Shown here: positions 1-64,000 of the stretch, piece by piece
Layout: each line of letters opens with the position of its first letter
How positions within the stretch are numbered: position 1 is the first letter of the stretch
Assembly (NCBI GenBank): GCA_905181875.1
Contig: CAJIZH010000006.1
Location: 124,001 to 188,000, forward strand
Source: Flavobacteriales bacterium UBA6770
Lineage (GTDB): Bacteria; Bacteroidota; Bacteroidia; Flavobacteriales_G; Salibacteraceae
Direction: 5' to 3'
Length of the DNA stretch: 64,000 nt
Position numbers and translations under genes: made by a program
Notes under the pieces: generated by a model
The model's input: only the letters and a program-made list of their open reading frames with translations
Database searches by the model: none
What the model was told of the DNA's origin: nothing

Positions 1-495
1 GCGAAATTTTCACAACCTTACTTAAAGAATGTAGCTGTTTTAGCCTCTTCATTGGACGTCCAGACTTTAGGCAGTCTTGATGATTTTTCAACTGTGTTTA
101 AAGACAAAGTGGCTTTGGTAGTTAAAGGTTCATCGCACGAAAAAGTATTGCTTGCCATTAAAGCAGACCAATTTCCGGAAATGGTAGTCAGTTATGCGTC
201 AAATCCAAAGGAAATGCTGATTAAAATGAAGTCAGATCCTAAATACTTCGGATATGTAGACATCATAACTTATATGGCGTTTACAAAGGAGCAAGGCGGG
301 ATTTTAAGAGTGCACAGAGCTGCAGATATCCAAAGCGAATTGTTTGGATTTGTATTTCCTCCAAATAGCGATTGGAACACCATTTTTAATGAATTTATGG
401 TAGGTGGATTTGGTTTTACAGCCACTGATGAGTACCATGCAATTTTAGAAAAGTACTTGGAGATGAATGTAATTAACGAAGTTCAATTACGATAG
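1..495 (+). CDS. C-terminal part of a periplasmic substrate-binding (SBP family 3-like) protein, truncated by the window edge
   Basis: The frame is open from base 1 (AKFSQPYLKNVAVLASSLDVQTLG...), so the listed TTG start at 52 is internal. SBP-like fold pattern (VALVVKGSSHEKVL...FGYVDIITYMAF). Confidence 0.6.
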   Translation, partial: AKFSQPYLKNVAVLASSLDVQTLGSLDDFSTVFKDKVALVVKGSSHEKVLLAIKADQFPEMVVSYASNPKEMLIKMKSDPKYFGYVDIITYMAFTKEQGGILRVHRAADIQSELFGFVFPPNSDWNTIFNEFMVGGFGFTATDEYHAILEKYLEMNVINEVQLR

Positions 496-501
496 CAGGC
501 A

Positions 502-1359
502 TTGAAGCTTATAGACAATAGCTATAAAGGCGTTGAACGTTATATCGAAGATAAACTAAACGGAATGTTTAGTTCCTCCGAAATTGCAGCGCTTTCAAAC
601 ACTTTATTCGTTGAGCAGCTATCTATTTCCAGACAACAACGACTTATAGAACCTACTAGTCGAATTACTGAAGGCGATCTTTTGTTGATTATTCGATCGG
701 TAAATCGATTGCTAGAAAACGAGCCCTTAGACTATATACTCGGCAATACCGAGTTTTATGGGGCGAAATTCAAAGTAGGGAAGGAAGTCCTGATTCCGCG
801 TCCTGAGACGGAAGAATTGTGTGAATGGATAATTACTGAAGAAATCTTAAGCGATTTAAAAGTTGCGGATATTGGAACCGGTTCTGGCTGCATTGCAGTA
901 ACTCTAGCAAAGCACTTGAAAAATGCAACAGTTTATGCTTGTGATGTTTCAACGTCGGCTTTAGGTTTAGCCAAAGAAAATGCAGAGCTAAATTCGGTTT
1001 CTATTTCGACCAAAGCATTTGATGTATTGGAGGATTTTTTAATCGAAGAAAAATTAGACATTATTGTTTCCAACCCTCCATATGTACTAGAAAGCGATAA
1101 AGCAGAAATGGAAAATAATGTGCTTAATTATGAGCCACATTTAGCCTTGTTTGTTGAAGACAATGATCCATTATTGTTTTACCGAAAAATTGCCGAGTAT
1201 GGCTTAAATCATTTGAAAACTAAGGGTCGTTTGTATTTTGAGATTCACGAGCGCTATGCTGATGAAGTTCAATCACTATTAGTTGAAATGGGCTTTTCGA
1301 ATATTGAAGTTCGGCAGGATGCACAAGGGAAGGAAAGAATGGTTAGGGGAGTTTTGTAA
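502..1359 (+). CDS. prmC: Peptide chain release factor N5-glutamine methyltransferase
   Basis: SAM motif VADIGTGSGCIAVTLA, catalytic SNPPYV, and RPETEELCEW typical of PrmC/HemK. TTG start. Confidence 0.93.
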   Translation: MKLIDNSYKGVERYIEDKLNGMFSSSEIAALSNTLFVEQLSISRQQRLIEPTSRITEGDLLLIIRSVNRLLENEPLDYILGNTEFYGAKFKVGKEVLIPRPETEELCEWIITEEILSDLKVADIGTGSGCIAVTLAKHLKNATVYACDVSTSALGLAKENAELNSVSISTKAFDVLEDFLIEEKLDIIVSNPPYVLESDKAEMENNVLNYEPHLALFVEDNDPLLFYRKIAEYGLNHLKTKGRLYFEIHERYADEVQSLLVEMGFSNIEVRQDAQGKERMVRGVL

Positions 1360-1502
1360 AACGGTATATTCAATTTTAACTAACGAAATTTGATATCTGT
1401 TGGAATCTCAACTCAGGTTGATCTACACGTATTGTTACTGATTGAGATGATGAACTAAATTCCGCAGGACCTAGTTTTTATTATTTAGTACAATTTCCAG
1501 CT

Positions 1503-1532
1503 ACCGTCATCCTGAATTTATTTCAGGATCTC
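1503..1532. repeat. Short intergenic palindromic repeat (GTCATCCTGAATTTATTTCAGGATCT type)
   Basis: accgtCATCCTGAATTTATTTCAGGATct inverted repeat. Related copies near 20 kb, 37.8 kb and 62.3 kb. Confidence 0.6.
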
Positions 1533-1656
1533 AGGATTATCTAAGCGCATTTTTCCAGTTGAGGTGTTGAAACGAGTTCAGTAAGACCTACAAATAATAA
1601 ACTAGATTTCAAATTCTTAAAAACTATCCTATTTTCGAAGTTCTCAAAATCTAACT

Positions 1657-2982
1657 ATGCAAGAGCAAACAATTTTAGGGCACCCTAAGGGGTTATTCAT
1701 TCTTTTTTTTACCGAATTATGGGAACGTTTTTCCTATTACGGAATGCGAGCAATCTTGGTGTTGTATTTAACGGCAGAAACCACGGATGCTATTAATCCA
1801 GGTTTGGGTTGGACGAGTAAAGAGGCGCTGGCGTTGTATGGTTGGTATGGGTTATTTGTATACTTCACTGGGATTTTTGGAGGGGCGATTGCCGATAATT
1901 GGTTGGGACAAAAGAAATCGATTTTGCTTGGTGGATTGTTCATTATTCTTGGTCAATTTGCTTTAGCGGTTGATAGTATGACCGCTTTCTATTTGGGATT
2001 GGTATTACTAGTATGTGGAGTTGGATTACTCAAGCCAAACATAAGTACTATGGTTGGCTCGTTGTACAAGTCGGGTGATGCTCGTCGTGATTCTGGGTTT
2101 ACCATTTTCTACATTGGAATCAATATTGGAGCAGTATTAGCACCCCTTATTGTTGGGTATTATGGCGAAAATGTCGATTGGCACTTAGGGTTTTCTCTAG
2201 CAGGATTTGGGATGATATTTGGGCAAATTGTTTACGTTTTTGGCGCAAAACATCTTAAAGGAATAGGCGATTTAATCAAACACAGCGAAGAGCATAAAGA
2301 ACAATTCAATAAGCCATTAACTAAGATTGAAAAAGACAGAATGGTAGTTATGTTCATTTCCTTTTTTATTGTAATGGTGTTTTGGGCAGCCTATGAACAA
2401 GCTGGTGGATTGATGAATCTGTATGCTCGAGATAAAATTGATCGAATAGTATTTGGCTATGAAATTCCAACGAGTTTCTTTCAGTCTTTGCATGCATTGT
2501 ATGTAGTTATTCTAGGCGCTCCTATGGCTTGGCTTTGGATGAAATGGAGAAACAAAGGCGAAGAATCAAGTTCAATATATAAAATGGGTATAGGTTCTAT
2601 TATTATGAGTTTTGGTTTTGTGGCGCTTATGGGTGCAGCATATGATTTGTCTGTGAGTACTTTGGATAAAGCTCCAGTTTACTGGTTGTTTCTTTCTTAT
2701 TTCTTGCATGTGGTTGCTGAATTGAGTTTGTCTCCAGTAGCATTATCATTTATTACGAAGCTGGCTCCTTTGAAATATGCGAGTTTAATGATGGGGACTT
2801 ATTTTGCGGTTGTTGGAATAGGAAACAAATTAGCTGGAATTTTGGGCGAAGCAGCACAAGATGCTGGCGAAATGGCCATATTTACAGGAATTGCAGTGAG
2901 TTCTTTGGCTTTAGGAATATTGGTCTTGATATTCGTTAAGAAGCTTAAAGCGCTTACTCATGGAGCTGAAGAGGTGGTCTGA
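1657..2982 (+). CDS. POT/PTR-family proton-dependent oligopeptide transporter
   Basis: FFTELWERFSYYGMRAILVLYL signature, many TM helices, GVGLLKPNISTMVG and FTIFYIGINIGA motifs. Confidence 0.93.
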   Translation: MQEQTILGHPKGLFILFFTELWERFSYYGMRAILVLYLTAETTDAINPGLGWTSKEALALYGWYGLFVYFTGIFGGAIADNWLGQKKSILLGGLFIILGQFALAVDSMTAFYLGLVLLVCGVGLLKPNISTMVGSLYKSGDARRDSGFTIFYIGINIGAVLAPLIVGYYGENVDWHLGFSLAGFGMIFGQIVYVFGAKHLKGIGDLIKHSEEHKEQFNKPLTKIEKDRMVVMFISFFIVMVFWAAYEQAGGLMNLYARDKIDRIVFGYEIPTSFFQSLHALYVVILGAPMAWLWMKWRNKGEESSSIYKMGIGSIIMSFGFVALMGAAYDLSVSTLDKAPVYWLFLSYFLHVVAELSLSPVALSFITKLAPLKYASLMMGTYFAVVGIGNKLAGILGEAAQDAGEMAIFTGIAVSSLALGILVLIFVKKLKALTHGAEEVV

Positions 2983-2996
2983 AAATTAGGCATAAA

Positions 2997-3029
2997 AAAA
3001 GCCGAATTCAGTTCTATGAATTCGGCTTT
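2997..3029. terminator. Bidirectional intrinsic terminator between convergent genes
   Basis: aaaagccgaattca-gttcta-tgaattcggcttt perfect stem with A/T tracts. Confidence 0.8.
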
Positions 3030-3046
3030 GAATAAAGTAATCAGAA

Positions 3047-3382
3047 TTAAATTTTACAAGTTTCTGTAATCGTTATCGTTGATATTAAATTTTCATAGAT
3101 AATATTAAAGTTGGCATCAAAACCGGTAGGCACTGAAGATGTGAGAGTTGTCGGTTGGCCGTAATCTATTGCCATTTTTTTACAGTTTTCTTCTGATTCG
3201 CTTTTCTTAGCTTCAAATGTTGTTGTGTTAGAAGTAGTCTCATCTGGCAATGCTGGATACAAAACTGGATTTGAAGAAGAGTAGCCTGTTGTGGTTGTAC
3301 AAGTACAGGTATATTCTTTTTTACACGAAGTCATCCCAGCAATCATTAGTGCTGAAGCAGCTATTAGCATTGATTTTTTCAT
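3047..3382 (-). CDS. Hypothetical lipoprotein
   Basis: MKKSMLIAASALMIAGMTSCKK lipobox. ATG at 3382 preferred over the upstream ORF start. Confidence 0.6.
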   Translation of the reverse strand: MKKSMLIAASALMIAGMTSCKKEYTCTCTTTTGYSSSNPVLYPALPDETTSNTTTFEAKKSESEENCKKMAIDYGQPTTLTSSVPTGFDANFNIIYENLISTITITETCKI

Positions 3383-3492
3383 AATATATTGTTTTACTAA
3401 CAATAATAACTAAATATTCTCATTTGTGCTAAAGAATGAAGAATATATAGAGTGTTTAAAGTCAAGCTAATTATAAGTAAAATCGCTTGTAT

Positions 3493-4635
3493 TTATCCCT
3501 TTTCCTCAAGCCTACCATCAACGTATTTCGCAAAACGACCTTTTGATCTATCGTGTACTTGGTCTCTTTTTGGCCAAGGCCACCCGCCAAACTGTGTAAG
3601 ATGATAATCGTTAAAGGCCTGAGAAATTTCTTCTTTGGTATTCATTACAAAAGGACCATGCTGAACAACAGGTTCAGCAATTGGATTCCCTTGTAAAACT
3701 AAAATTTTTGCTCCACTAGGACCACTTCTGAGTATCAAGTCTTGATCGGGAAGAACTTCTGCAGCATGGTAATCTGCAATAGCGATTCCATTGATGCTTA
3801 GGCCTTTTCCTTCATAGAAATACAATGTTCTATTTGCACCTGCACTTGTTTTGGACATTGTCCATTCAGCATTTGCTTCCATTTTAATATTCCAAATGGC
3901 TACATTATTCGCAGGATCACTCGCCCAAGAATCGGGTGGAGGTGAGAGTAATTTTTCTTGTTCTATCGGACCAGCAATAATTTCAATTTCGGTTTTGTTG
4001 CCGTTTGTATCCTTGAAGTTTTTTCTGGGAATGGATTCACTCCATAACATCGTAAAATTAGCAGGAACCATTTTGCTCTTCTTAGGTAGATTTAACCATA
4101 TTTGAAAAAGCTCCATAGGGTTTTCTTTATCCTGAGAAAGTAGAGGGAACATCTCAGAATGCTGCACACCTTTGCCTGCTGTCATCCATTGTACATCACC
4201 ATTTCCGTAACGACCTGCTGCTCCTAATGAATCTGCATGATCAACCATACCTTCTTTAACCACCGTAATGGTTTCAAAACCACGATGTGGATGTCCAGGA
4301 AAGCCAGGAACGGTATCTCCGTGATACATTCTCCAGCCGTCTTTTAAAATAAAGTCTTGTCCAATATGCCTGCCTTCCAAGGAAGAGTTTGGCCCACAGA
4401 CCGAATTCCCTCTTGGGTATTTGTCCTCATGGTGCACGCAAAATAAAAATGGATCAGAAGTTTCCCATTGAAATCCTAAGGCTTTAATGTTCTTTACAGC
4501 AGAGTGGTTTTCATTTTCCATAGATTCATTTTTATTGAAAACTTTCGCTAAACCTAACAAGGGCATTGCTAAGGCTGCAGAAGCCAACATGGAAAGTTTA
4601 CCAATAAAGCTTCGACGAGGATATTTTGTTTTCAT
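3493..4635 (-). CDS. Pirin family protein with Tat-like leader
   Basis: Pirin cupin motif GHPHRGFETITVVKEG...QWMTAGKGVQHSE. N-terminus MKTKYPRRSFIGKLSMLASAALAMPLL. Confidence 0.88.
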   Translation of the reverse strand: MKTKYPRRSFIGKLSMLASAALAMPLLGLAKVFNKNESMENENHSAVKNIKALGFQWETSDPFLFCVHHEDKYPRGNSVCGPNSSLEGRHIGQDFILKDGWRMYHGDTVPGFPGHPHRGFETITVVKEGMVDHADSLGAAGRYGNGDVQWMTAGKGVQHSEMFPLLSQDKENPMELFQIWLNLPKKSKMVPANFTMLWSESIPRKNFKDTNGNKTEIEIIAGPIEQEKLLSPPPDSWASDPANNVAIWNIKMEANAEWTMSKTSAGANRTLYFYEGKGLSINGIAIADYHAAEVLPDQDLILRSGPSGAKILVLQGNPIAEPVVQHGPFVMNTKEEISQAFNDYHLTQFGGWPWPKRDQVHDRSKGRFAKYVDGRLEEKG

Positions 4636-4761
4636 ATTCGAGATATTGCTTCCAAAGATTAAATAAAAGAAATGAATTTAGGCTTAAATAATGTTACACA
4701 GTTAGTTACATGTGTAACTAAGGTCACTTGTGCATGAATAAAAATAGGTTCTTTTTGCACC

Positions 4762-4974
4762 ATGAATTTAAAAGATTGGAAAACCTGGGCATTGTTCTCA
4801 GTTACTTTGGGATTAGCTCCTTTTTTCCCCGAGCCTCATATTTGGGGTAAATTAAAATGGATTGCTGGTGATGCCAATAGTATGTCACTAATGGATTGGG
4901 GCGATGCATTGATGCACGGAATTCCTTGGATTGGTTTAGTGGTTACTTTAGCCTTGCAGTTAAAAAGAAAATAA
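4762..4974 (+). CDS. Small conserved hypothetical membrane protein
   Basis: 70 aa, two hydrophobic stretches, directly abuts the GNAT gene. Confidence 0.55.
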   Translation: MNLKDWKTWALFSVTLGLAPFFPEPHIWGKLKWIAGDANSMSLMDWGDALMHGIPWIGLVVTLALQLKRK

Positions 4975-5493
4975 TTGAATCTAAATGCCTTAGAATCCTT
5001 TCCTAGATTAGAGACCAAACGATTGGTGCTGGATCAATTAGTGAAAGAGAATGTCGAGCAACTTCTAGAGATCAATTCGTTTAACGATCGTGCAAAAACC
5101 GAAGAAGAACTGGATCAATTACTACGAACTATTGCAAAGCAGCAGAATGAAAAACAAGGGGTAATTTGGGCGCTATATTTAGATAAAGAAGTCATAGGAA
5201 CGCTAGGCTATTATCGTGGTTTTGAAAACAAGGAAGGCGAAGTAGGCTATGTTATTCGAGAAAAATATAGAAGACAAGGCTTTTTGACCGAAGCATTAAC
5301 TGAAGTAGTGCGTTTTGGTTTTGAGCAGTTGGAATTGAATTCCATTTCTGCCTATACAACAGATTATAATCATGCATCAGTATTGGCATTAGAAAAATTT
5401 GGATTTATAAAAACAGAAACACACAGTGGTTTGCGCAGAAAGTGGGTGATTTTTGAAATAAAAAATGACTTCATTGAGTTGTTTGTGAGCTAG
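4975..5493 (+). CDS. GNAT family N-acetyltransferase (RimJ/RimL-like)
   Basis: LETKRLVLDQL...GEVGYVIREKYRRQGFLTEAL...NHASVLALEKFGF. TTG start. Confidence 0.85.
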   Translation: MNLNALESFPRLETKRLVLDQLVKENVEQLLEINSFNDRAKTEEELDQLLRTIAKQQNEKQGVIWALYLDKEVIGTLGYYRGFENKEGEVGYVIREKYRRQGFLTEALTEVVRFGFEQLELNSISAYTTDYNHASVLALEKFGFIKTETHSGLRRKWVIFEIKNDFIELFVS

Positions 5494-5681
5494 TTCCGAA
5501 TGGATTGAGATCATGCCATAACAAAGTCTCTAACTATTCGAAAGAAGGCCTGATAAGCAGTTAAACAACCTATACAAGTTTCCCTAAACCCTTTATCCCG
5601 GTGAGTTCAATTAATCTTACGAAATGACGATTTTTCGATAGACCTAGATATTCCAAGCAAGTAAAATACGCCATTGCATAA

Positions 5682-5715
5682 AAAAGCCCAATTCCGAAAT
5701 TCGAAATTGGGCTTT
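5682..5715. terminator. Intrinsic terminator downstream of ndk
   Basis: aaaagcccaatt...aattgggctttc inverted repeat with A/T flank. Confidence 0.7.
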
Positions 5716-5736
5716 CAATATAAATAGTGTTTCTAT

Positions 5737-6156
5737 CTAGAACATTTCTCTTCCTGAGAAGTGGTAGTTACTTTCTATTTCCGCATTTTCATCAGAATCA
5801 GAACCGTGAACAGCGTTCTTAGCTTTGCTTTCTGCAAATTCAGCTCTTAGTGTTCCAGGAGCAGCTTCAGAAGGATCAGTAGCACCGATCAACGTTCTAA
5901 AATCAGCCATTGCGTTTTCTTTTTCAAGAATAGCAGCAACGATAGGGCCTGAACTCATGTAGTCAACCAATTCGCCATAAAATGGACGCTCAGCGTGTAC
6001 TGCATAAAATTCTCCTGCTTCAGTTTTAGACATTTGTGTTTTTTTCAACGCAACAATTCTAAATCCACCTTCAGCGATTTTGTTCAAAATTGCACCAGTC
6101 AAGCCTTTTTCTACTGCTTCTGGTTTTATCATGGTAAACGTTCTGTTCGTAGCCAT
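5737..6156 (-). CDS. ndk: Nucleoside-diphosphate kinase
   Basis: [19 protein letters not shown] and active-site [15 protein letters not shown]. Confidence 0.97.
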
Positions 6157-6274
6157 AGTTTCTTAGTTTAAATCTTGTTTTTGAGCGCGCAAAAGTACTA
6201 GTTCTTTTTAGTTTGATGTGTGCAATTTTATTCAAATCTGATTACATTTTATTTTCCTCACTTTTTTATTCAAA

Positions 6275-6282
6275 TACCTTTG
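6275..6282 (+). promoter_or_regulatory. Bacteroidota -7 like element TACCTTTG upstream of the nrnA-like gene
   Basis: Matches TAnnTTTG, 7 nt before the ATG at 6290. No clear TTG -33 box seen. Confidence 0.35.
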
Positions 6283-6289
6283 TGCCAGT

Positions 6290-7303
6290 ATGGAAAAACT
6301 CAGTAATGTGAACAAAATGGTGGAGATGGTCCATGAGGCCAAACACCTACTAATCTCAACTCATAAATCACCGGATGGCGATGCTATTGGATCTTCACTA
6401 GCATTAAAGCAAGCCTTGGAGAAACTAGGTAAATCAGTTACCGTAGTTGTACCTGACGCTTTTCCTGCTTTTTTGAACTGGATGGTGGATAAAGGTGACT
6501 TACTTCAATTTGACCAACAGAGTGAAGCAGCTAAGGAAGCATTGAAGAATGCTGACCTCGTTTTTTCTCTAGATTACAATACACTGTCAAGAGTTGGGAA
6601 AGGCTTTGAGGAAGTGCTTCGTGCCGACGATACTCCAAAGTTGATTATTGATCACCACAGAGAACCTGAAGAAGATGCTTTTGTAGCTGGATTACACGAC
6701 ATTGAAGCAAGCAGTACCTGTCAATTGGTTTATGATTTTATTCAATCCTTCGATCAAGAAGGGCTTATCGATAAACGTACCGCAGCTTGTATTTATTCAG
6801 GCATAGTAACGGATACGGGTTCTTTTAGGTTTCGATCTACTACGGCCAAAACACACCGAGTGGTAGCTGATCTTATGGATTTAGGATTGGTTACGGGTGA
6901 AGTTTATAACGAGATTTTCGATACCAATTCATTGGACCGAATCAAACTATTGGGCTACGTTTTAGATAAAAAATTAACCGTTTTTCCAGAATTGGAATTG
7001 GCGCACATTACATTATCTGAGCAAGAGTTGAAAGATTTCAACTATAAGTCTGGCGATACGGAAGGTGTTGTGAACTATCCACTTTCTATTGAAGGAATTA
7101 ATGTGAGCTGTATCATGAAAGAGAACGGCGGAATTATTAGAATGTCTTTCCGTAGTAAGGGAGATATTGATGTAAATCTTTTTGCAAGAAAGTATTTTAG
7201 CGGCGGTGGACATCTAAATGCAGCTGGCGGAATGTCGGAATTGAGTTTGGAAGATACAATTGTAAAATTTGAAACTTCAGCTAAAGCGTATTTTGGTGCT
7301 TAG
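6290..7303 (+). CDS. nrnA: Bifunctional oligoribonuclease / PAP phosphatase, DHH family
   Basis: STHKSPDGDAIGSSLAL, LIIDHHREPE, and DHHA1-type C-terminus FSGGGHLNAAGG. Confidence 0.92.
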   Translation: MEKLSNVNKMVEMVHEAKHLLISTHKSPDGDAIGSSLALKQALEKLGKSVTVVVPDAFPAFLNWMVDKGDLLQFDQQSEAAKEALKNADLVFSLDYNTLSRVGKGFEEVLRADDTPKLIIDHHREPEEDAFVAGLHDIEASSTCQLVYDFIQSFDQEGLIDKRTAACIYSGIVTDTGSFRFRSTTAKTHRVVADLMDLGLVTGEVYNEIFDTNSLDRIKLLGYVLDKKLTVFPELELAHITLSEQELKDFNYKSGDTEGVVNYPLSIEGINVSCIMKENGGIIRMSFRSKGDIDVNLFARKYFSGGGHLNAAGGMSELSLEDTIVKFETSAKAYFGA

Positions 7304-7961
7304 AATTCTTTTAATTGTAGGGACTTTAAGTCTGTTTGCTGCTTGTGAAAGAGTAGAAAATAGATTCGAATTAAAACCTGGAGACATTCTTTTTCAGGAT
7401 TTAGATTGTGGCCCTTTTTGCGAATCTATCGAAACCGTTACACCTGGAATTAATGGTGCCGAGCTCAGCCATTGTGGAATTGTAATAATGGAAAACAAAC
7501 AGTTAAAAGTAATTGAAGCAGGGGGGAAGGGCGTTGTCATCACTGACATGGACAGTTTTTTAACTCGCGCACGAGATGGGAAATTCAAACCCAAAGTACT
7601 GGTTGGTAGAGTTAAAGACTGGTCTGAAAACGATTTGCAGCAAGCAATCGCGATTTCAAAAACCTATTTAGGAAAACCCTACGATCATTTGTTTGATTTA
7701 GAGAATGATTCGCTTTATTGTTCAGAGCTGGTTTACTATTCTTACTTGGAAAATGATAAACCGATTTTCGAGACACAACCTATGACTTTCAAAGATCCTA
7801 AAACAAATGAACTGTTTCCGTTATGGGTAGATTATTACAAGGAAATGAATCAGCCGATTCCTGAAGGACGGCTAGGTCTAAATCCAGGCGGAATTACATT
7901 GTCAGATAAAATTGAAATTGTGCATGTTTATGGATATCCGGAAAACTATATGCCTGAATAG
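7269..7961 (+). CDS. YiiX/YebB-like permuted papain-like (NlpC/P60 superfamily) lipoprotein
   Basis: LSLFAACERV lipobox; GDILFQDLDCGP, AELSHCGIVI, KPYDHLFDLENDSLYCSELVYYSY. Start uncertain; overlaps the nrnA 3' end. Confidence 0.75.
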   Translation: MKLQLKRILVLRILLIVGTLSLFAACERVENRFELKPGDILFQDLDCGPFCESIETVTPGINGAELSHCGIVIMENKQLKVIEAGGKGVVITDMDSFLTRARDGKFKPKVLVGRVKDWSENDLQQAIAISKTYLGKPYDHLFDLENDSLYCSELVYYSYLENDKPIFETQPMTFKDPKTNELFPLWVDYYKEMNQPIPEGRLGLNPGGITLSDKIEIVHVYGYPENYMPE

Positions 7962-7969
7962 TTCTTCGA

Positions 7970-8752
7970 CTATTTACACTCGCCATTCGGCAGGCAAACA
8001 CCTTCACCTAATGATTCAATAAGGGGCTTCGCTTCGCTTAATTCTGCTTTTAATGCACTTTCAAATACTTCATCTGCTTGTGCACCAGAAATTGCCGTTT
8101 TTTCATTGATCAGAAAATACGGAACTCCTCTAACGTTAAGCTGATGAGCTTGATAGATATCCATACGCACTTCTTCCGAATATTCATCTGACGCAAGAAT
8201 TGACTTGGCTTTCTCCGCTGAAAGTCCAACGCTTTTTACTACTGCAAGTAAGTTTTCTTCTTCGGTCAGGTTAGTGCCATTCGTGAAATAAGCAACCATC
8301 AATGCTTCTTTTAATGCGTCGGATTTATTTTCGGTTTTTGACCACTGAATCAAACGGTGAGCATTAAAGGTATTGAAAGTTAACGCTTTATCAAATTTAA
8401 AATCAATGCCGTATCCTTTTCCATTCTCCGCCAGTTGATTGCTCATGGCTTTAACTTGGTCAATAGGATATCCTTTTCGTTCTGATAAATACTGTGCAGA
8501 AGGGTAGGCTTTATCTTTTGGGAAATCGGGGTCCAATTGAAAGCTGTGCCAAATGATTTCTACTTTATCCTCGGCGTTTTGATTTTTAATGGCTTGTTCT
8601 AATTTCCTTTTTCCTACAAAGCAAAAAGGACAAACAACATCGCTCCAGATTTCAATTTTAACAGTTTCGTTAGGCATATTTTTAGTGTTTGATTGCTGTG
8701 ACCACAATGTGGTGCAAAGAACGACAATAATAGATGTGAGGACCAATTTCAT
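7970..8752 (-). CDS. DsbA-family oxidoreductase, FrnE-like, with signal peptide
   Basis: IEIWSDVVCPFCFVGKRKLEQA and NVRGVPYFLINEKTAISGAQ. Preceded by MKLVLTSIIVVLCTTLWSQ leader. Confidence 0.88.
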   Translation of the reverse strand: MKLVLTSIIVVLCTTLWSQQSNTKNMPNETVKIEIWSDVVCPFCFVGKRKLEQAIKNQNAEDKVEIIWHSFQLDPDFPKDKAYPSAQYLSERKGYPIDQVKAMSNQLAENGKGYGIDFKFDKALTFNTFNAHRLIQWSKTENKSDALKEALMVAYFTNGTNLTEEENLLAVVKSVGLSAEKAKSILASDEYSEEVRMDIYQAHQLNVRGVPYFLINEKTAISGAQADEVFESALKAELSEAKPLIESLGEGVCLPNGECK

Positions 8753-8979
8753 AATGCTATATTAACAAATCAAAAGGGGATTGGGTTAGTGATTATTCAT
8801 GCAGCCTATAATATCTCTGAGACAAAAGAAGCAGGCATTTTAAAACGCCTCAAAGTTCCTTAGAACCATCTGTTCCGTGGATAATGGAAAGCCTTCTCTA
8901 TTAGTGTTAATTTCATTTACGAAAAGACTCAAACAGGATAGACATTGCAATTGCACTATGCGCTGGCAGATGAAACTTA

Positions 8980-9699
8980 CTAATTCCAGGCTTTTACCTC
9001 TCCCATACTTATATCTAAAAACAATAGCTTATGATTAGAGCAGATTAGGGCACCACTTTCTGTAGTTTTCCAAGGTTCCCAAGTTGCTTTTACACCACCC
9101 AAAGGAATAACACTTACCCACATTTTAAAGGCGCTTGGAAGTCCAGACTCATCCAACAACCATAAGTAGGAATCTCCCGGTGTATTCCCTCCAGAGGTAT
9201 AGCTAACTAATAGACCTTTCTCATCATTTTCAAGCAAAACAATGCGTCGTTCTGTTCCTGAATCAAATATTTTTTGGGGAGCGCTTAACCAAAATGAGTC
9301 GTTGTTAAAATACCCAATGGCTGTTTCTATAATTTCCGATCTGGAATCATCATTAACCTCAACATCATTAACCAATACAGTGCTTGAATCAGGATTTTGA
9401 ATATTCAAGTGAACTGTAATATCATCCCACTCAACCGCTACTAGTTGTTGCTTCTTATCCCACTTATAATGGTGTTGACCAACGAATGTCCATTCAAGAT
9501 AACGGGTTTGCTTATAGGCTTCATGATGCACCGCCTTCAACATTTTACTTGCTAACTGATCTGCCTCAACGGACTGTTTTCCTTCGGGTAGTTTTTCGTC
9601 ATAAATAAAGAATAAGCAAAGTAAAACGACCACCAAGGTCAATATTACACCGAGCAGTATTTTACCAGTTTTCTTTAAAGTAGGAATTATATTTTTCAT
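8980..9699 (-). CDS. Hypothetical protein with N-terminal TM anchor
   Basis: Long ORF; N-terminal hydrophobic segment ILLGVILTLVVVLLCLFFIY. Confidence 0.65.
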   Translation of the reverse strand: MKNIIPTLKKTGKILLGVILTLVVVLLCLFFIYDEKLPEGKQSVEADQLASKMLKAVHHEAYKQTRYLEWTFVGQHHYKWDKKQQLVAVEWDDITVHLNIQNPDSSTVLVNDVEVNDDSRSEIIETAIGYFNNDSFWLSAPQKIFDSGTERRIVLLENDEKGLLVSYTSGGNTPGDSYLWLLDESGLPSAFKMWVSVIPLGGVKATWEPWKTTESGALICSNHKLLFLDISMGEVKAWN

Positions 9700-9813
9700 T
9701 GTATTTTACAAAAATTTCGACCGGTTACTGTTGTTTAAAAAGCAATTATCGAGTCGTAAAGTTGTGTTTTATTTCGTGTGTTACTTTAAATCAGTTTTCG
9801 ATTTTTCCAATAT

Positions 9814-10704
9814 CTATTTTGGATTAAATAATTTACCAAATCGTTTTGGAAGTTCATCTTCTAAATAGATGCTTTTATGGATAAACGGATGTTTAAAACT
9901 CAACGAAAAAGCATGCAAATACAAACCCTTTCCATTCAGAATTAAACCTTCATTTCCATAAACCTTATCGCCTAAAATCGGATTATGGATACTGGCCAAA
10001 TGTTTACGCAATTGATGCCTTCTGCCAGTTTTTGAGCTCAATTTTACCAAGTTAAGTTTACCGAACCTTTCTGAGGAAACAGATTCGATTAATCTGTAAT
10101 TCGAATGTGCTTTTTTACCGTCAACTTCTGAAGTGATTTCTCCTTGATCATTCATTGTACCAATAGTAACTGCATAATAGCTTTTTTCTATCTGCTTTTC
10201 TTCAAATAGACTACTTAAAGCCCGAATACAACTACTCGTTTTTCCAACCAAAAGAATACCGGTGGTTGCAAAATCTAATCGATGTGCAGGTTGCGGCTGG
10301 GTTGCATCAGGCAGTTTGCTGTGCTGAAGGTTTTGAATTAACGCATTTGCAATGGTTTTAAAGCTGTTACCGCTCACCAAAATACCTGCAGGTTTATGAA
10401 TCATTGCTAAATGATCATCTTCGAATAAAACGGTAAGTGGAAAAATGAGCTGTTTGCTCGGGCTAACCGCTGTTGGAATAGACAAGCTAATGCACTCTCC
10501 TCCATTTATTAGAGTAGCGGTTGTGGCAGTAATATCATTAACCGTAATGTACTTTTTCTTTAATGCTTTTTTTAATGCTGATTTTGTTAAAGCTGCAATG
10601 AAAATACCAACGCCATATTCCTGCAGTCGAATAGGATAGGGGATATCGGGAACGTTATGTGTTTCGGAGGTATTGATTAGAGTTTTATTATTTGCTAAAG
10701 CCAC
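9814..10704 (-). CDS. RluA-family pseudouridine synthase
   Basis: PAHRLDFATTGILLVGKT catalytic motif; TGRRHQLRKHLASIHNPILGDKVYG. Confidence 0.92.
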   Translation of the reverse strand: MALANNKTLINTSETHNVPDIPYPIRLQEYGVGIFIAALTKSALKKALKKKYITVNDITATTATLINGGECISLSIPTAVSPSKQLIFPLTVLFEDDHLAMIHKPAGILVSGNSFKTIANALIQNLQHSKLPDATQPQPAHRLDFATTGILLVGKTSSCIRALSSLFEEKQIEKSYYAVTIGTMNDQGEITSEVDGKKAHSNYRLIESVSSERFGKLNLVKLSSKTGRRHQLRKHLASIHNPILGDKVYGNEGLILNGKGLYLHAFSLSFKHPFIHKSIYLEDELPKRFGKLFNPK

Positions 10705-10754
10705 ATATTTAAATAAATCAGGAGGGATAAATAGAGGCTATTGGCAATTCGGTT

Positions 10755-12542
10755 TTATTCTTTTATCAACCTCATTGCAGCTTTCTTACCTTCCAATTCA
10801 ACCATTAATAAGTATACTCCTGCTGGTTCTTCAATTTTCAGATCCAATATTGAGCTTTCAATGAAGCTCTGCACCTGTATTGTTCTACCACTCAAATCTG
10901 TTAAAGTAACAGTAATTGCCTCGTAGTTTCCTCCCAAATCAATTGTAAAACTGCCATTAGTTGGGTTTGGGTAGACCAAAAACTGATCAGATCTGATAGG
11001 GGTTATAGAACTAGTCGTTGAAGTATCCTTTACACAAGGCGTTATCGTATCCTTTGTGCCCATAAAACAAGGAGTGATACCCTCTTGATACATAAGATTC
11101 CATGCAGTTTCATAGCCAATCTTATGAGCCATCCAACTGCGCCATTGAGCAGAATCCGTTGGCATACTATCGCCTGCTAAGGCACAATCGCTAGATAATA
11201 AAGTGTACATATAAGTGCCTATCGCCTTATTCACATCGTTACTCAAGTGCCAACTGTCACTGTGTATATCTACATCAGGGATTTCTTCTAGCATCTGAGC
11301 GATCAACGTGCGTATGGGAACATTTCTCCCATAAGGTAATTCTGACTTTCTTACCATGTTTAAGGCTACTCCTAAATCTGTTTCCACATCATTTTCGTTT
11401 ACTCGTTTGTCTAGTCCGTAGAGCATTGAAATCTTACCAGTGCTAGCATCATCCTGCAACGGATAGCCAAAAGAATAGTCGTATTTAGAAGGGTCAATAT
11501 TGTACAAATGGGTGGAACCCATACTGGATCTACCGTAGTTAAAGTGTATAGGAGGAGTTGAGCCGAATTGAAGTGTCTTTTGGTCCTCTGCAACTACCCA
11601 ATTCAATCCATCAAGAATTCCATACTCGGTACTTGTTCCTCCATGGTTGTAAATAAGAGTTTGGTCGCTAATTTCACAGCTCTTATATGGAGAAATAAAG
11701 CTTCTTTTGCCTACATAATGCACTTGACTCATCTCAGTAACTTGAGTTGCGTGAGCTATGTCTGCGATTTCGTCATCATAGGAATAATCCGATGAAGAGG
11801 CACTATTGCCATAGATATGAGAGTAAATTGCTGCTGCGGTCAAATAGGCACCATTTGGTGTTGGATGTATGATAGCATTGTCTTTTTTACCTGCTGGAAT
11901 TGCTTTCCAAGAAAGGCCTGCAGGAACAATTGGTAATGGAACTTTAGCTCCATCAGCAGTACGATAGGTGAATTCTTCGAAATGATCTATCATCGTTTCA
12001 TCCTTAGGCCACATCATTAGTAATAGTGGTTTTGCTCCGCCTTCGATAACTTTTGCTGCAATCTTATTGACTCCCAGAGCGTAATAACCAGGTATCGTAG
12101 ATACAATATAAGGATCTGCTCCTATTACTACGAGGTCCCAATCTACACCATTATTCCCTTTCAAGTTACTCATGCGATCTTCGTGCGCATCTGGCCAGTA
12201 ATAGTATTGATTAAGAGAATGACAATAGTAATCTAGGTTTGAAGTAAACTGATCAGCAATACCCGTTGTAACAGTTTTATTTTTATAAATATCTTCTGAT
12301 ACAACATTAACATTGATAGAGATAGAAGTATCCGCTGACAAGATGTTCTTTAATTCCTTTGTGATTTGCTGAGGAGAAAAGGCTTCTGCTCCATCCTTAA
12401 TAGATTTACTGGTACCAATCACCAGGATATCTAAAGTTCCATCCCCATTAATGTCGGGGTTGCAAGGGTCTTGAGCATGTAATAATGATGTACATAATAA
12501 TAAACACGTTAATGCTTTTGTAAAAGTGAGTTTTGATTTCAT
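10755..12542 (-). CDS. T9SS type A secreted protein, SGNH-hydrolase-like
   Basis: Signal peptide; DINGDGTLDILVIGTSKS; DLVVIGADPYI; HPTPNGAYLTAAAI; C-terminal VYPNPTNGSFTIDLGG...GVYLLMVELEGKKAAMRLIK. Confidence 0.78.
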   Translation of the reverse strand: MKSKLTFTKALTCLLLCTSLLHAQDPCNPDINGDGTLDILVIGTSKSIKDGAEAFSPQQITKELKNILSADTSISINVNVVSEDIYKNKTVTTGIADQFTSNLDYYCHSLNQYYYWPDAHEDRMSNLKGNNGVDWDLVVIGADPYIVSTIPGYYALGVNKIAAKVIEGGAKPLLLMMWPKDETMIDHFEEFTYRTADGAKVPLPIVPAGLSWKAIPAGKKDNAIIHPTPNGAYLTAAAIYSHIYGNSASSSDYSYDDEIADIAHATQVTEMSQVHYVGKRSFISPYKSCEISDQTLIYNHGGTSTEYGILDGLNWVVAEDQKTLQFGSTPPIHFNYGRSSMGSTHLYNIDPSKYDYSFGYPLQDDASTGKISMLYGLDKRVNENDVETDLGVALNMVRKSELPYGRNVPIRTLIAQMLEEIPDVDIHSDSWHLSNDVNKAIGTYMYTLLSSDCALAGDSMPTDSAQWRSWMAHKIGYETAWNLMYQEGITPCFMGTKDTITPCVKDTSTTSSITPIRSDQFLVYPNPTNGSFTIDLGGNYEAITVTLTDLSGRTIQVQSFIESSILDLKIEEPAGVYLLMVELEGKKAAMRLIKE

Positions 12543-12599
12543 GTGTACGCGAAATTAAGTTTTATATTCTTTATTTTAATCTGCCAATGGGCTTACTAA

Positions 12600-12933
12600 A
12601 CTGCTTTAAAAAGCAATTTAGATAGCGTTAGAGAAATCGAGATTTTAAAGGTATCTAAGTTGATCGTAGCCACTTCGTTTTCTAGATTGGACCATAATGC
12701 ACCATTTGATAACGAAGTCCAGCTGGAATCCGTCAATTGGCAGCATCTCCCGTGGCCTTGTTTTCAATGCGTTACACAGTCAGGCTCCATTTTTACCGTG
12801 TATTTGCAATAGCCTACGCAAAAGCCAAAACCATATCCATAATTAACCACCATTGAAGTACTATTAGGAATGATCGTTTCTTCTTTTTGCCGACAAGCAC
12901 AAAACTTAGCAATATGTAGGCTGATATTTTCAT
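12600..12933 (-). pseudogene. Degenerate lipoprotein gene remnant
   Basis: Minus-strand composite: MKISAYILLSF / (frameshift) CACRQKEETIIPNSTSMVVNYGYGFGFCVGYCKYTVKMEPDCVTH*KQGHGRCCQLTDSSWTSLSNGALWSNLENEVATINLDTFK. Confidence 0.6.
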
Positions 12934-12954
12934 TTTTTCGTGTTCCTATTAACT

Positions 12955-13290
12955 TTAGTAGAGCAGGTGCATTTTAGATTCATCCTTCCATTCTGCCTTA
13001 TAGTCCGAGTCTACAAAAAAGATTTTTAAATCTGCTTTGTAATCTGCGTCTACAAAAAACACCTTCTTTTTTGCTTTGTAATCTGCATCGGTAAAAAACC
13101 ATTTACCGTTGTTATCTCCAGCTTTGTAGTCGGCATTCACTTTATACACCAACAAATCCGCTTTATAATCTGCGTCTACCACAAAAACCTTAACGTCGGC
13201 TTTGTAATCCGAATCTACCGAATAGACTTTCTGTGCCATACTATTGACACTAGTTAAAACTAACACTGTAGCTATAATTAAAGTTTTCAT
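12955..13290 (-). CDS. Six-repeat YxVDxDYKAD protein, 7(1) septoil-knot-like domain, exported
   Basis: YSVDSDYKAD/VFVVDADYKAD/VYKVNADYKAG/WFFTDADYKAK/VFFVDADYKAD/IFFVDSDYKAE after signal peptide MKTLIIATVLVLTSVNSMAQ. ATG at 13290. Confidence 0.85.
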   Translation of the reverse strand: MKTLIIATVLVLTSVNSMAQKVYSVDSDYKADVKVFVVDADYKADLLVYKVNADYKAGDNNGKWFFTDADYKAKKKVFFVDADYKADLKIFFVDSDYKAEWKDESKMHLLY

Positions 13291-13462
13291 TTGTTTCAAA
13301 TTTACACAACTCCGCCAATTACTCATATTGGCACTTTGCGCCGCTAATCACTTGAAGTCGGTAAATAGCTTACTGATCATATCGAAACCTACCTAACTTT
13401 TCCTAATAAGCCTTTATGGAATGCTATAAAGAACTTTTTTAGTTGGTTTTTGTCAATTGATT

Positions 13463-13876
13463 ATGGATTACAGCTTTCCAAAATGGATGACTAAAGTTCT
13501 GCAGGCAGCTGCAGTTTATAACGTATTGTGGGGTGCTTGGGTAGTTTTGCTTCCGAATACATTTTTTCAATGGACGGGCATGGAGCCCCTAACACATCCA
13601 ACGGTATGGCAAGGTACAGGTATGATTGTGGGTGTTTACGGTTTAGGCTATTGGTGGGCGGCTTACGATCCGGTTCGGCATTGGCCAATTGTTGCAGTTG
13701 GCTTTTTGGGTAAAGTATTTGGTCCGCTAGGGTTTGTCTTTAATCATTTTGTGTTGGATGAAGTTCCATTTGAATTTTCATACACCATGGTCACTAATGA
13801 TGTAATTTGGTGGGTGCCCTTTTTCTTAATCCTTCAACATGTTTATGGAAGCACACGATTTAAACTGCGCGATTAA
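13463..13876 (+). CDS. Conserved hypothetical multi-pass membrane protein
   Basis: Several TM segments (VYNVLWGAWVVLLP, GMIVGVYGLGYWWA). Confidence 0.65.
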   Translation: MDYSFPKWMTKVLQAAAVYNVLWGAWVVLLPNTFFQWTGMEPLTHPTVWQGTGMIVGVYGLGYWWAAYDPVRHWPIVAVGFLGKVFGPLGFVFNHFVLDEVPFEFSYTMVTNDVIWWVPFFLILQHVYGSTRFKLRD

Positions 13877-13916
13877 AGAATTGCTTACTTTTCCTTGATA
13901 TAATGCACTTTATAAC

Positions 13917-14342
13917 ATGACCGTACTCGTTCTTAGACTTTTAGTAGATTTCGGTCTGGTGATACTCATATGGTTAACTCAGCTGATTATTTATCCCGCT
14001 TTTGTGCAAATGGACGCTAAGCAACTTCAAAGCTGGCATCCTACCTATAACCGTATGATCACCATTATTGTTGCGCCCCTAATGTTTGCTCAAATGGTAG
14101 CCGTAATTTGGCAAATTGTTCAAGAAGTTTCATTATTGCCTATTGCATCTTTTCTGCTAGTAATTGCAGCCTGGGTAATCACCTTTTTACAAGCGGTGCC
14201 GAAGCACCAAAATATCACCGAGGGATTAGCCGTTAGCCAATCTGCCATGCAATTAGTTAACATCAATTGGAGACGCACTGCAGTATGGAGCTTGGTTTTT
14301 TTGCTTTCGCTCTATGAAATGGTGATTTTACTAATTGCTTAA
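13917..14342 (+). CDS. Hypothetical multi-pass membrane protein
   Basis: Four hydrophobic segments; follows the previous ORF on the same strand. Confidence 0.65.
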   Translation: MTVLVLRLLVDFGLVILIWLTQLIIYPAFVQMDAKQLQSWHPTYNRMITIIVAPLMFAQMVAVIWQIVQEVSLLPIASFLLVIAAWVITFLQAVPKHQNITEGLAVSQSAMQLVNINWRRTAVWSLVFLLSLYEMVILLIA

Positions 14343-14556
14343 GAGTAACGCCGCCGAGCAGTAAATAGCTATTAGGTTGGCATTGTATCTCTTTTAGGTT
14401 TGGTAAACTAGAGCGTTTTGACAACTTGGGCAACTGATTCTCTAGCAATCTGTTTTTTCTTGCAGTAATCACTTGCTAACCAAACTTCAATGATTAGTTA
14501 TCGTTGTGCTTACACAAACCTATCTTAGAATCATCTATTAGTTGAATAAGGGCTAA

Positions 14557-15714
14557 TTAATTGTACTTAATAAGTTTAATAATTTGTCCTTCAATATACA
14601 AGTAATACATGCTTGGTGGAAATTGTGATAAGTCGATTTGCTTGTTATCTCCAGTTAGATATCCCGCCAATAAGCGCTGCCCCATAGGTGAAATAATTTC
14701 GTAATGACCATTTCCATGCATTTTTAAATTAACTACACTTTTCGTTGGATTAGGGTAAACCCGAATGACTGAAAGGTCATTATAAATAACATTTTCTTCC
14801 TTCAATAGTGGATTAACTGCACTTGTATCTTTCTTCGTTGTATCCGTTTCTAATAATTCACATTTGAAATCTTGTTCTAGCTTGGATGCAATGAGAGGGC
14901 TTACTAAAAGTGTGTCTGTTAATAGGGGACAATAACAGTCGTTTTTTTCTACATAAAGTTTCAGCCAAGAGAGCGCTACTTTTCCAACATAACCTCCACC
15001 ACCTTTGGGTGTGTTGGCAACAGAGTGATTGCCATTTGCAATTTCGAATAGTATTTTGTCAGTCGTATTTGGTGTTTGGTTATAATGAATATCTGCATGT
15101 TGCACAGGAGGAGCAGTAGGATCATTTTCTCCACTAAAAATAAGCACAGGACTTTGATGATTGAGCTGGGGATTAGGGAGCCATGGACACAATGCCACAA
15201 CACCAGCAATAGTGGTGTCAAGTACAGCGGCCCTCTGAGCGCCGCCGCCGCCCATAGACCAACCACTTACGGCCAATTGATTCAGGTTAAGTGCTCCATT
15301 AAGCGGAGATAATATTCTAAAATTTTCTTGTTTTATGGTTTCTAAGGCATCCAACAACGCTAAAGCGCGTATTTCCGGAAGATCAAAAGGAGAATTTGTG
15401 CCTATAATAATGGTAACAATTCCGTGAGAAGCATAAAATGGGCCCCATTCTTGAACACTTGAAGGAAGCGCAGTAAATCCAGGTATAATTGCAATACTAG
15501 CGAACGGCGGATTTCCACTTGTAGGGTAGTAGATAGTCGCTCCTAAATAATCAGGACCATTCCTTATTCCATCTGCCTCGGTGAGCGTGGCAACTATAAA
15601 AGCTCCAGGATTAGCAAGACTCTCTATGGTTATGCCATTACATTGGGCTTTAACAATATTGGTAAATAGGGGAGAGATAATAGCAAATAATATTAAAAGG
15701 TAATTTTTTTTCAT
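14557..15714 (-). CDS. PETase/cutinase-like polyester hydrolase (alpha/beta hydrolase) with T9SS type A sorting domain
   Basis: IIPGFTALPSSVQEWGPFYASHG, VSGWSMGGGGAQRAA, ALCPWLP, IFSGENDPTAP, NGNHSVANTP; C-terminal VYPNPTKSVVNL...YYLYIEGQIIKLIKY. Confidence 0.9.
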   Translation of the reverse strand: MKKNYLLILFAIISPLFTNIVKAQCNGITIESLANPGAFIVATLTEADGIRNGPDYLGATIYYPTSGNPPFASIAIIPGFTALPSSVQEWGPFYASHGIVTIIIGTNSPFDLPEIRALALLDALETIKQENFRILSPLNGALNLNQLAVSGWSMGGGGAQRAAVLDTTIAGVVALCPWLPNPQLNHQSPVLIFSGENDPTAPPVQHADIHYNQTPNTTDKILFEIANGNHSVANTPKGGGGYVGKVALSWLKLYVEKNDCYCPLLTDTLLVSPLIASKLEQDFKCELLETDTTKKDTSAVNPLLKEENVIYNDLSVIRVYPNPTKSVVNLKMHGNGHYEIISPMGQRLLAGYLTGDNKQIDLSQFPPSMYYLYIEGQIIKLIKYN

Positions 15715-15911
15715 TTTTTAAAAATACAAGGAACTTATGTTCATTATTATCCGAACAAATTTAAGGTTTCATTTGCTTTTTTTTTTAAAACTAGGCAACA
15801 GCATATTTAGATCTCTTTTTCAGTTACGATGTGATTCATTTTGAATTCCCATTGCTGAAGCTTAATTTTATGAGTTTACAATTCAAAATACTGAAATAGT
15901 GATTTAGATTT

Positions 15912-16040
15912 ATAACATTCCATTTAGCTTTGTTTCGATGCATACAATTGAACCTTATTAACGATGGCGAGAGCTTTATTTATCAGAAGAAGACGAACGC
16001 TTGCCTTTTTATGGAAGGGAATATTCAGAGTTTTTGTTTT
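15912..16040 (+). pseudogene. Truncated duplicate of the 5' end and upstream region of the 17972-18541 gene
   Basis: acattccatttagctttgtttcgatgcatacaattgaacctta... aligns to 17946-18074. Encodes MHTIEPY*RWRELYLSEEDERLPFYGREYSEF with TAC changed to TAA. Confidence 0.85.
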
Positions 16041-16452
16041 ATTCATTATTGCAATTAAAGCATCGATCAAACTAAGGAAAGTCAATCCGTCTATGGTTGC
16101 GCTCAGTTTCGGAATATAAGAAAAGTCATAATTTTCAGAAAGGGCTAGTGTCGGAATAAAATATGCAGGGCCTATTAACATTTAATTCCTATCGGTAAAA
16201 TCAAGATTGCTCTTGAATAATTAATTCACTCATTTATTACTGTTTTGTTTAATTGGCTACAACTAGTGGATAAGGTTACAAAAGGTGAGCAGATCCATCC
16301 AATTTGGTGGGATAAGACAACCTTTTCTCTGATTTGTGTAATTGGAGAAATATTGGTTATAGTTAGCATGCAACTAAATTAACGCAAAATAAGAGGTCAT
16401 TTTATGACTATTATTCTCAAAAGTTCGTAATTGATCAAAGAACCAAAATCAC

Positions 16453-17070
16453 CTAAAAATTATAACCGAAATGCAGTCCTGGTTCTGCGATAAAATAGTT
16501 GAGCCATCGGTTATTCAGTTTTTCAAATGTATCGGGCATTTTAGATTGAATAGGGCGGTGGGTTATCGCAATAGAAGGCTCAATAAAAAATCGGTTTTTG
16601 AATAGCTTAAACTGATACCCCAATCGGTAGGTATTGAACATTTGATAGCCGGTCGAAATCTTGTCGCCGTTGTCGTTAAAGAAGCTTTGATGCGCATTCA
16701 TAACGTGTATCGCCGTGTAAAGTCCTTTGTATAAAAAACGCTGGTAGGCCAAAGCAAATCCAAACTCTCTAATGTATCCCGGAAATTTTTCTGCGGGTGC
16801 TTCAAAGGAATCACCGTAAGGTATGCCCAGCGACCATGCGTATTTCCACGTTTTTAATTCAATCGATACTACGTCCTTTGGTGTTATCCGGTATCCGAGA
16901 TTCAGTTGCACAAAATCGGGTTTGTTTTCAGCCGCAAAATTACCCAACATAAAAAACGTACTTCCTACAAAAAACTTTTTGTAGGTAGAGTCTTGCTGAG
17001 TAGATTGACCATTCAAATTGATCCCCGAAAAGCAAAGGATGATTATAAAAAATAGCGTTTGTTTTAACAT
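16453..17070 (-). CDS. Hypothetical outer-membrane protein
   Basis: Signal peptide MLKQTLFFIIILCFSGINLNGQ; beta-rich sequence ending in GLHFGYNF. Confidence 0.65.
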   Translation of the reverse strand: MLKQTLFFIIILCFSGINLNGQSTQQDSTYKKFFVGSTFFMLGNFAAENKPDFVQLNLGYRITPKDVVSIELKTWKYAWSLGIPYGDSFEAPAEKFPGYIREFGFALAYQRFLYKGLYTAIHVMNAHQSFFNDNGDKISTGYQMFNTYRLGYQFKLFKNRFFIEPSIAITHRPIQSKMPDTFEKLNNRWLNYFIAEPGLHFGYNF

Positions 17071-17184
17071 AGTTGTTGAACCGTTTTAGTGAAAAGGCAA
17101 AACTACTGTGCTGTGTTAATTCAAATGATTCACTTAAGGTAAGAAAGTTGGCTTATTATGTTTTAAAAGCCGCTTTTCGTGCTG

Positions 17185-17757
17185 TTAACTTTTAACCAGT
17201 CGCTTTCGCAAGCGACTAAGGGACTGAGGGGTTATTCCTAAGTAACTCGCTATTTGATATTGCGGTATGCGTTGCAGCAAGTCTGGTCGTGTTTCTTGTA
17301 AGTCCAAGTAACGTTTTTCTGGCGAGGAGGTTCTGAATTTATCGAAGTCAGATTTGCTTTTTACCAATTGTTCTTCCGTCAAAACTCTGCACAGGGTTTC
17401 AAATTTTGGAAACTTTTCGAAGATCGTCATTTCCATTTCAGAATTGGCTACCATAAGAATGGAGTCCTCCATACAAGAAACAACATACTTCGAAGGTTTT
17501 TTGTCAATTTTACATTGAGGTTCAAAGGATTCCGCCTCGGTATAAAAGGCCGTTGTTTTTTCATCGCCATCAATTACATAATAGCTTCGTAAGCAGCCTT
17601 TAATTACAAAATAACCGTAATCGGTATGTGCGTCTTCTTCAAGGAGTATAGTTCCTTTTTTGTATTGTTTAAAAGTGTCTAAATCAGTAATTGCTTGCTT
17701 TTCGGTATCCGATAAGTCGATGTATTTAGCGAGGTAGTCAAAAAGTATATGCTCCAT
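17185..17757 (-). CDS. Crp/Fnr-family transcriptional regulator
   Basis: cNMP-binding-like domain (YKKGTILLEEDAHTDYGYFVIKGCLRSYY) and C-terminal HTH IASYLGITPQSLSRLRKRL. Confidence 0.88.
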   Translation of the reverse strand: MEHILFDYLAKYIDLSDTEKQAITDLDTFKQYKKGTILLEEDAHTDYGYFVIKGCLRSYYVIDGDEKTTAFYTEAESFEPQCKIDKKPSKYVVSCMEDSILMVANSEMEMTIFEKFPKFETLCRVLTEEQLVKSKSDFDKFRTSSPEKRYLDLQETRPDLLQRIPQYQIASYLGITPQSLSRLRKRLVKS

Positions 17758-17971
17758 TTTTATACGATTTCCTTAGATTTCAAAAATTGATTTCGTGTTT
17801 AGTTTGCATAGCTACTATTTTTTATGCGAATTCGAGAAGTTCTACTTTAAACAAATTGGCGCACGAAATCAGTGTTGCAATCTGCACGATTTAACGCTGT
17901 TTACAATTTAGGACCGACAAATACTAAATTGTGTAGCAAGGTTTTAAAACATTCCATTTAGCTTTGTTTCA

Positions 17972-18541
17972 ATGCACACAATTGAACCTTATTACCGTTG
18001 GCGAGAGCTTTATTTAGCAGAGGAAGATGAACGTTCACCTTTTTACGGAAAGGAGTATTCTGAGTTTTACTTTAGCGATACCATTTACGATCATGTTATT
18101 CATCCTCAATGGGATAACATAGGTTCGGAGACACTTTTTCTGAAGCTTATTTATGCCGATTATGACGAAAAATTTGCGATAATCGAACTCATGGGCGAGT
18201 GGAACGATACGCTTCATAATGACATTCAGGCTTTAAAACGAAATATAATCGATCATTTGGTCGACGAAGGAATCAACCGTTTTATACTAATTGGCGAAAA
18301 CGTGCTTAACTTTCACCCTTCAGACGACTCCTACTACGAAGAATGGTTTGAAGACATTGAAGAAGGTTGGATTGCCACCTTGAATTTTAGACAGCATGTG
18401 CTGGAAGATTTTGGTCAAGAAAATATCGACCAGTATTTTGTTACGGGTGGAAAACTGGACGATCTTGTTTGGAGAACCCGATCGCCGAATGAACTGTTTT
18501 TATTGATTGATAATTTAGTCACAAAACGATTGAGCATATGA
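17972..18541 (+). CDS. Conserved hypothetical protein
   Basis: 189 aa ORF; 4-nt ATGA overlap with the downstream ORF; a decayed partial copy lies at 15912. Confidence 0.75.
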   Translation: MHTIEPYYRWRELYLAEEDERSPFYGKEYSEFYFSDTIYDHVIHPQWDNIGSETLFLKLIYADYDEKFAIIELMGEWNDTLHNDIQALKRNIIDHLVDEGINRFILIGENVLNFHPSDDSYYEEWFEDIEEGWIATLNFRQHVLEDFGQENIDQYFVTGGKLDDLVWRTRSPNELFLLIDNLVTKRLSI

Positions 18542-19839
18542 CGCATTTAAAGCGTACAGATTTCGGTAAACTAATTCTGATAATAAGTTGTGTTTTAATT
18601 TCCCTGCAAGGTTTTACGCAAAAACCAGTAAGAGTAGGTAATGTTGATAGCCCAAACGAACCCAGCATTAACATAAACCGACAGAATTCTCAAGAAGTAT
18701 TGTGTGGTGCTAATCTCAATAATCTATACCTAAGTCATGATGGTGGCAAGACTTGGGAAAGCAAAAAAATGACTTCCGATTACGGAGTGCACGGCGATCC
18801 TGTGGTCATCTCAGATAGCTCCGGTCTTTATTACTATTTTCATTTAAGTAATCCAATACTCGGCAGCTGGATCGATAGAATTGTTTGTCAAACCTCTGAA
18901 GATTTCGGCAAAACTTGGTCGACTGGAAGCTACACTGGATTGAATGGTAATAAAGCGCAAGACAAACATTGGGCGGTATATAATGAAGCGACTAACGAAT
19001 TGCATGTTTCATGGACGCAGTTTGATCTCTATGGAAGCAGAAACAAAGATAACCGATCGAATATTATGTATTCTAAGTCTGAGGATAACGGAGTAACGTG
19101 GACAATGGCGAATCAAATCAACCAAGCGTCGGGAGATTGTATCGATAGTTCATTAACTACCGAAGGTGCTGTTCCGACTTTCTCTAATGATGGACGCCTA
19201 TACATTGCTTGGGCGGGCCCTGCGGGTATTCGAATGAATTCGTTCAGTGAAGATAGCTGGTTACCCGTAACTACTTTGGTAGATAGTAATAAAGCAGGTT
19301 GGTCGTACTCGATTCCTGGAGTAAACCGCTGCAACGGAATGCCGGTAACGATTTGCGATCGTTCAAAAGGCGATAACGAAGGAAGAGTTTATGTGAATTG
19401 GAGTGATCAGCGCGAAGGAACGGACAATACTGATATCTTCTTAAAATACAGCGACACTAAAGGCGAACAATGGTCGGAACCAATTCGTATTGGAAAAAGA
19501 GGAGGGAAGAACCACCAGTTTCTTACTTGGATGTCTTTGGATCAAACTACAGGGGCGTTGTACTTGGTGTATTACGACCGAAGCCGTTTTAAGGACAATA
19601 GAACTGATGTGGTTTTAGCAAGGTCTTACGACGGTGGAAAAAGCTTCAAATACAAACGGATAAGACAATCACCCTTTACACCTGTTTCTGGTAAGTTCTT
19701 TGGCGATTACAACAACATTGATGCTCATGATGGAATCGTGCAGCTTGTTTGGACACGCATGGACAATGCCGATACGAGTGTTTGGACTGCTCGATATCAA
19801 GAGCGAAAATGGAGAGTTAAGCGATTGAGGAATAAATAG
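18538..19839 (+). CDS. BNR/Asp-box repeat (sialidase-like beta-propeller) exported protein
   Basis: Five Asp-box-like motifs: LSHDGGKTWE, TSEDFGKTWS, KSEDNGVTWT, YSDTKGEQWS, RSYDGGKSFK. Signal peptide. Confidence 0.8.
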   Translation: MTHLKRTDFGKLILIISCVLISLQGFTQKPVRVGNVDSPNEPSININRQNSQEVLCGANLNNLYLSHDGGKTWESKKMTSDYGVHGDPVVISDSSGLYYYFHLSNPILGSWIDRIVCQTSEDFGKTWSTGSYTGLNGNKAQDKHWAVYNEATNELHVSWTQFDLYGSRNKDNRSNIMYSKSEDNGVTWTMANQINQASGDCIDSSLTTEGAVPTFSNDGRLYIAWAGPAGIRMNSFSEDSWLPVTTLVDSNKAGWSYSIPGVNRCNGMPVTICDRSKGDNEGRVYVNWSDQREGTDNTDIFLKYSDTKGEQWSEPIRIGKRGGKNHQFLTWMSLDQTTGALYLVYYDRSRFKDNRTDVVLARSYDGGKSFKYKRIRQSPFTPVSGKFFGDYNNIDAHDGIVQLVWTRMDNADTSVWTARYQERKWRVKRLRNK

Positions 19840-19969
19840 TGTTGAGTTTTGAGTGTTGAGTTTTTAATGTAAAGCGTATCACGTATTTTATATTTCGTGG
19901 GCTAGCGATGGTTTTTGAATTTGTGTCGGCTTTATAATTTCTTAGCGTCACCGCTTATTAAGGCAATTA

Positions 19970-20214
19970 GATCTGTGGTTATCCGAATTAGATTCCGAAC
20001 AGAAGTTTCACTAGATTTCTTTGTCGAGAAGTTCATCTAGTATTTCGGAATGACGGTAGTATTTATGATTTGTAGTTTTCTGTGTAACGATTGAATCTGT
20101 GGCGATCCGAATTAGATTCCAGTCAGAAGTTTAACTAGATCTTCTTTGTGAGAAGTTCATATAGTCTTCCGGAATGACGGTCGTATTTATAATCTGCACT
20201 TCTCTGGGTAATAA
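19970..20214. repeat. ~122-bp imperfect tandem duplication, 2 copies
   Basis: atctgtggttatccgaattagattcc...ttcggaatgacggtagtatttatgat repeated as aatctgtggcgatccgaattagattcc...ccggaatgacggtcgtatttataat. Confidence 0.85.
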
Positions 20215-20232
20215 TCACCAAAAATTATTTAT

Positions 20233-21351
20233 TTAAAACGACTCAGCAAAAGTCAAATAAAACTGCTGGCGATTATTATCTCCACGGGCGTAATCAAATC
20301 GGATGTGCACGCGTTCTTTTTTATTGAAAGCCAAACGAAATCCACCACCGTAAGAATAGCGCAAAAAGTCGGTATTGAATTCTTCGAAATTATCTGCAAC
20401 AGCTCCAGTTCCAGCAAATACTGCAAATCCAAAAAAGTGCCAGATCGGGGTGCGGTATTCAACTTGAGAGGCCATTAAATGATTGTCTCTAAACTCACCT
20501 TTTCGATAACCTCGCATTATTTTATCACCACCCAACTGAGAGATTTTGTTAAATGGAGCTGTTCCGAAAATAGACGAACTATAACCGTGTAAACCAATAA
20601 TATGATTTTTACCTAGATTGAAATATTTCCGAAGGTCAACTGTAAATAAATTATATCCAAAATTACCACCCATAGCTTTGTTAAACCCTAAAAAAGAGAC
20701 ATTCGCATAGTAGCCTTTAGTAGGAGCGTAAATAAAATCTCGTCCATCGTATTCCAGTTCCCAGCCAATTCCAGCGGTTACACTTCCTGATCTACCTGCG
20801 ATATCTAAGGTATCTAAAAGTCCATCCGGTTTTATTGAAGTAATGGTGGTGTTTTGGTAAAAAAGCTTGGGTCCAGTATAAATTCTCTTTTTGATTTTTT
20901 TTAAGCCCGTAATCGCAAATCGCGGAAAATTCGCACCGTAATCTTCTTCGTATTTTGTGTCGTTAGAGTTTCCTATTCCAGCAAAAAAGTAGGGGTAGCG
21001 GTAGTAGGAAATTTCACCCTTAATTCTGTAATTATCTTCTTTTAGAAAGATTTTAAAAGGCATAGAAAAAAGTACTTGATCGTTGAGTGTGTAGGAAAAG
21101 GACAGACCCGCTAAACTCAGAGGTGAAATGGTGTCTTTTTGGTTGAACCGACGGTACATTAACGCCGAAACACCAAATGCCCAATTGGTTTCTGGTTTGA
21201 AATAGATGGAAGGTAATACCGTAAGTTTTCGTTGTTTGTTAAGGTCAAAACCAAGAAACGATTGATCAGTACTGTCTGCCGTTTGAGCATAGCTTGCGGT
21301 GCAAATAGTCAAGGCAAAGCCTAGCATAATATATTTTAAGAATACTTGCAC
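20233..21351 (-). CDS. BamA/TamA (surface antigen D15)-family outer membrane protein
   Basis: C-terminal barrel GGDKIMRGYRKGEFRDNHLMASQVEYRTPIWHFFGFAVFAGTGAV...; C-terminal Phe. Confidence 0.8.
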   Translation of the reverse strand: MQVFLKYIMLGFALTICTASYAQTADSTDQSFLGFDLNKQRKLTVLPSIYFKPETNWAFGVSALMYRRFNQKDTISPLSLAGLSFSYTLNDQVLFSMPFKIFLKEDNYRIKGEISYYRYPYFFAGIGNSNDTKYEEDYGANFPRFAITGLKKIKKRIYTGPKLFYQNTTITSIKPDGLLDTLDIAGRSGSVTAGIGWELEYDGRDFIYAPTKGYYANVSFLGFNKAMGGNFGYNLFTVDLRKYFNLGKNHIIGLHGYSSSIFGTAPFNKISQLGGDKIMRGYRKGEFRDNHLMASQVEYRTPIWHFFGFAVFAGTGAVADNFEEFNTDFLRYSYGGGFRLAFNKKERVHIRFDYARGDNNRQQFYLTFAESF

Positions 21352-21806
21352 TAGAAGGTTGCTACCAATTTGTTAATCGCCGTTTGATCACTTAAAAAAG
21401 CGAATTTTTCTGCTGTTAAATCCTTCAGGTTTACCCAACGAAATGATTCTTGATTTTCAGTGATTGAATAATCAAAATCCATTTTTTGTTCTGATACTTT
21501 GATACTAGCAACATCTTGAAATTGGCAATTGAAATACATGCAAATTACTTGCTGCCAAGGCCTAAAGTAACTCTGTATGTATTCGTCGGTGGTATAAAAT
21601 GGTTTTCCAACAGTAATTTTAGCGCCCATTTCTTCATTTGCTTCGCGATGCAAACATTCGATAGGAGATTCTCCAAATTCTAATCCGCCACCGGGCAATT
21701 TAGTAAATGGTTTTCCTTGTAACAGCTCATCAGAAACCAATAAGGATCCCTCGTGAATAAAAAGGCCATAGATTCTTACGTTAAACTCTGTAGGTATTTC
21801 TGACAT
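21351..21806 (-). CDS. NUDIX hydrolase
   Basis: Nudix box GGGLEFGESPIECLHREANEEMGAKI. Confidence 0.9.
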   Translation of the reverse strand: MSEIPTEFNVRIYGLFIHEGSLLVSDELLQGKPFTKLPGGGLEFGESPIECLHREANEEMGAKITVGKPFYTTDEYIQSYFRPWQQVICMYFNCQFQDVASIKVSEQKMDFDYSITENQESFRWVNLKDLTAEKFAFLSDQTAINKLVATF

Positions 21807-23053
21807 TACTCGCTTATTTTATATAAGGCCAACCCACTTCGGATTTTAGGCTCGATATAGGTGCTTTTTGGTGGCATATGAGAATGCATATCAGCTACAT
21901 TTTTTAATTGGTCAATAGTCACAGGGTGCAATGCAAATGCAACTTTCATTTTGCCTGAGTCAACCAACTTTGTCAGCATCTGAGTATCATTTCGAGCACC
22001 TAAAAATTGTACGCGTCTATCTTTTCGCAAATCTCCAATGCCCAATATAGGTTCCAGAATATTTTTTGAAAGAATAGACACATCCAGCTTTTCCACAGGA
22101 TGGTTCTGGTCAAAGGTTCCAATTTTAGCATCTAATGCGTACCAAGTATTGGATAGGTACATGCCTATTTGGTTGTATGATTTTGGCTTGAAAGCCTTTA
22201 CAGATAGTTTGGTAACATCGAAAAATTCATCAAGTTTTGATAAAAATTCGGTGTCGGAAAGGCCATTTAAATCCTCAACTACTCGATTGAATTCCAGAAT
22301 ATTAAGTTCGCTCTCTGGCACAAAAAAGCTCATCAGGAAATTGTACTTCTCGTTTCCTGTATGATTAGGATTATTCCTACGCATTTCATGTCCCAATAAA
22401 TTAGACGAAGCACATCGGTGATGACCATCGGCAATATAGAGTGCATTAAAACCTACAAATTGCTCCTGAATTACTCTTATATCCTCAGGATCTGATATTT
22501 TCCAGAATTGGTGACAAGCACTATTCGCACTCATGTAATCGTACTCGGGAGTGGACTTTAACTGTCTTTCCAATACTTCTTTTATGCGATCGTTATCTGG
22601 ATAAGTCATCAGCACAGGCTCAGCATTCATGTCTGTTGTTTCCAAATAATTTTTGAAAATAACTTCCCGTTTTAGAATAGTGTGTTCGTGCTTTTTAATA
22701 ACTCCGTTTTCGTAATCGTCAATAGATGCACCAGCAATAATCCCGGTAAATACATTGCCTCTAAACTTTTGACGGTATACATAAAGGCTATCTTCTTTGT
22801 CTTGCACAAAAGTGCCTTCCGTGATAAATTGATTAATCTTACCTCTAACTTTTTTAAATCTATTTACCGTATTTGATTTGGTTTTTTTTTGGTCACCAAA
22901 TTCTGGATTAATGATATGAATGAAAGAGTAGGGGTTAGTGCTCAACTTATGAGTCAAACCAGACCGTGAATAAGATACGAATGATCTAGACGCTACTAAA
23001 TGCACCATATTTCTTGGTGGACGGAAAGCTTTAAAAGGAATAATTTTTGCCAT
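21806..23053 (-). CDS. DUF1015 family protein
   Basis: IPFKAFRPPRNMVHLVASRSF...YIADGHHRCASS..., adjacent to serA/serC. Confidence 0.88.
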   Translation of the reverse strand: MAKIIPFKAFRPPRNMVHLVASRSFVSYSRSGLTHKLSTNPYSFIHIINPEFGDQKKTKSNTVNRFKKVRGKINQFITEGTFVQDKEDSLYVYRQKFRGNVFTGIIAGASIDDYENGVIKKHEHTILKREVIFKNYLETTDMNAEPVLMTYPDNDRIKEVLERQLKSTPEYDYMSANSACHQFWKISDPEDIRVIQEQFVGFNALYIADGHHRCASSNLLGHEMRRNNPNHTGNEKYNFLMSFFVPESELNILEFNRVVEDLNGLSDTEFLSKLDEFFDVTKLSVKAFKPKSYNQIGMYLSNTWYALDAKIGTFDQNHPVEKLDVSILSKNILEPILGIGDLRKDRRVQFLGARNDTQMLTKLVDSGKMKVAFALHPVTIDQLKNVADMHSHMPPKSTYIEPKIRSGLALYKISE

Positions 23054-23083
23054 AAAAAAACGCGGCAGTTTTGGCTGCCGCGA
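23054..23083 (-). terminator. Strong hairpin + U-tract between serA and DUF1015, abutting the DUF1015 ATG
   Basis: Minus strand: tcgcggcag-ccaaaa-ctgccgcg-ttttttt-ATG. Confidence 0.7.
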
Positions 23084-23109
23084 TACAAATATACTTTGAG
23101 TCTAAAGAC

Positions 23110-24060
23110 TTAGCGGTGAGCAATAATAAAATTCGCTAATTCTTCTCCAATTCTATCTTGAGCTTCCAAAGTAGCTGCTCCAACATGGGGAGTAGAGGCA
23201 ATTTTAGAATGCTTTAATAAAGCGTCATTTGGAGTTGGTTCGTTTTCGAATACGTCTAAGGCGCAACCTGCAACTTTTCCACTATCCAATGCAGCTAATA
23301 AATCACTTTCATTAATAACACCGCCTCGAGCAATGTTTACCAAATAAGCTCCGTCTTGCATTTTAGCTAATTCTGCAGCACCAATTACGGCGCTTCCGTC
23401 AGCTTGTTTGGGCACGTGAATAGATATAAAATCAGAGCTTGAAATCAATTCTTCCAATCCAATTGTGGCAATTGAAACTGTTACAGATTGACCTTGTAAA
23501 GACAACTTTATATCAGCATTTGCAACAAATGGATCATGTGCAACAACGTTCATTCCACAACCAATAGCGTATTGAGCCACTGACTGACCAATTCTTCCAA
23601 ATCCAATAATACCAAGAGTTTTTCCTCTTAACTCAACGCCTTTTCCATATTTCTTCTTCAATACTTTGAAGTTAGATGCGCCATTAACTGGCATTTCTTT
23701 GTTCGCATCGTAAGTCATTCTTACCAAGCTAAACAACTGAGTCATTACTAATTCGGCAACAGATTGAGAAGAAGCAGCGGGAGTATTAAATACATGCAAT
23801 CCTTTAGATCGAGCATACTCAACATCAATGTTATCCATTCCAACTCCGCCACGTCCAATCATTTTAAGATTAGGACAAGCATCCATTACTTCTTTTCTAA
23901 CTGTAGTTGCAGATCTAACTAAAACTACTTCATAGTTTTCGTTGTTGATTGCATCAATCAAATTTTCTTGGGCAACTGTTTCGGTAACTACTTTATGGCC
24001 TGCTTTTTCAAGAATAATTTTTCCTGAATTCGCGATACCATCATTTGCTAAAATATTCAT
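23110..24060 (-). CDS. serA: D-2-hydroxyacid dehydrogenase (phosphoglycerate dehydrogenase-like)
   Basis: LGIIGFGRIGQSVAQYA NAD motif, NIARGGVINESDLLAAL, TPHVGAATLEAQ; neighbour of serC. Confidence 0.88.
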   Translation of the reverse strand: MNILANDGIANSGKIILEKAGHKVVTETVAQENLIDAINNENYEVVLVRSATTVRKEVMDACPNLKMIGRGGVGMDNIDVEYARSKGLHVFNTPAASSQSVAELVMTQLFSLVRMTYDANKEMPVNGASNFKVLKKKYGKGVELRGKTLGIIGFGRIGQSVAQYAIGCGMNVVAHDPFVANADIKLSLQGQSVTVSIATIGLEELISSSDFISIHVPKQADGSAVIGAAELAKMQDGAYLVNIARGGVINESDLLAALDSGKVAGCALDVFENEPTPNDALLKHSKIASTPHVGAATLEAQDRIGEELANFIIAHR

Positions 24061-24228
24061 TGTTGTTTTTTAAGTTAGAATCAAACTTCTTGTTCAAAAT
24101 TTATCTTGTTCAGTAACTCATTACTTTTTGTAAAGTGAGATGTTGAAATCTGTTCGAAAGTTCAAACGGGCAAGTTGAGAATGACCAGGATAATTTTATA
24201 TTTTAATTTTTGACATTATCAGCTTCGT

Positions 24229-25299
24229 TTAAGCTGTTTTTTCTAATTCTTTCATACAATCCACCAATAATTGCACACTTTCAACAGGCAATGCATTGTA
24301 CATTGATGCTCGGTATCCACCAACTGATCGGTGACCTTTGATTCCGTTGATTTTAGCATCATTCCATAGTTTATCAAAGGCATCTTTATGTGCTTCATCT
24401 TTTAATACGAAACAGGCGTTCATAACAGAGCGGTCTTCCAAGTTTGCAGTTCCTTCAAAAAGAGGATTTCTATCAATTTCGTTGTACAGTAATGCTGCTT
24501 TTTCATTGTTTCGTGCTTCAATCCAAGGAATACCGCCGTTTGCTTTTAACCAACGTAAGGTCAGCATAGAAACGTAGATAGAAAATACAGGAGGTGTATT
24601 GAACATAGATTCCTTAGAGGCGTGAGTCTGAAGGTCTAAATAAGCAGGAATTGTTCTTCCGTTTCTTCCAAATACAGCATCTTTTACAATGTATAAAGTT
24701 GCTCCAGCAGGACCTAAATTCTTTTGAGCTCCAGCATATATCATATCAAATTGTGATATATCGACGGATTTTGAAAATATATCAGAAGACATATCACAAA
24801 CCAATGGAACTAGGCATTCAGGAAAACTTTTCATTTGAGTTCCGTAAATGGTATTGTTTGAAGTGCAATGAAAGTAATCTATATCCGAAGGAACCGTATA
24901 ATCTTTTGGAATGAAGTTATAATTAGCATCTTTTGAAGTTCCCAAAACATTAACGTCTCCAAATAGTTTTGCTTCTTTAATGGCTTTATTTGCCCATGCG
25001 CCGGTATCAGTATAAGCCGCTTTACCGTTTTCGCGCATCAAGTTCATTACCGTAATCAAAAACCCTAGACTCGCTCCTCCCTGAAGGAAAAGAACTGAAT
25101 AGCCTTCAGGTACATTCAATATTTCTTTTACCAGAGCAGTAGCCTCATCCATTACAGCGACAAAGTTTTTACTTCGATGTGATATTTCGAGTAATGAGAG
25201 ATCTAAGTTGTCAAAATTTCCAACTGCTGCTTGAGCTTCTTTTAAAACTGATTCGTCTAATATACAGGGGCCTGCACTGTAATTGTGAACTTTTGCCAT
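24229..25299 (-). CDS. serC: Phosphoserine aminotransferase
   Basis: HNYSAGPCILDESVL, LFLQGGASLGF, YAGAQKNLGPAGATLYIV. Confidence 0.95.
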   Translation of the reverse strand: MAKVHNYSAGPCILDESVLKEAQAAVGNFDNLDLSLLEISHRSKNFVAVMDEATALVKEILNVPEGYSVLFLQGGASLGFLITVMNLMRENGKAAYTDTGAWANKAIKEAKLFGDVNVLGTSKDANYNFIPKDYTVPSDIDYFHCTSNNTIYGTQMKSFPECLVPLVCDMSSDIFSKSVDISQFDMIYAGAQKNLGPAGATLYIVKDAVFGRNGRTIPAYLDLQTHASKESMFNTPPVFSIYVSMLTLRWLKANGGIPWIEARNNEKAALLYNEIDRNPLFEGTANLEDRSVMNACFVLKDEAHKDAFDKLWNDAKINGIKGHRSVGGYRASMYNALPVESVQLLVDCMKELEKTA

Positions 25300-25395
25300 A
25301 ACTTTAAATAGTGTTTTAATTGAAATGTAAAAGTCTTAAAAAAATGTGAGAAAGCTAACAGGAAGGAGGTTAATTACTAGTTAATAAATCAACAC

Positions 25396-26244
25396 TTACT
25401 TAATTGCACTCTTTTTACCTGGTTTCGCATAAAGTGCATCGTGCAGTTTATCAATAGACGATTGATATTCAAATGCATCTTCTACAAATTTATAATTGAC
25501 GGGGTCAAAGCATATTTTGTAGCAGTAAATGGCAAACTCAAGCCGCGTTACTTCGAATTGCATGAGCTGCATAACTTCCATTATTTGAATCGATGAAAAA
25601 CAATTTATATCTGCTAATTTTTTAGCTTTATCTAATAATAGATCCTCGTAATCCTCTGATCTTAATTGTTTTATTACCAACTCAAAACCTAATGGAAGTA
25701 ATGGATTAGCACATTGAAATAAGGAGTCTTTAAACACTGTAACAGCAGATTCAATTTGCATTGACAAGCTATCAACTCCATTTGGTGCAGTAATTTTTGG
25801 GTCAGGAATATTAACTTCCAATAGTGAATCTACTTTTTCATCAGCTTTTTCTAATTCTTTAATTTCTGAGATGTCTTGGACTACAATAATTTCAATTTTT
25901 TCTTTTAAAACTGAATCGACCCGAGTTAATTCATACCAGCTTCTGCCTGTATTTTCATACAGCAATATTTCGTAACTCAACATATAAGAAGGAGCAAGGT
26001 TAATTTTTTTCTGTATGGTGCTTGTTTGTCCATTCTCAAACAATACCCGCAAATGATGGGGTCCAGGGGGAAGGTTTTTTACTTTTACTTTCCATTTAGG
26101 CGCTTCATTTTCTTTAAGGCCGTCTACAAATAAGGTGAACGATTTTTTTTCGCCACTGTAAATTTGAATTTCACCATTTTGAGAAAATGCAGAAAATGGC
26201 AGTATTCCAAGTGTAAGTATCGCTATGTAAAAACCAAGCTTCAT
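25396..26244 (-). CDS. DUF4476-domain protein
   Basis: Signal peptide; C-terminal helical DUF4476-like repeat region (LLLDKAKKLADINCFSSIQIMEVMQLM...). Confidence 0.7.
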   Translation of the reverse strand: MKLGFYIAILTLGILPFSAFSQNGEIQIYSGEKKSFTLFVDGLKENEAPKWKVKVKNLPPGPHHLRVLFENGQTSTIQKKINLAPSYMLSYEILLYENTGRSWYELTRVDSVLKEKIEIIVVQDISEIKELEKADEKVDSLLEVNIPDPKITAPNGVDSLSMQIESAVTVFKDSLFQCANPLLPLGFELVIKQLRSEDYEDLLLDKAKKLADINCFSSIQIMEVMQLMQFEVTRLEFAIYCYKICFDPVNYKFVEDAFEYQSSIDKLHDALYAKPGKKSAIK

Positions 26245-27110
26245 TCTAAACGAATATTTGTTTCAGGAGTGGTGTAGTTTTCCATGGTTTGGTTACCGCG
26301 CACATCTATGTTTTGAATGAAGTACCAATAATCATCTCTAAATTCAAATCCATCGAAACTAAGATCTGGGACATAAAATTCAAATACACCCTCTAGACCT
26401 GAGTTAAGTGGTATTAAATGATCGAATACAATACGTTCTTGTTTGTCATGGTATTTAAGGGAGGCGTTTACTTCGCTTGAGTATTCCACGAAAAACCTGG
26501 TAATGCCTCTGAAAGGAGGTCCGAATATCTTTTTTCCCATTTGCCAATCTCCAATACGCTCATTAAAATACAACACATCAATTACTTTTTTGAGACTGCT
26601 CCCAGTATTTCCATCCCAACCTAATAGCACGTAATACCTTTCCTTTTTTTTGTTTTTTACGGGAACTATTTGATAGTAAAGTGCTCCAAACCAGTTGTTT
26701 GTTTTTGTAATTTTAAATTCAGGAGATAAAAGAAGTCTGGATTGATCGGTGAGTTCAACAACTTCTCCTTTCTTAAATTTTATGAAAGCAAAATATTCGT
26801 ACTCATCAAATTCTTTAAGAATGTTCCAAGTATATATTTCGAATTTTTTGTCTGGTGAGATTATATGCCCAAAACTGGGTATACTGTCGAATTCAAATTC
26901 TAAATCCTGTTCAATTGCTGCTTTTACTTCAGTTCTAAATTCTTGATTGTATGCACTGATTTGTTTGTCATTATCAGCGTTTAAACTACTGGTTCTGAGG
27001 GTTTTTAGCCGAAGGGTAAGGTCAATAGCCGCTGGCCTGTTGCTAGTCTGCGAAACGGCACCGACTGCGGCTATTATAATAAACAAGTATGTAGAAATAA
27101 TTTTCTTCAT
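26241..27110 (-). CDS. Conserved hypothetical exported protein
   Basis: Signal peptide MKKIISTYLFIIIAAVGAVSQ; 4-nt overlap with the DUF4476 gene. Confidence 0.7.
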   Translation of the reverse strand: MKKIISTYLFIIIAAVGAVSQTSNRPAAIDLTLRLKTLRTSSLNADNDKQISAYNQEFRTEVKAAIEQDLEFEFDSIPSFGHIISPDKKFEIYTWNILKEFDEYEYFAFIKFKKGEVVELTDQSRLLLSPEFKITKTNNWFGALYYQIVPVKNKKKERYYVLLGWDGNTGSSLKKVIDVLYFNERIGDWQMGKKIFGPPFRGITRFFVEYSSEVNASLKYHDKQERIVFDHLIPLNSGLEGVFEFYVPDLSFDGFEFRDDYWYFIQNIDVRGNQTMENYTTPETNIRLE

Positions 27111-27133
27111 GCAATTTAACTAACCAGCAAAAG

Positions 27134-27163
27134 TAAAGCCAGATGATCTAGCATCTGGCTTTA
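27134..27163. terminator. Intrinsic terminator downstream of the ferredoxin gene
   Basis: aaagccagatg-atcta-gcatctggcttt. Confidence 0.7.
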
Positions 27164-27208
27164 TCGCTGTCAGTTGTTAACTTCTTATGTTTAATTGAAA
27201 GTAGGTGA

Positions 27209-27556
27209 TTAAACGTGCATAAAATCTTTTTTCTCCAACAGAAATGGCTCGGTCTCTTCATTTTCTAAATCGTCGACACAGCAATCTACTGGACATACCG
27301 CTGCACATTGTGGCTCATCATGAAATCCTTTGCACTCAGTACATTTGTCGGTAACGATATAGAAAAAGTCCATTGAAACTGCTTCTTGTTCATTATCAGC
27401 TTCATATGTATTATTCATTGGAGTAGTAACAGAGCCCGAAAGAGAGGTGCCGTCCGACATCCGCCATTCTACACCACCTTCATATATTGCATTATTTGGA
27501 CACTCGGGCTCGCACGCTCCACAATTAATACATTCATCTGTTATTATAATTGCCAT
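27209..27556 (-). CDS. 2x[4Fe-4S] ferredoxin
   Basis: [28 protein letters not shown] ... [27 protein letters not shown] at 27556 preferred. Confidence 0.92.
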
Positions 27557-27642
27557 AATCTGTGTTTTTATAGATTCTGATTCATCTAATATTGCTGCAA
27601 AGATATTCAGCAACACTTACTTTAAATACCAAATAGTACTAA

Positions 27643-28641
27643 ATGAATATAGAACAACGGATACAGGTTTTTGTTGAGCTTGGAGAGAAATTAGCAGATA
27701 ATACCCAAGAATTTAAAGATCGACTTCAAATAGCGAAGCATAAAAATGGGTGGTTTAGCTCGGATCACTCTCAATTGGCTTTCACCAATTGGTCAAAAGC
27801 ACTTACTGGACATAGCTTAAAACATTGGACAGCGATGTATCCGAAATTGATTAATGCCACTGCGCCCAAAAAAGTAGGTCTGATAATGGCTGGAAATATT
27901 CCGCTGGTTGGTTTGCATGACTTGGTTAGTGTATTAATATCAGGCCATATTGCGCTGGTTAAGTTATCATCAGAGGACACAGTGCTCATGACATTTGTTA
28001 TCGATAAAATAAAAAGTATTTCTTCTGAAATGGGTTCGAGGGTGAAAATAGTGGAGCGCCTGAATACTGTTGAAGCAGTAATTGCAACAGGTAGCAATAA
28101 TTCTTCGCGTTATTTTGAGGCTTATTTTGGTAAATATCCAAACATCATTAGAAAGAATAGAACTTCAGTCGCTATTTTGGACGGAAACGAGAGTGTGCAA
28201 GAGTTAGGTCAATTAGGAAAGGATATATTCACATATTACGGTTTGGGTTGTAGAAATGTAACTAAGCTTTATGTGCCTCAGGATTATAATTTCAATTTAT
28301 TTTATGAATCTATAATCGAATATGCTACTGTGTTAGATAATATCAAATACGTACACAATTACGACTACCACAAAACACTGTTTTTATTGAATAGTGAGCA
28401 ATTGTTAGACAATGAATTTTTACTAGTCAAAGAAGATACCAACTTAAAGTCTCCGATTGGCGTTTTACATTATGAGTATTTGTCCGTTAGTAAGAAAGTC
28501 CTGGTTGAAAAATTAAATTTAAGTGAAGAAGTGCAGTGTGTCATTGAAAATCACGCAATTAAGTTTGGTGAAGCGCAAATTCCACAATTGTGGGATTACG
28601 CTGATAATGTGGATACACTAAAGTTTCTTTTGAATTTGTAA
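27643..28641 (+). CDS. Acyl-CoA reductase (LuxC-like)
   Basis: GLIMAGNIPLVGLHDLVSVLISGH, ATGSNNSSRYFEAYFGKYPNIIRKNRTSVAIL, YYGLGCRNVTKLYVP. Confidence 0.85.
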   Translation: MNIEQRIQVFVELGEKLADNTQEFKDRLQIAKHKNGWFSSDHSQLAFTNWSKALTGHSLKHWTAMYPKLINATAPKKVGLIMAGNIPLVGLHDLVSVLISGHIALVKLSSEDTVLMTFVIDKIKSISSEMGSRVKIVERLNTVEAVIATGSNNSSRYFEAYFGKYPNIIRKNRTSVAILDGNESVQELGQLGKDIFTYYGLGCRNVTKLYVPQDYNFNLFYESIIEYATVLDNIKYVHNYDYHKTLFLLNSEQLLDNEFLLVKEDTNLKSPIGVLHYEYLSVSKKVLVEKLNLSEEVQCVIENHAIKFGEAQIPQLWDYADNVDTLKFLLNL

Positions 28642-28671
28642 TTTGCTAAAGTTTCTTTTGAATTTGTAATT
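28618..28671. repeat. 28-bp tandem duplication spanning a stop codon
   Basis: ctaaagtttcttttgaatttgtaatt at 28618 and again at 28646. Confidence 0.9.
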
Positions 28672-28727
28672 AATATTTGATTATTCTAAATAATGCCTTT
28701 ATTTTGGCGCTGCAGAAAGATAAGCTT

Positions 28728-31043
28728 ATGAAATTATTTCTAGAAAGTATTATTACCGCTCTTGTCGTACTGTTGTTGTCATGCTTTACTGTGGAGGTTA
28801 ATGCCCAACAAGTTTTGTTGACAGACGATTTCAGCGTAGGACAGGGCAATTGGACACTCAATACTTCTGACCAAGTTAATGGTGGTTTTGCAGCAGGTGG
28901 TGGAGCAGAAAACTTGTGGGTTGTAAACAACATTTATGCAGGAAGTCAGACTGCCTTCGTTCAGCCAACGCAAAATCAGCCTGCCGGGATTCCTGGAGCA
29001 CCAAATTCGGGATACCTGCACATAGTATCACGAAATTTTTCTGCAGCAGCAGTATTAAACTGTAATTATCAGTATCAACAAAAAGTTGGAAATGAGATGT
29101 ATATGGCCAGAATGGCCAGTCCGATAAATACCACTGGTCTTAAAGATATAGAATTAAAATTTTGGTGGTTAAACTACTCTGAAGGTCCAATTTCTACTGG
29201 TAGTGCAGCTTCTGGACAAGTAGTTTACAGTACAGATGGCGGTACAACGTGGGTTCCTACAGGATTTGAAATGGCCAATGATTCAACGTGGGGTGACACG
29301 ACTTTATCACTTATATCGTTCAACAATCAAGCTACACTGAGCTTTGGTTTTCTTTTTGTAAATCCTGATACTGGAGTGGTTCCAGTCAACCGATCTGCTT
29401 TTGCAATTGATGATGTTTCCATAACAGGAGTGCCTTCTGGAACTCCAAACTCTGATTTTACTGCAAATCCAACATTGGTTTGTAAAGGTGACTGTGTTCA
29501 GTTTACCGATATTTCTACAGGAAATCCTACACAATGGAAGTGGACTTTTGGAACAGGTGGTTTAGCAGATACTTCAAATCTTCAAAATCCTAGTTTTTGT
29601 TTTCCTTCAGTAGGAACATTTTCAATTGCACTTAGGGGATCTAATTCGGCAGGTTCGGGGCTAACCACAACCAAAACTAATTACATTCAAGTGGTCGATT
29701 GTAATTCACCCCCAGATGCAAACTTTAGCATGAATGGTTCAAAATCGGGTAACATTACAATTTGTGCTGGAGATTCAATTGCGTTTAGAGATTCGAGTAC
29801 AGGTGTCATAAACACAAGATATTGGTCTTTTCCTGGTGCTCAAGATGATTCTGGAAGATGTAGGTTGAAAAATGACACTAATAAAACTGTTGGTGTGTTT
29901 TATCCATGTGCAGGTGATGGAGGTAGAGACACTTCTTACACAGCTACGTTTAATGTTTCAGGTACTGGTGGTGCTGATTTCATTACCAAAACAATTATTG
30001 TGAAAGGTTGTGTTCCTGCAAAAGCTAAAATCAAAGGGGAAAGTCAACGAAAAATTTGCGCTGAGCAATGTATTACACTCCGTTTTGACAGATCTGTAGA
30101 AGATGAGTTTTTTACTACAACGGATTCTATTGTTTGGATAATGGAAGGAATTAGAACTGATCTTTGGGATTCAAAATATTATTATTCAAATTACGGAATT
30201 AAAGCAGGAGATCCAAAATTAACTGATCCAAGCTTTGTCGACACACTATTTACAGGAGATACAGTGCGAGTTTGTTATGAAGACAGCATAGAAAATTGGA
30301 GTATTGGGATGTTAGCGTATAATGTATATGGTAAGGATTCAGTGGTATATGATGATATTATTTCAGTGATGCGTTATCCGATTGTAAATACAATTTATGA
30401 AGATTCAGCAATTGTTAGAGGACATCGAGGTTTTTTGAGCACCAAATTGGAGGGTAAAGGAGAGCGCAATTACTGCCGAAATTTAAGAGATGTTGAAAAA
30501 TTAAGAGGAGATACCAGCAGTTGTTTTAATTACTATTGGTCCTATTTAGATGAAAATGGGAAATATGTAAGAGAGGACATTGAACAATGGAACGAACGTT
30601 CAACTTTTTCTGAGCCCACCAAAGATACTTATTATTATGTAATCAAAGAGAATTATAACGGCTGTAGAGTAGTAGATTCGCTTCAAATTATTTTGAGAAA
30701 AGATGCAGCAGGTGTTCAATATTCAGTTGGTGTCCCTAGCATTTTCTCACCAGGAAGCGGAAGGTATACGAACAAGAATTTTTATGTTTTCGGAAATGGA
30801 ATCACCAAGATTAATGTGCAAATATTTAATCGTTTTGGCCAGGTGGTGTTCAGTTCGGAAAGTGTTGAGGATATTGTGATTGAAGATCCAAGTAATCAAG
30901 GTGCCAAAACGGGATGGAGAGGAACTTTTCAGAATGAATCGGGAAGGGACTTAACTCCTGGAGTTTATACCTACTTTATTCAAGTTACCCATGAAAATGG
31001 TGATTTTAAAGAATTACAAGGAAATGTTACTTTGGTGCGCTAA
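28728..31043 (+). CDS. PKD-domain protein with T9SS type B / gliding-motility-associated C-terminal domain
   Basis: PKD motif PTQWKWTFGTGGLADTSNLQNPSFCFPSVGTFSIALR; C-terminal INVQIFNRFGQVVF...TGWRGTFQNESGRDLTPGVYTYFIQVTHENGDFKELQGNVTLVR. Confidence 0.87.
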   Translation: MKLFLESIITALVVLLLSCFTVEVNAQQVLLTDDFSVGQGNWTLNTSDQVNGGFAAGGGAENLWVVNNIYAGSQTAFVQPTQNQPAGIPGAPNSGYLHIVSRNFSAAAVLNCNYQYQQKVGNEMYMARMASPINTTGLKDIELKFWWLNYSEGPISTGSAASGQVVYSTDGGTTWVPTGFEMANDSTWGDTTLSLISFNNQATLSFGFLFVNPDTGVVPVNRSAFAIDDVSITGVPSGTPNSDFTANPTLVCKGDCVQFTDISTGNPTQWKWTFGTGGLADTSNLQNPSFCFPSVGTFSIALRGSNSAGSGLTTTKTNYIQVVDCNSPPDANFSMNGSKSGNITICAGDSIAFRDSSTGVINTRYWSFPGAQDDSGRCRLKNDTNKTVGVFYPCAGDGGRDTSYTATFNVSGTGGADFITKTIIVKGCVPAKAKIKGESQRKICAEQCITLRFDRSVEDEFFTTTDSIVWIMEGIRTDLWDSKYYYSNYGIKAGDPKLTDPSFVDTLFTGDTVRVCYEDSIENWSIGMLAYNVYGKDSVVYDDIISVMRYPIVNTIYEDSAIVRGHRGFLSTKLEGKGERNYCRNLRDVEKLRGDTSSCFNYYWSYLDENGKYVREDIEQWNERSTFSEPTKDTYYYVIKENYNGCRVVDSLQIILRKDAAGVQYSVGVPSIFSPGSGRYTNKNFYVFGNGITKINVQIFNRFGQVVFSSESVEDIVIEDPSNQGAKTGWRGTFQNESGRDLTPGVYTYFIQVTHENGDFKELQGNVTLVR

Positions 31044-32105
31044 ATGAAACAATTAATGAAGAGATTATTCCTATTGCTTTCGGTAATTAGTATTTGTCTT
31101 GCTGGAGAGGCTCAAGAAGATGTGCATTTTTCTCAATTTTTTAATGCTTCACCAATATTAAACCCAGCAACATCGGGTATCTTTCATGGTAACTTGCGTT
31201 TCAATTCTCACTACCGCCAACAATGGGGCTCCATTTCGAGTCAGCCATATACCACAATGGCAGCTTCACTAGATTTACCGGTTTTAACAGATGTTACAGG
31301 TCATGATATGTTCGCAATTGGCGTATACGGAATTAAAGATGACGCAGGAATATCTCAAACAAGCACAACTAACGTTGGTTTGAACGTAAATTTCGGTAAA
31401 GCTTTTGATCCTAGTGAAACTCATTTTTTTAGCCTAGGAATGAAAGTGAATTATGGTCAAAAAGCATTGAGTTACGACGGACAATGGGGAAGTCAATGGA
31501 ATTGGCAATTGGCTACACCTGATTTTGATGTTACTGTCCCAGGAGAATATGCTGGTGAAGCAAGTGCTACATATGTTGCTGTTGGTGCTGGTTTCAATTG
31601 GTTCTATACCAATCACGATAACATAAGAGCGAATTTAGGAAGTGCTATAAACAACATTAATGGTCCTAGTGTCAATTACTTGAATAGAGATTATAGTCTG
31701 GCTAGATCACTTTATTTTCACGGAGATATTGAAATACACTCACACGCAGACAATTTTGCTGTAATACCGCGAACAATAATATTCACACAGGGCAGACAGC
31801 GTTATTTTGTTCTTGGTACTGCTTTCGATTTTGTGTTCAAGGAAGCTGGATTACATACTGGAATTACCAAAGAAATGACAATGGAATTTGGAGCTTACTT
31901 TAGATGGAAAGATGCGTTCATATTCCAAACTCAATTTAATTGGGCTGGAATGGGCGTAGGACTTAGCTATGATGTTAATATTTCTAAGCTGAATGGTGCG
32001 AGTAGAAACCTAGGTGGTTTTGAAGCATTCTTAAGTTATAAACTGGGATACAAACGTGGATTGAAAGATGGACACTCAAACGACCGTTTCGATAGTATTC
32101 ACTAA
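31044..32105 (+). CDS. PorP/SprF-family T9SS outer-membrane protein
   Basis: EDVHFSQFFNASPILNPATSGIFHGNLRFNSHYRQQWGSI signature; ATG immediately follows the T9SS type B gene stop. Confidence 0.93.
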   Translation: MKQLMKRLFLLLSVISICLAGEAQEDVHFSQFFNASPILNPATSGIFHGNLRFNSHYRQQWGSISSQPYTTMAASLDLPVLTDVTGHDMFAIGVYGIKDDAGISQTSTTNVGLNVNFGKAFDPSETHFFSLGMKVNYGQKALSYDGQWGSQWNWQLATPDFDVTVPGEYAGEASATYVAVGAGFNWFYTNHDNIRANLGSAINNINGPSVNYLNRDYSLARSLYFHGDIEIHSHADNFAVIPRTIIFTQGRQRYFVLGTAFDFVFKEAGLHTGITKEMTMEFGAYFRWKDAFIFQTQFNWAGMGVGLSYDVNISKLNGASRNLGGFEAFLSYKLGYKRGLKDGHSNDRFDSIH

Positions 32106-32120
32106 GAATTAGCGGTACTC

Positions 32121-33605
32121 TTAGTTAAATTCAAAAGCCCCAATGTCTGGCCTTGAATCTCTAACGCTTTCCTTAAGATCTGTTTTTTCCTGAAGTAGAT
32201 TAACTATTTCTATAGAGCCTTTATCAACCGCAACTGACTGCTGAAATAAACTAAAGTCTTTACCATTTTGGTTTTTATAAACCGGTAAAAAGCTATTGTC
32301 TCCAACAATTACGTTGCTTGGATTTATAATACATGCCTTGTAACGATTGGTATTAGAAGTAACTAATTCAGTTCTAATGATACAATGATCGAATAGTACG
32401 TTGTAGTTAGCAGCTGTTGAGCTGTCCAATTCTAACTCTTCTTCTTTTGAACCATAAACAATAGTATTTCCAAACCTTAAATCCAGATCAATAGCTTCCT
32501 CAGTAGAACTTCCGGTGCTGTATCTATTACTAATAAAAAGCATAGGATCTTCACGGTTAGTGCTCCAATAGTTGGCCAATGTGCTGTTTAAGAAACTCAT
32601 GGTGCCCCCTCCAGTTATAGCCACATTGTAGTTTCCCATATTGTAAACTTGAGAATTTTCCATTTCAAAATTTACATTGCGCAAGAAAACACCAATTCCT
32701 GCCATATTAGAAATCGTTGTTTTTTGAACCGTAACTTTTTCTGGAACAACATCTTGCAATTCATCAAAGGGGAGCGGTTCTACCTGTAAACCAACAAAAC
32801 CATTTTTGATGTGTGCATATTTTATAGTTGAAGCTGCACCTGTATTTATCCATATCCTGTCCCATTGACCTGCAACATCCTTAAATTCAGACTCTAACCT
32901 GTCTCCTTGGAAAACGACTTCATTACCAAGTTCTCCGTTTACATTCAAAGAAGCACCTCGATAAACCCATAAACCTGCACCTGCATGAAAGTGAATTTGG
33001 GTTCCTGCTTCAATGTTTAGTGTTAGTAAACTATCCACTAATAAATATCCATAGATCACGTGGGGTTTGTCGTTCTTCCAGTTAACCTCTAAGGAGGCAA
33101 GTTGGTCTGTTAAGTAAGAAGATACATTAGAAAAAGCAGGTAAGCCCTCAATGGACCTGTTAGGGCGATAATAATAAGCGTTTTGACCATAAGCAGTAAG
33201 TTTTACTTTCTGCTCAACACCATTTGTAATAAAAATAATGTTGTCTTCTACAAAAAATGGATTGAAAGTATTGTTAGCGTCAATAGTTACTTCTGTGAAT
33301 AAAAACAAAGAGTCTTTTGCAGGGATTACAATATCTCTTTGGTCTCCCGGAAATCCATCCAGATTGAATCTGTAAGATTTCCCAGCTAAGCCTTCCAAGC
33401 TGACAGAGGCAATAGAAATTTCCTTATCGTGGGGGTTATATATCTTAATGAATTCAGTTGCTGATCCAATACCCGTAAATACGGTATCAAATAGCACCGT
33501 TGTTTTTGAAAACTCCAAAGAACCTTCTTCTTCGAAACCTAAATTTCGTTTTTTACATGAAGTAAGCGCTGCAAAAGCCAAGATAAATAATAAGAGTTGT
33601 TTCAC
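32121..33605 (-). CDS. Lipoprotein with right-handed beta-helix-like region
   Basis: VKQLLLFILAFAALTSCKKR lipobox (GTG start); beta-helix-like repeats; DSRPDIGAFEF C-terminus. Confidence 0.75.
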   Translation of the reverse strand: MKQLLLFILAFAALTSCKKRNLGFEEEGSLEFSKTTVLFDTVFTGIGSATEFIKIYNPHDKEISIASVSLEGLAGKSYRFNLDGFPGDQRDIVIPAKDSLFLFTEVTIDANNTFNPFFVEDNIIFITNGVEQKVKLTAYGQNAYYYRPNRSIEGLPAFSNVSSYLTDQLASLEVNWKNDKPHVIYGYLLVDSLLTLNIEAGTQIHFHAGAGLWVYRGASLNVNGELGNEVVFQGDRLESEFKDVAGQWDRIWINTGAASTIKYAHIKNGFVGLQVEPLPFDELQDVVPEKVTVQKTTISNMAGIGVFLRNVNFEMENSQVYNMGNYNVAITGGGTMSFLNSTLANYWSTNREDPMLFISNRYSTGSSTEEAIDLDLRFGNTIVYGSKEEELELDSSTAANYNVLFDHCIIRTELVTSNTNRYKACIINPSNVIVGDNSFLPVYKNQNGKDFSLFQQSVAVDKGSIEIVNLLQEKTDLKESVRDSRPDIGAFEFN

Positions 33606-33701
33606 ACTGCAAAAATATCCAATTAGGAATCTAATAGTTATCACCAAAAACACCTTTATGACTTTTTTATTGTTCTGTCTTTTTTTAGATTTAAAAATCC
33701 C

Positions 33702-33709
33702 TATTTTTG
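33702..33709 (+). promoter_or_regulatory. Bacteroidota -7 like element TATTTTTG upstream of rpmE2
   Basis: Matches TAnnTTTG; followed by a 33-nt putative leader. Confidence 0.45.
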
Positions 33710-33742
33710 CAGCCCGAATTAATAAGCGAAGAAACTAAAGAA

Positions 33743-33997
33743 ATGAAAAAAGATATTCACCCAGATAGTTACCGTCCAGTTGTTTTTAAAGATATGTCTA
33801 ATGATTTTATGTTCATTGGTAGATCTACTACTGTAACAAGCGATACTGTTGCTTGGGAAGATGGAACGGAGTATCCACTAATTAAATGTGAAATTACATC
33901 TAAGTCTCACCCCTTTTACACAGGCAAAATGCAGTTTGTTGATACTGCGGGTAGAGTTGATAAGTTCAAAACTCGTTACGCAAAATTCAAGAAGTAA
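33743..33997 (+). CDS. rpmE2: 50S ribosomal protein L31 type B
   Basis: [29 protein letters not shown]...[26 protein letters not shown]. Confidence 0.96.
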
Positions 33998-34027
33998 TTC
34001 TGCTAAGGAAGTTTTATAAATATTTAA

Positions 34028-34058
34028 AGCCTCTCGATTCTTCGAGAGGCTTTTTTTT
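34028..34058 (+). terminator. Rho-independent terminator after rpmE2
   Basis: agcctctcga-ttc-ttcgagaggct-tttttt. Confidence 0.92.
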
Positions 34059-34086
34059 GCCCTAATTTCGAAAAAAAGAATTGAAT

Positions 34087-35265
34087 ATGAATCTTATTTT
34101 TTTTGATAACAAAAGTCACGAAACCCTTCTTCCGCTCACCTATACCAGACCTGCAGCAGATCTTCGCATAGGGATTTTGAAAATTTCGGAAAAATGGGAA
34201 AAAATTTCAGGAGGAGTTACCGCGGGCTACGTTTCTCAAGTGCACTTATCTAAAAAGTATAGTATCCCCGTGAAAGCGGATTTATATTTAGCATCGAATG
34301 TAATTCCAGAGCATTATTTAATGGCTGAAATAAAAGCACTCTCTATCGGTCAAAAATTGGAATCTTTTGGAAATTGTATTGCTTTTAAGTCAACACAATG
34401 TTTTCTTGACTTATCAGAATTGAATGAAGCGCTCGCAAATGCTGAGCCGATAGAATCAGACTCAACTCCAATTTCGGTTTCCAATGCGATTGATATTTTT
34501 AAGCATAATGGCGACCAGATTCAAAAAGATATTAATGCATTGAAGCTGGAGACGGTCAGTTCTTATGGCGCATACAATACGCTAATTGGAAGTCAATTCT
34601 ATATCGATTCAACGGTTAAAATGGAGGGAGTTACCTTAAACTCTACTGAAGGACCAATTTATTTGGGTAAAGATGTTGAAGTAATGGAAGGGTCTGTAAT
34701 TAGAGGACCATTTGCGGCTTTAGAACATTCAACAGTCAAGATGGCTTCGAAAATATATGGTGATACCACAATAGGTCCACATTGTAAAGTTGGAGGAGAG
34801 GTAAGCAATTCTGTTTTTTACGGTTACTCGAATAAAGGTCATGATGGATTTTTAGGAAACTCTATAATTGGTGAATGGTGTAATTTAGGAGCTGATACAA
34901 ATAGTAGCAACTTAAAAAATAATTATTCAAATGTTTCGGTTTGGAATTACAGTACCGAATCAATTGAACATACCAATGAGATATTTGTTGGCTTAATTAT
35001 GGGCGACCATAGTAAGACAGGAATTAACACCATGTTGAACACTGGAACTGTCGTTGGCGTATCGGCCAATATTTATGGTGGTGATTTTCCACCCAAATTT
35101 ATACCTTCTTTTTCTTGGGGTGGTTCGTCTGGATTCCAGACTTTCAATTTTGAAAAAGCAAAAGAAGTAGCCAATAAAATGATGCAGCGTAGAGGTTTGT
35201 ATTTAACTGACGAAGAGTCTTCAATTTTAGAATTTGCATACAAATCTGACAGTAAATTCCGCTAA
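34087..35265 (+). CDS. GlmU-like putative sugar nucleotidyltransferase
   Basis: LLPLTYTRPAADLRIGILKI; C-terminal left-handed beta-helix pattern (VEVMEGSVIRGPFAALEHSTVKMASKIYGDTTIGPHCKVGGEV). Confidence 0.85.
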   Translation: MNLIFFDNKSHETLLPLTYTRPAADLRIGILKISEKWEKISGGVTAGYVSQVHLSKKYSIPVKADLYLASNVIPEHYLMAEIKALSIGQKLESFGNCIAFKSTQCFLDLSELNEALANAEPIESDSTPISVSNAIDIFKHNGDQIQKDINALKLETVSSYGAYNTLIGSQFYIDSTVKMEGVTLNSTEGPIYLGKDVEVMEGSVIRGPFAALEHSTVKMASKIYGDTTIGPHCKVGGEVSNSVFYGYSNKGHDGFLGNSIIGEWCNLGADTNSSNLKNNYSNVSVWNYSTESIEHTNEIFVGLIMGDHSKTGINTMLNTGTVVGVSANIYGGDFPPKFIPSFSWGGSSGFQTFNFEKAKEVANKMMQRRGLYLTDEESSILEFAYKSDSKFR

Positions 35266-35348
35266 TAAGCCGCTGGCATAAACCTTGACTTTTATCAATT
35301 GAAGCTGTATTTATATTAAATACTGCCTTTTTGACTTAAAACGAATAC

Positions 35349-37790
35349 ATGAACAATACCTTCGAATTACATAGCCTAATGGACGCAATGGATGACTCAG
35401 GCGAGTTTATTCCATTGCTTTCGCAAGAGGACGAAGATTTAATGAATAAAGAAAACCTTCCTGAAAACCTGCCAATATTACCGCTTCGTAATACGGTTCT
35501 TTTTCCAGGAGTAGTTATTCCGATTACTGTAGGACGAGATAAGTCTATCAAACTGGTGAAAGATGCCTACGCTAGCGATAAAACGATTGGAGTAATTGCC
35601 CAGAAAGACCAAAATATCGAAGACCCCTCTTTTGAGCATTTGAATAACATAGGAACTGTTGCACGTATTCTTAAAATGCTTAGGATGCCTGATGGTAATA
35701 CGACCATAATCATTCAAGGAAAACAAAAGTTCGAATTGGAAGAATTGGTTCAAGAAGAGCCTTATATCAGAGCAAAAGTTAAGTCGGTTGATCAGATTTT
35801 TCCTAAAAAGAAGGATGATAAATTTGAAGGCTTAGTTACTTCAGTAAAGGATTTGGCGCTCGAAATTATAGAGAAATCACCAGAGATTCCGACGGAAGCT
35901 AACATCGCAATTAGGAATATAGAAAGTCCAAATTTTTTGTTGAACTTCATCTCTTCCAATATGAATGCTGGGGTAGAAGAGAAGCAAAACATTTTAGACG
36001 AAGCTGACTTTACTGAGCGAGCCAATCGTGTAATGCGCTATATGACCAAAGAACTCCAAATGTTGGATATCAAAAACGATATTCAAAGCAAAGTTCGAGT
36101 TGATATTGACAAACAGCAACGTGAGTTTTTCTTGCAACAGCAAATGAAAACGATTCAGGAGGAATTAGGTGGAAACCCAGTTACTGAAGAAATTAATGAG
36201 TTGTCTGAACGTGCTGAGAAGAAAAAGTGGGGAAAGGAAACGGAAGAACGCTTTCAAAAAGAATTAGATAAGTTAGAACGCATCAACCCACAGAGTATGG
36301 AATATTCTGTTCAACTCAGTTATATTGAGTTGTTATTGGATTTACCTTGGAATGAGTTCTCTATCGATTCTTTTGATTTAAATAAAGCACGAAAAGTGTT
36401 AGATCGAGATCATTATGGTCTTGAAAAGATTAAGGATAGAATTATTGAGCACATCGCTGTCCTGAAGTTAAAGGGAAATATGAAATCTCCTATTCTATGT
36501 TTTGCTGGCCCTCCAGGAGTGGGAAAAACCTCTTTAGGAAGATCTATTGCTGAGGCAATTGGTCGTCAATACGTCCGTATCTCATTAGGCGGGTTGCGAG
36601 ACGAAGCAGAATTACGCGGACACAGAAAAACCTATATAGGTGCAATGCCGGGTCGAATTATTCAAAACTTGAAAAAGGCCGAAAAGTCGAATCCAGTTTT
36701 TATTCTCGACGAGATTGATAAAGTAGGAACGGGACATCAAGGTGACCCTTCTTCAGCTTTATTAGAAATACTTGATCCTGAGCAAAACAATTCGTTTTAC
36801 GATAATTACGTTGAAATGGATTACGACCTCTCTAACGTTATGTTTATTGCTACTGCAAACGATTTAGGCAATGTGCAGCCAGCACTAAGAGACAGAATGG
36901 AGATTATTAACCTTACAGGCTACACTGTAGAAGAAAAGGTTGAAATAGCAACGAAACACCTTTTGCCAAAGCAATTGAAAAGCCACGGAATGAAAAAGTC
37001 CGATGTAAAGCTTTCTAAGAAAGTGTTAGAGGCATTAGTTGAAGGCTATACTAGAGAATCTGGAGTTCGCGCATTAGAGAAAAAAGTTGCTCAGGTGGTA
37101 AGAAAGGTTGCTACTAAAGTGGCTATGGAAGAAACCTTTGATCCTATCATAACATTAGATCAGTTGAACGATTTACTAGGCCCTGGAATTCCTAAAGAAA
37201 AATACGAAAATAACGATATCGCAGGAGTTGTAACGGGCTTGGCTTGGACTTCTGTTGGTGGAGATATTCTGTTTATTGAATCTTCAATAACTCCAGGAAA
37301 AGGAAAGTTAACGCTTACAGGAAACTTGGGTGACGTGATGAAAGAAAGTGCTGTAATTGCTTTGGAGTACTTAAAAGCGCACGCACATTTTATTGGATTA
37401 AAACCAGAATTGTTTGAGCGTTATAACGTTCATATTCACGTGCCTGAAGGAGCAACACCAAAGGATGGCCCATCGGCGGGGATTACCATGTTGACTTCGT
37501 TAGCCTCCTTGTTTACGCAGCGAAAAGTAAAATCTAAATTGGCAATGACCGGCGAGATTACTTTACGTGGTCGAGTATTGCCAGTTGGTGGAATTAAAGA
37601 AAAGATTCTTGCTGCTAAAAGGGCAAATATTAAAGATATTATCTTGTGTAAAGACAATGAAAAAGACATTTTAGAGATTAATGAGAAGTACTTGAAAGGA
37701 CTTACGTTTAATTATGTTACCTCTATGAAAGAAGTGTTGGAAAAAGCGTTGCTTTCTGCAAAGGTGCCTGATGCGATAGAGGTTAAGTAG
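35349..37790 (+). CDS. lon: ATP-dependent protease La
   Basis: GPPGVGKTSLGRSIAEA Walker A; catalytic region PEGATPKDGPSAGITM; LPVGGIKEKILAAKRA. Confidence 0.98.
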   Translation: MNNTFELHSLMDAMDDSGEFIPLLSQEDEDLMNKENLPENLPILPLRNTVLFPGVVIPITVGRDKSIKLVKDAYASDKTIGVIAQKDQNIEDPSFEHLNNIGTVARILKMLRMPDGNTTIIIQGKQKFELEELVQEEPYIRAKVKSVDQIFPKKKDDKFEGLVTSVKDLALEIIEKSPEIPTEANIAIRNIESPNFLLNFISSNMNAGVEEKQNILDEADFTERANRVMRYMTKELQMLDIKNDIQSKVRVDIDKQQREFFLQQQMKTIQEELGGNPVTEEINELSERAEKKKWGKETEERFQKELDKLERINPQSMEYSVQLSYIELLLDLPWNEFSIDSFDLNKARKVLDRDHYGLEKIKDRIIEHIAVLKLKGNMKSPILCFAGPPGVGKTSLGRSIAEAIGRQYVRISLGGLRDEAELRGHRKTYIGAMPGRIIQNLKKAEKSNPVFILDEIDKVGTGHQGDPSSALLEILDPEQNNSFYDNYVEMDYDLSNVMFIATANDLGNVQPALRDRMEIINLTGYTVEEKVEIATKHLLPKQLKSHGMKKSDVKLSKKVLEALVEGYTRESGVRALEKKVAQVVRKVATKVAMEETFDPIITLDQLNDLLGPGIPKEKYENNDIAGVVTGLAWTSVGGDILFIESSITPGKGKLTLTGNLGDVMKESAVIALEYLKAHAHFIGLKPELFERYNVHIHVPEGATPKDGPSAGITMLTSLASLFTQRKVKSKLAMTGEITLRGRVLPVGGIKEKILAAKRANIKDIILCKDNEKDILEINEKYLKGLTFNYVTSMKEVLEKALLSAKVPDAIEVK

Positions 37791-37836
37791 TTTGTAATAA
37801 TTTTTACTAATCTGTAAAGGTTGTTTCATAACGCAA

Positions 37837-37900
37837 GTCATTCCCGCGAATGTGGGAATCTGTCGATCCTGTTTTAGATTCTCGCCTTCGCAGGAATGAC
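37837..37900. repeat. Palindromic intergenic repeat (GTCATTCCCGCGAATGTGGGAATCT ... AGATTCTCGCCTTCGCAGGAATGAC)
   Basis: Two imperfect 25-nt arms in inverted orientation separated by 14 nt. Confidence 0.85.
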
Positions 37901-37939
37901 GATAATTAAAGAATGTCAGGTTTATTTAATAACAAGGAA

Positions 37940-39199
37940 ATGGAGCAAAAAATTCTAATAAAGAACATTAAAGAATTAGCTTTTATTCAAGAAGAAGGTG
38001 ATATTCGCAAACGTTTGTCGGGTTCTGAAATGAATGAATGCACCTCTATTTTGAACGCTTGGTTGGCAGTTGAAAACGACATTATTGTTGGATTTGGTGC
38101 AATGGATGACTGGGAAGGAATTACCGATTGGACAAACCTTAAAATTATTGATGCAAGAGACAAAATTGTTTTGCCAACTTTTTGCGATTCACATTCACAC
38201 ATAGTTTATGCCGGTAACAGAGAAGGCGAATGGGTGGATAGACTAAATGGATTGTCTTATCAAGAAATTGCCAATAATGGCGGTGGAATTACCAATTCAG
38301 CTCTCAAGTTACGCGAAGCTTCCGAAGACGAATTGTACTATCAGGCCTTAACCCGAGCCAAGGAAGTTATCTCTACTGGAACAGGCGCTTTAGAGATTAA
38401 AAGTGGTTACGGTTTGAGTTTAGAAAGTGAGCTTAAAATACTGCGAGTTATTAAGCGTCTAAAAGAGAATACTGACCTTACAATAAAATCTACTTTATTG
38501 GCGGCACATGCAGTTCCGCCAGAGTTTAAAGGCGATAAGTTAGGGTATATTGATCTGATAATTAATGAAATAATCCCTCAGGTTACTAAAGAAGGGTTGG
38601 CAGATTACATTGATGTTTTTTGCGAAAAAGGCTATTTCGATAATGATGATACGCGCCGAATTTTAAAAGCAGGAGCAGCGTATGGACTCACTTCAAAATT
38701 CCATGTAAATCAATTTACAATTTCGGGTGGTGTGCAAGTGGGCATTGACGAAAATGCACTTTCTGTAGATCACTTGGAAGTATTGGCCGATGAAGAAATT
38801 ACAGCTTTAAAAGGCGTTTCGACTATAGCAACACTGTTGCCTTCTTGTTCGTTTTTTTTAGAGATTCCTTATTCTCCAGTACGTAAAATGATTGACGAAG
38901 GATTGCCAGTGGCTCTAGCAACGGATTTTAACCCAGGTTCAACACCTTCAGGAAATATTCCATTTGTAATGTCTTTGGCATGTGTTAAAATGAAAATGAA
39001 GCCTAATGAGGCGTTCAATGCCTCGCTGAGAAATGGTGCTTATGCAATGGACTTATCTGAAAGTCATGGCTCAATTGCAGTCGGTAAAAAAGCCAATTTG
39101 ATTATTACTAAACCAATCCCTTCTTATTCCTACATTCCATACAGTTTTGGTTCAAATTGTATCGAGTCTGTCATTCTTAATGGGAAAGTGCAGTTTTAG
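37940..39199 (+). CDS. hutI: Imidazolonepropionase
   Basis: LPTFCDSHSHIVYAGNREGEWVDRL, HAVPPEF, ALATDFNPGSTPSGN. Confidence 0.95.
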   Translation: MEQKILIKNIKELAFIQEEGDIRKRLSGSEMNECTSILNAWLAVENDIIVGFGAMDDWEGITDWTNLKIIDARDKIVLPTFCDSHSHIVYAGNREGEWVDRLNGLSYQEIANNGGGITNSALKLREASEDELYYQALTRAKEVISTGTGALEIKSGYGLSLESELKILRVIKRLKENTDLTIKSTLLAAHAVPPEFKGDKLGYIDLIINEIIPQVTKEGLADYIDVFCEKGYFDNDDTRRILKAGAAYGLTSKFHVNQFTISGGVQVGIDENALSVDHLEVLADEEITALKGVSTIATLLPSCSFFLEIPYSPVRKMIDEGLPVALATDFNPGSTPSGNIPFVMSLACVKMKMKPNEAFNASLRNGAYAMDLSESHGSIAVGKKANLIITKPIPSYSYIPYSFGSNCIESVILNGKVQF

Positions 39200-39318
39200 A
39201 CGAGTGTTTATTTTTATAACTACAATCTTATTTCCACACCTCATTCCTGTCTAGGCAGTATTCGGTGCTTCATAGAATACATACATTTCACTCTAAGAAA
39301 GTTTAAAACCTTATTGGC

Positions 39319-40068
39319 TTATTCAGCTAATTCTCCGATAGTGTCGTAAAAAGCTATTTCGTGATTTTTTTGAAGTGCCCAGTCCGAGTTGCCGTAATCA
39401 AAATGCCAAAACTCTTTATAGTAGCAGATAAAACCTTCATCGTGAAATAAATCAAGGAGTAACTTCCGGTTCTGTTTTGCGGTTTCAGTAATCTTTGGGT
39501 TATAAGGATAGCATCTTTTACCAAGTCTAATGTTCCAACCTTTATTGGATCCAAAATCAAGCATTGTTTGAGTCTCATTGTCAAATATAAGAGCGTCAAT
39601 TGCTCCACCAGTAGAGTGTGTCGATTGGTTAGCTGGAGCTACAAAATTGTCTAAACTATTAAAAAGTTTTTCTTCTGTAAAAGAAGGGTTTTTTTTCTGT
39701 GCTTTTTGATAATGAGTTTCCCAAATCTTTTGCTGATGGTCAAAAGAACGCCAAGCCGATCGAATTGCCAACGTCATATTCTGTTCAGTAAGTTTTTCAC
39801 TTATGCGCTTTATTTTAGGAATTATTGCCTCACGAATCAGATATTGGTAATTTTCCACGAAAGAAGGCTCATACAATAGGGTTAGGCCAGCCTCTTTAAG
39901 ACTTAATAGAGGTGATCCATCATCTTCAATTTCAAAAGTATTTTTTAGTTTTCTAAGCTCGACATCTTGCGATTCAACCATTTCGCAGTACTCATTTTCA
40001 TTCATCAGCTTGTTATCTTTAATTTTTTGACCTAGGACCCAGTTATTATGATAAACAAAGTTCCACAA
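39319..40068 (-). CDS. M15-family D-Ala-D-Ala carboxypeptidase (VanY-like)
   Basis: AIRSAWRSFDHQQKIWE, NQSTHSTGGAIDAL, KEFWHFDYG. Start may be the ATG at 40005. Confidence 0.88.
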   Translation of the reverse strand: MWNFVYHNNWVLGQKIKDNKLMNENEYCEMVESQDVELRKLKNTFEIEDDGSPLLSLKEAGLTLLYEPSFVENYQYLIREAIIPKIKRISEKLTEQNMTLAIRSAWRSFDHQQKIWETHYQKAQKKNPSFTEEKLFNSLDNFVAPANQSTHSTGGAIDALIFDNETQTMLDFGSNKGWNIRLGKRCYPYNPKITETAKQNRKLLLDLFHDEGFICYYKEFWHFDYGNSDWALQKNHEIAFYDTIGELAE

Positions 40069-40157
40069 ATTAAATAGAGTAGGACTATAGGGATAAGTTT
40101 TTGTTTGGTTTTTTGAAGCTCTTTAAATTATACTTCGGAAACATTTAACTCAATAGT

Positions 40158-40388
40158 TTATTTGCGCTTTAGATAAAGCGTTGCTGAAGGATTTGGAACT
40201 AAATATAATTTTAGAAAGTAGATTACCCACCTTCCAAGTACACTTAGAAGGCAGATCATCACAATGGTTGAAATTGCACTGCTATATGTTCTGTACCTCA
40301 TAAAACCAAGACCTTTGGTAGCCAAAATATGTATGATCGCCAATAATCCTAGAATTGCTGTTGCAGTATTAATTACAGAGCCAATCAT
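40158..40388 (-). CDS. Hypothetical small membrane protein
   Basis: 76 aa with two TM segments; abuts the SPFH gene on the same strand. Confidence 0.55.
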   Translation of the reverse strand: MIGSVINTATAILGLLAIIHILATKGLGFMRYRTYSSAISTIVMICLLSVLGRWVIYFLKLYLVPNPSATLYLKRK

Positions 40389-41234
40389 TTACTTTTTTGG
40401 TACACTTCCAACACCTATAAAAGGTATTGCACCAGCTCCAGTAACGCCTGGTAATATTCCATTCCATTTTTCAATGGCTTTCAGATTAGCTTCAATTTTT
40501 CGCAGCTCAATCAAATCAGGAGAAATATTCATTTTTTGAAGTCTAAGTGCTTCTGCTTCAGCAGTCGCTGCAGCAATAGTTTGTTGAGCTTCTACTTTTA
40601 TACGATCAAGATCACGTTTTGCCTTCAATGCATTTTGCTCAGCCGTTTGCTTTGCTTCAATTGCATCAGTAAACGTTTGAGAAAAACTAAAAGAGATAAT
40701 AGAAAATGCATCTACTGAGATATTAGACTCTAACAGTCGCCTAGTTAGCGAAGCTTGCATTTCTCGGCTAACTGATGGTCGTTTAGTAATCAATTCTTCC
40801 GCTGTATAACGCGCAGATACAGCTTTCATAACTTCTTGTATCGCCGGATCAATAATTCTTCCTTTAAACTCTACACCTATGGTTTGATATACAACGTTTA
40901 CTTTATCCGGTATAACGTGGTAATTCAATGCAACCGATAAATCTACGTCTTGCAGGTCAGAGGAAGAAGAGGCTGCATCGGTAGTAACCTTTTGGATTTT
41001 AACATCCATTGGAATTACTGTTTGTACAACTGGAATTTTAAAGTGAATACCTTCATTCAAAACCAAATCTTGAACAGCACCAAAATTTTGTACGATTCCA
41101 CGCTCACCTGCGCCAATTTGCACCCAAGGCTTAAAAGTTATTACAAGCAATAGCAAACCGCCAATAATCAAAAGCTTTTTGTACTTCCCATTCATTAATA
41201 TATTCTTCAAATCGTCCATTTCTGTGTTCTCCAT
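40389..41234 (-). CDS. Prohibitin/SPFH-domain membrane protein
   Basis: VQIGAGERGIVQNFGAVQDLVLNEGIHFKIPVVQTV...; coiled AEQNALKAKRDLDRIKVEAQQTIAAATAEAEAL. Confidence 0.92.
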   Translation of the reverse strand: MENTEMDDLKNILMNGKYKKLLIIGGLLLLVITFKPWVQIGAGERGIVQNFGAVQDLVLNEGIHFKIPVVQTVIPMDVKIQKVTTDAASSSSDLQDVDLSVALNYHVIPDKVNVVYQTIGVEFKGRIIDPAIQEVMKAVSARYTAEELITKRPSVSREMQASLTRRLLESNISVDAFSIISFSFSQTFTDAIEAKQTAEQNALKAKRDLDRIKVEAQQTIAAATAEAEALRLQKMNISPDLIELRKIEANLKAIEKWNGILPGVTGAGAIPFIGVGSVPKK

Positions 41235-41815
41235 TTTTCTTGTCTTTAGTTCGGCGCAAAGGTATGAATTAGGTTTGGGGGAGTTGTTAAATCCTGCCGA
41301 GGTAGAATTGAAGATATATCAGATGTTTTTTGACTGTTATCTAAGTTTTGATGAACTGATATGAAGCTGTACTTTACTTCCGCTTAACTTTTGCAGGTCT
41401 CGTCATTTTTAAACAAACCGATATGTGTTGTTAAAACTATCGTCATTCCAAAAGCGTAATCGAACGAAAATTTAGAAAAGTTTGAGTGAAATTGCTGTAC
41501 GGAATCTATTTTCCTATAGGTGCGTGCAACTATGTAATGCATATCGACCAATAAAACGAAGAGTGGAAGTGAAAAGAGTTGAATTGGCCTCCTCATACTC
41601 TGTTATTCCAAAGCAGTAGAATTATTTTGCTTTATTTTTTTGACTTGGGAGCAAGAAGGAAAATTCAATGCGATGCAATCGCTCAAGAGCAGAGTGAAGG
41701 AGGTCTAGCATCAGTGAAATAAGCATTAATTTAAGAGTATATTAAATCTCTTTATCTTGAAAAGTAGAACAAACAGTTTTATTACTTTTCAACATAAACG
41801 ACACACCAGAACATT

Positions 41816-41823
41816 ACATTTGC
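41816..41823 (+). promoter_or_regulatory. Bacteroidota -7 like element TACATTTG upstream of ftcD
   Basis: Matches TAnnTTTG, 22 nt before the ATG. Confidence 0.4.
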
Positions 41824-41845
41824 CTACATAAAAATCAAAGGCAAA

Positions 41846-43543
41846 ATGGAACAACAATTAATAGAATGTGTACCTAATATTTCAGAGGGTAGAGATGCTG
41901 CAAAAATCAAAGCTATAACTGACGTAGTAGAAACTATAGAAGGTGTTAAACTGCTAGACGTTGATCCAGGAAAAGCCACCAACAGAACAGTAATCACATT
42001 TGTAGGTGAGCCAGAAAAAGCCATTGAAGCTGCATTTCTTTTGATCAAAAAAGCTTCAGAGCTTATCGATATGAGAAAACACTCAGGCGAGCACCCTCGT
42101 TTTGGTGCAACCGATGTTTGTCCATTAGTTCCTATTGCCAATATATCTATGGAAGAAACGGCAAAATATGCGTCCAAATTGGGTGAGCGTGTTGGTCGTG
42201 AATTGGGCATCCCCGGTTACTTCTATGAAAACGCAGCCAAAGAAGACAAAAGAGTAAACTTAGCTAGTTGCCGAGAAGGTCAGTACGAAGGGCTTTCAAA
42301 AAAATTAAGCGATCCGGATTGGAAACCAGATTTTGGTCCAGCTGAATTTAATGCTAAAGTGGCTCAGTCGGGTTGCACAGCAATTTCAGCAAGAGACTTC
42401 CTGGTAGCTTATAACATTAACCTAAACACAACTTCTACTCGCAGAGCCAATGCCATTGCCTTTGACATTCGTGAAGCAGGAAGATTAAAAACAGAAGGTG
42501 GTTCCTTATCTGGTAAGAAAGTATTGGATGCAAACGGAGAACCCGTTCGTGAGCCAGGAAAACTGAAATGTGTAAAAGGAATAGGCTGGTACATTGAAGA
42601 GTACGGAGTTGCTCAAATCTCATACAACCTAACTAATATAAGTGTTACGTCAATTCATGAAGCATTTGACGCTACACAAGAATCTGCAATTGCAAGAGGA
42701 CTTAGAATCACCGGGTCAGAATTGATTGGTTTAGTGCCCTTGAATGCATTGTTGGATGCGGGACGTTATTTCTTGAAAAAACAAGAACGTTCTTTAGGCG
42801 TATCAGAATCTGAATTGATAAAGATTGCTGTAAAATCGCTGGGACTTGACGATTTAGCTCCATTTGATCCAGCAGAAAAAATTATAGAATATAAACTAAG
42901 AGGTGCTGCTGGTGATAAGCTAGTGGACATGGACTTGATTGCCTTTGCTGATGAAACAGCAAGTGAGTCTCCAGCACCTGGCGGTGGTTCAATCTCTGCC
43001 TATGTGGGCACATTAGGAATTAGTTTGGCTACAATGGTGGCAAATCTTTCTGCCCACAAACGTGGTTGGGACGATAGATGGGAAGAGTTTTCAGAATGGG
43101 CTGAAAAAGGTCAGGCTATCAAAAACAAATTGTTGTTGTTGGTAGATGAAGATACTGCTGCTTTCAACAAAATAATGGACGCTTTTGGTTTGCCAAAAGA
43201 TTCGGATGCTGAAAAAGCAGTTAGAGGCCAAGCGATTCAGGTTGCAACGAAATACGCGATTGAAATTCCTTTTCAGGTAATGGAAACGGTTTACGATTCG
43301 TTCGAAGTAATTGAAGCAATGGTAGCAGTCGGAAACCCAAATTCGATTACCGATGCTGGAGTAGGAGCCTTGTGTGCTCGAACTGCAATTATGGGAGCGT
43401 TTATGAATGTGAAGATCAATACTGGCGATTTAAAAGATAAAGAGTTCGTTGCTGATATATTGAAAAGAGGGCAAGAAATTCAGGACAAAGCCGTTGCTAA
43501 GGAAGCTGAGTTGGTTGCAAAGGTGAATGCTGCAATTGTTTAG
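41846..43543 (+). CDS. ftcD: Bifunctional glutamate formimidoyltransferase / formimidoyltetrahydrofolate cyclodeaminase
   Basis: N-terminal IECVPNISEGRD...HPRFGATDVCPLVPI; C-terminal cyclodeaminase DETASESPAPGGGSISAYVGTLGISLATMVANL. Confidence 0.95.
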   Translation: MEQQLIECVPNISEGRDAAKIKAITDVVETIEGVKLLDVDPGKATNRTVITFVGEPEKAIEAAFLLIKKASELIDMRKHSGEHPRFGATDVCPLVPIANISMEETAKYASKLGERVGRELGIPGYFYENAAKEDKRVNLASCREGQYEGLSKKLSDPDWKPDFGPAEFNAKVAQSGCTAISARDFLVAYNINLNTTSTRRANAIAFDIREAGRLKTEGGSLSGKKVLDANGEPVREPGKLKCVKGIGWYIEEYGVAQISYNLTNISVTSIHEAFDATQESAIARGLRITGSELIGLVPLNALLDAGRYFLKKQERSLGVSESELIKIAVKSLGLDDLAPFDPAEKIIEYKLRGAAGDKLVDMDLIAFADETASESPAPGGGSISAYVGTLGISLATMVANLSAHKRGWDDRWEEFSEWAEKGQAIKNKLLLLVDEDTAAFNKIMDAFGLPKDSDAEKAVRGQAIQVATKYAIEIPFQVMETVYDSFEVIEAMVAVGNPNSITDAGVGALCARTAIMGAFMNVKINTGDLKDKEFVADILKRGQEIQDKAVAKEAELVAKVNAAIV

Positions 43544-43876
43544 GGACTGGTTGTTCTCGATACAATTTTATTACGCAAGCTTCATAAAATCACTCAAACT
43601 GTCAATTCAGAAAACGTGATGTCAGTTCGAGTGGTTTGTAATGAGCGAATAAAATGTATTAAGATGCTAATTTTATTATTGTCCTCTGCGTTTATCTACC
43701 GTCATTTCTGCGCAGGAATTATGAACTACACTAAATAGGCATGAAAAGGAGAAATAGGTTTTACTTGATCTTATCCTCAAACCATTGTCCCTAAAATGCG
43801 TAACTATAAGTAGTAAGTATATACTCACAGTCAAGCTGAGAATGAAGATTTAATAAAGTAAGCAACAACATAACAA

Positions 43877-46147
43877 ATGGATAAAAAGCTCCACATATTC
43901 AGATTCTGGGTTCAGCGGGTGATTTTCTTTTTTCCTATTCAGCTTATTCTAGCGCATCTCAAGCGCAGTCATGTGCTGATTGTCTATTGGTTGGTGCTTT
44001 ATGGTTTAGTTTCAGGTCAAATCGCTGCCAAATACGGTATTCCAAATCTGTTGCTGTATCCAGAGTATCTGGGAGTCTCAAATTTTTTGTCTCACATTAT
44101 TTTAGGATTAGCCTTTGGCTCTTTTGTAATGTCTTTTCAGATAAGCTCCTACATAGTTTTTGGTTATCGATTTCCATTTATAGCCACTTTGAGCAAACCT
44201 TTCTTGAAGTACTCTCTAAACAATGCGTTAATTCCTTTAGTATTTACAGGGTTCTACTTTTCTTATTTCATTGATTTCCAGTTAAATAAAGAATTGCTTT
44301 CGCAATGGGATGTCGCTAAAAATAGTGCTGGTTTTCTGTCTGGAATGGCCTTCTTTTTAATTATAGGTTATTGGTATTTTTTGTCTACAAACAAAAGCAT
44401 TTTCGCCTTTATAGCTCCCAAAGCTTCGTTAGGCGATAGCAAATACGAGCCTATAAATTTATTGTTCGACAGTTCGGTAAAGTGGTATCAATTTTTGAAA
44501 CGCGATAGTGAGTGGAAAATTGAAACTTATTGGAGTGGTAATTTTAGTGTTAAAATAGCCCGAAGCAGTGCACATTATAATCGAGATACCCTCAAAAAAG
44601 TATTTGAGCAAAATCATTTCAATGCTTCTCTTTTTGAGATAGGAGCAATCTTTAGTTTGTTAATAGTGGGTGTTTTTATGGAATCACCCGTCTTCGCTAT
44701 TCCAGCTGGAGCAAGCATTCTATTGTTGTTTACAATGACACTTATGCTCTCTGGCGCTCTGCATAATTGGTTAAAAGGGTGGAGCGTTTTGGGGTTTGTT
44801 TTAATAATTCTCTTTGCAAACGGACTATCCAAAAACCCAAACATTAGAAAGGAAAACAAGGCCTATGGCCTTAACTATTCAGTAAAAGCCGTACCCTATA
44901 GTAATGGTGAAATAAGAATCCGATTGCTCGATGCAGAAGCTGTTCAGCAAAGTTTTGATAATGAGATTAAGGCATTAAACCAATGGAAGTCCAAAGAGAA
45001 ATCCAAAACACTTTTTATTATCAATACCAGTGGCGGCGGATTGCGCTCTGCCTTATGGACCTATTACTGTTTGGCGAACATAGATTCAGTGTCCAATCAG
45101 GCTATAATGAACAAAACACGATTCATTACAGGTGCTTCGGGCGGCATGATTGGTGCTTCCTATTATCGGGAATTACATTTAAGAAATCAATTGCTTGAAA
45201 ATTTCGATTTTTCGATTGACAGATACGGCAGTCTATTATCGAATGATTTGTTGAATTCCCTGTCTTTTTCTTGGGTTGTAAATGACATATTTAGAATGCG
45301 CACATTTGAAGTAAATGGGCAGTCCTTTTTTAAGGATCGTGCTTATTACTTTGAAAATCAATTGAATATAAATACTCAAGGACTTATAGATAAACCGTTG
45401 AGTTATTACCGAGATTTTACTCAAAATGGAAGTTTGCCTTTTTTATTATTAACGCCAACTATTATCAATGATGGCAGAAGATTAATGGTTTCTAGCCTAC
45501 CCTTGAACTTTATGTACAAACCGTATTTCGGTAAAGAAGGAATCCAAAATTCTAGGTTTATTGATTTCATTGATTTTCAGTCTTATTTTAAAAACCAAGG
45601 TGCCGATAGTTTGCGTTTTACTACCGCGCTTCGCATGAATTCTACCTTTCCATTTGTACTGCCAAATATCTACTTGCCAACCGAGCCAAAAATTCAAGTT
45701 ATGGATGCCGGTCTGCGTGATAATTTCGGTATGCTATCAACTACTCAATACTTACATGCAATGCAGGATTGGTTGGATACAGCGATTGAGAAAATTGTGA
45801 TCATTCGAATTTTTGATAAACCTAAAGAAATTGAAATAAGGGAAGACCCTTATCAGTCGTTGATACATTCAATTACAGCACCGGTAGATCATGTTTATTT
45901 GAATATGTTTAATACTCAACGATTGAGAGAAGATAATTTGCTAAATAATCTTCCACTGGTATTAAAGTCTAAACTAGAGATTATTGATTTTCCACTAGAA
46001 CTCGATGGCTCTAGAAACATTCCTTTGAGCTGGCAATTGACACAAAGCGACAAGAATTTGATCCGTGAGTCTTTTTTTTCACCTAAAAACGAATCTGCGA
46101 TAAATCTAGTTAAATACCACCTTTCGTATTCGTTCAAGACGTATTAA
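43877..46147 (+). CDS. Membrane-anchored patatin-like phospholipase
   Basis: Multiple N-terminal TM segments; NTSGGGLRSALWTYY, FITGASGGMIGASYY (GXSXG), DAGLRDNFGML (Asp of the dyad). Confidence 0.85.
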   Translation: MDKKLHIFRFWVQRVIFFFPIQLILAHLKRSHVLIVYWLVLYGLVSGQIAAKYGIPNLLLYPEYLGVSNFLSHIILGLAFGSFVMSFQISSYIVFGYRFPFIATLSKPFLKYSLNNALIPLVFTGFYFSYFIDFQLNKELLSQWDVAKNSAGFLSGMAFFLIIGYWYFLSTNKSIFAFIAPKASLGDSKYEPINLLFDSSVKWYQFLKRDSEWKIETYWSGNFSVKIARSSAHYNRDTLKKVFEQNHFNASLFEIGAIFSLLIVGVFMESPVFAIPAGASILLLFTMTLMLSGALHNWLKGWSVLGFVLIILFANGLSKNPNIRKENKAYGLNYSVKAVPYSNGEIRIRLLDAEAVQQSFDNEIKALNQWKSKEKSKTLFIINTSGGGLRSALWTYYCLANIDSVSNQAIMNKTRFITGASGGMIGASYYRELHLRNQLLENFDFSIDRYGSLLSNDLLNSLSFSWVVNDIFRMRTFEVNGQSFFKDRAYYFENQLNINTQGLIDKPLSYYRDFTQNGSLPFLLLTPTIINDGRRLMVSSLPLNFMYKPYFGKEGIQNSRFIDFIDFQSYFKNQGADSLRFTTALRMNSTFPFVLPNIYLPTEPKIQVMDAGLRDNFGMLSTTQYLHAMQDWLDTAIEKIVIIRIFDKPKEIEIREDPYQSLIHSITAPVDHVYLNMFNTQRLREDNLLNNLPLVLKSKLEIIDFPLELDGSRNIPLSWQLTQSDKNLIRESFFSPKNESAINLVKYHLSYSFKTY

Positions 46148-46175
46148 TTTTTAATTTTAACATTCAATTTTTAGG

Positions 46176-46520
46176 ATGATTAAACAAGATAGAATAGAGT
46201 TAATTAAAGAGATGCTTTCGACCAATTCTAAGGATCCCTTCCTGAATTATGCAGCTGCATTAGAGTATAGTAAGTTCGGTGATAAAGCAAAGGCAATTAG
46301 TCTTTTGGAAGATGTTGCTGATTTTGATCCTAAGTATTTAGGAACCTATTATCTGCTTGGGCAGATATACGAGGAGGTAGATCAGCTTGAAAAGGCGATA
46401 AATATTTACCGTCGAGGTAGAAAAATTGCCAACGAACAGAATAATAACAAGACTTTAGGCGAACTCAATGAAGCGTTAATGCTGATTGATGAGGAGTTTG
46501 ATGAAGCTTGGGAGGATTAA
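46176..46520 (+). CDS. TPR-containing protein
   Basis: NYAAALEYSKFGDKAKAISLLEDVADFDPKYLGTYYLLGQIYEEVDQLEKAINIYRRGRKIA. Confidence 0.8.
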   Translation: MIKQDRIELIKEMLSTNSKDPFLNYAAALEYSKFGDKAKAISLLEDVADFDPKYLGTYYLLGQIYEEVDQLEKAINIYRRGRKIANEQNNNKTLGELNEALMLIDEEFDEAWED

Positions 46521-46687
46521 TTCTTTAGTTTATTCCTTCATTATTTATACCATTTCTTCTTATCAGAGCGTGAATCCCTCTTTGTATTTAAGAGATTCAT
46601 GGACGACTGAACCCGTTTACAACTGACCGGGAATTACGATTAAGGAGTGTGAATTTTCCTCTCGTCGTTATGTCAAAACAATTCAGC

Positions 46688-47605
46688 CTAACGCTCAATT
46701 TTAAAGGTTTTTCCTTCAATTGCTAGCTCAGTATTCTCAAAAATAGTTTGCGCTTCTGCTTTAATCGGTTCTAGCTGCGTATATCGCGTGCTAAAGTGAC
46801 CCAATACCAATTTCTTGCAATTTGTTTTAAGAGCGATTTCTGCTGCTTGTAGATTAGTTGTGTGGAAAGTATCGGCTGCTCGTTGGGCGGCATCGCCCAT
46901 AAATGTCGATTCGTGATAGAGAATATCACTATCCTTTATCGCTTCATAGTAAGAATCCTTTGGCTTGGTGTCAGTAATAAATGCATACTTACGAAGCGAT
47001 AGTGGAGCCTCTGTTGCATCAGCTGCATAAATTGTTTCTTTTGCTCTGTGAATGTCTTTTCCCTGTTTTAATAATTTTATTTCTTCAACTCCCAGTTTCA
47101 AGGATTGAAGACTATCTTTTTTGATATTCAGGGGTTTTTCGGTTTCTCGAAAAATAAATCCAAAACACGGAATTCGATGATCTACGGGAGTGGCAGTTAC
47201 TTCAACGTTGTGATCTTTTAGAATAACAGATTCTGTTTCATCGTCCAGATAATTGTAATGAATTTCATATTTCAGTTTGGTATTTGATACTGAAAGCTGT
47301 AGATTAAGTATTTCTCGCAGCATTCTGTTAGCGTGAATAGTAAGCGTGCTTTCTCTTCCCAGTAAATGCATGGTATTTAGCAAGCCAATAAGTCCGAAAT
47401 AATGATCGCCATGCAAGTGAGAAATGAAAATATGTTCGATACGTTGGAACTTGATTCCGAACTTTCTCATTTGAATTTGAGCACCTTCACCGCAGTCAAT
47501 TAAATAGTAATGGTGATTAATATTCAGTAATTGACTAGTCGGATGTCGCGTAGGCGTAGGAACAGCAGAATTAGAGCCGAGAATGGTAATTTCAAATGGA
47601 GTCAT
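46688..47605 (-). CDS. rnz: Ribonuclease Z
   Basis: ITILGSNSAVPTPTRHPTSQ, HIFISHLHGDHYFGLIGLL, LGHFSTRY. Confidence 0.95.
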   Translation of the reverse strand: MTPFEITILGSNSAVPTPTRHPTSQLLNINHHYYLIDCGEGAQIQMRKFGIKFQRIEHIFISHLHGDHYFGLIGLLNTMHLLGRESTLTIHANRMLREILNLQLSVSNTKLKYEIHYNYLDDETESVILKDHNVEVTATPVDHRIPCFGFIFRETEKPLNIKKDSLQSLKLGVEEIKLLKQGKDIHRAKETIYAADATEAPLSLRKYAFITDTKPKDSYYEAIKDSDILYHESTFMGDAAQRAADTFHTTNLQAAEIALKTNCKKLVLGHFSTRYTQLEPIKAEAQTIFENTELAIEGKTFKIER

Positions 47606-48312
47606 TAGTGCTGAATAGTAATTTTGTTAAACAGCATCTTATCGTCAATTTGATACTTGACGATGTATAACCCGTTTTCAATATCTTGTGCAGGAACTTG
47701 AACGTTTTCTTCGTTTGAATTAAAGTTGAAAGTCTTTACTAACTCACCATGCAAATCCAGCAATTCTATTGATAAGGTATTGTACAAATGCCTTCCAAAG
47801 TCAAAGGAAATAAGATCACTTGCAGGGTTCGGGTAAACAGTAATAGACTCATTTTTTGGTGTTTCAATAGATAATGTAGCAGAATCAAACAAATTAAATT
47901 CGACTTCAATAATGGTATCAAAACTTACAATACTAGTTTCGAAGAAGAGTTTAAGAGTGATCGTTTTTTGATTAGCCTCTTTTGGATCATTGGCCAGCCC
48001 TTTAATTTGAATGCAATTATTTGTACCTCCAAGAAATATGCAGTTTGATGGTTTGCACAAATAACTTAAACCCTCATAAAGATTAGGAACGTCTTTAATT
48101 GTAACCTGATTAATTGCGAACCCTTGAATTTCAGCAGGTACAACAATTGTCAAAGTTTCATCATAGACGCTATCGATCCATGCATCTGGAATTTTGTTTT
48201 TTCCTAAGCTTGAATAGGCTCCAAATTCGGTAAACGTATTGTCTGGTTTGCATTGTGCGAAAGTATTAGCAGAAAAAAAACTGAAAGTCAATAGTAAAGC
48301 TGCTAATTTCAT
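47605..48312 (-). CDS. Secreted protein with T9SS type A sorting domain
   Basis: Signal peptide MKLAALLLTFSFFSANTFAQ; VYPNPASDLISFDFG...LYIVKYQIDDKMLFNKITIQ. Confidence 0.85.
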   Translation of the reverse strand: MKLAALLLTFSFFSANTFAQCKPDNTFTEFGAYSSLGKNKIPDAWIDSVYDETLTIVVPAEIQGFAINQVTIKDVPNLYEGLSYLCKPSNCIFLGGTNNCIQIKGLANDPKEANQKTITLKLFFETSIVSFDTIIEVEFNLFDSATLSIETPKNESITVYPNPASDLISFDFGRHLYNTLSIELLDLHGELVKTFNFNSNEENVQVPAQDIENGLYIVKYQIDDKMLFNKITIQH

Positions 48313-48323
48313 CTTTGCCCTCA

Positions 48324-48692
48324 TTATTCAAATCCTTTTTCAATTTCATGCATCATTATTAAATCTAACGCTTCAGGCATGCTGGGGGTTAAGCTCAATA
48401 TGGTGTCTAACTTTGAAAGATTAATAAGTTTGGAGACCAACTCCTTTGCTCCAGAAACAACCAATAACCCATTATTTATTTTTGCAGCACGATGGCCTAC
48501 CAATATTGCACTTAAACCACTCGAATCGCAATACTCACAATTGGAAATATCTAATAGTAAATTATTCAATTTGCCCTCTTCGATTGCGGTATTGAAATGA
48601 TTCTTTAGTTCTGGAGAAATTGCTGAATTGAGCTTAGAGGCTTCAATGGTGATGGCGGTGCAATGCTCTAGTTTTTCTATTTTAAATTCCAT
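48324..48692 (-). CDS. STAS-domain anti-sigma-factor antagonist-like protein
   Basis: LLLDISNCEYCDSSGLSAILVGHRAAKINNGLLVVSG. Confidence 0.88.
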   Translation of the reverse strand: MEFKIEKLEHCTAITIEASKLNSAISPELKNHFNTAIEEGKLNNLLLDISNCEYCDSSGLSAILVGHRAAKINNGLLVVSGAKELVSKLINLSKLDTILSLTPSMPEALDLIMMHEIEKGFE

Positions 48693-48748
48693 AGTTGTTT
48701 TTACTCTTGATTCTCAAAATTAATAAAAGGATGCTATAAAATTGCTTT

Positions 48749-49684
48749 CTACTGCGGTCTATCAATTTTCTGCGCCAAAAGGTATAAAATAGCCATTCTG
48801 ACTGCAACCCCATTTTCAACTTGATCAAGAATTATTGCCTGCTCTGAGTCCGCAATTGCACTAGAAATTTCTACACCGCGATTTATTGGTCCTGGGTGCA
48901 TTATGGTTATTGGCTTTTTTAGTTCTTTCAGTATTTGATCAGTTAATCCAAATTGCATGGTATATTCTCGCAGGCTTGGAAAGTAGCTAATATCCAATCG
49001 TTCCATTTGAATACGCAGCATATTTGCAACATCGCACCAGTTTAGGGCTTTTCTTAAATCTGTTTCGACTTTTACACCCATTTTGTCAATGTACTTTGGT
49101 AGTAGTGTTTTCGGCCCGCAAACCATTACTTCCGCACCCATTTTTTGCAAACAAAATATGTTACTCATTGCAACACGGGAATGCAAAATATCACCTACTA
49201 TAACCACTTTTTTACCAGCAACATCTCCCAGTTTTTCTCGAATAGAATACGAATCGAGCAATGCTTGTGTTGGATGCTCATGCGCTCCGTCACCAGCATT
49301 TATGATTCTGCTATTAACGCGTTGACTCAGAAATACACTAGCACCAGGATTCGGGTGTCGCATTACGACCATATCAACTTTCATCGCCAATATGTTGTTT
49401 ACAGTATCTACTAAAGTCTCACCTTTGCTTACTGATGATGATCCCGCTGAGAAATTGATAACATCTGCAGAAAGCCTTTTTTCTGCCAGCTCAAAAGATA
49501 GTTTAGTTCTTGTTGAGTTTTCAAAAAACAAGTTGGCTATTGTAATATCTCTTAAAGTTGGTACTTTTTTGATTGGACGATTGATAACTTGCTTAAAATT
49601 ATCTGCCGTAGCAAATATGAGTTGAATATCCCTTTCTGTAAGTGATTTAATTCCAATTAAATGTTCTACACTTAATTCACTCAT
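48749..49684 (-). CDS. pyrB: Aspartate carbamoyltransferase catalytic subunit
   Basis: FFENSTRTKLSFELAEKRL, DGAHEHPTQALLDSYSI, MHPGPINRGVEI. Confidence 0.96.
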   Translation of the reverse strand: MSELSVEHLIGIKSLTERDIQLIFATADNFKQVINRPIKKVPTLRDITIANLFFENSTRTKLSFELAEKRLSADVINFSAGSSSVSKGETLVDTVNNILAMKVDMVVMRHPNPGASVFLSQRVNSRIINAGDGAHEHPTQALLDSYSIREKLGDVAGKKVVIVGDILHSRVAMSNIFCLQKMGAEVMVCGPKTLLPKYIDKMGVKVETDLRKALNWCDVANMLRIQMERLDISYFPSLREYTMQFGLTDQILKELKKPITIMHPGPINRGVEISSAIADSEQAIILDQVENGVAVRMAILYLLAQKIDRPQ

Positions 49685-50229
49685 TTTTCTTCAATAGTAT
49701 ACAGTTGAACTTCGTCTTTTCCTTCTTTTTCGTCCCAGCTCATTATCACCCTTTCCGAGTTTAATGAGTCTACACGACTTCCTACATATTCAGGTTGAAT
49801 TGGTAAATGCCTTTTAAACCTTCTATCAATAAACACTAATAACTCAACTTGAATTGGGCGACCAAAATCGAGTAGGGCATCCATTGCAGAGCGCACACTT
49901 CGACCGGTATACAGTACATCGTCTACCAAAACAATTCTGCGTCCTTCAATGCTGTGTTCCATATTGGTCCGGCTTGCCACAATGGGTGAATTTCCTCTAC
50001 GAAAATCATCTCGATAAAATGTAATATCAATGGAACCCGTTTTAGGATTAATGTCCGGCTTGATCTCTTTTAGCTTGGCTATAATTCTATCCAACAAAAA
50101 CGTTCCACGCGGCTGAAGTGCAATAAGAATTGTATTGCTGAAATCTTGGTGGTTTTCAATAAGTTGGTAGCAAAGACGAGTGATAGTTAAATTAACGCCC
50201 TTATTATCTATTATAGTCCTGCTCTGCAT
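49681..50229 (-). CDS. pyrR: Bifunctional pyr operon regulator / uracil phosphoribosyltransferase
   Basis: RRIVLVDDVLYTGRSVRSAMDALLDFGRP PRPP motif; 4-nt overlap with pyrB. Confidence 0.95.
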   Translation of the reverse strand: MQSRTIIDNKGVNLTITRLCYQLIENHQDFSNTILIALQPRGTFLLDRIIAKLKEIKPDINPKTGSIDITFYRDDFRRGNSPIVASRTNMEHSIEGRRIVLVDDVLYTGRSVRSAMDALLDFGRPIQVELLVFIDRRFKRHLPIQPEYVGSRVDSLNSERVIMSWDEKEGKDEVQLYTIEEK

Positions 50230-50377
50230 TTCAAGGGCCAAATATAACTTTTTCACTTAGTTCATTGTCTTGTTTTCTAACATAAGCATCTAAAAATAGT
50301 TTCTTGTAACACTCTTGTACGCCTTCTAAGAAAAGCACCCTATTTTTACGCCAATATAAATTCAAAATAGCGCACAG

Positions 50378-51427
50378 ATGTATACTCAAAGAAGATTTCC
50401 TTTTAAAAGCATGATTATTTGGACAAAAAGAGAACTTTTCTTTTTTGTTGGAATGGCTGCAATTTTTACAGTTCTGTACGAATTATTGGGCGTAAAATGG
50501 TTGCAAGTTCCCTTAGCTCCAGTAGGCTTAATAGGCACTGCTGTAGCTTTTATGGTTGGTTTTCAAAACAATGCTGCTTACGATAGAATTTGGGAAGCAC
50601 GTAAAATTTGGGGAGGAATTGTAAACACCTCACGCTCTCTAATAATTACAATAAAAGACAGTTTTTATCTGCATCGGACGGAGGCGATTCAGGATGAAAC
50701 CTCTGAATTGAAAATAATAACGCACCGGCATATTGCTTGGCTCAATGCATTGCGTTTTGCTATGCGTGCAAAGAAACCTTGGGAGGCTTCTTATGAAATC
50801 ATGCATAAAAAAGAGCATTCTACTTATCATGTTCCTGAATTTGAAACTGAATTAGAAGATGAATTAAAATCTCACTTATCTATTGAAGAACTTAAACAGG
50901 TTATGGCTGCTGATCATAAACCTAATACTATAATTGCTCTGCAATCCCAGCATTTGAGAAGGTTGACTAATGAAAAAAAACTTTGGGATTTTTCTTACCT
51001 AAATATTCAAGGACTCTTGCAAGAATTAACCATGCTTCAAGGTAAGTCAGAACGGATTAAAAACTTTCCTTATCCAAAACAATACGGAAGCATTGGTTAT
51101 CATTTCGTCCACATTTTTATGTGGTTACTGCCAATGGCAATTATTCCTACGTTTGCCACTATGGGTGTTGGAATAGCTGAAACGAATCCATTTATAGGCA
51201 AGTACTTTGTTTGGTTTAATATTCCCTTTACTATAATTGTAATATGGGTGTTTAATACCATGCTAAGAGTAGGATTGGCTGGAGAAAATCCTTTTGAGGG
51301 CTCACCGAACGATGTGCCAATATCAAATATAGCTAGAGGTATTACACGCGATATTCTACAATTGGTAGATGAGGATCCTTCTAAAATTCCGCCCCTAATC
51401 GATAACAAAAACGATATTCAGATGTGA
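50378..51427 (+). CDS. Bestrophin-family ion channel
   Basis: LGVKWLQVPLAPVGLIGTAVAFMVGFQNNAAYDRIWEARKIWGGIVNTSR. Confidence 0.92.
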   Translation: MYTQRRFPFKSMIIWTKRELFFFVGMAAIFTVLYELLGVKWLQVPLAPVGLIGTAVAFMVGFQNNAAYDRIWEARKIWGGIVNTSRSLIITIKDSFYLHRTEAIQDETSELKIITHRHIAWLNALRFAMRAKKPWEASYEIMHKKEHSTYHVPEFETELEDELKSHLSIEELKQVMAADHKPNTIIALQSQHLRRLTNEKKLWDFSYLNIQGLLQELTMLQGKSERIKNFPYPKQYGSIGYHFVHIFMWLLPMAIIPTFATMGVGIAETNPFIGKYFVWFNIPFTIIVIWVFNTMLRVGLAGENPFEGSPNDVPISNIARGITRDILQLVDEDPSKIPPLIDNKNDIQM

Positions 51428-51458
51428 TTAAGCAATGGTGTTAATTCTGATTCATTTT

Positions 51459-51689
51459 TTAAAAGATTTGAAATTCAGCTTCTACCATTTCCTTTTTTGA
51501 AAGTGTATTGTCTTGATCAATTAAATAGACGGTATCAGCAAACAAATGATTTACAAAATGAAAGTTATCGAATTTTATATTCGATTTTAATGCACCAACA
51601 GCACAATGAATATCGAGTTTTGTTGGTTGTAATTTATTCATTTTATTTTTGATAGGCTCAGTCACTTTATAAATTAAACCTTCAAACAC
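51459..51689 (-). CDS. Hypothetical protein (GTG start)
   Basis: 76 aa ORF immediately downstream of the stop-interrupted small ORF at 51707-51943. Confidence 0.4.
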   Translation of the reverse strand: MFEGLIYKVTEPIKNKMNKLQPTKLDIHCAVGALKSNIKFDNFHFVNHLFADTVYLIDQDNTLSKKEMVEAEFQIF

Positions 51690-51706
51690 CCATCTGCTTG
51701 ATTTTA

Positions 51707-51943
51707 TTAACAGAAAATTAAAACAGCAATTAAGAGGATAATTAGAGGAATGGCTGTAAACTTTCTATTTTGAATTCTCTTGTTGTTAGCTTTAATCTCT
51801 GCTCTAATTATCTAGAGCTGTTCTGGAATAGCTGTTTTTGAATCTAAACTTTTATATTTACTAGAATTCAAGTATTTATTTCGCAGATAGCAATAATCCT
51901 TATTACGCAAAAGCGCTCTGTTACTTTTAATAACAGAAATCAT
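51707..51943 (-). pseudogene. Small membrane-protein gene interrupted by one in-frame TAG
   Basis: Single frame: MISVIKSNRALLRNKDYCYLRNKYLNSSKYKSLDSKTAIPEQL[TAG]IIRAEIKANNKRIQNRKFTAIPLIILLIAVLIFC*; purine-rich ggaggag upstream. Confidence 0.55.
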
Positions 51944-52029
51944 GTTGAAATCTGAAATTCTCCTCCAATAAATACAAATTTATTTTTTTAATAAGCTTCT
52001 TAAAATTTAAATAAGTTTCTTTATCGTAT

Positions 52030-52039
52030 TATTGCAATA
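52030..52039. promoter_or_regulatory. Candidate ArsR operator
   Basis: Perfect 10-bp palindrome TATTGCAATA 15 nt upstream of the arsR ATG. Confidence 0.3.
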
Positions 52040-52054
52040 TAAGGATTAATAAAC

Positions 52055-52387
52055 ATGGGGATAACAAAAAGCAACCTCTTTACTGAAGAACAGAACGCCT
52101 TAGCCAATGCATTAAAAGCACTTGGACATCCTGCGCGTGTTGCCATCCTACAACATTTAATAAAAGCCAATGCATGTATTAATGGAGACTTAGTAGAAGA
52201 GATTGGATTAGCACAAGCCACAGTGAGTCAGCACTTAAGGGAGTTAAAGGACTTGGGGATTATTCAAGGAACGATAGAAGGTGTATCGGTTAGTTATTGT
52301 ATCAACCCAGTGCGTTGGAATGAGATTGCCCTATTGCTGAATGGTTTATTCGATCAAATAAATGTAAACGGCGAAAGCTGTTGCTAA
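52055..52387 (+). CDS. arsR: ArsR/SmtB-family transcriptional regulator
   Basis: ALKALGHPARVAILQHLIKANACINGDLVEEIGLAQATVSQHLRELKDLGII; C-terminal ESCC. Confidence 0.93.
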   Translation: MGITKSNLFTEEQNALANALKALGHPARVAILQHLIKANACINGDLVEEIGLAQATVSQHLRELKDLGIIQGTIEGVSVSYCINPVRWNEIALLLNGLFDQINVNGESCC

Positions 52388-52398
52388 AATAAAAACAG

Positions 52399-52875
52399 AT
52401 GAAATTATCAGAATTAAAGAACAGCTTAGAAGGCTTAGAAATAGTCAAATTTCAATTGCCTAATGGACAACTGATAGAATCACATTTTCATGTAACCGAA
52501 GTAGGCGAAATTGAAAAACGGTTTATCGATTGCGGCGGAATAATGAGAAAAGAGAATACGGTAAATTTTCAATTGTGGTCTTCAGATGATTTTGATCACC
52601 GCTTAGGCGCTCAAAAGTTGAATTCAATTATTGAGTTGTCTGAAAAACAATTGCTCATTGGTAATCATGAAATAGAAGTAGAGTATCAACAAGAAACGAT
52701 TGGTAAATACGGTTTGGAATTCAATTCAGATCAAAGCGTTTTTATGCTTACCGAAAAGCAAACCGACTGTTTAGCCAAAGACAATTGCGGAATTCCTGAA
52801 ACAAAAGAAAAAGTAGAACTATCGGCATTGGTTAATTCTGATGCTGCTTGCACACCAGGTGGTGGTTGCTGCTAG
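52399..52875 (+). CDS. DUF6428 family protein
   Basis: FQLPNGQLIESHFHVTEVGEIEKRFIDCGG...HRLGAQKLNSII; C-terminal CTPGGGCC; located between arsR and the PTP gene. Confidence 0.82.
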   Translation: MKLSELKNSLEGLEIVKFQLPNGQLIESHFHVTEVGEIEKRFIDCGGIMRKENTVNFQLWSSDDFDHRLGAQKLNSIIELSEKQLLIGNHEIEVEYQQETIGKYGLEFNSDQSVFMLTEKQTDCLAKDNCGIPETKEKVELSALVNSDAACTPGGGCC

Positions 52876-52888
52876 AGATTTACATAAT

Positions 52889-53479
52889 ATGAATTTAGAA
52901 ACTACGATAGCATCGCTTAAAGCACATAGCATAAGCGATAAACGGAAATTAGCATTGCAGCCGCTAATTGATTACATAAGCGCTAAAAAAGAAGCAGAGG
53001 AGCTTATTCGATTGAATTTTATCTGCACCCACAATTCACGGAGAAGTCAGCTTGCGCAAGTATGGTCCTTTATACTTTCCAATCATTTTGATTTGAATGT
53101 AGAATCCTATTCTGGTGGAGTGGAAGTAACCGCATTTTTTCCTGCGGCGATTGAGGCATTAAAAGCTTCGGGTATTGAAATTAACAGGGCGGGAGGGGTA
53201 TTTCCGAAATACAAAGTGCGCTATAATTACAATGAAATCAACTGCTTTTCAAAGTTGTACAATAATGCTTTAAACCCAACAGAGGGGTTTGCCGCAGTTA
53301 TGACTTGCTCAGATGCTGATAGGAATTGTCCTTTGGTATCAGGTGCTGAAAAACGGATTCCAATGACTTTTGAAGATCCAAAGGCCTTTGACGATTCACC
53401 TAAAAAACAAGAAAAGTACAAAGAGCGTTCTTTGCAAATTGCTGGAGAATTGTATTTCGTTTTTAACTCCATTACTTAA
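52889..53479 (+). CDS. Low-molecular-weight phosphatase-type arsenate reductase-like protein
   Basis: RLNFICTHNSRRSQLAQVWS (CX5R) in ars context. ATG at 52889. Confidence 0.88.
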   Translation: MNLETTIASLKAHSISDKRKLALQPLIDYISAKKEAEELIRLNFICTHNSRRSQLAQVWSFILSNHFDLNVESYSGGVEVTAFFPAAIEALKASGIEINRAGGVFPKYKVRYNYNEINCFSKLYNNALNPTEGFAAVMTCSDADRNCPLVSGAEKRIPMTFEDPKAFDDSPKKQEKYKERSLQIAGELYFVFNSIT

Positions 53480-53481
53480 GC

Positions 53482-54501
53482 ATGAAAGGCATTGGTTTTT
53501 TCGAAAAGTATCTTACCGTTTGGGTCTTACTTTGTATTGTAGTTGGCATAGCAATAGGAGCGGTTGCGGGAGAAGGGATTCAAATCATTTCGTCTCTAGA
53601 AATTGCACATGTAAATATTCCTGTGGCAATTTTAGTTTGGTTAATGATATATCCAATGATGGTTCAAATTGATTTTGGATCGTTAAAAGAAGTCAGTAAA
53701 AATGTCAAGGGACTAGGGCTGACGCTTGTCGTTAATTGGCTAATTAAACCTTTTACAATGGCCTTTTTCGCCTGGCTGTTTTTCGATCAATTGTATTCAG
53801 CTTGGATTACTCCAGAACAAGCCAATGAATATATTGCTGGTGCTATTTTACTGGGTGCAGCGCCCTGCACGGCAATGGTTTTTGTCTGGTCCTATTTGTC
53901 AAAAGGTGATGCGAACTATACGCTTGTTCAGGTATCGGTTAACGATTTGGTATTATTGATACTCTTTGTGCCGATTGTTCAATTTTTATTGGGAATAACC
54001 GATTTTATAATTCCATATGATGTTCTAGTAACCTCAGTGGTGATATATGTAGTTATTCCTTTACTGGCAGGTTATGTAACGAACAAATGTGTAATAAAAG
54101 TAAAGGGTGAGGAGTGGTTTAAAAATGATTTTCTACCCAAATTGAAGCCATTTTCTATCATCGCTTTATTATCGACGTTGGTATTACTATTTGCCTTTCA
54201 AGGAAAACAAATTATTGACCAACCAGAAAACATTCTTTTGATTGCAATCCCTTTAACTATTCAGACTTACTTCATTTTCTTTTTATCTTGGTTTGCGGGG
54301 AAATACATCAAGCTCCAATACAACATCTGCGCACCGTCTTCAATGATAGGTGCTAGCAATTTCTTTGAATTGGCAGTTGCAGTTGCCATTGCGCTGTTTG
54401 GATTAAATTCTGGTGCAGCTTTAACCACGGTGGTTGGGGTGTTAATAGAGGTTCCTATTATGCTTTCTCTAGTTGCAATAGCAAAACGATGGAAGTATTG
54501 A
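53482..54501 (+). CDS. acr3: ACR3-family arsenite efflux transporter
   Basis: VNIPVAILVWLMIYPMMVQIDFGSLKEV, ILLGAAPCTAMVFVWSYLSKGDANYTLVQVSVND, ASNFFELAVAVAIALFGLNSGAALTTVVGVLIEVPIML. Confidence 0.96.
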   Translation: MKGIGFFEKYLTVWVLLCIVVGIAIGAVAGEGIQIISSLEIAHVNIPVAILVWLMIYPMMVQIDFGSLKEVSKNVKGLGLTLVVNWLIKPFTMAFFAWLFFDQLYSAWITPEQANEYIAGAILLGAAPCTAMVFVWSYLSKGDANYTLVQVSVNDLVLLILFVPIVQFLLGITDFIIPYDVLVTSVVIYVVIPLLAGYVTNKCVIKVKGEEWFKNDFLPKLKPFSIIALLSTLVLLFAFQGKQIIDQPENILLIAIPLTIQTYFIFFLSWFAGKYIKLQYNICAPSSMIGASNFFELAVAVAIALFGLNSGAALTTVVGVLIEVPIMLSLVAIAKRWKY

Positions 54502-54605
54502 AGGCAAACTGTGCAAGATTCATTGCATTTTAGGCTTCTTTAGAACTAACGATGACAATGGAGGGGTATTTGTAGATACTTTTGAAATTCTCAAAGCACA
54601 AAACC

Positions 54606-55163
54606 ATGAATAAAAAAATACTTTTCGGATCAATCCTAGTCCTATTTTTAATTGGAACGGCATTCGTTTCCATTGATAAAGCTTCAACCGAGAATACAGA
54701 AAATACAGTTTCTGCAGATAGTCCAGTTCCTGAAGGGGAATTGAAATGGTATGTAGACTTAAACGAAGCACAGGCTGTAGCTAAAAAAACAAACAAACCC
54801 ATCTTCGCATTTTTTACAGGAAGTGATTGGTGTGGATGGTGCAAAAGATTGCAAGCTACAGTGTTTCTTAAGCCTTCTTTTAAGGAATGGGCAAATGCCA
54901 ATGTAGTTTTGTTAGAGTTAGATTTTCCACGTAGAAAACAATTGCCACCGAAGATTGCCGAGCAAAACAATCAGCTTAAAGGCTTTTTTCAACCTAGAGG
55001 ATATCCTACAATTTGGATGTTTGATATGAAGTTGAATGCTGAAGGTACTCAATACGAAATTCAAGCATTAGGTAACCTAGGATATCCAAGTGGTTCTCAA
55101 CCCGGTCAAGAGGACAAGAAGTTTATCGCCAATGCTGATCAGATTTTAGCAAAAAGACAATAA
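54606..55163 (+). CDS. Exported thioredoxin-like protein
   Basis: FFTGSDWCGWCKRLQATVF; RGYPTIWMFD; N-terminal signal/anchor. Confidence 0.88.
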   Translation: MNKKILFGSILVLFLIGTAFVSIDKASTENTENTVSADSPVPEGELKWYVDLNEAQAVAKKTNKPIFAFFTGSDWCGWCKRLQATVFLKPSFKEWANANVVLLELDFPRRKQLPPKIAEQNNQLKGFFQPRGYPTIWMFDMKLNAEGTQYEIQALGNLGYPSGSQPGQEDKKFIANADQILAKRQ

Positions 55164-55181
55164 AAGAATTCAATTAAAATT

Positions 55182-55222
55182 TAAAAAGCCTCAAGAAGAA
55201 TTACTTCTTGGGGCTTTTTTTT
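55182..55222 (+). terminator. Rho-independent terminator after the thioredoxin-like gene
   Basis: agcctcaagaag-aattac-ttcttggggct-tttttt. Confidence 0.85.
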
Positions 55223-55238
55223 GATATTGAATAGGAGC

Positions 55239-55448
55239 TTAAATGGCGAGGTTCAATAGAAATTTGTCAACCGACTTATTCCACTCTTCAAGTGCTTTTG
55301 AGCGGCTTTCATTGAAAGCATCATTAGCTAATTATAATCAGCAACTGCTTGGTTAAAATCGTTTATTGCATCGATTTCAGCCTCAAGAAATAAAAACCCA
55401 GAAGTATCAAGTTGACTAATGGTAGTTTTTAGTGCAAATGGTAAAATT
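55239..55448 (-). pseudogene. Frameshifted 3' remnant of an unidentified gene
   Basis: Minus-strand composite ILPFALKTTISQLDTSGFLFLEAEIDAINDFNQAVADYN / LANDAFNESRSKALEEWNKSVDKFLLNLAI*; one frameshift, no start. Confidence 0.5.
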
Positions 55449-55627
55449 TAAATGAGGTGATAGGATCATTTTCATTGAGGATAGCTATCCGCTTCACGAT
55501 AACAACATTAAAAGAAAAAGGACTTCTGGATAATCTATCTTCAAAAAGAATACTAAGGAGCAGTCAATATCTTTTTAAGTGTAATGAGATTCCTGTTTTT
55601 CAATTAATAAAACAGTTATTCTTCCAT

Positions 55628-56098
55628 TTAATCTCTTGGCTTGTTTGGGCCTGGAGCTAAAAACAACCTTCCTAAATCTATCGTAAGAGTATTAAAAGCG
55701 TCTAATTGGACGGTCTTACATATCTCTTTTATTTCAAGAAAATGAGCAAAGTGGATGCTATCTATTTCAGATTTCAACTTTCCAAGATCAGCTAGATACC
55801 GAGTTTTTAATGAGTCATTTGGAGCTACGAGTAATGAAAATAGTTGTCCTTTTTTTTTCAATATTTTTTTATCTTTCTTTCTAATATTTTGGCGGTGATT
55901 GGTTATCGTTAATTCGTATTGTTTTTGTTGAGTATCATCAAAATCTAAAGCGTATATAATTACTTCTTTAGGGGTTTCCTGCTTTTTATGGTGACGCTGG
56001 CCATTCCTGTTTGACGAAGACGCAATCTTATATGCCAATAATCCATTTGAAATGACTAATACACCTATGATAACTATTAACCAGCTAGTTTTAATCAT
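55628..56098 (-). CDS. Periplasmic CpxP/Spy-like heavy-metal-sensor-type protein
   Basis: N-terminal TM, then charged helical DDTQQKQYELTITNHRQNIRKKDKKILKKKGQLFSLL...; overlaps the upstream small TM protein gene. Confidence 0.65.
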   Translation of the reverse strand: MIKTSWLIVIIGVLVISNGLLAYKIASSSNRNGQRHHKKQETPKEVIIYALDFDDTQQKQYELTITNHRQNIRKKDKKILKKKGQLFSLLVAPNDSLKTRYLADLGKLKSEIDSIHFAHFLEIKEICKTVQLDAFNTLTIDLGRLFLAPGPNKPRD

Positions 56099-56381
56099 AA
56101 TACAATTGATTTGATTCTTCCAAGCCTATTGAATTGGAAATAATTGAAATAGCGTCGTTATTTTCGACTTTTAAATCGTTGCTTTCAACATTAGAAATTA
56201 ACCAAATATTCAAAGCAATTATAATACAAGAGGAAGCAATACTTATCCCCGTATATGATCTAGAAGTAGGAGCATATTCTGTTGCAATTTTTGCTTCAAT
56301 TCTAGTGAATAAAAATGGAGGCGCATCTACCTTCGCAATCCGATTTAAATTTTCTTCAATATTAATTTCTCTTTGTATCAT
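56091..56381 (-). CDS. Single-TM protein, putative anti-sigma-like
   Basis: NLNRIAKVDAPPFLFTRIEAKI followed by a TM segment; between a sigma factor and a CpxP-like gene. Confidence 0.6.
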   Translation of the reverse strand: MIQREINIEENLNRIAKVDAPPFLFTRIEAKIATEYAPTSRSYTGISIASSCIIIALNIWLISNVESNDLKVENNDAISIISNSIGLEESNQLYYD

Positions 56382-56420
56382 TAATTGTTCATTTGACGCT
56401 GTTAATTATTAATTCCCTCG

Positions 56421-56936
56421 CTAGTTTCCAAGTTTTTCTTTCAAACTACTTCTAGCTCTAGATAATAATGACTCTATTGCTTTTTCACTAATCTCCATAA
56501 TTACAGATATTTCTTTTTGACTTAATCCCTCAATACTCTTTAGTATGAGCGCTGTCTGCTGTTTTTGAGGAAGTTGAGCAATCTTATTCATGATGTTTTG
56601 AGTCGCTTCTTTTTGTTCCAGTTCAATTCCGGGGTGATTAAACTCCACAGTACCTTTAAAATGCGAATCAGGTAAGATTTCAATCAAAAAACCAAATCGT
56701 TTAAACCGTTTTCTTGCTTTTATTACATCCAGACAATGGTTAATCGTAATTCGATAGATCCATGTCTTTAAGCTAGAGGAATGGTTGAAATTTTCATAGC
56801 GTTGATGAACCTTTATAAACACATCTTGTGTTGTTTCTTCAGCATCCTGGGTATTGTGTAAATAGTTCAATGCTAAATTATAGACCATTGAATTGTGCTC
56901 GTTATAAATACCCTGAAGCCAAATTGAACTGCTCAA
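56421..56936 (-). CDS. RNA polymerase ECF-type sigma factor
   Basis: NLALNYLHNTQDAEETTQDVFIKVHQRYENF...LKTWIYRITINHCLDVIKARKR...GLSQKEISVIMEISEKAIESLLSRARSSLKEKL. Confidence 0.93.
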   Translation of the reverse strand: MSSSIWLQGIYNEHNSMVYNLALNYLHNTQDAEETTQDVFIKVHQRYENFNHSSSLKTWIYRITINHCLDVIKARKRFKRFGFLIEILPDSHFKGTVEFNHPGIELEQKEATQNIMNKIAQLPQKQQTALILKSIEGLSQKEISVIMEISEKAIESLLSRARSSLKEKLGN

Positions 56937-56966
56937 CTAGACAAAATTTTTGATATATCGAATGAG

Positions 56967-58196
56967 CTAGTCATTAAAAATTCTAATGGTTTTAATACTA
57001 TTTAAATTCCTTATCTTTAAAATATACGTGCCAACGGGCAGCAGAGACCTGTCGATACTAACATTACTTCCGATAGGTTTTATTGAAATCATGCTTTTTC
57101 CTGAAATTTCCAGTACTTGAATTTGCTGAGCAATATTAGGGGATACCACTTCCCAATATTTATTGGTTGTTTTTACCAAATAGTTCGAGGTATCGGAATT
57201 ATAAGAAACGCTCATTGTATCCACAATATTTGTATCAACGACAGTTGTATCTGAAATAGTTTTTAATCGATAAAAAGATTGAGTTGCTACCACCACATTA
57301 TTTCTGCTGAGCTCAACAGACCATTCACCAAACGGCCCATCGGTTGGGTTTTTAATATACGACCAATAATAATAGTACCACCAGTTTTGTTGGATTGTAA
57401 GATCGAATTTAAACCATAAAGTACCAGTAGGAGTGTACCAATCTAACACTAACGAGTCGTCTGTCCGTAAACCATATTGAAGGTTCCAAAAAGTAATGTT
57501 ACTATCAGTATCTCTAATTGTATCTAATGTTGAAAGCCCTTCTTGCAGGGTGTCTAAGTTTGGGACAAAATTCAATATGCCCGATTCCCAAACATTAAAA
57601 GTTGAATCAAACGCTATCGGGTTTTTCCAATAGGTGGAGTTATTTCCACAAGGTCCTTTAAAAGGATCAATATAATAGAGCGAATCGTACCAAAGCTCAA
57701 AATGTAAATGAGGATCCGAACTGTTGCCACTGCTACCTATTTGACCAATTACTTGTCCTGGAAGAACAGTGTCGCCGACGGATACTTTTATCGAATTCGT
57801 TTTCAAATGCCCGTAATAGGTTTGCAGTTTTCCTGAGTGCGTAATTCCAATATAGTTTCCTAAATGTTTCGAAGTGTCTGAGGTTTTTTCTCGATCAAAT
57901 TCACCATCCTTTGTAAAGATGACGACACCTGTATCAACAGCTAAAACGTTGATTCCAATGTCCATAGCAAAGAAATTTTTAACTACAAAATCAGTTCCTT
58001 GATGTCCATTATAAGATTTATCAAGGCAATGATTATCTCCGACAGATGCGCCAGATCCCCAGTCAACGTAATTTACAATTATGTATTCCTTCCCATAACT
58101 ACCCTCAATCGGATTTACAAACCGAGACTGAGAAAATCCGGCGAGGGTAAAAAGCACCAGTTGAATTATTAATGACGTATGACGGAGAAAAATCAA
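56967..58196 (-). CDS. M23-family peptidase with C-terminal T9SS-like sorting domain
   Basis: GHQGTDFVV, YGHLKTNSIKVSVGDTVLPGQVIGQIGSSGNSSDPHLHFELWYD; C-terminal GTYILKIRNLNSIKTIRIFND. Confidence 0.88.
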   Translation of the reverse strand: MIFLRHTSLIIQLVLFTLAGFSQSRFVNPIEGSYGKEYIIVNYVDWGSGASVGDNHCLDKSYNGHQGTDFVVKNFFAMDIGINVLAVDTGVVIFTKDGEFDREKTSDTSKHLGNYIGITHSGKLQTYYGHLKTNSIKVSVGDTVLPGQVIGQIGSSGNSSDPHLHFELWYDSLYYIDPFKGPCGNNSTYWKNPIAFDSTFNVWESGILNFVPNLDTLQEGLSTLDTIRDTDSNITFWNLQYGLRTDDSLVLDWYTPTGTLWFKFDLTIQQNWWYYYYWSYIKNPTDGPFGEWSVELSRNNVVVATQSFYRLKTISDTTVVDTNIVDTMSVSYNSDTSNYLVKTTNKYWEVVSPNIAQQIQVLEISGKSMISIKPIGSNVSIDRSLLPVGTYILKIRNLNSIKTIRIFND

Positions 58197-58348
58197 ATTG
58201 AAAATTTAAGTGGTTAAATCATTTAATCGAATAAATAAAAAAGTCTCAAAATTTCTTACTAGATGAAATAATTTTTATTCTTTTTAATGTTTGAAACGTA
58301 TAAGCCCTATCATCACTATTAAGTCCTCAAGAGATTTTATACATTTAG

Positions 58349-58834
58349 TTATTTATGTAATTCCTCATGCTCATCATGGGAGTGTAATAGAACATGCGCT
58401 TGACTTACATGTTTATCAGATCCATTAATTACAACCATGTAATGGCCTACCTCTAGGTGTTTTTTCAATTTTACAACTTGGTCTTGCTTAAACCCAACGG
58501 AAATTAGAAAAGAAGCAATACTTCCGCCAAACGCTCCAACTGTAAGTCCACCAAGCAGACCAACAAACTTACCTGCAAGAAAAACAAACCCTAATCCCGG
58601 AACTGCAATCATACCCGCACCTGCAAGTACACCTAATACACCACCTGCAACCATTCCTAGTGGCACTGGAGACTTTTTTAATGATTTCACTGAGTTGACG
58701 TGAACGTGATCTTCAATTGTAGTGCCGGTTCCCACAAGTGATATTTCCTTTTCGTCAATACCATGCAAAACCAAATGCGTAACTGCTTTTACAGCTACTT
58801 CGAAATCCTTTAATATTCCAACAGTTGCATTCAT
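58349..58834 (-). CDS. General-stress-protein-17M-like membrane protein
   Basis: ATVGILKDFEVAVKAVTHLVLHGIDEKEISLVG plus a Gly/Ala-rich double-TM segment. Confidence 0.65.
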   Translation of the reverse strand: MNATVGILKDFEVAVKAVTHLVLHGIDEKEISLVGTGTTIEDHVHVNSVKSLKKSPVPLGMVAGGVLGVLAGAGMIAVPGLGFVFLAGKFVGLLGGLTVGAFGGSIASFLISVGFKQDQVVKLKKHLEVGHYMVVINGSDKHVSQAHVLLHSHDEHEELHK

Positions 58835-58920
58835 GTTTAAAACTATTGTAGTTTTTGTTTCAAGTTCAATATTACTTATTTCTGAATTTAAAGTCTTTAT
58901 AAAAATACCAATTAATTTAG

Positions 58921-59962
58921 CTACAAAGCTTCAATAAAAATAGTGACTTCTTTAGTAAACGCTTCCCATTCATTATCCATAGGTGAGTGTCCGGATTTTT
59001 CGAAAATGACTATTTTCTTATTGGTAGAACTAATAGTTTTAAATGCATCATAGGCTAGGGCAGGAGGAACCACAAAATCATATTTCCCCCATAAAATAAG
59101 AGTTGGGATTGTTACTTTTTTTAATTCATTGGTTAGTGCAACTTCTTCTACTTCATTATGCAAGAGATTACTCATTTGTATTCCAGTAACAGTACTTGTC
59201 AATAAATTTGTCGGACCAAAGAGCAGTGAGTTTTTTATACCACCTTCTTCACCTGCTTGAATAAAATTGTCTTCTAAGAGCCAGCACTCTGCTTCACCGG
59301 CTTTTTTATTTATGTCGCCTCCATTTTCATTGGTTATGAAGTTGGTGTCAATAGCATTAGCCCATATCAGAATTCCTTCCCAGTTCGAAGTATTATTTCC
59401 TAACGTAATTTGTGTTTTTGCTTCGCTTTTAAATTTTTCAATTGCAGCCTTATTTAATCTTGGTATATCATGAGCGCCATCTGCTTCAATCCAACCGTCT
59501 AGATTGTATTGCAGGCCAGCAGTCACCACATATTTTGCGGTTAAAGTACCGCCCCAAGAGTGGCCTAGAGGCGATAACTCTAATTGCAGAACCATATTTC
59601 AATTTTATTGTGTTTACAACTGCATTCATATCGAATACCATATTATCGACAGTAACTTCAGACTTTTTATACGTGCCTTGACTCATTCCTTGTCCGCGCT
59701 GATCCCAATAGGCAACGCCATATTTTTTCTCAATTTCTTCAGAATATTTACCAGCTCTATATTCCAATCCGTTTCCACCTGGTCCTCCATGAACTACTAG
59801 TATTACTATACCAGAACCCACCCTTCCACGCAGATAAACCGGCATATCGGCTCCGTTACTTCGCACATATATTGTTTCTTCAATCTGCGTTAAATCAGTA
59901 GACTTTTTACAGCCAAAAAAAGTGAGGATTACGATTCCGATTATTAGGTATGATAGCCTCAT
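58921..59962 (-). pseudogene. Alpha/beta hydrolase (proline iminopeptidase-like lipoprotein), frameshifted
   Basis: Two ORFs join as ...VHGGPGGNGLEY...AYWDQRGQGMSQG...KLKYGSAIRVI/[frameshift]/SPLGHSWGGTLTAKYV...WGKYDFVVPPALAYDAF...KSGHSPMDNEWEAF. Confidence 0.8.
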
Positions 59963-60633
59963 TTTATTATGGTTTTAACGGTAGTATTTTTGAGTCCAAA
60001 ATTAGGTTGAAATCGCATTCCAAATTCTAAAATACCTTCAAGCAATACTCCAGCATTATAAGCTGTCAGTATGTTGGCGTTTATCTCTTGAGTATAATGT
60101 GATGGGCTTTTTCTTGAATAAATACGATCGGCCGCCACATCCTAAGGAAATACCGGTTGCAAAAGTAACCTCGAGGGATGTACCTTTCTTTAGTGTCCTG
60201 TTATATTTCCCGCTGCATCCGCTAGGTAGGTTTCTCCTTGGTTAAATCTTCTAGAATATCCTATTGACAGGGCTACTTCGGTGTACAATAATATCCGTCT
60301 GTTGTATCGCCTCCAGCCCAACTCTGTGTTCAATTGTAAAACGTCGCCATACGTTTTTGGATGAACATAGAACGTAAGATTAGGCTGAGCGTATAATCAG
60401 CTTTTGAGTGTACTTAGTTTTTCGCTTTTTTGACTTTGCTTTTTTCAATCTTTCAGCAAATTCCTGTCCAGAGCTATTTTAATTCCTGGTTGGAATACAT
60501 AGATTTCCATAATAGGACATGTCGAAAGTGGAGAATAATCATTAAAAAGCACAGATGGCGTGTTTGAACTATCTATCTGTCCATATAGGGTTAGCGAAGT
60601 ACAAAAGGAAATTAAGACAATAAAAAATCGCAT
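59959..60633 (-). pseudogene. Outer-membrane-protein gene with at least four frameshifts
   Basis: Fragments: MRFFIVLISFCTSLTLYGQ...ALDR / QEFAERLKKAKSKKRKTKYTQKLI / AQPNLTFYVHPKTYGDVLQLNTELGWRRYNRRILLYTEVALSIGYSRRFNQGETYLADAAGNITG / RTLKKGTSLEVTFATGISLGCGGRSY / SPSHYTQEINANILTAYNAGVLLEGILEFGMRFQPNFGLKNTTVKTIIK*. Confidence 0.75.
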
Positions 60634-60980
60634 TAAGTGCAGTTAAATGAACTAATCTTAGCAGCAGTATACTGAACTACTGAACTAAATTTACAAAGAC
60701 GAATTTTGGCCAAAATTCAACACCAAAAATGCTTCTTTTTTGATTAATAATTAGTATTCAAAAACTGATCGAAACCATTTTTTTAAAGTTGCAAATTCTG
60801 CTAATTTGTCGCAATAACTTTAATCAATAGGGGAGGATGTATTTGTTAATCCCCTGAACTTAGTCATTTGATAACGATAACCGAGGTCTGAATTGTAAAT
60901 TCAGATTACAATAAAAATACAATTGAAGACAATAAAATATATTTAATCAAAGTTAATAGTTCCGAATTTAAACATTGAAT

Positions 60981-61394
60981 ATGAAGGTGATTATTTGTTT
61001 AGTATAAACCACTTTTTTTACTTTTTCAACTATAGCTCAGGACTCGATAAAAATCATTCCAAGATCGGATTTAATTAGAACATCTCTAAATTTTCAACCT
61101 ATCAAGACAACCTTAATGAAAATGGGAATTTGGAAACGGTATTTATTCAAGAGGAACCGTTCTCAGGTTTATAAAGTTACAAAACCATTTTATTCCAAAG
61201 GAGCCGTGCTCTCCGCAGGTTGGGTTGTTTCGATTAGTGAACGATTTGTTTTTAATTCAAATGTCTCCCAAACCTTCGAAGCAGTATTTCAAGTGGGGCC
61301 TTCTGATGTTGAACCAACTGATCGTTACCCGGGAAGAATAATTTTTTTTAATGCCCAATCAAGGATTGAGCTAGGTATACGCTATACATTGTAA
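60981..61394 (+). pseudogene. Outer-membrane-protein-like gene remnant with stop codon in the signal peptide
   Basis: MKVIICLV*TTFFTFSTIAQDSIKIIP...GAVLSAGWVVSISERFVFN...RIELGIRYTL*; one frame with TAA at codon 9, plus a probable internal frameshift. Confidence 0.55.
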
Positions 61395-61979
61395 TTCTTG
61401 TTATATGGTTTTCTCTCTTGGGTACTGTAACGCCCATATCCATAAGGCGCAAGGTTTCCGCTAAAATCATTTTGATCCCAAAAGGCTAAGATTCGAGTAG
61501 TGCCAACGTCATTTTTAAAATCAGGGTGAGTAGGATCAATTCCAGAATCGATAATACCAACCAAAACAACTTTTCCTGTATACGCTTGTTGCAAGCTTCC
61601 ACCGTCAGAATGCAGCGAATCTAATGAGGCAAGTTGAATTGCGGTCGCGTCCATTACTTCAATAGGTGTATTGTTAATTTCAGCTTTAATCAGTCCTTTT
61701 ACTGAAACTAAATCCTCTAAAGTATTCTGCGGAATCCGAATGGCCATAATATCATCGTACTGATATTTGAGTACTCCAGCATGCCGGCCTAAAAAGGCTT
61801 TTATGTTTTTTGGATTTCCTTTTACATACCAAATGTATCTCCTTGGTAGAGCCTCGTTTTCCATAGTAAGTCGGAACGTTTTGTAATAAATTGTTTATTT
61901 GATAGGAAACGGTAGCGTTTTGAGCGTAAATACTAAATGGAATGAATAGGCTTGCAATAAGCAATATGTGTTTGAACAT
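61382..61979 (-). pseudogene. S8 (subtilisin-like) peptidase, frameshifted and truncated after the catalytic Asp region
   Basis: MFKHILLIASLFIPFSIYAQNATVSYQINNLLQNVPTYYGKR / EALPRRYIWYVKGN...GKVVLVGIIDSGIDPTHPDF...*; no His or Ser blocks. Confidence 0.75.
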
Positions 61980-62286
61980 GAACTTAAAATTCTAGTTTTA
62001 ATCTTACATTTTATCTGTAAAAATTGTAAAAGCTAAAATAGGGGATATCAGCGTAAAGTATAGTAGGTTTTTGTGTGGTTTTTTGATACTTCAACGTTCT
62101 GAAGTATGGAAGGAAATAAAGTTTAATTCAATAAAATCAACGTTATTCCACAAGTACAATTGAATGCAATTCAGTTGCATCGGTTGAATAAAATAGTTGT
62201 TCAGTATCTTAAAAATTATAATTCGGTTATGCTGAACTAATTTAAGCATGACTCACTATTACATACGAGCAATAATTATAACTATT

Positions 62287-62313
62287 TGTCATTCTGAATC
62301 CGGTTCAGAATCT
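62287..62313. repeat. Short palindromic intergenic repeat (GTCATTCTGAATCCGGTTCAGAATCT)
   Basis: Inverted repeat ATTCTGAA-tccgg-TTCAGAAT. Confidence 0.65.
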
Positions 62314-62358
62314 TGATATTTTATAAGTTTGGACAGGTTAAAAATAAAACATAAAGGC

Positions 62359-62982
62359 ATGAAAGTAATAGCATTCGCAGGAAGCACAAGTTCACAATCA
62401 ATTAACAAAAGACTCGCAACTTACGTTTCAAGTTTATTTGTTCCAGCAGAAATACAGGTACTGGATCTGAACGATTTTGAAGTTCCTATTTACAGTTCAG
62501 ATAAAGAAACTGAAAGCGGAGTTCCAGACAAGATTTTAGAATTGGCAGAACTACTTGACATTGCAAATTTAATAGTGCTTTCCTTAGCCGAGCACAACGG
62601 ATCATACTCAGCAGCTTTTAAGAATACCTACGATTGGTTAAGTAGAGTTCCAGATCGTAAAGTGTTTGGAAAGACTCCAATATTTCTTTTGGCTACTTCG
62701 CCAGGCGGCAGAGGCGGAGCAGGTGTTATAGAAGCCGCTAAAGGCAGAATGCCTAGAGATGGGAGTGAAATTTTAGATACATTTTCTTTACCTGCATTTT
62801 ACGAGAACTTTGGAAAGGACGTTATGAGTAACGAAATGGATTCACCAACTTATGGAATCGAATTACGAGAAAAAGTCACTGAAATCAAACAAAAGTATTT
62901 TGGAGCTTTCTATTCAGATACCAGCGGTACTTGCGGAATCGATATTTCAAAAGATGATGCTGGCGATGCAGTAGAATATTAA
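62359..62982 (+). CDS. NADPH-dependent FMN reductase
   Basis: VIAFAGSTSSQSINKRLATY, SLAEHNGSYSAAFKNTYDWLSR. Confidence 0.9.
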   Translation: MKVIAFAGSTSSQSINKRLATYVSSLFVPAEIQVLDLNDFEVPIYSSDKETESGVPDKILELAELLDIANLIVLSLAEHNGSYSAAFKNTYDWLSRVPDRKVFGKTPIFLLATSPGGRGGAGVIEAAKGRMPRDGSEILDTFSLPAFYENFGKDVMSNEMDSPTYGIELREKVTEIKQKYFGAFYSDTSGTCGIDISKDDAGDAVEY

Positions 62983-62994
62983 AAAATAAAAATT

Positions 62995-63570
62995 ATGGCA
63001 ATAGTATATTCAAACATGATGGAATTGGGCACTAAAGCTCCTGATTTTACTTTACTCGATACCGTTTCAGATGAAACAATTTCGCTGCAAGATTTAAAGT
63101 CGGATAACGCAACTGTGGTAATGTTCATCTGTAATCATTGTCCATTTGTAGTTCACATCAATCCTAGGCTAGCGGAAATTGCTAAAACTTACAAGAAGAA
63201 GGGAGTGCAGTTTATTGCTATAAGTAGTAATGATGCAGATACGCACCCACAAGATGCGCCAGATCATATGGCGATTCACGCCAAAAAAGAAGGATATACT
63301 TTTCCCTACTTATACGATGAAACCCAAGAAGTGGGAAAAGCGTATGGAGCAGAATGCACTCCGGATTTCTTTGTGTTTGATGGAGAACTTAACTGCACTT
63401 ATCGAGGACGATTTGATGCAACTCGACCAGGTTCAGGGGCCGCTAATGGTCAAGATTTGAAGAATGCTTTGGATGCTATGTTAACTCGAAAAGAGGTGAG
63501 CGAATTTCAATCTCCAAGTATGGGTTGCAATATAAAATGGAAGCAGACCGATATTGATGAATTGATCTAA
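62995..63570 (+). CDS. Thioredoxin/peroxiredoxin-like family protein
   Basis: GTKAPDFTLLDTVSDETISLQDL, VVMFICNHCPFVVHINPRLAEI. Confidence 0.9.
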   Translation: MAIVYSNMMELGTKAPDFTLLDTVSDETISLQDLKSDNATVVMFICNHCPFVVHINPRLAEIAKTYKKKGVQFIAISSNDADTHPQDAPDHMAIHAKKEGYTFPYLYDETQEVGKAYGAECTPDFFVFDGELNCTYRGRFDATRPGSGAANGQDLKNALDAMLTRKEVSEFQSPSMGCNIKWKQTDIDELI

Positions 63571-64000
63571 TAGGAAGAAGCCGAAGATTACAAGCTGTTT
63601 TAGTTCAGAAAACAGCGTTCTGTGTGGCAAACTTTGTTTACCCGTCTATTTGAATTACTCAAGCTTTTTCGTCTGGAAAAGTGGGAAATGTTTTGAGGGT
63701 ATTCTATTTTAATTGTTACATGCTCTATCCTATCGGTTGTTGGGTCAATAAGTACAATCAAGACAAGACATTCACAAAGACAGAAAAGGAGGTCTAGCGG
63801 GGGAGTATCATTCATGCAGTCCTTATTCTCACTCAACCTTTTTTATTGGCAATATTTATAGATTTCTGAGTAAATACTCAATATTTTTCTATACGTCTGC
63901 GCATTACTACTGAAAATTCTGCGTACGTAAAAGGTAAAATAGTCCAATATTGAAAATATCTTACAGCCAAGAACAATTTTTTAGAATCTCGGTGGCTAAC

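Follow-up and report, generated by a model that had tools for sequence, protein, structure and literature searches.

A DUF6150 protein with the predicted fold of the 7(1)-knotted Q9PR55 in a Flavobacteriales genome, and lockstep change in the loops of its family

The minus strand of the window (the whole 64,000-nucleotide stretch of contig CAJIZH010000006.1 from Flavobacteriales bacterium UBA6770 that we analysed) carries a gene for a six-unit repeat protein of the DUF6150 family, and in this family three loop positions (numbers 5, 6 and 8 in the repeat unit) change in lockstep across all six units of a chain. The family is known already though functionally unexplained, and membership of the window protein is not in itself new; we know of no description of such loop lockstep within one chain for any knotted protein. 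An earlier note, made from the sequence, had read the gene as coding for a probable septoil-knot protein with a signal peptide, and its coordinates (12955–13290) proved correct, the coding strand being the minus strand (Table 1).

The 111-residue ORF reads from ATG 13290 to stop 12955, and the plus strand of the same interval holds four stops in reading. The protein begins with MKTLIIATVLVLTSVNSMA, a probable signal peptide read by eye here as in most relatives, followed by cleavage and by units 1 to 3, QKVYSVDSDYKAD VKVFVVDADYKAD LLVYKVNADYKAG; after the insert DNNG come units 4 to 6, KWFFTDADYKAK KKVFFVDADYKAD LKIFFVDSDYKAE, and the tail. Every one of the six units, and the insert that separates unit 3 from unit 4, is as the earlier note described it. 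The putative signal peptide shows an initial MK, a hydrophobic core and an A-x-A type site; Sec export and signal-peptide cleavage are probable. Unit starts are spaced by 13 residues, with one 16-residue step where the insert precedes an invariant Trp, and a 39-nt period of direct repeats is visible in the DNA of the gene. In an alignment of 101 sequences the G of the insert is nearly invariant with an invariant W after it, and Q1 of the mature part is also nearly invariant.

Table 1. Features of the knot-family gene, of its surroundings in the window, and of a fused relative (locus L016)
Feature	Position	Strand	Basis
Complete gene, 111 aa, DUF6150 / 7(1)-knot family	12955..13290	-	ORF, PF19647 E 2.9e-32, purifying selection
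Signal peptide, probable cleavage NSMA|QKV	13234..13290	-	By eye: MK start; hydrophobic core; Q after an A-x-A type site
Unit 1 VYSVDSDYKAD	13195..13227	-	Model strand E2-5
Unit 2 VFVVDADYKAD	13156..13188	-	Model strand E14-18
Unit 3 VYKVNADYKAG	13117..13149	-	Model strand E27-31
Insert DNNGK, units 3/4 boundary, family-wide	13102..13116	-	101-sequence alignment
Unit 4 WFFTDADYKAK	13069..13101	-	Model strand E44-47
Unit 5 VFFVDADYKAD	13030..13062	-	Model strand E56-60
Unit 6 IFFVDSDYKAE	12991..13023	-	Model strand E69-74
C-terminal tail WKDESKMHLLY, conserved; helix 85-91 of mature protein	12958..12990	-	Alignment and model
Remains of possible small lipoprotein gene, two frames, downstream of knot gene	about 12600-12950	-	By eye
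PETase-like hydrolase with Por secretion tail	14557-15714	-	PF12740 E 2.5e-48
BNR-repeat (sialidase-like) protein, exported-looking	18538-19839	+	
Five-unit fusion, probable membrane helix and SH3-like domain	L016:982-1701	-	

A profile search placed the protein in the family that the earlier note had named: PF19647/DUF6150 scored 111 bits, where the cut-off is 27 (E 2.9e-32), over positions 4–98 of the 98 in the profile. We, like the earlier note, take this family to have since been renamed after the 7(1) septoil knot. The window protein is an ordinary K-type member with DADYKA loops, showing no difference from the family; NCBIfam matches to dUTPase and similar models were far below cut-off and were dropped. 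Against its nearest relative (L003) the synonymous sites are saturated, with pS 0.78 and pN 0.06, and over its nearest relatives overall pS is 0.78–0.96 (again saturated) while pN is 0.06–0.10. Because pS is saturated while pN stays low, this is a living gene under strong purifying selection, and together with the Pfam E-value and the number of relatives the contrast rules against a chance repeat. The genome collection contained at least 499 family loci; of the 80 retained from these, nearly all came from Bacteroidota by title, and the spread in that phylum is patchy: with the window's own genome counted, DUF6150 was found in 14 of 60 relatives (including two of three congeners), in 11 of 35 genomes of the window's family and in 20 of 395 genomes sampled from the whole phylum; in one other family, 46 of 80 genomes had it. 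No relative was found in the plasmid collection, and the phage genome collection returned a match at chance level only. Three distant members (L115, L116 and L117) have conserved cysteines, with FAD replacing the QAD/KAD loops.

AlphaFold modelled the mature protein from 101 sequences with pLDDT 97.4 and pTM 0.86 (a first model from 13 sequences, with pLDDT 48, was discarded), each unit consisting in the model of a strand and then, at the DYKAD-type loop, a helical turn of three residues. In a Foldseek search of this model four chains of Q9PR55, from Ureaplasma urealyticum, ranked first (E 0.02 to 0.16), the best match having E 0.024 and TM 0.33. A second aligner gave Q9PR55 a Z of 6.5, which is middling for that aligner, at 1.9 A over 60 residues, and apart from the Q9PR55 entries 8iwa, 8iwb and 8jrm no solved structure reached a Z of 2. 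The two proteins are 23% identical, and the window protein differs in having a signal peptide and a C-terminal helical tail. Searches of PDB sequences with the protein and with three profiles (A1, A2 and A3) gave no real match, the profiles falling short of Q9PR55 in that library; the sequences are repetitive and divergent. A fold search of BFVD returned only noise. To our knowledge a single 7(1)-knot protein has been solved. The 7(1) knot of Q9PR55 was predicted with a core at 27–83 (PMC9278004) and confirmed crystallographically (PMC13352647; PMC11223836). The earlier note's reading as a septoil-knot protein is thus well supported, by family profile and by the match of the predicted fold to 7(1)-knotted Q9PR55; the 7(1) type itself is probable, with 5(1) possible. 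The knot type is the less certain part because P73136, a Q9PR55 homologue of 112 aa with 48% identity and the same predicted fold class, differs in having a predicted 5(1) knot (PMC9278004), and AlphaFold is capable of misjudging topology (PMC10672856). That the window protein too would be 5(1) is also compatible with the extent of the match, model residues 1–82 aligning with 60 residues of Q9PR55 and 22 model residues being left over, but the whole of Q9PR55 chain 25–84, the 7(1) core included, has equivalents in the model, and we consider a 5(1) knot somewhat doubtful. The Knotted Solenoid fold is likewise a small knotted bacterial repeat protein but is 3(1), a dimeric beta-solenoid and largely found in Caulobacteraceae (PMC13123833); it was absent from the Foldseek matches of the window model.

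When the 11-residue core of the unit is numbered 0–10 (V0 F1 V2 V3 D4 A5 D6 Y7 K8 A9 D10), the lockstep is seen at positions 5, 6 and 8, where among 91 representatives identity among the units within one protein was 0.78, 0.66 and 0.92, and identity between proteins at the equal unit 0.25, 0.25 and 0.38 (permutation maxima 0.28, 0.27 and 0.42). At strand positions 0 and 2 the relation is reversed, with 0.30 and 0.19 within and 0.79 and 0.92 between proteins. The lockstep persisted after the representatives were thinned to 19. The majority loop motifs were of 33 different kinds among the 91 representatives, charge changes (K, Q, D, E) included, and protein pairs that are similar outside the loops mostly differed in either no loop or six; at position 8, among pairs 80–95% alike outside the loops, 165 agreed in every unit and 186 differed in all six. 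For instance, L027 and L047, which agree at 94% outside the loops, have D versus E at position 6 in all six units, and tandem paralogues can differ in the same way, YESQA six times adjoining DAEYKA six times at L035 and YKSDA six times adjoining mostly DADYKA at L031. On a tree of 62 columns with the loop columns left out, for which branch counts are rough, 11 branches carried at position 8 an identical change shared by five or six units, and none did so at positions 0–3.

The likely cause of the lockstep is that selection on the protein favours six equivalent loops, since silent sites carry little trace of gene conversion at the loop positions. That the loops were instead homogenised in the DNA, by gene conversion or unequal crossing-over between units, has in its favour the 39-nt direct repeats and the fact that L018 (a second copy in genome G027) and L086 have lost exactly one 13-residue unit, which shows that units are able to recombine. 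Conversion of whole units is excluded because the strand residues stay unit-specific, and conversion confined to the loops is unlikely, because at positions 5, 6, 8 and 9 the units share codons about as often as when synonymous codons are shuffled (z 1.0, -1.7, 1.6 and 0.0), codons being scrambled to chance level at 5, 6 and 9; the codon excess at Tyr position 7 (z 6.3) makes an old conversion event possible, and as an account of the lockstep we regard homogenisation as quite unlikely. The loops would then have to match one another because they act or pack together, and the pattern suggests that they form one symmetric working surface. Our best guess is a hyperstable scaffold with six equivalent loops: the protein would be exported by Sec, lose its signal peptide and fold in the periplasm into a torus knot, most likely 7(1), giving a small scaffold resistant to unfolding and proteases, on which six chemically equivalent loops (x-x-Y-K-A) would make one multivalent surface toward a partner in the envelope or outside the cell. 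The strands and C-terminal tail, fixed unit by unit, would hold the knot, and the loops would be the variable part that tunes function. For this reading of an exported DUF6150 protein, with the Q9PR55 fold and displaying six equivalent loops, our confidence is evenly balanced; its binding role is deduced from the loop pattern alone. Against it count that we know of no ligand or partner, that no gene neighbour is common to the family, the codon excess at Tyr position 7, a fused relative that lacks a signal peptide (L016), and the middling fold scores. Q9PR55 is reportedly stable against urea and a bacterial unfoldase-protease, in a 2024 JBC paper.

A purely structural lock, in which adjacent loops pack in the knot so that one change demands the same in the others, is nearly as likely as a scaffold with binding loops; there would be no six-fold binding surface, and the protein would work through another part or as a stable filler. 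The loop positions shift in unison without homogenisation of silent sites, and in the model the loops are short helices that recur in register, both as packing would have it, but the number of majority motifs, with their charge changes, is much variety for pure packing, and we hold this explanation tentatively. Rather unlikely is a recognition surface proper, matching itself and switching fast, in which one loop code would be written six times and carried by bacteria, phages and integrative elements; tandem paralogues would hold different codes, and knotting would keep the six equivalent loops rigid in a hostile extracellular setting. As an alternative of another kind, the gene may be an accessory of mobile elements or phages, e.g., a periplasmic exclusion factor, with the chromosomal copy in the window a stranded remnant of cargo. 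The patchy presence in the window's family is consistent with this, as are relatives on viral contigs (L120, L121, L122, L139, L140, L142–L144 and others), with a baseplate wedge gene near the family gene in L142, thymidylate synthase near it in L139, and matches to thymidylate synthase and HNH endonuclease families among the genes of L119–L122. These IMG/VR contigs are predictions; several are convincing as phages because of such neighbours. In addition, in a genome of the window's genus (G001) the knot gene lies near an integrase and a resolvase whose counterparts in G027, from another, neighbouring genus, match them with 93% and 91% DNA identity, the knot genes being 87% identical. These two knot genes are Q-type. 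The gene in the window is K-type and has its nearest relative, at 80% identity, in L003 from another genus; it is possible that the window gene arrived by transfer. Against a mobile accessory, element repeats are absent from the vicinity of the window gene, none of the adjacent genes codes for a recombinase, PADLOC gave no match, and many copies sit among housekeeping genes; we judge this origin unlikely.

The family supplies hundreds of natural variants, exact deletions from six units to five, tandem paralogues and phage copies, and therefore both how knot complexity arose and what it is used for can be put to the test. The six-loop lockstep points to where the function may be located, and it is worth following, as are the deletions of a single unit and the copies in phages and elements.

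In the neighbourhood, the PETase-like hydrolase with its Por secretion tail is a candidate secreted polyesterase. The decayed lipoprotein gene of the earlier note is plausible by eye, there being pieces in two frames, but none of the pieces had a Pfam match. A conserved genomic partner was sought across the family loci and none was found; the frequent neighbours, an MscS channel (10 loci), a DASS transporter and PnuC, look lineage-specific, and the window has no neighbours in common with the loci of relatives beyond similarity of sorting tails.

Several relatives differ in how the gene is arranged or accompanied. At L016 of genome G059 five units without a signal peptide share one chain with a probable membrane helix and an SH3-like domain, the latter scoring below its own cut-off; judging from this fusion, export is not essential to the domain, and genome G504 perhaps has something similar. 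On the viral contigs L140, L142, L143 and L144 the knot-family gene lies beside phage structural genes (baseplate wedge). In L151 (7573–9572) a 100-nt repeat occurs three times at intervals of about 950 nt, one copy lying just upstream of the knot gene; these element repeats are absent from the window. The repeat core is also found at the end of a 330-aa ORF, recombinase-like by eye and without a Pfam match, that adjoins the knot gene in L154, and the arrangement resembles either a cassette array or a regulatory or attachment site held in common. Finally, one genome has three copies (L022, L024 and L025) with 98% DNA identity over the gene; upstream of L024 and L025 lie many direct repeats that cross-match, and a 975-bp stretch is identical in L022 and L024.

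Follow-up and report, generated by a model that had tools for sequence, protein, structure and literature searches.

A PETase-like esterase of the PET27/PET30 type with a type IX secretion tail in a genome of the Flavobacteriales

PET-active esterases with a Por domain have already been described in Bacteroidota, as the sequence-only reading of this locus had stated, the known examples being PET27 and PET30 (Zhang et al. 2022, PMC8767016). They possess one disulfide, C262-C285, and a PorC tail, with the binding motif Phe-Met-Trp in PET27 and Phe-Met-Tyr in PET30, and in both of them the Cys pair specific to IsPETase is replaced by G195/V232 (PMC8767016). According to a review published in 2024, their long loop and Trp-Ser are those of type IIb, while the extra disulfide is absent, a trait of type I (PMC11219463). 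PET30 hydrolyses PET foil and PET27 is more active, while PET28 and PET29, which exhibit the F-M-W motif, a single disulfide and the PorC tail, hydrolyse PCL and BHET with PET activity that was not measurable, so that PET activity does not follow from such motifs (PMC8767016). The pocket moreover depends on its context, because the F80Y and Y178W variants of PET30 lost their BHET/PET activity (PMC8767016).

The DNA analysed here (the window) is a stretch of 64,000 nucleotides from Flavobacteriales bacterium UBA6770, in which a PETase-like gene occupies positions 14557..15714 of the minus strand; all its features given below lie on that strand. The open reading frame is real and intact, encoding 385 aa from an ATG start with no internal stop. 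Its best Pfam family is PETase (PF12740), which covers residues 35-264 (14923..15612) with 165 bits against a cut-off of 28 (E 2.5e-48), and the best sequence match in the PDB is PET30 (7pzj), aligned over residues 1-383 and gap-free in the catalytic domain, with an E-value of 1.1e-148 that excludes chance similarity by far. Residues 1-23 (15646..15714), read by eye, are predicted to form an N-terminal Sec signal peptide cleaved between A23 and Q24 (MKKNYLLILFAIISPLFTNIVKA followed by QC), the same place as published for PET27-PET30 (PMC8767016). The fused type IX secretion system (T9SS) type A sorting domain that had been suggested at the C-terminus was recovered at residues 319-382 (14569..14760), where TIGR04183 scored 26.4 bits against a cut-off of 23 and Por_Secre_tail (PF18962, residues 319-377) 27.3 bits against 27. 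The same genome encodes SprA, the outer-membrane channel of the T9SS (SprA/Sov; TIGR04189, 2363 bits), and the comparison of the gene with its 98% identical homologue (dN 0.012, dS 0.078, ratio 0.15) reveals purifying selection.

The active site was compared with those of IsPETase and LCC in a MAFFT alignment, with the IsPETase letters verified on PDB 6qgc/6eqd and those of LCC on PDB 4eb0. Every sequence block quoted in the sequence-only reading is present in the protein, and one small slip concerned an IsPETase block quoted as VVPGYTAR, whose correct letters are IVPGYTAR. The triad comprises the nucleophile Ser153 in a G-W-S-M-G motif (15256..15258), Asp198 (15121..15123; IsPETase D206) and His230 (15025..15027; IsPETase H237). 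Trp152 (15259-15261) precedes the nucleophile directly and corresponds to W159 of IsPETase, Met154 (15253-15255) follows it, and the Ser after the catalytic His is kept as Ser231 (S238). The two Cys residues of the extra disulfide, C203 and C239 in IsPETase, are indeed Gly195 and Val232, and the aromatic residue of the oxyanion hole and clamp is Phe80 (15475..15477) at the position of Y87. Together with the other clamp aromatic, Trp178 (15181..15183; IsPETase W185, Tyr in PET30), these residues make up the binding motif Phe-Met-Trp (F80-M154-W178). The loop is of IsPETase length, as had been stated: HSVANTPKGGGGYVGK has 16 residues, likewise HSCANSGNSNQALIGK of IsPETase, and that of LCC is shorter. 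His206 does occupy the S214 position, but it had been taken for a cutinase feature, of which it is not diagnostic, because Ple629, Ple628, BurPL and PET44 share the His. Cys262 (14929-14931) and Cys285 (14860-14862), spanning 14860..14931 and equivalent to the single disulfide of PET30 (7PZJ; PMC8767016), are kept in all 20 members of the Bacteroidota clade in the alignment. In terms of the published types, the protein thus has W152, S231 and the 16-residue long beta8-alpha6 loop of type IIb, lacks the second disulfide of IsPETase beside the active site (G195/V232), and shows neither the His before Ser, nor the Phe after the catalytic His, nor the short loop of type I cutinases.

Structure prediction with AlphaFold, which had been proposed as a check, gave weak models from shallow alignments. 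The full-length model, built with 15 close homologues, had a pLDDT of 41 and was not used; the core-only model reached a pLDDT of 53 and a pTM of 0.62. The best Foldseek match of the core model was again 7pzj (E 2.8e-26, TM 0.68), and the others among the 50 matches listed were solely PETases, cutinases and related polyester hydrolases, but at such low model confidence the core model lends weak support and adds little beyond the sequence match.

A maximum-likelihood tree of 28 rows, calculated with the trait columns left out, separates the Bacteroidota clade with Por tails from IsPETase, LCC, Ple629, BurPL and others with support of 100/100, and the protein of the window falls inside that clade, where the proteins of two genomes from the same family join it at 100/98. 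Its proposed status as a new member of the Bacteroidota family of PET esterases is upheld by this position and by PET30 as the best PDB match. A family scan with one genome per species identified 17 loci, 60-98% identical and without exception from Bacteroidota: the carriers are Psychroflexus gondwanensis, Dokdonia sinensis, Altibacter, Brumimicrobium glaciale, Aequorivita capsosiphonis and Kaistella jeonii, as well as metagenome-assembled genomes (MAGs) of Polaribacter, Ulvibacter and Eudoraea, and the 98% identical relative comes from a MAG of an uncultured member of the Flavobacteriales. Most carrier lineages are marine or from cold water. The gene is present in four of the 42 genomes of its own order, and within its genus two near-complete genomes lack it; it is uncommon, since in samples drawn evenly across the class and the phylum no genome outside its own family carried it at the cut-offs used. 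The distribution of the gene is patchy, by transfer or loss. A search of viral contigs found no relative of the protein, and among plasmid records the only matches were the Piscinibacter PETase and actinobacterial cutinase-like proteins, 28-36% identical.

The gene is solitary, and the adjacent genes are unrelated. No conserved operon was found, as no neighbour family occurs in more than two of the homologue loci, the neighbourhood shows no sign of a polyester pathway, and a scan for consensus sigma-70 promoters and terminators gave no more matches than expected by chance. In a sister genome (G002) the upstream block is collinear from position 17972 on, and the two genes at 16453-17757 are missing from that place. 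These encode a predicted exported protein of 205 aa and a Crp-like cNMP-binding regulator, located between the PETase-like gene and the collinear block; in another genome of the same genus (G003) the pair lies side by side, at 66% and 58% identity, with the PETase-like gene absent. The pair looks mobile or often lost, because it is missing from its place in the former genome and stands together in the latter without the PETase-like gene. Elsewhere in the window, a PKD/CHU_C protein with a type IX secretion signal domain is followed directly by a PorP/SprF gene (28677-32105), the usual type B cargo pair, so that type A and type B cargo share one window. Near the PETase-like gene, the minus strand also encodes a second putative exported protein, 595 aa long, in which a T9SS type A tail but no catalytic domain was recognised (10755-12542), and a DUF6150 protein composed of repeats like 'VFFVDADYKAD' (12955-13326).

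We are confident that the protein is a secreted esterase of the alpha/beta-hydrolase fold belonging to the PET27/PET30 family of cold and marine Bacteroidota, which would be exported by the T9SS and act on a broad range of ester substrates. The fold family, the triad, the tail, the clade membership, the purifying selection and the SprA gene of the genome, all read from sequence, argue for this; export by Sec and T9SS, Ser-acyl chemistry, the natural substrate and any PET activity are what we infer beyond them. A Sec signal peptide would direct the protein across the inner membrane, and the type IX system, reading the type A C-terminal domain, across the outer one; the protein would then remain anchored at the cell surface or be released. 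There it would cleave esters in an open, lid-less site by the usual mechanism, in which Ser153 would attack the ester, His230 and Asp198 would relay the proton, and the acyl-enzyme would then be hydrolysed, with Phe80 and Trp178 probably clamping a flat or hydrophobic substrate. As natural substrate we regard a lipid or a polyester-like ester of plants or algae as most likely; hydrolysis of PET, PCL and BHET would be slow and promiscuous.

A sub-case of this explanation, whose probability overlaps with that of the whole, is that the protein, with family and mechanism unchanged, is a lipase or a general esterase that acts on natural esters and, like PET28 and PET29, has no measurable PET activity. 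We consider this a serious possibility, if somewhat short of an even chance: those two enzymes share its motifs (PMC8767016), and a search of the genome gave no match to the Tannase family (MHETase-like), although control genomes gave none either. On the other hand, PET30, the closest structurally solved enzyme, belongs to the same clade and is active on PET foil, and W178 is shared with the more active PET27. The PET activity of the enzyme is not predictable from its sequence.

Very improbable is the reading of the protein as a depolymerase truly evolved for PET, whose active site would stand midway between those of IsPETase and the type I cutinases, although Trp152, Ser231 and the long loop recall the former and His206 and the missing second disulfide recall type I enzymes. 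The sequence-only reading had stressed such a mixed character, which is not supported: the identical pattern is published for PET27 and PET30 (PMC8767016, PMC11219463) and is therefore the normal state of their family, found in most of the 20 clade members, and the tree does not place the protein between the two types. At 33% identity to IsPETase and 37% to LCC, it is no nearer to the former than to the latter, and its clade is split from both with full support. The score against the NCBIfam equivalog of bis(hydroxyethyl) terephthalate hydrolase, 129.8 bits, does not reach the cut-off of 520, and members of the clade occur in many genera, unlike what a recent plastic-driven origin would be expected to produce. 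The active site is thus not new. Finally, the idea that the protein is an unrelated dienelactone hydrolase with a superficial likeness to PETases has practically no chance, despite the common alpha/beta-hydrolase superfamily and some relatives named 'DLH domain' in the PDB: it is refuted by the Pfam match to PETase, with no dienelactone hydrolase family among the matches, by the PDB match to PET30 and by the tree, which groups the protein with PET30, and the nucleophile is Ser, not Cys.

Within the PET27/PET30 clade, the residues of subsite II and of the clamp vary naturally. The position of W185 is occupied by Trp, Tyr or Phe, that of Y87 by Tyr in one member (L036), and four members (L037, L038, L047 and L049) carry His directly before the nucleophile. 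The homologue of Flavobacteriaceae bacterium ASP10-09a (L038:4529-5626) combines His at residue 152 (CAC, L038:4982-4984) with Phe at residue 231 (TTC, L038:5219-5221); this single MAG sequence would be the natural equivalent of the disputed IsPETase double mutant W159H/S238F (PMC11219463), in a long-loop scaffold, and L037, L047 and L049 have His152 without Phe231. His152 might have arisen repeatedly, with three changes on the trees, but a single clade of the four members is compatible with the data (AU p 0.30), and convergence is not claimed. In the parts of the open-licence literature covered by our search, no report of the clade's Trp/His and Ser/Phe variation was found. As a wider and tentative reading, which we rate as possible but rather doubtful, the clade could be regarded as a set of natural variants switched at subsite II (Trp/His, Ser/Phe) and at the clamp (Trp/Tyr/Phe at W185, Phe/Tyr at Y87) on one conserved scaffold, including one W159H/S238F equivalent, with the enzyme of the window as one well-placed member and a marine polyester or lipid as its natural substrate. 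The family offers natural variants at residues disputed in IsPETase engineering (W159, S238, W185), and their effects are therefore testable without designed mutants.

Among the known enzymes, PET93 and PET94 of Maribacter and Arenibacter resemble the protein in being secreted S-D-H enzymes of marine Bacteroidota, but lack the PorC tail and lie outside the PET27/PET30 subcluster (PMC13188925). The type I cutinase LCC shares the triad, the Met, the Trp clamp and the His at the S214 position, and differs in its His before Ser, its Phe after the catalytic His and its shorter loop. IsPETase of Ideonella sakaiensis (type IIb) shares the triad, the Trp before Ser, the Ser after His, the loop length and the equivalent of W185, whereas the protein of the window lacks the second disulfide, has Phe for Y87 and His for S214, bears a T9SS tail and belongs to another clade. 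PET27 of Aequorivita sp., compared by its published table (PMC8767016), has the same Phe-Met-Trp motif including Trp178, one disulfide and the PorC tail, and its congener Aequorivita capsosiphonis has a homologue, used as a stand-in, that is 75% identical in the core. PET30 of Kaistella jeonii, whose identity of 60% overall rises to 70% in the catalytic core, has the same order of signal peptide, catalytic domain and PorC tail, the 16-residue loop and the same residue numbering, with F80, W152, M154, T200, G195, H230, V232 and C262-C285 coinciding by number; the protein of the window differs in W178 instead of Tyr178, the main pocket difference among the listed binding residues, and in a linker to the tail that is longer (about 20 residues). 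The single gene by itself alters no established view and enlarges by one the small family of cold-active polyester esterases of Bacteroidota: it is an ordinary new member of the described marine PET27/PET30 type, some of which are slowly active on PET.
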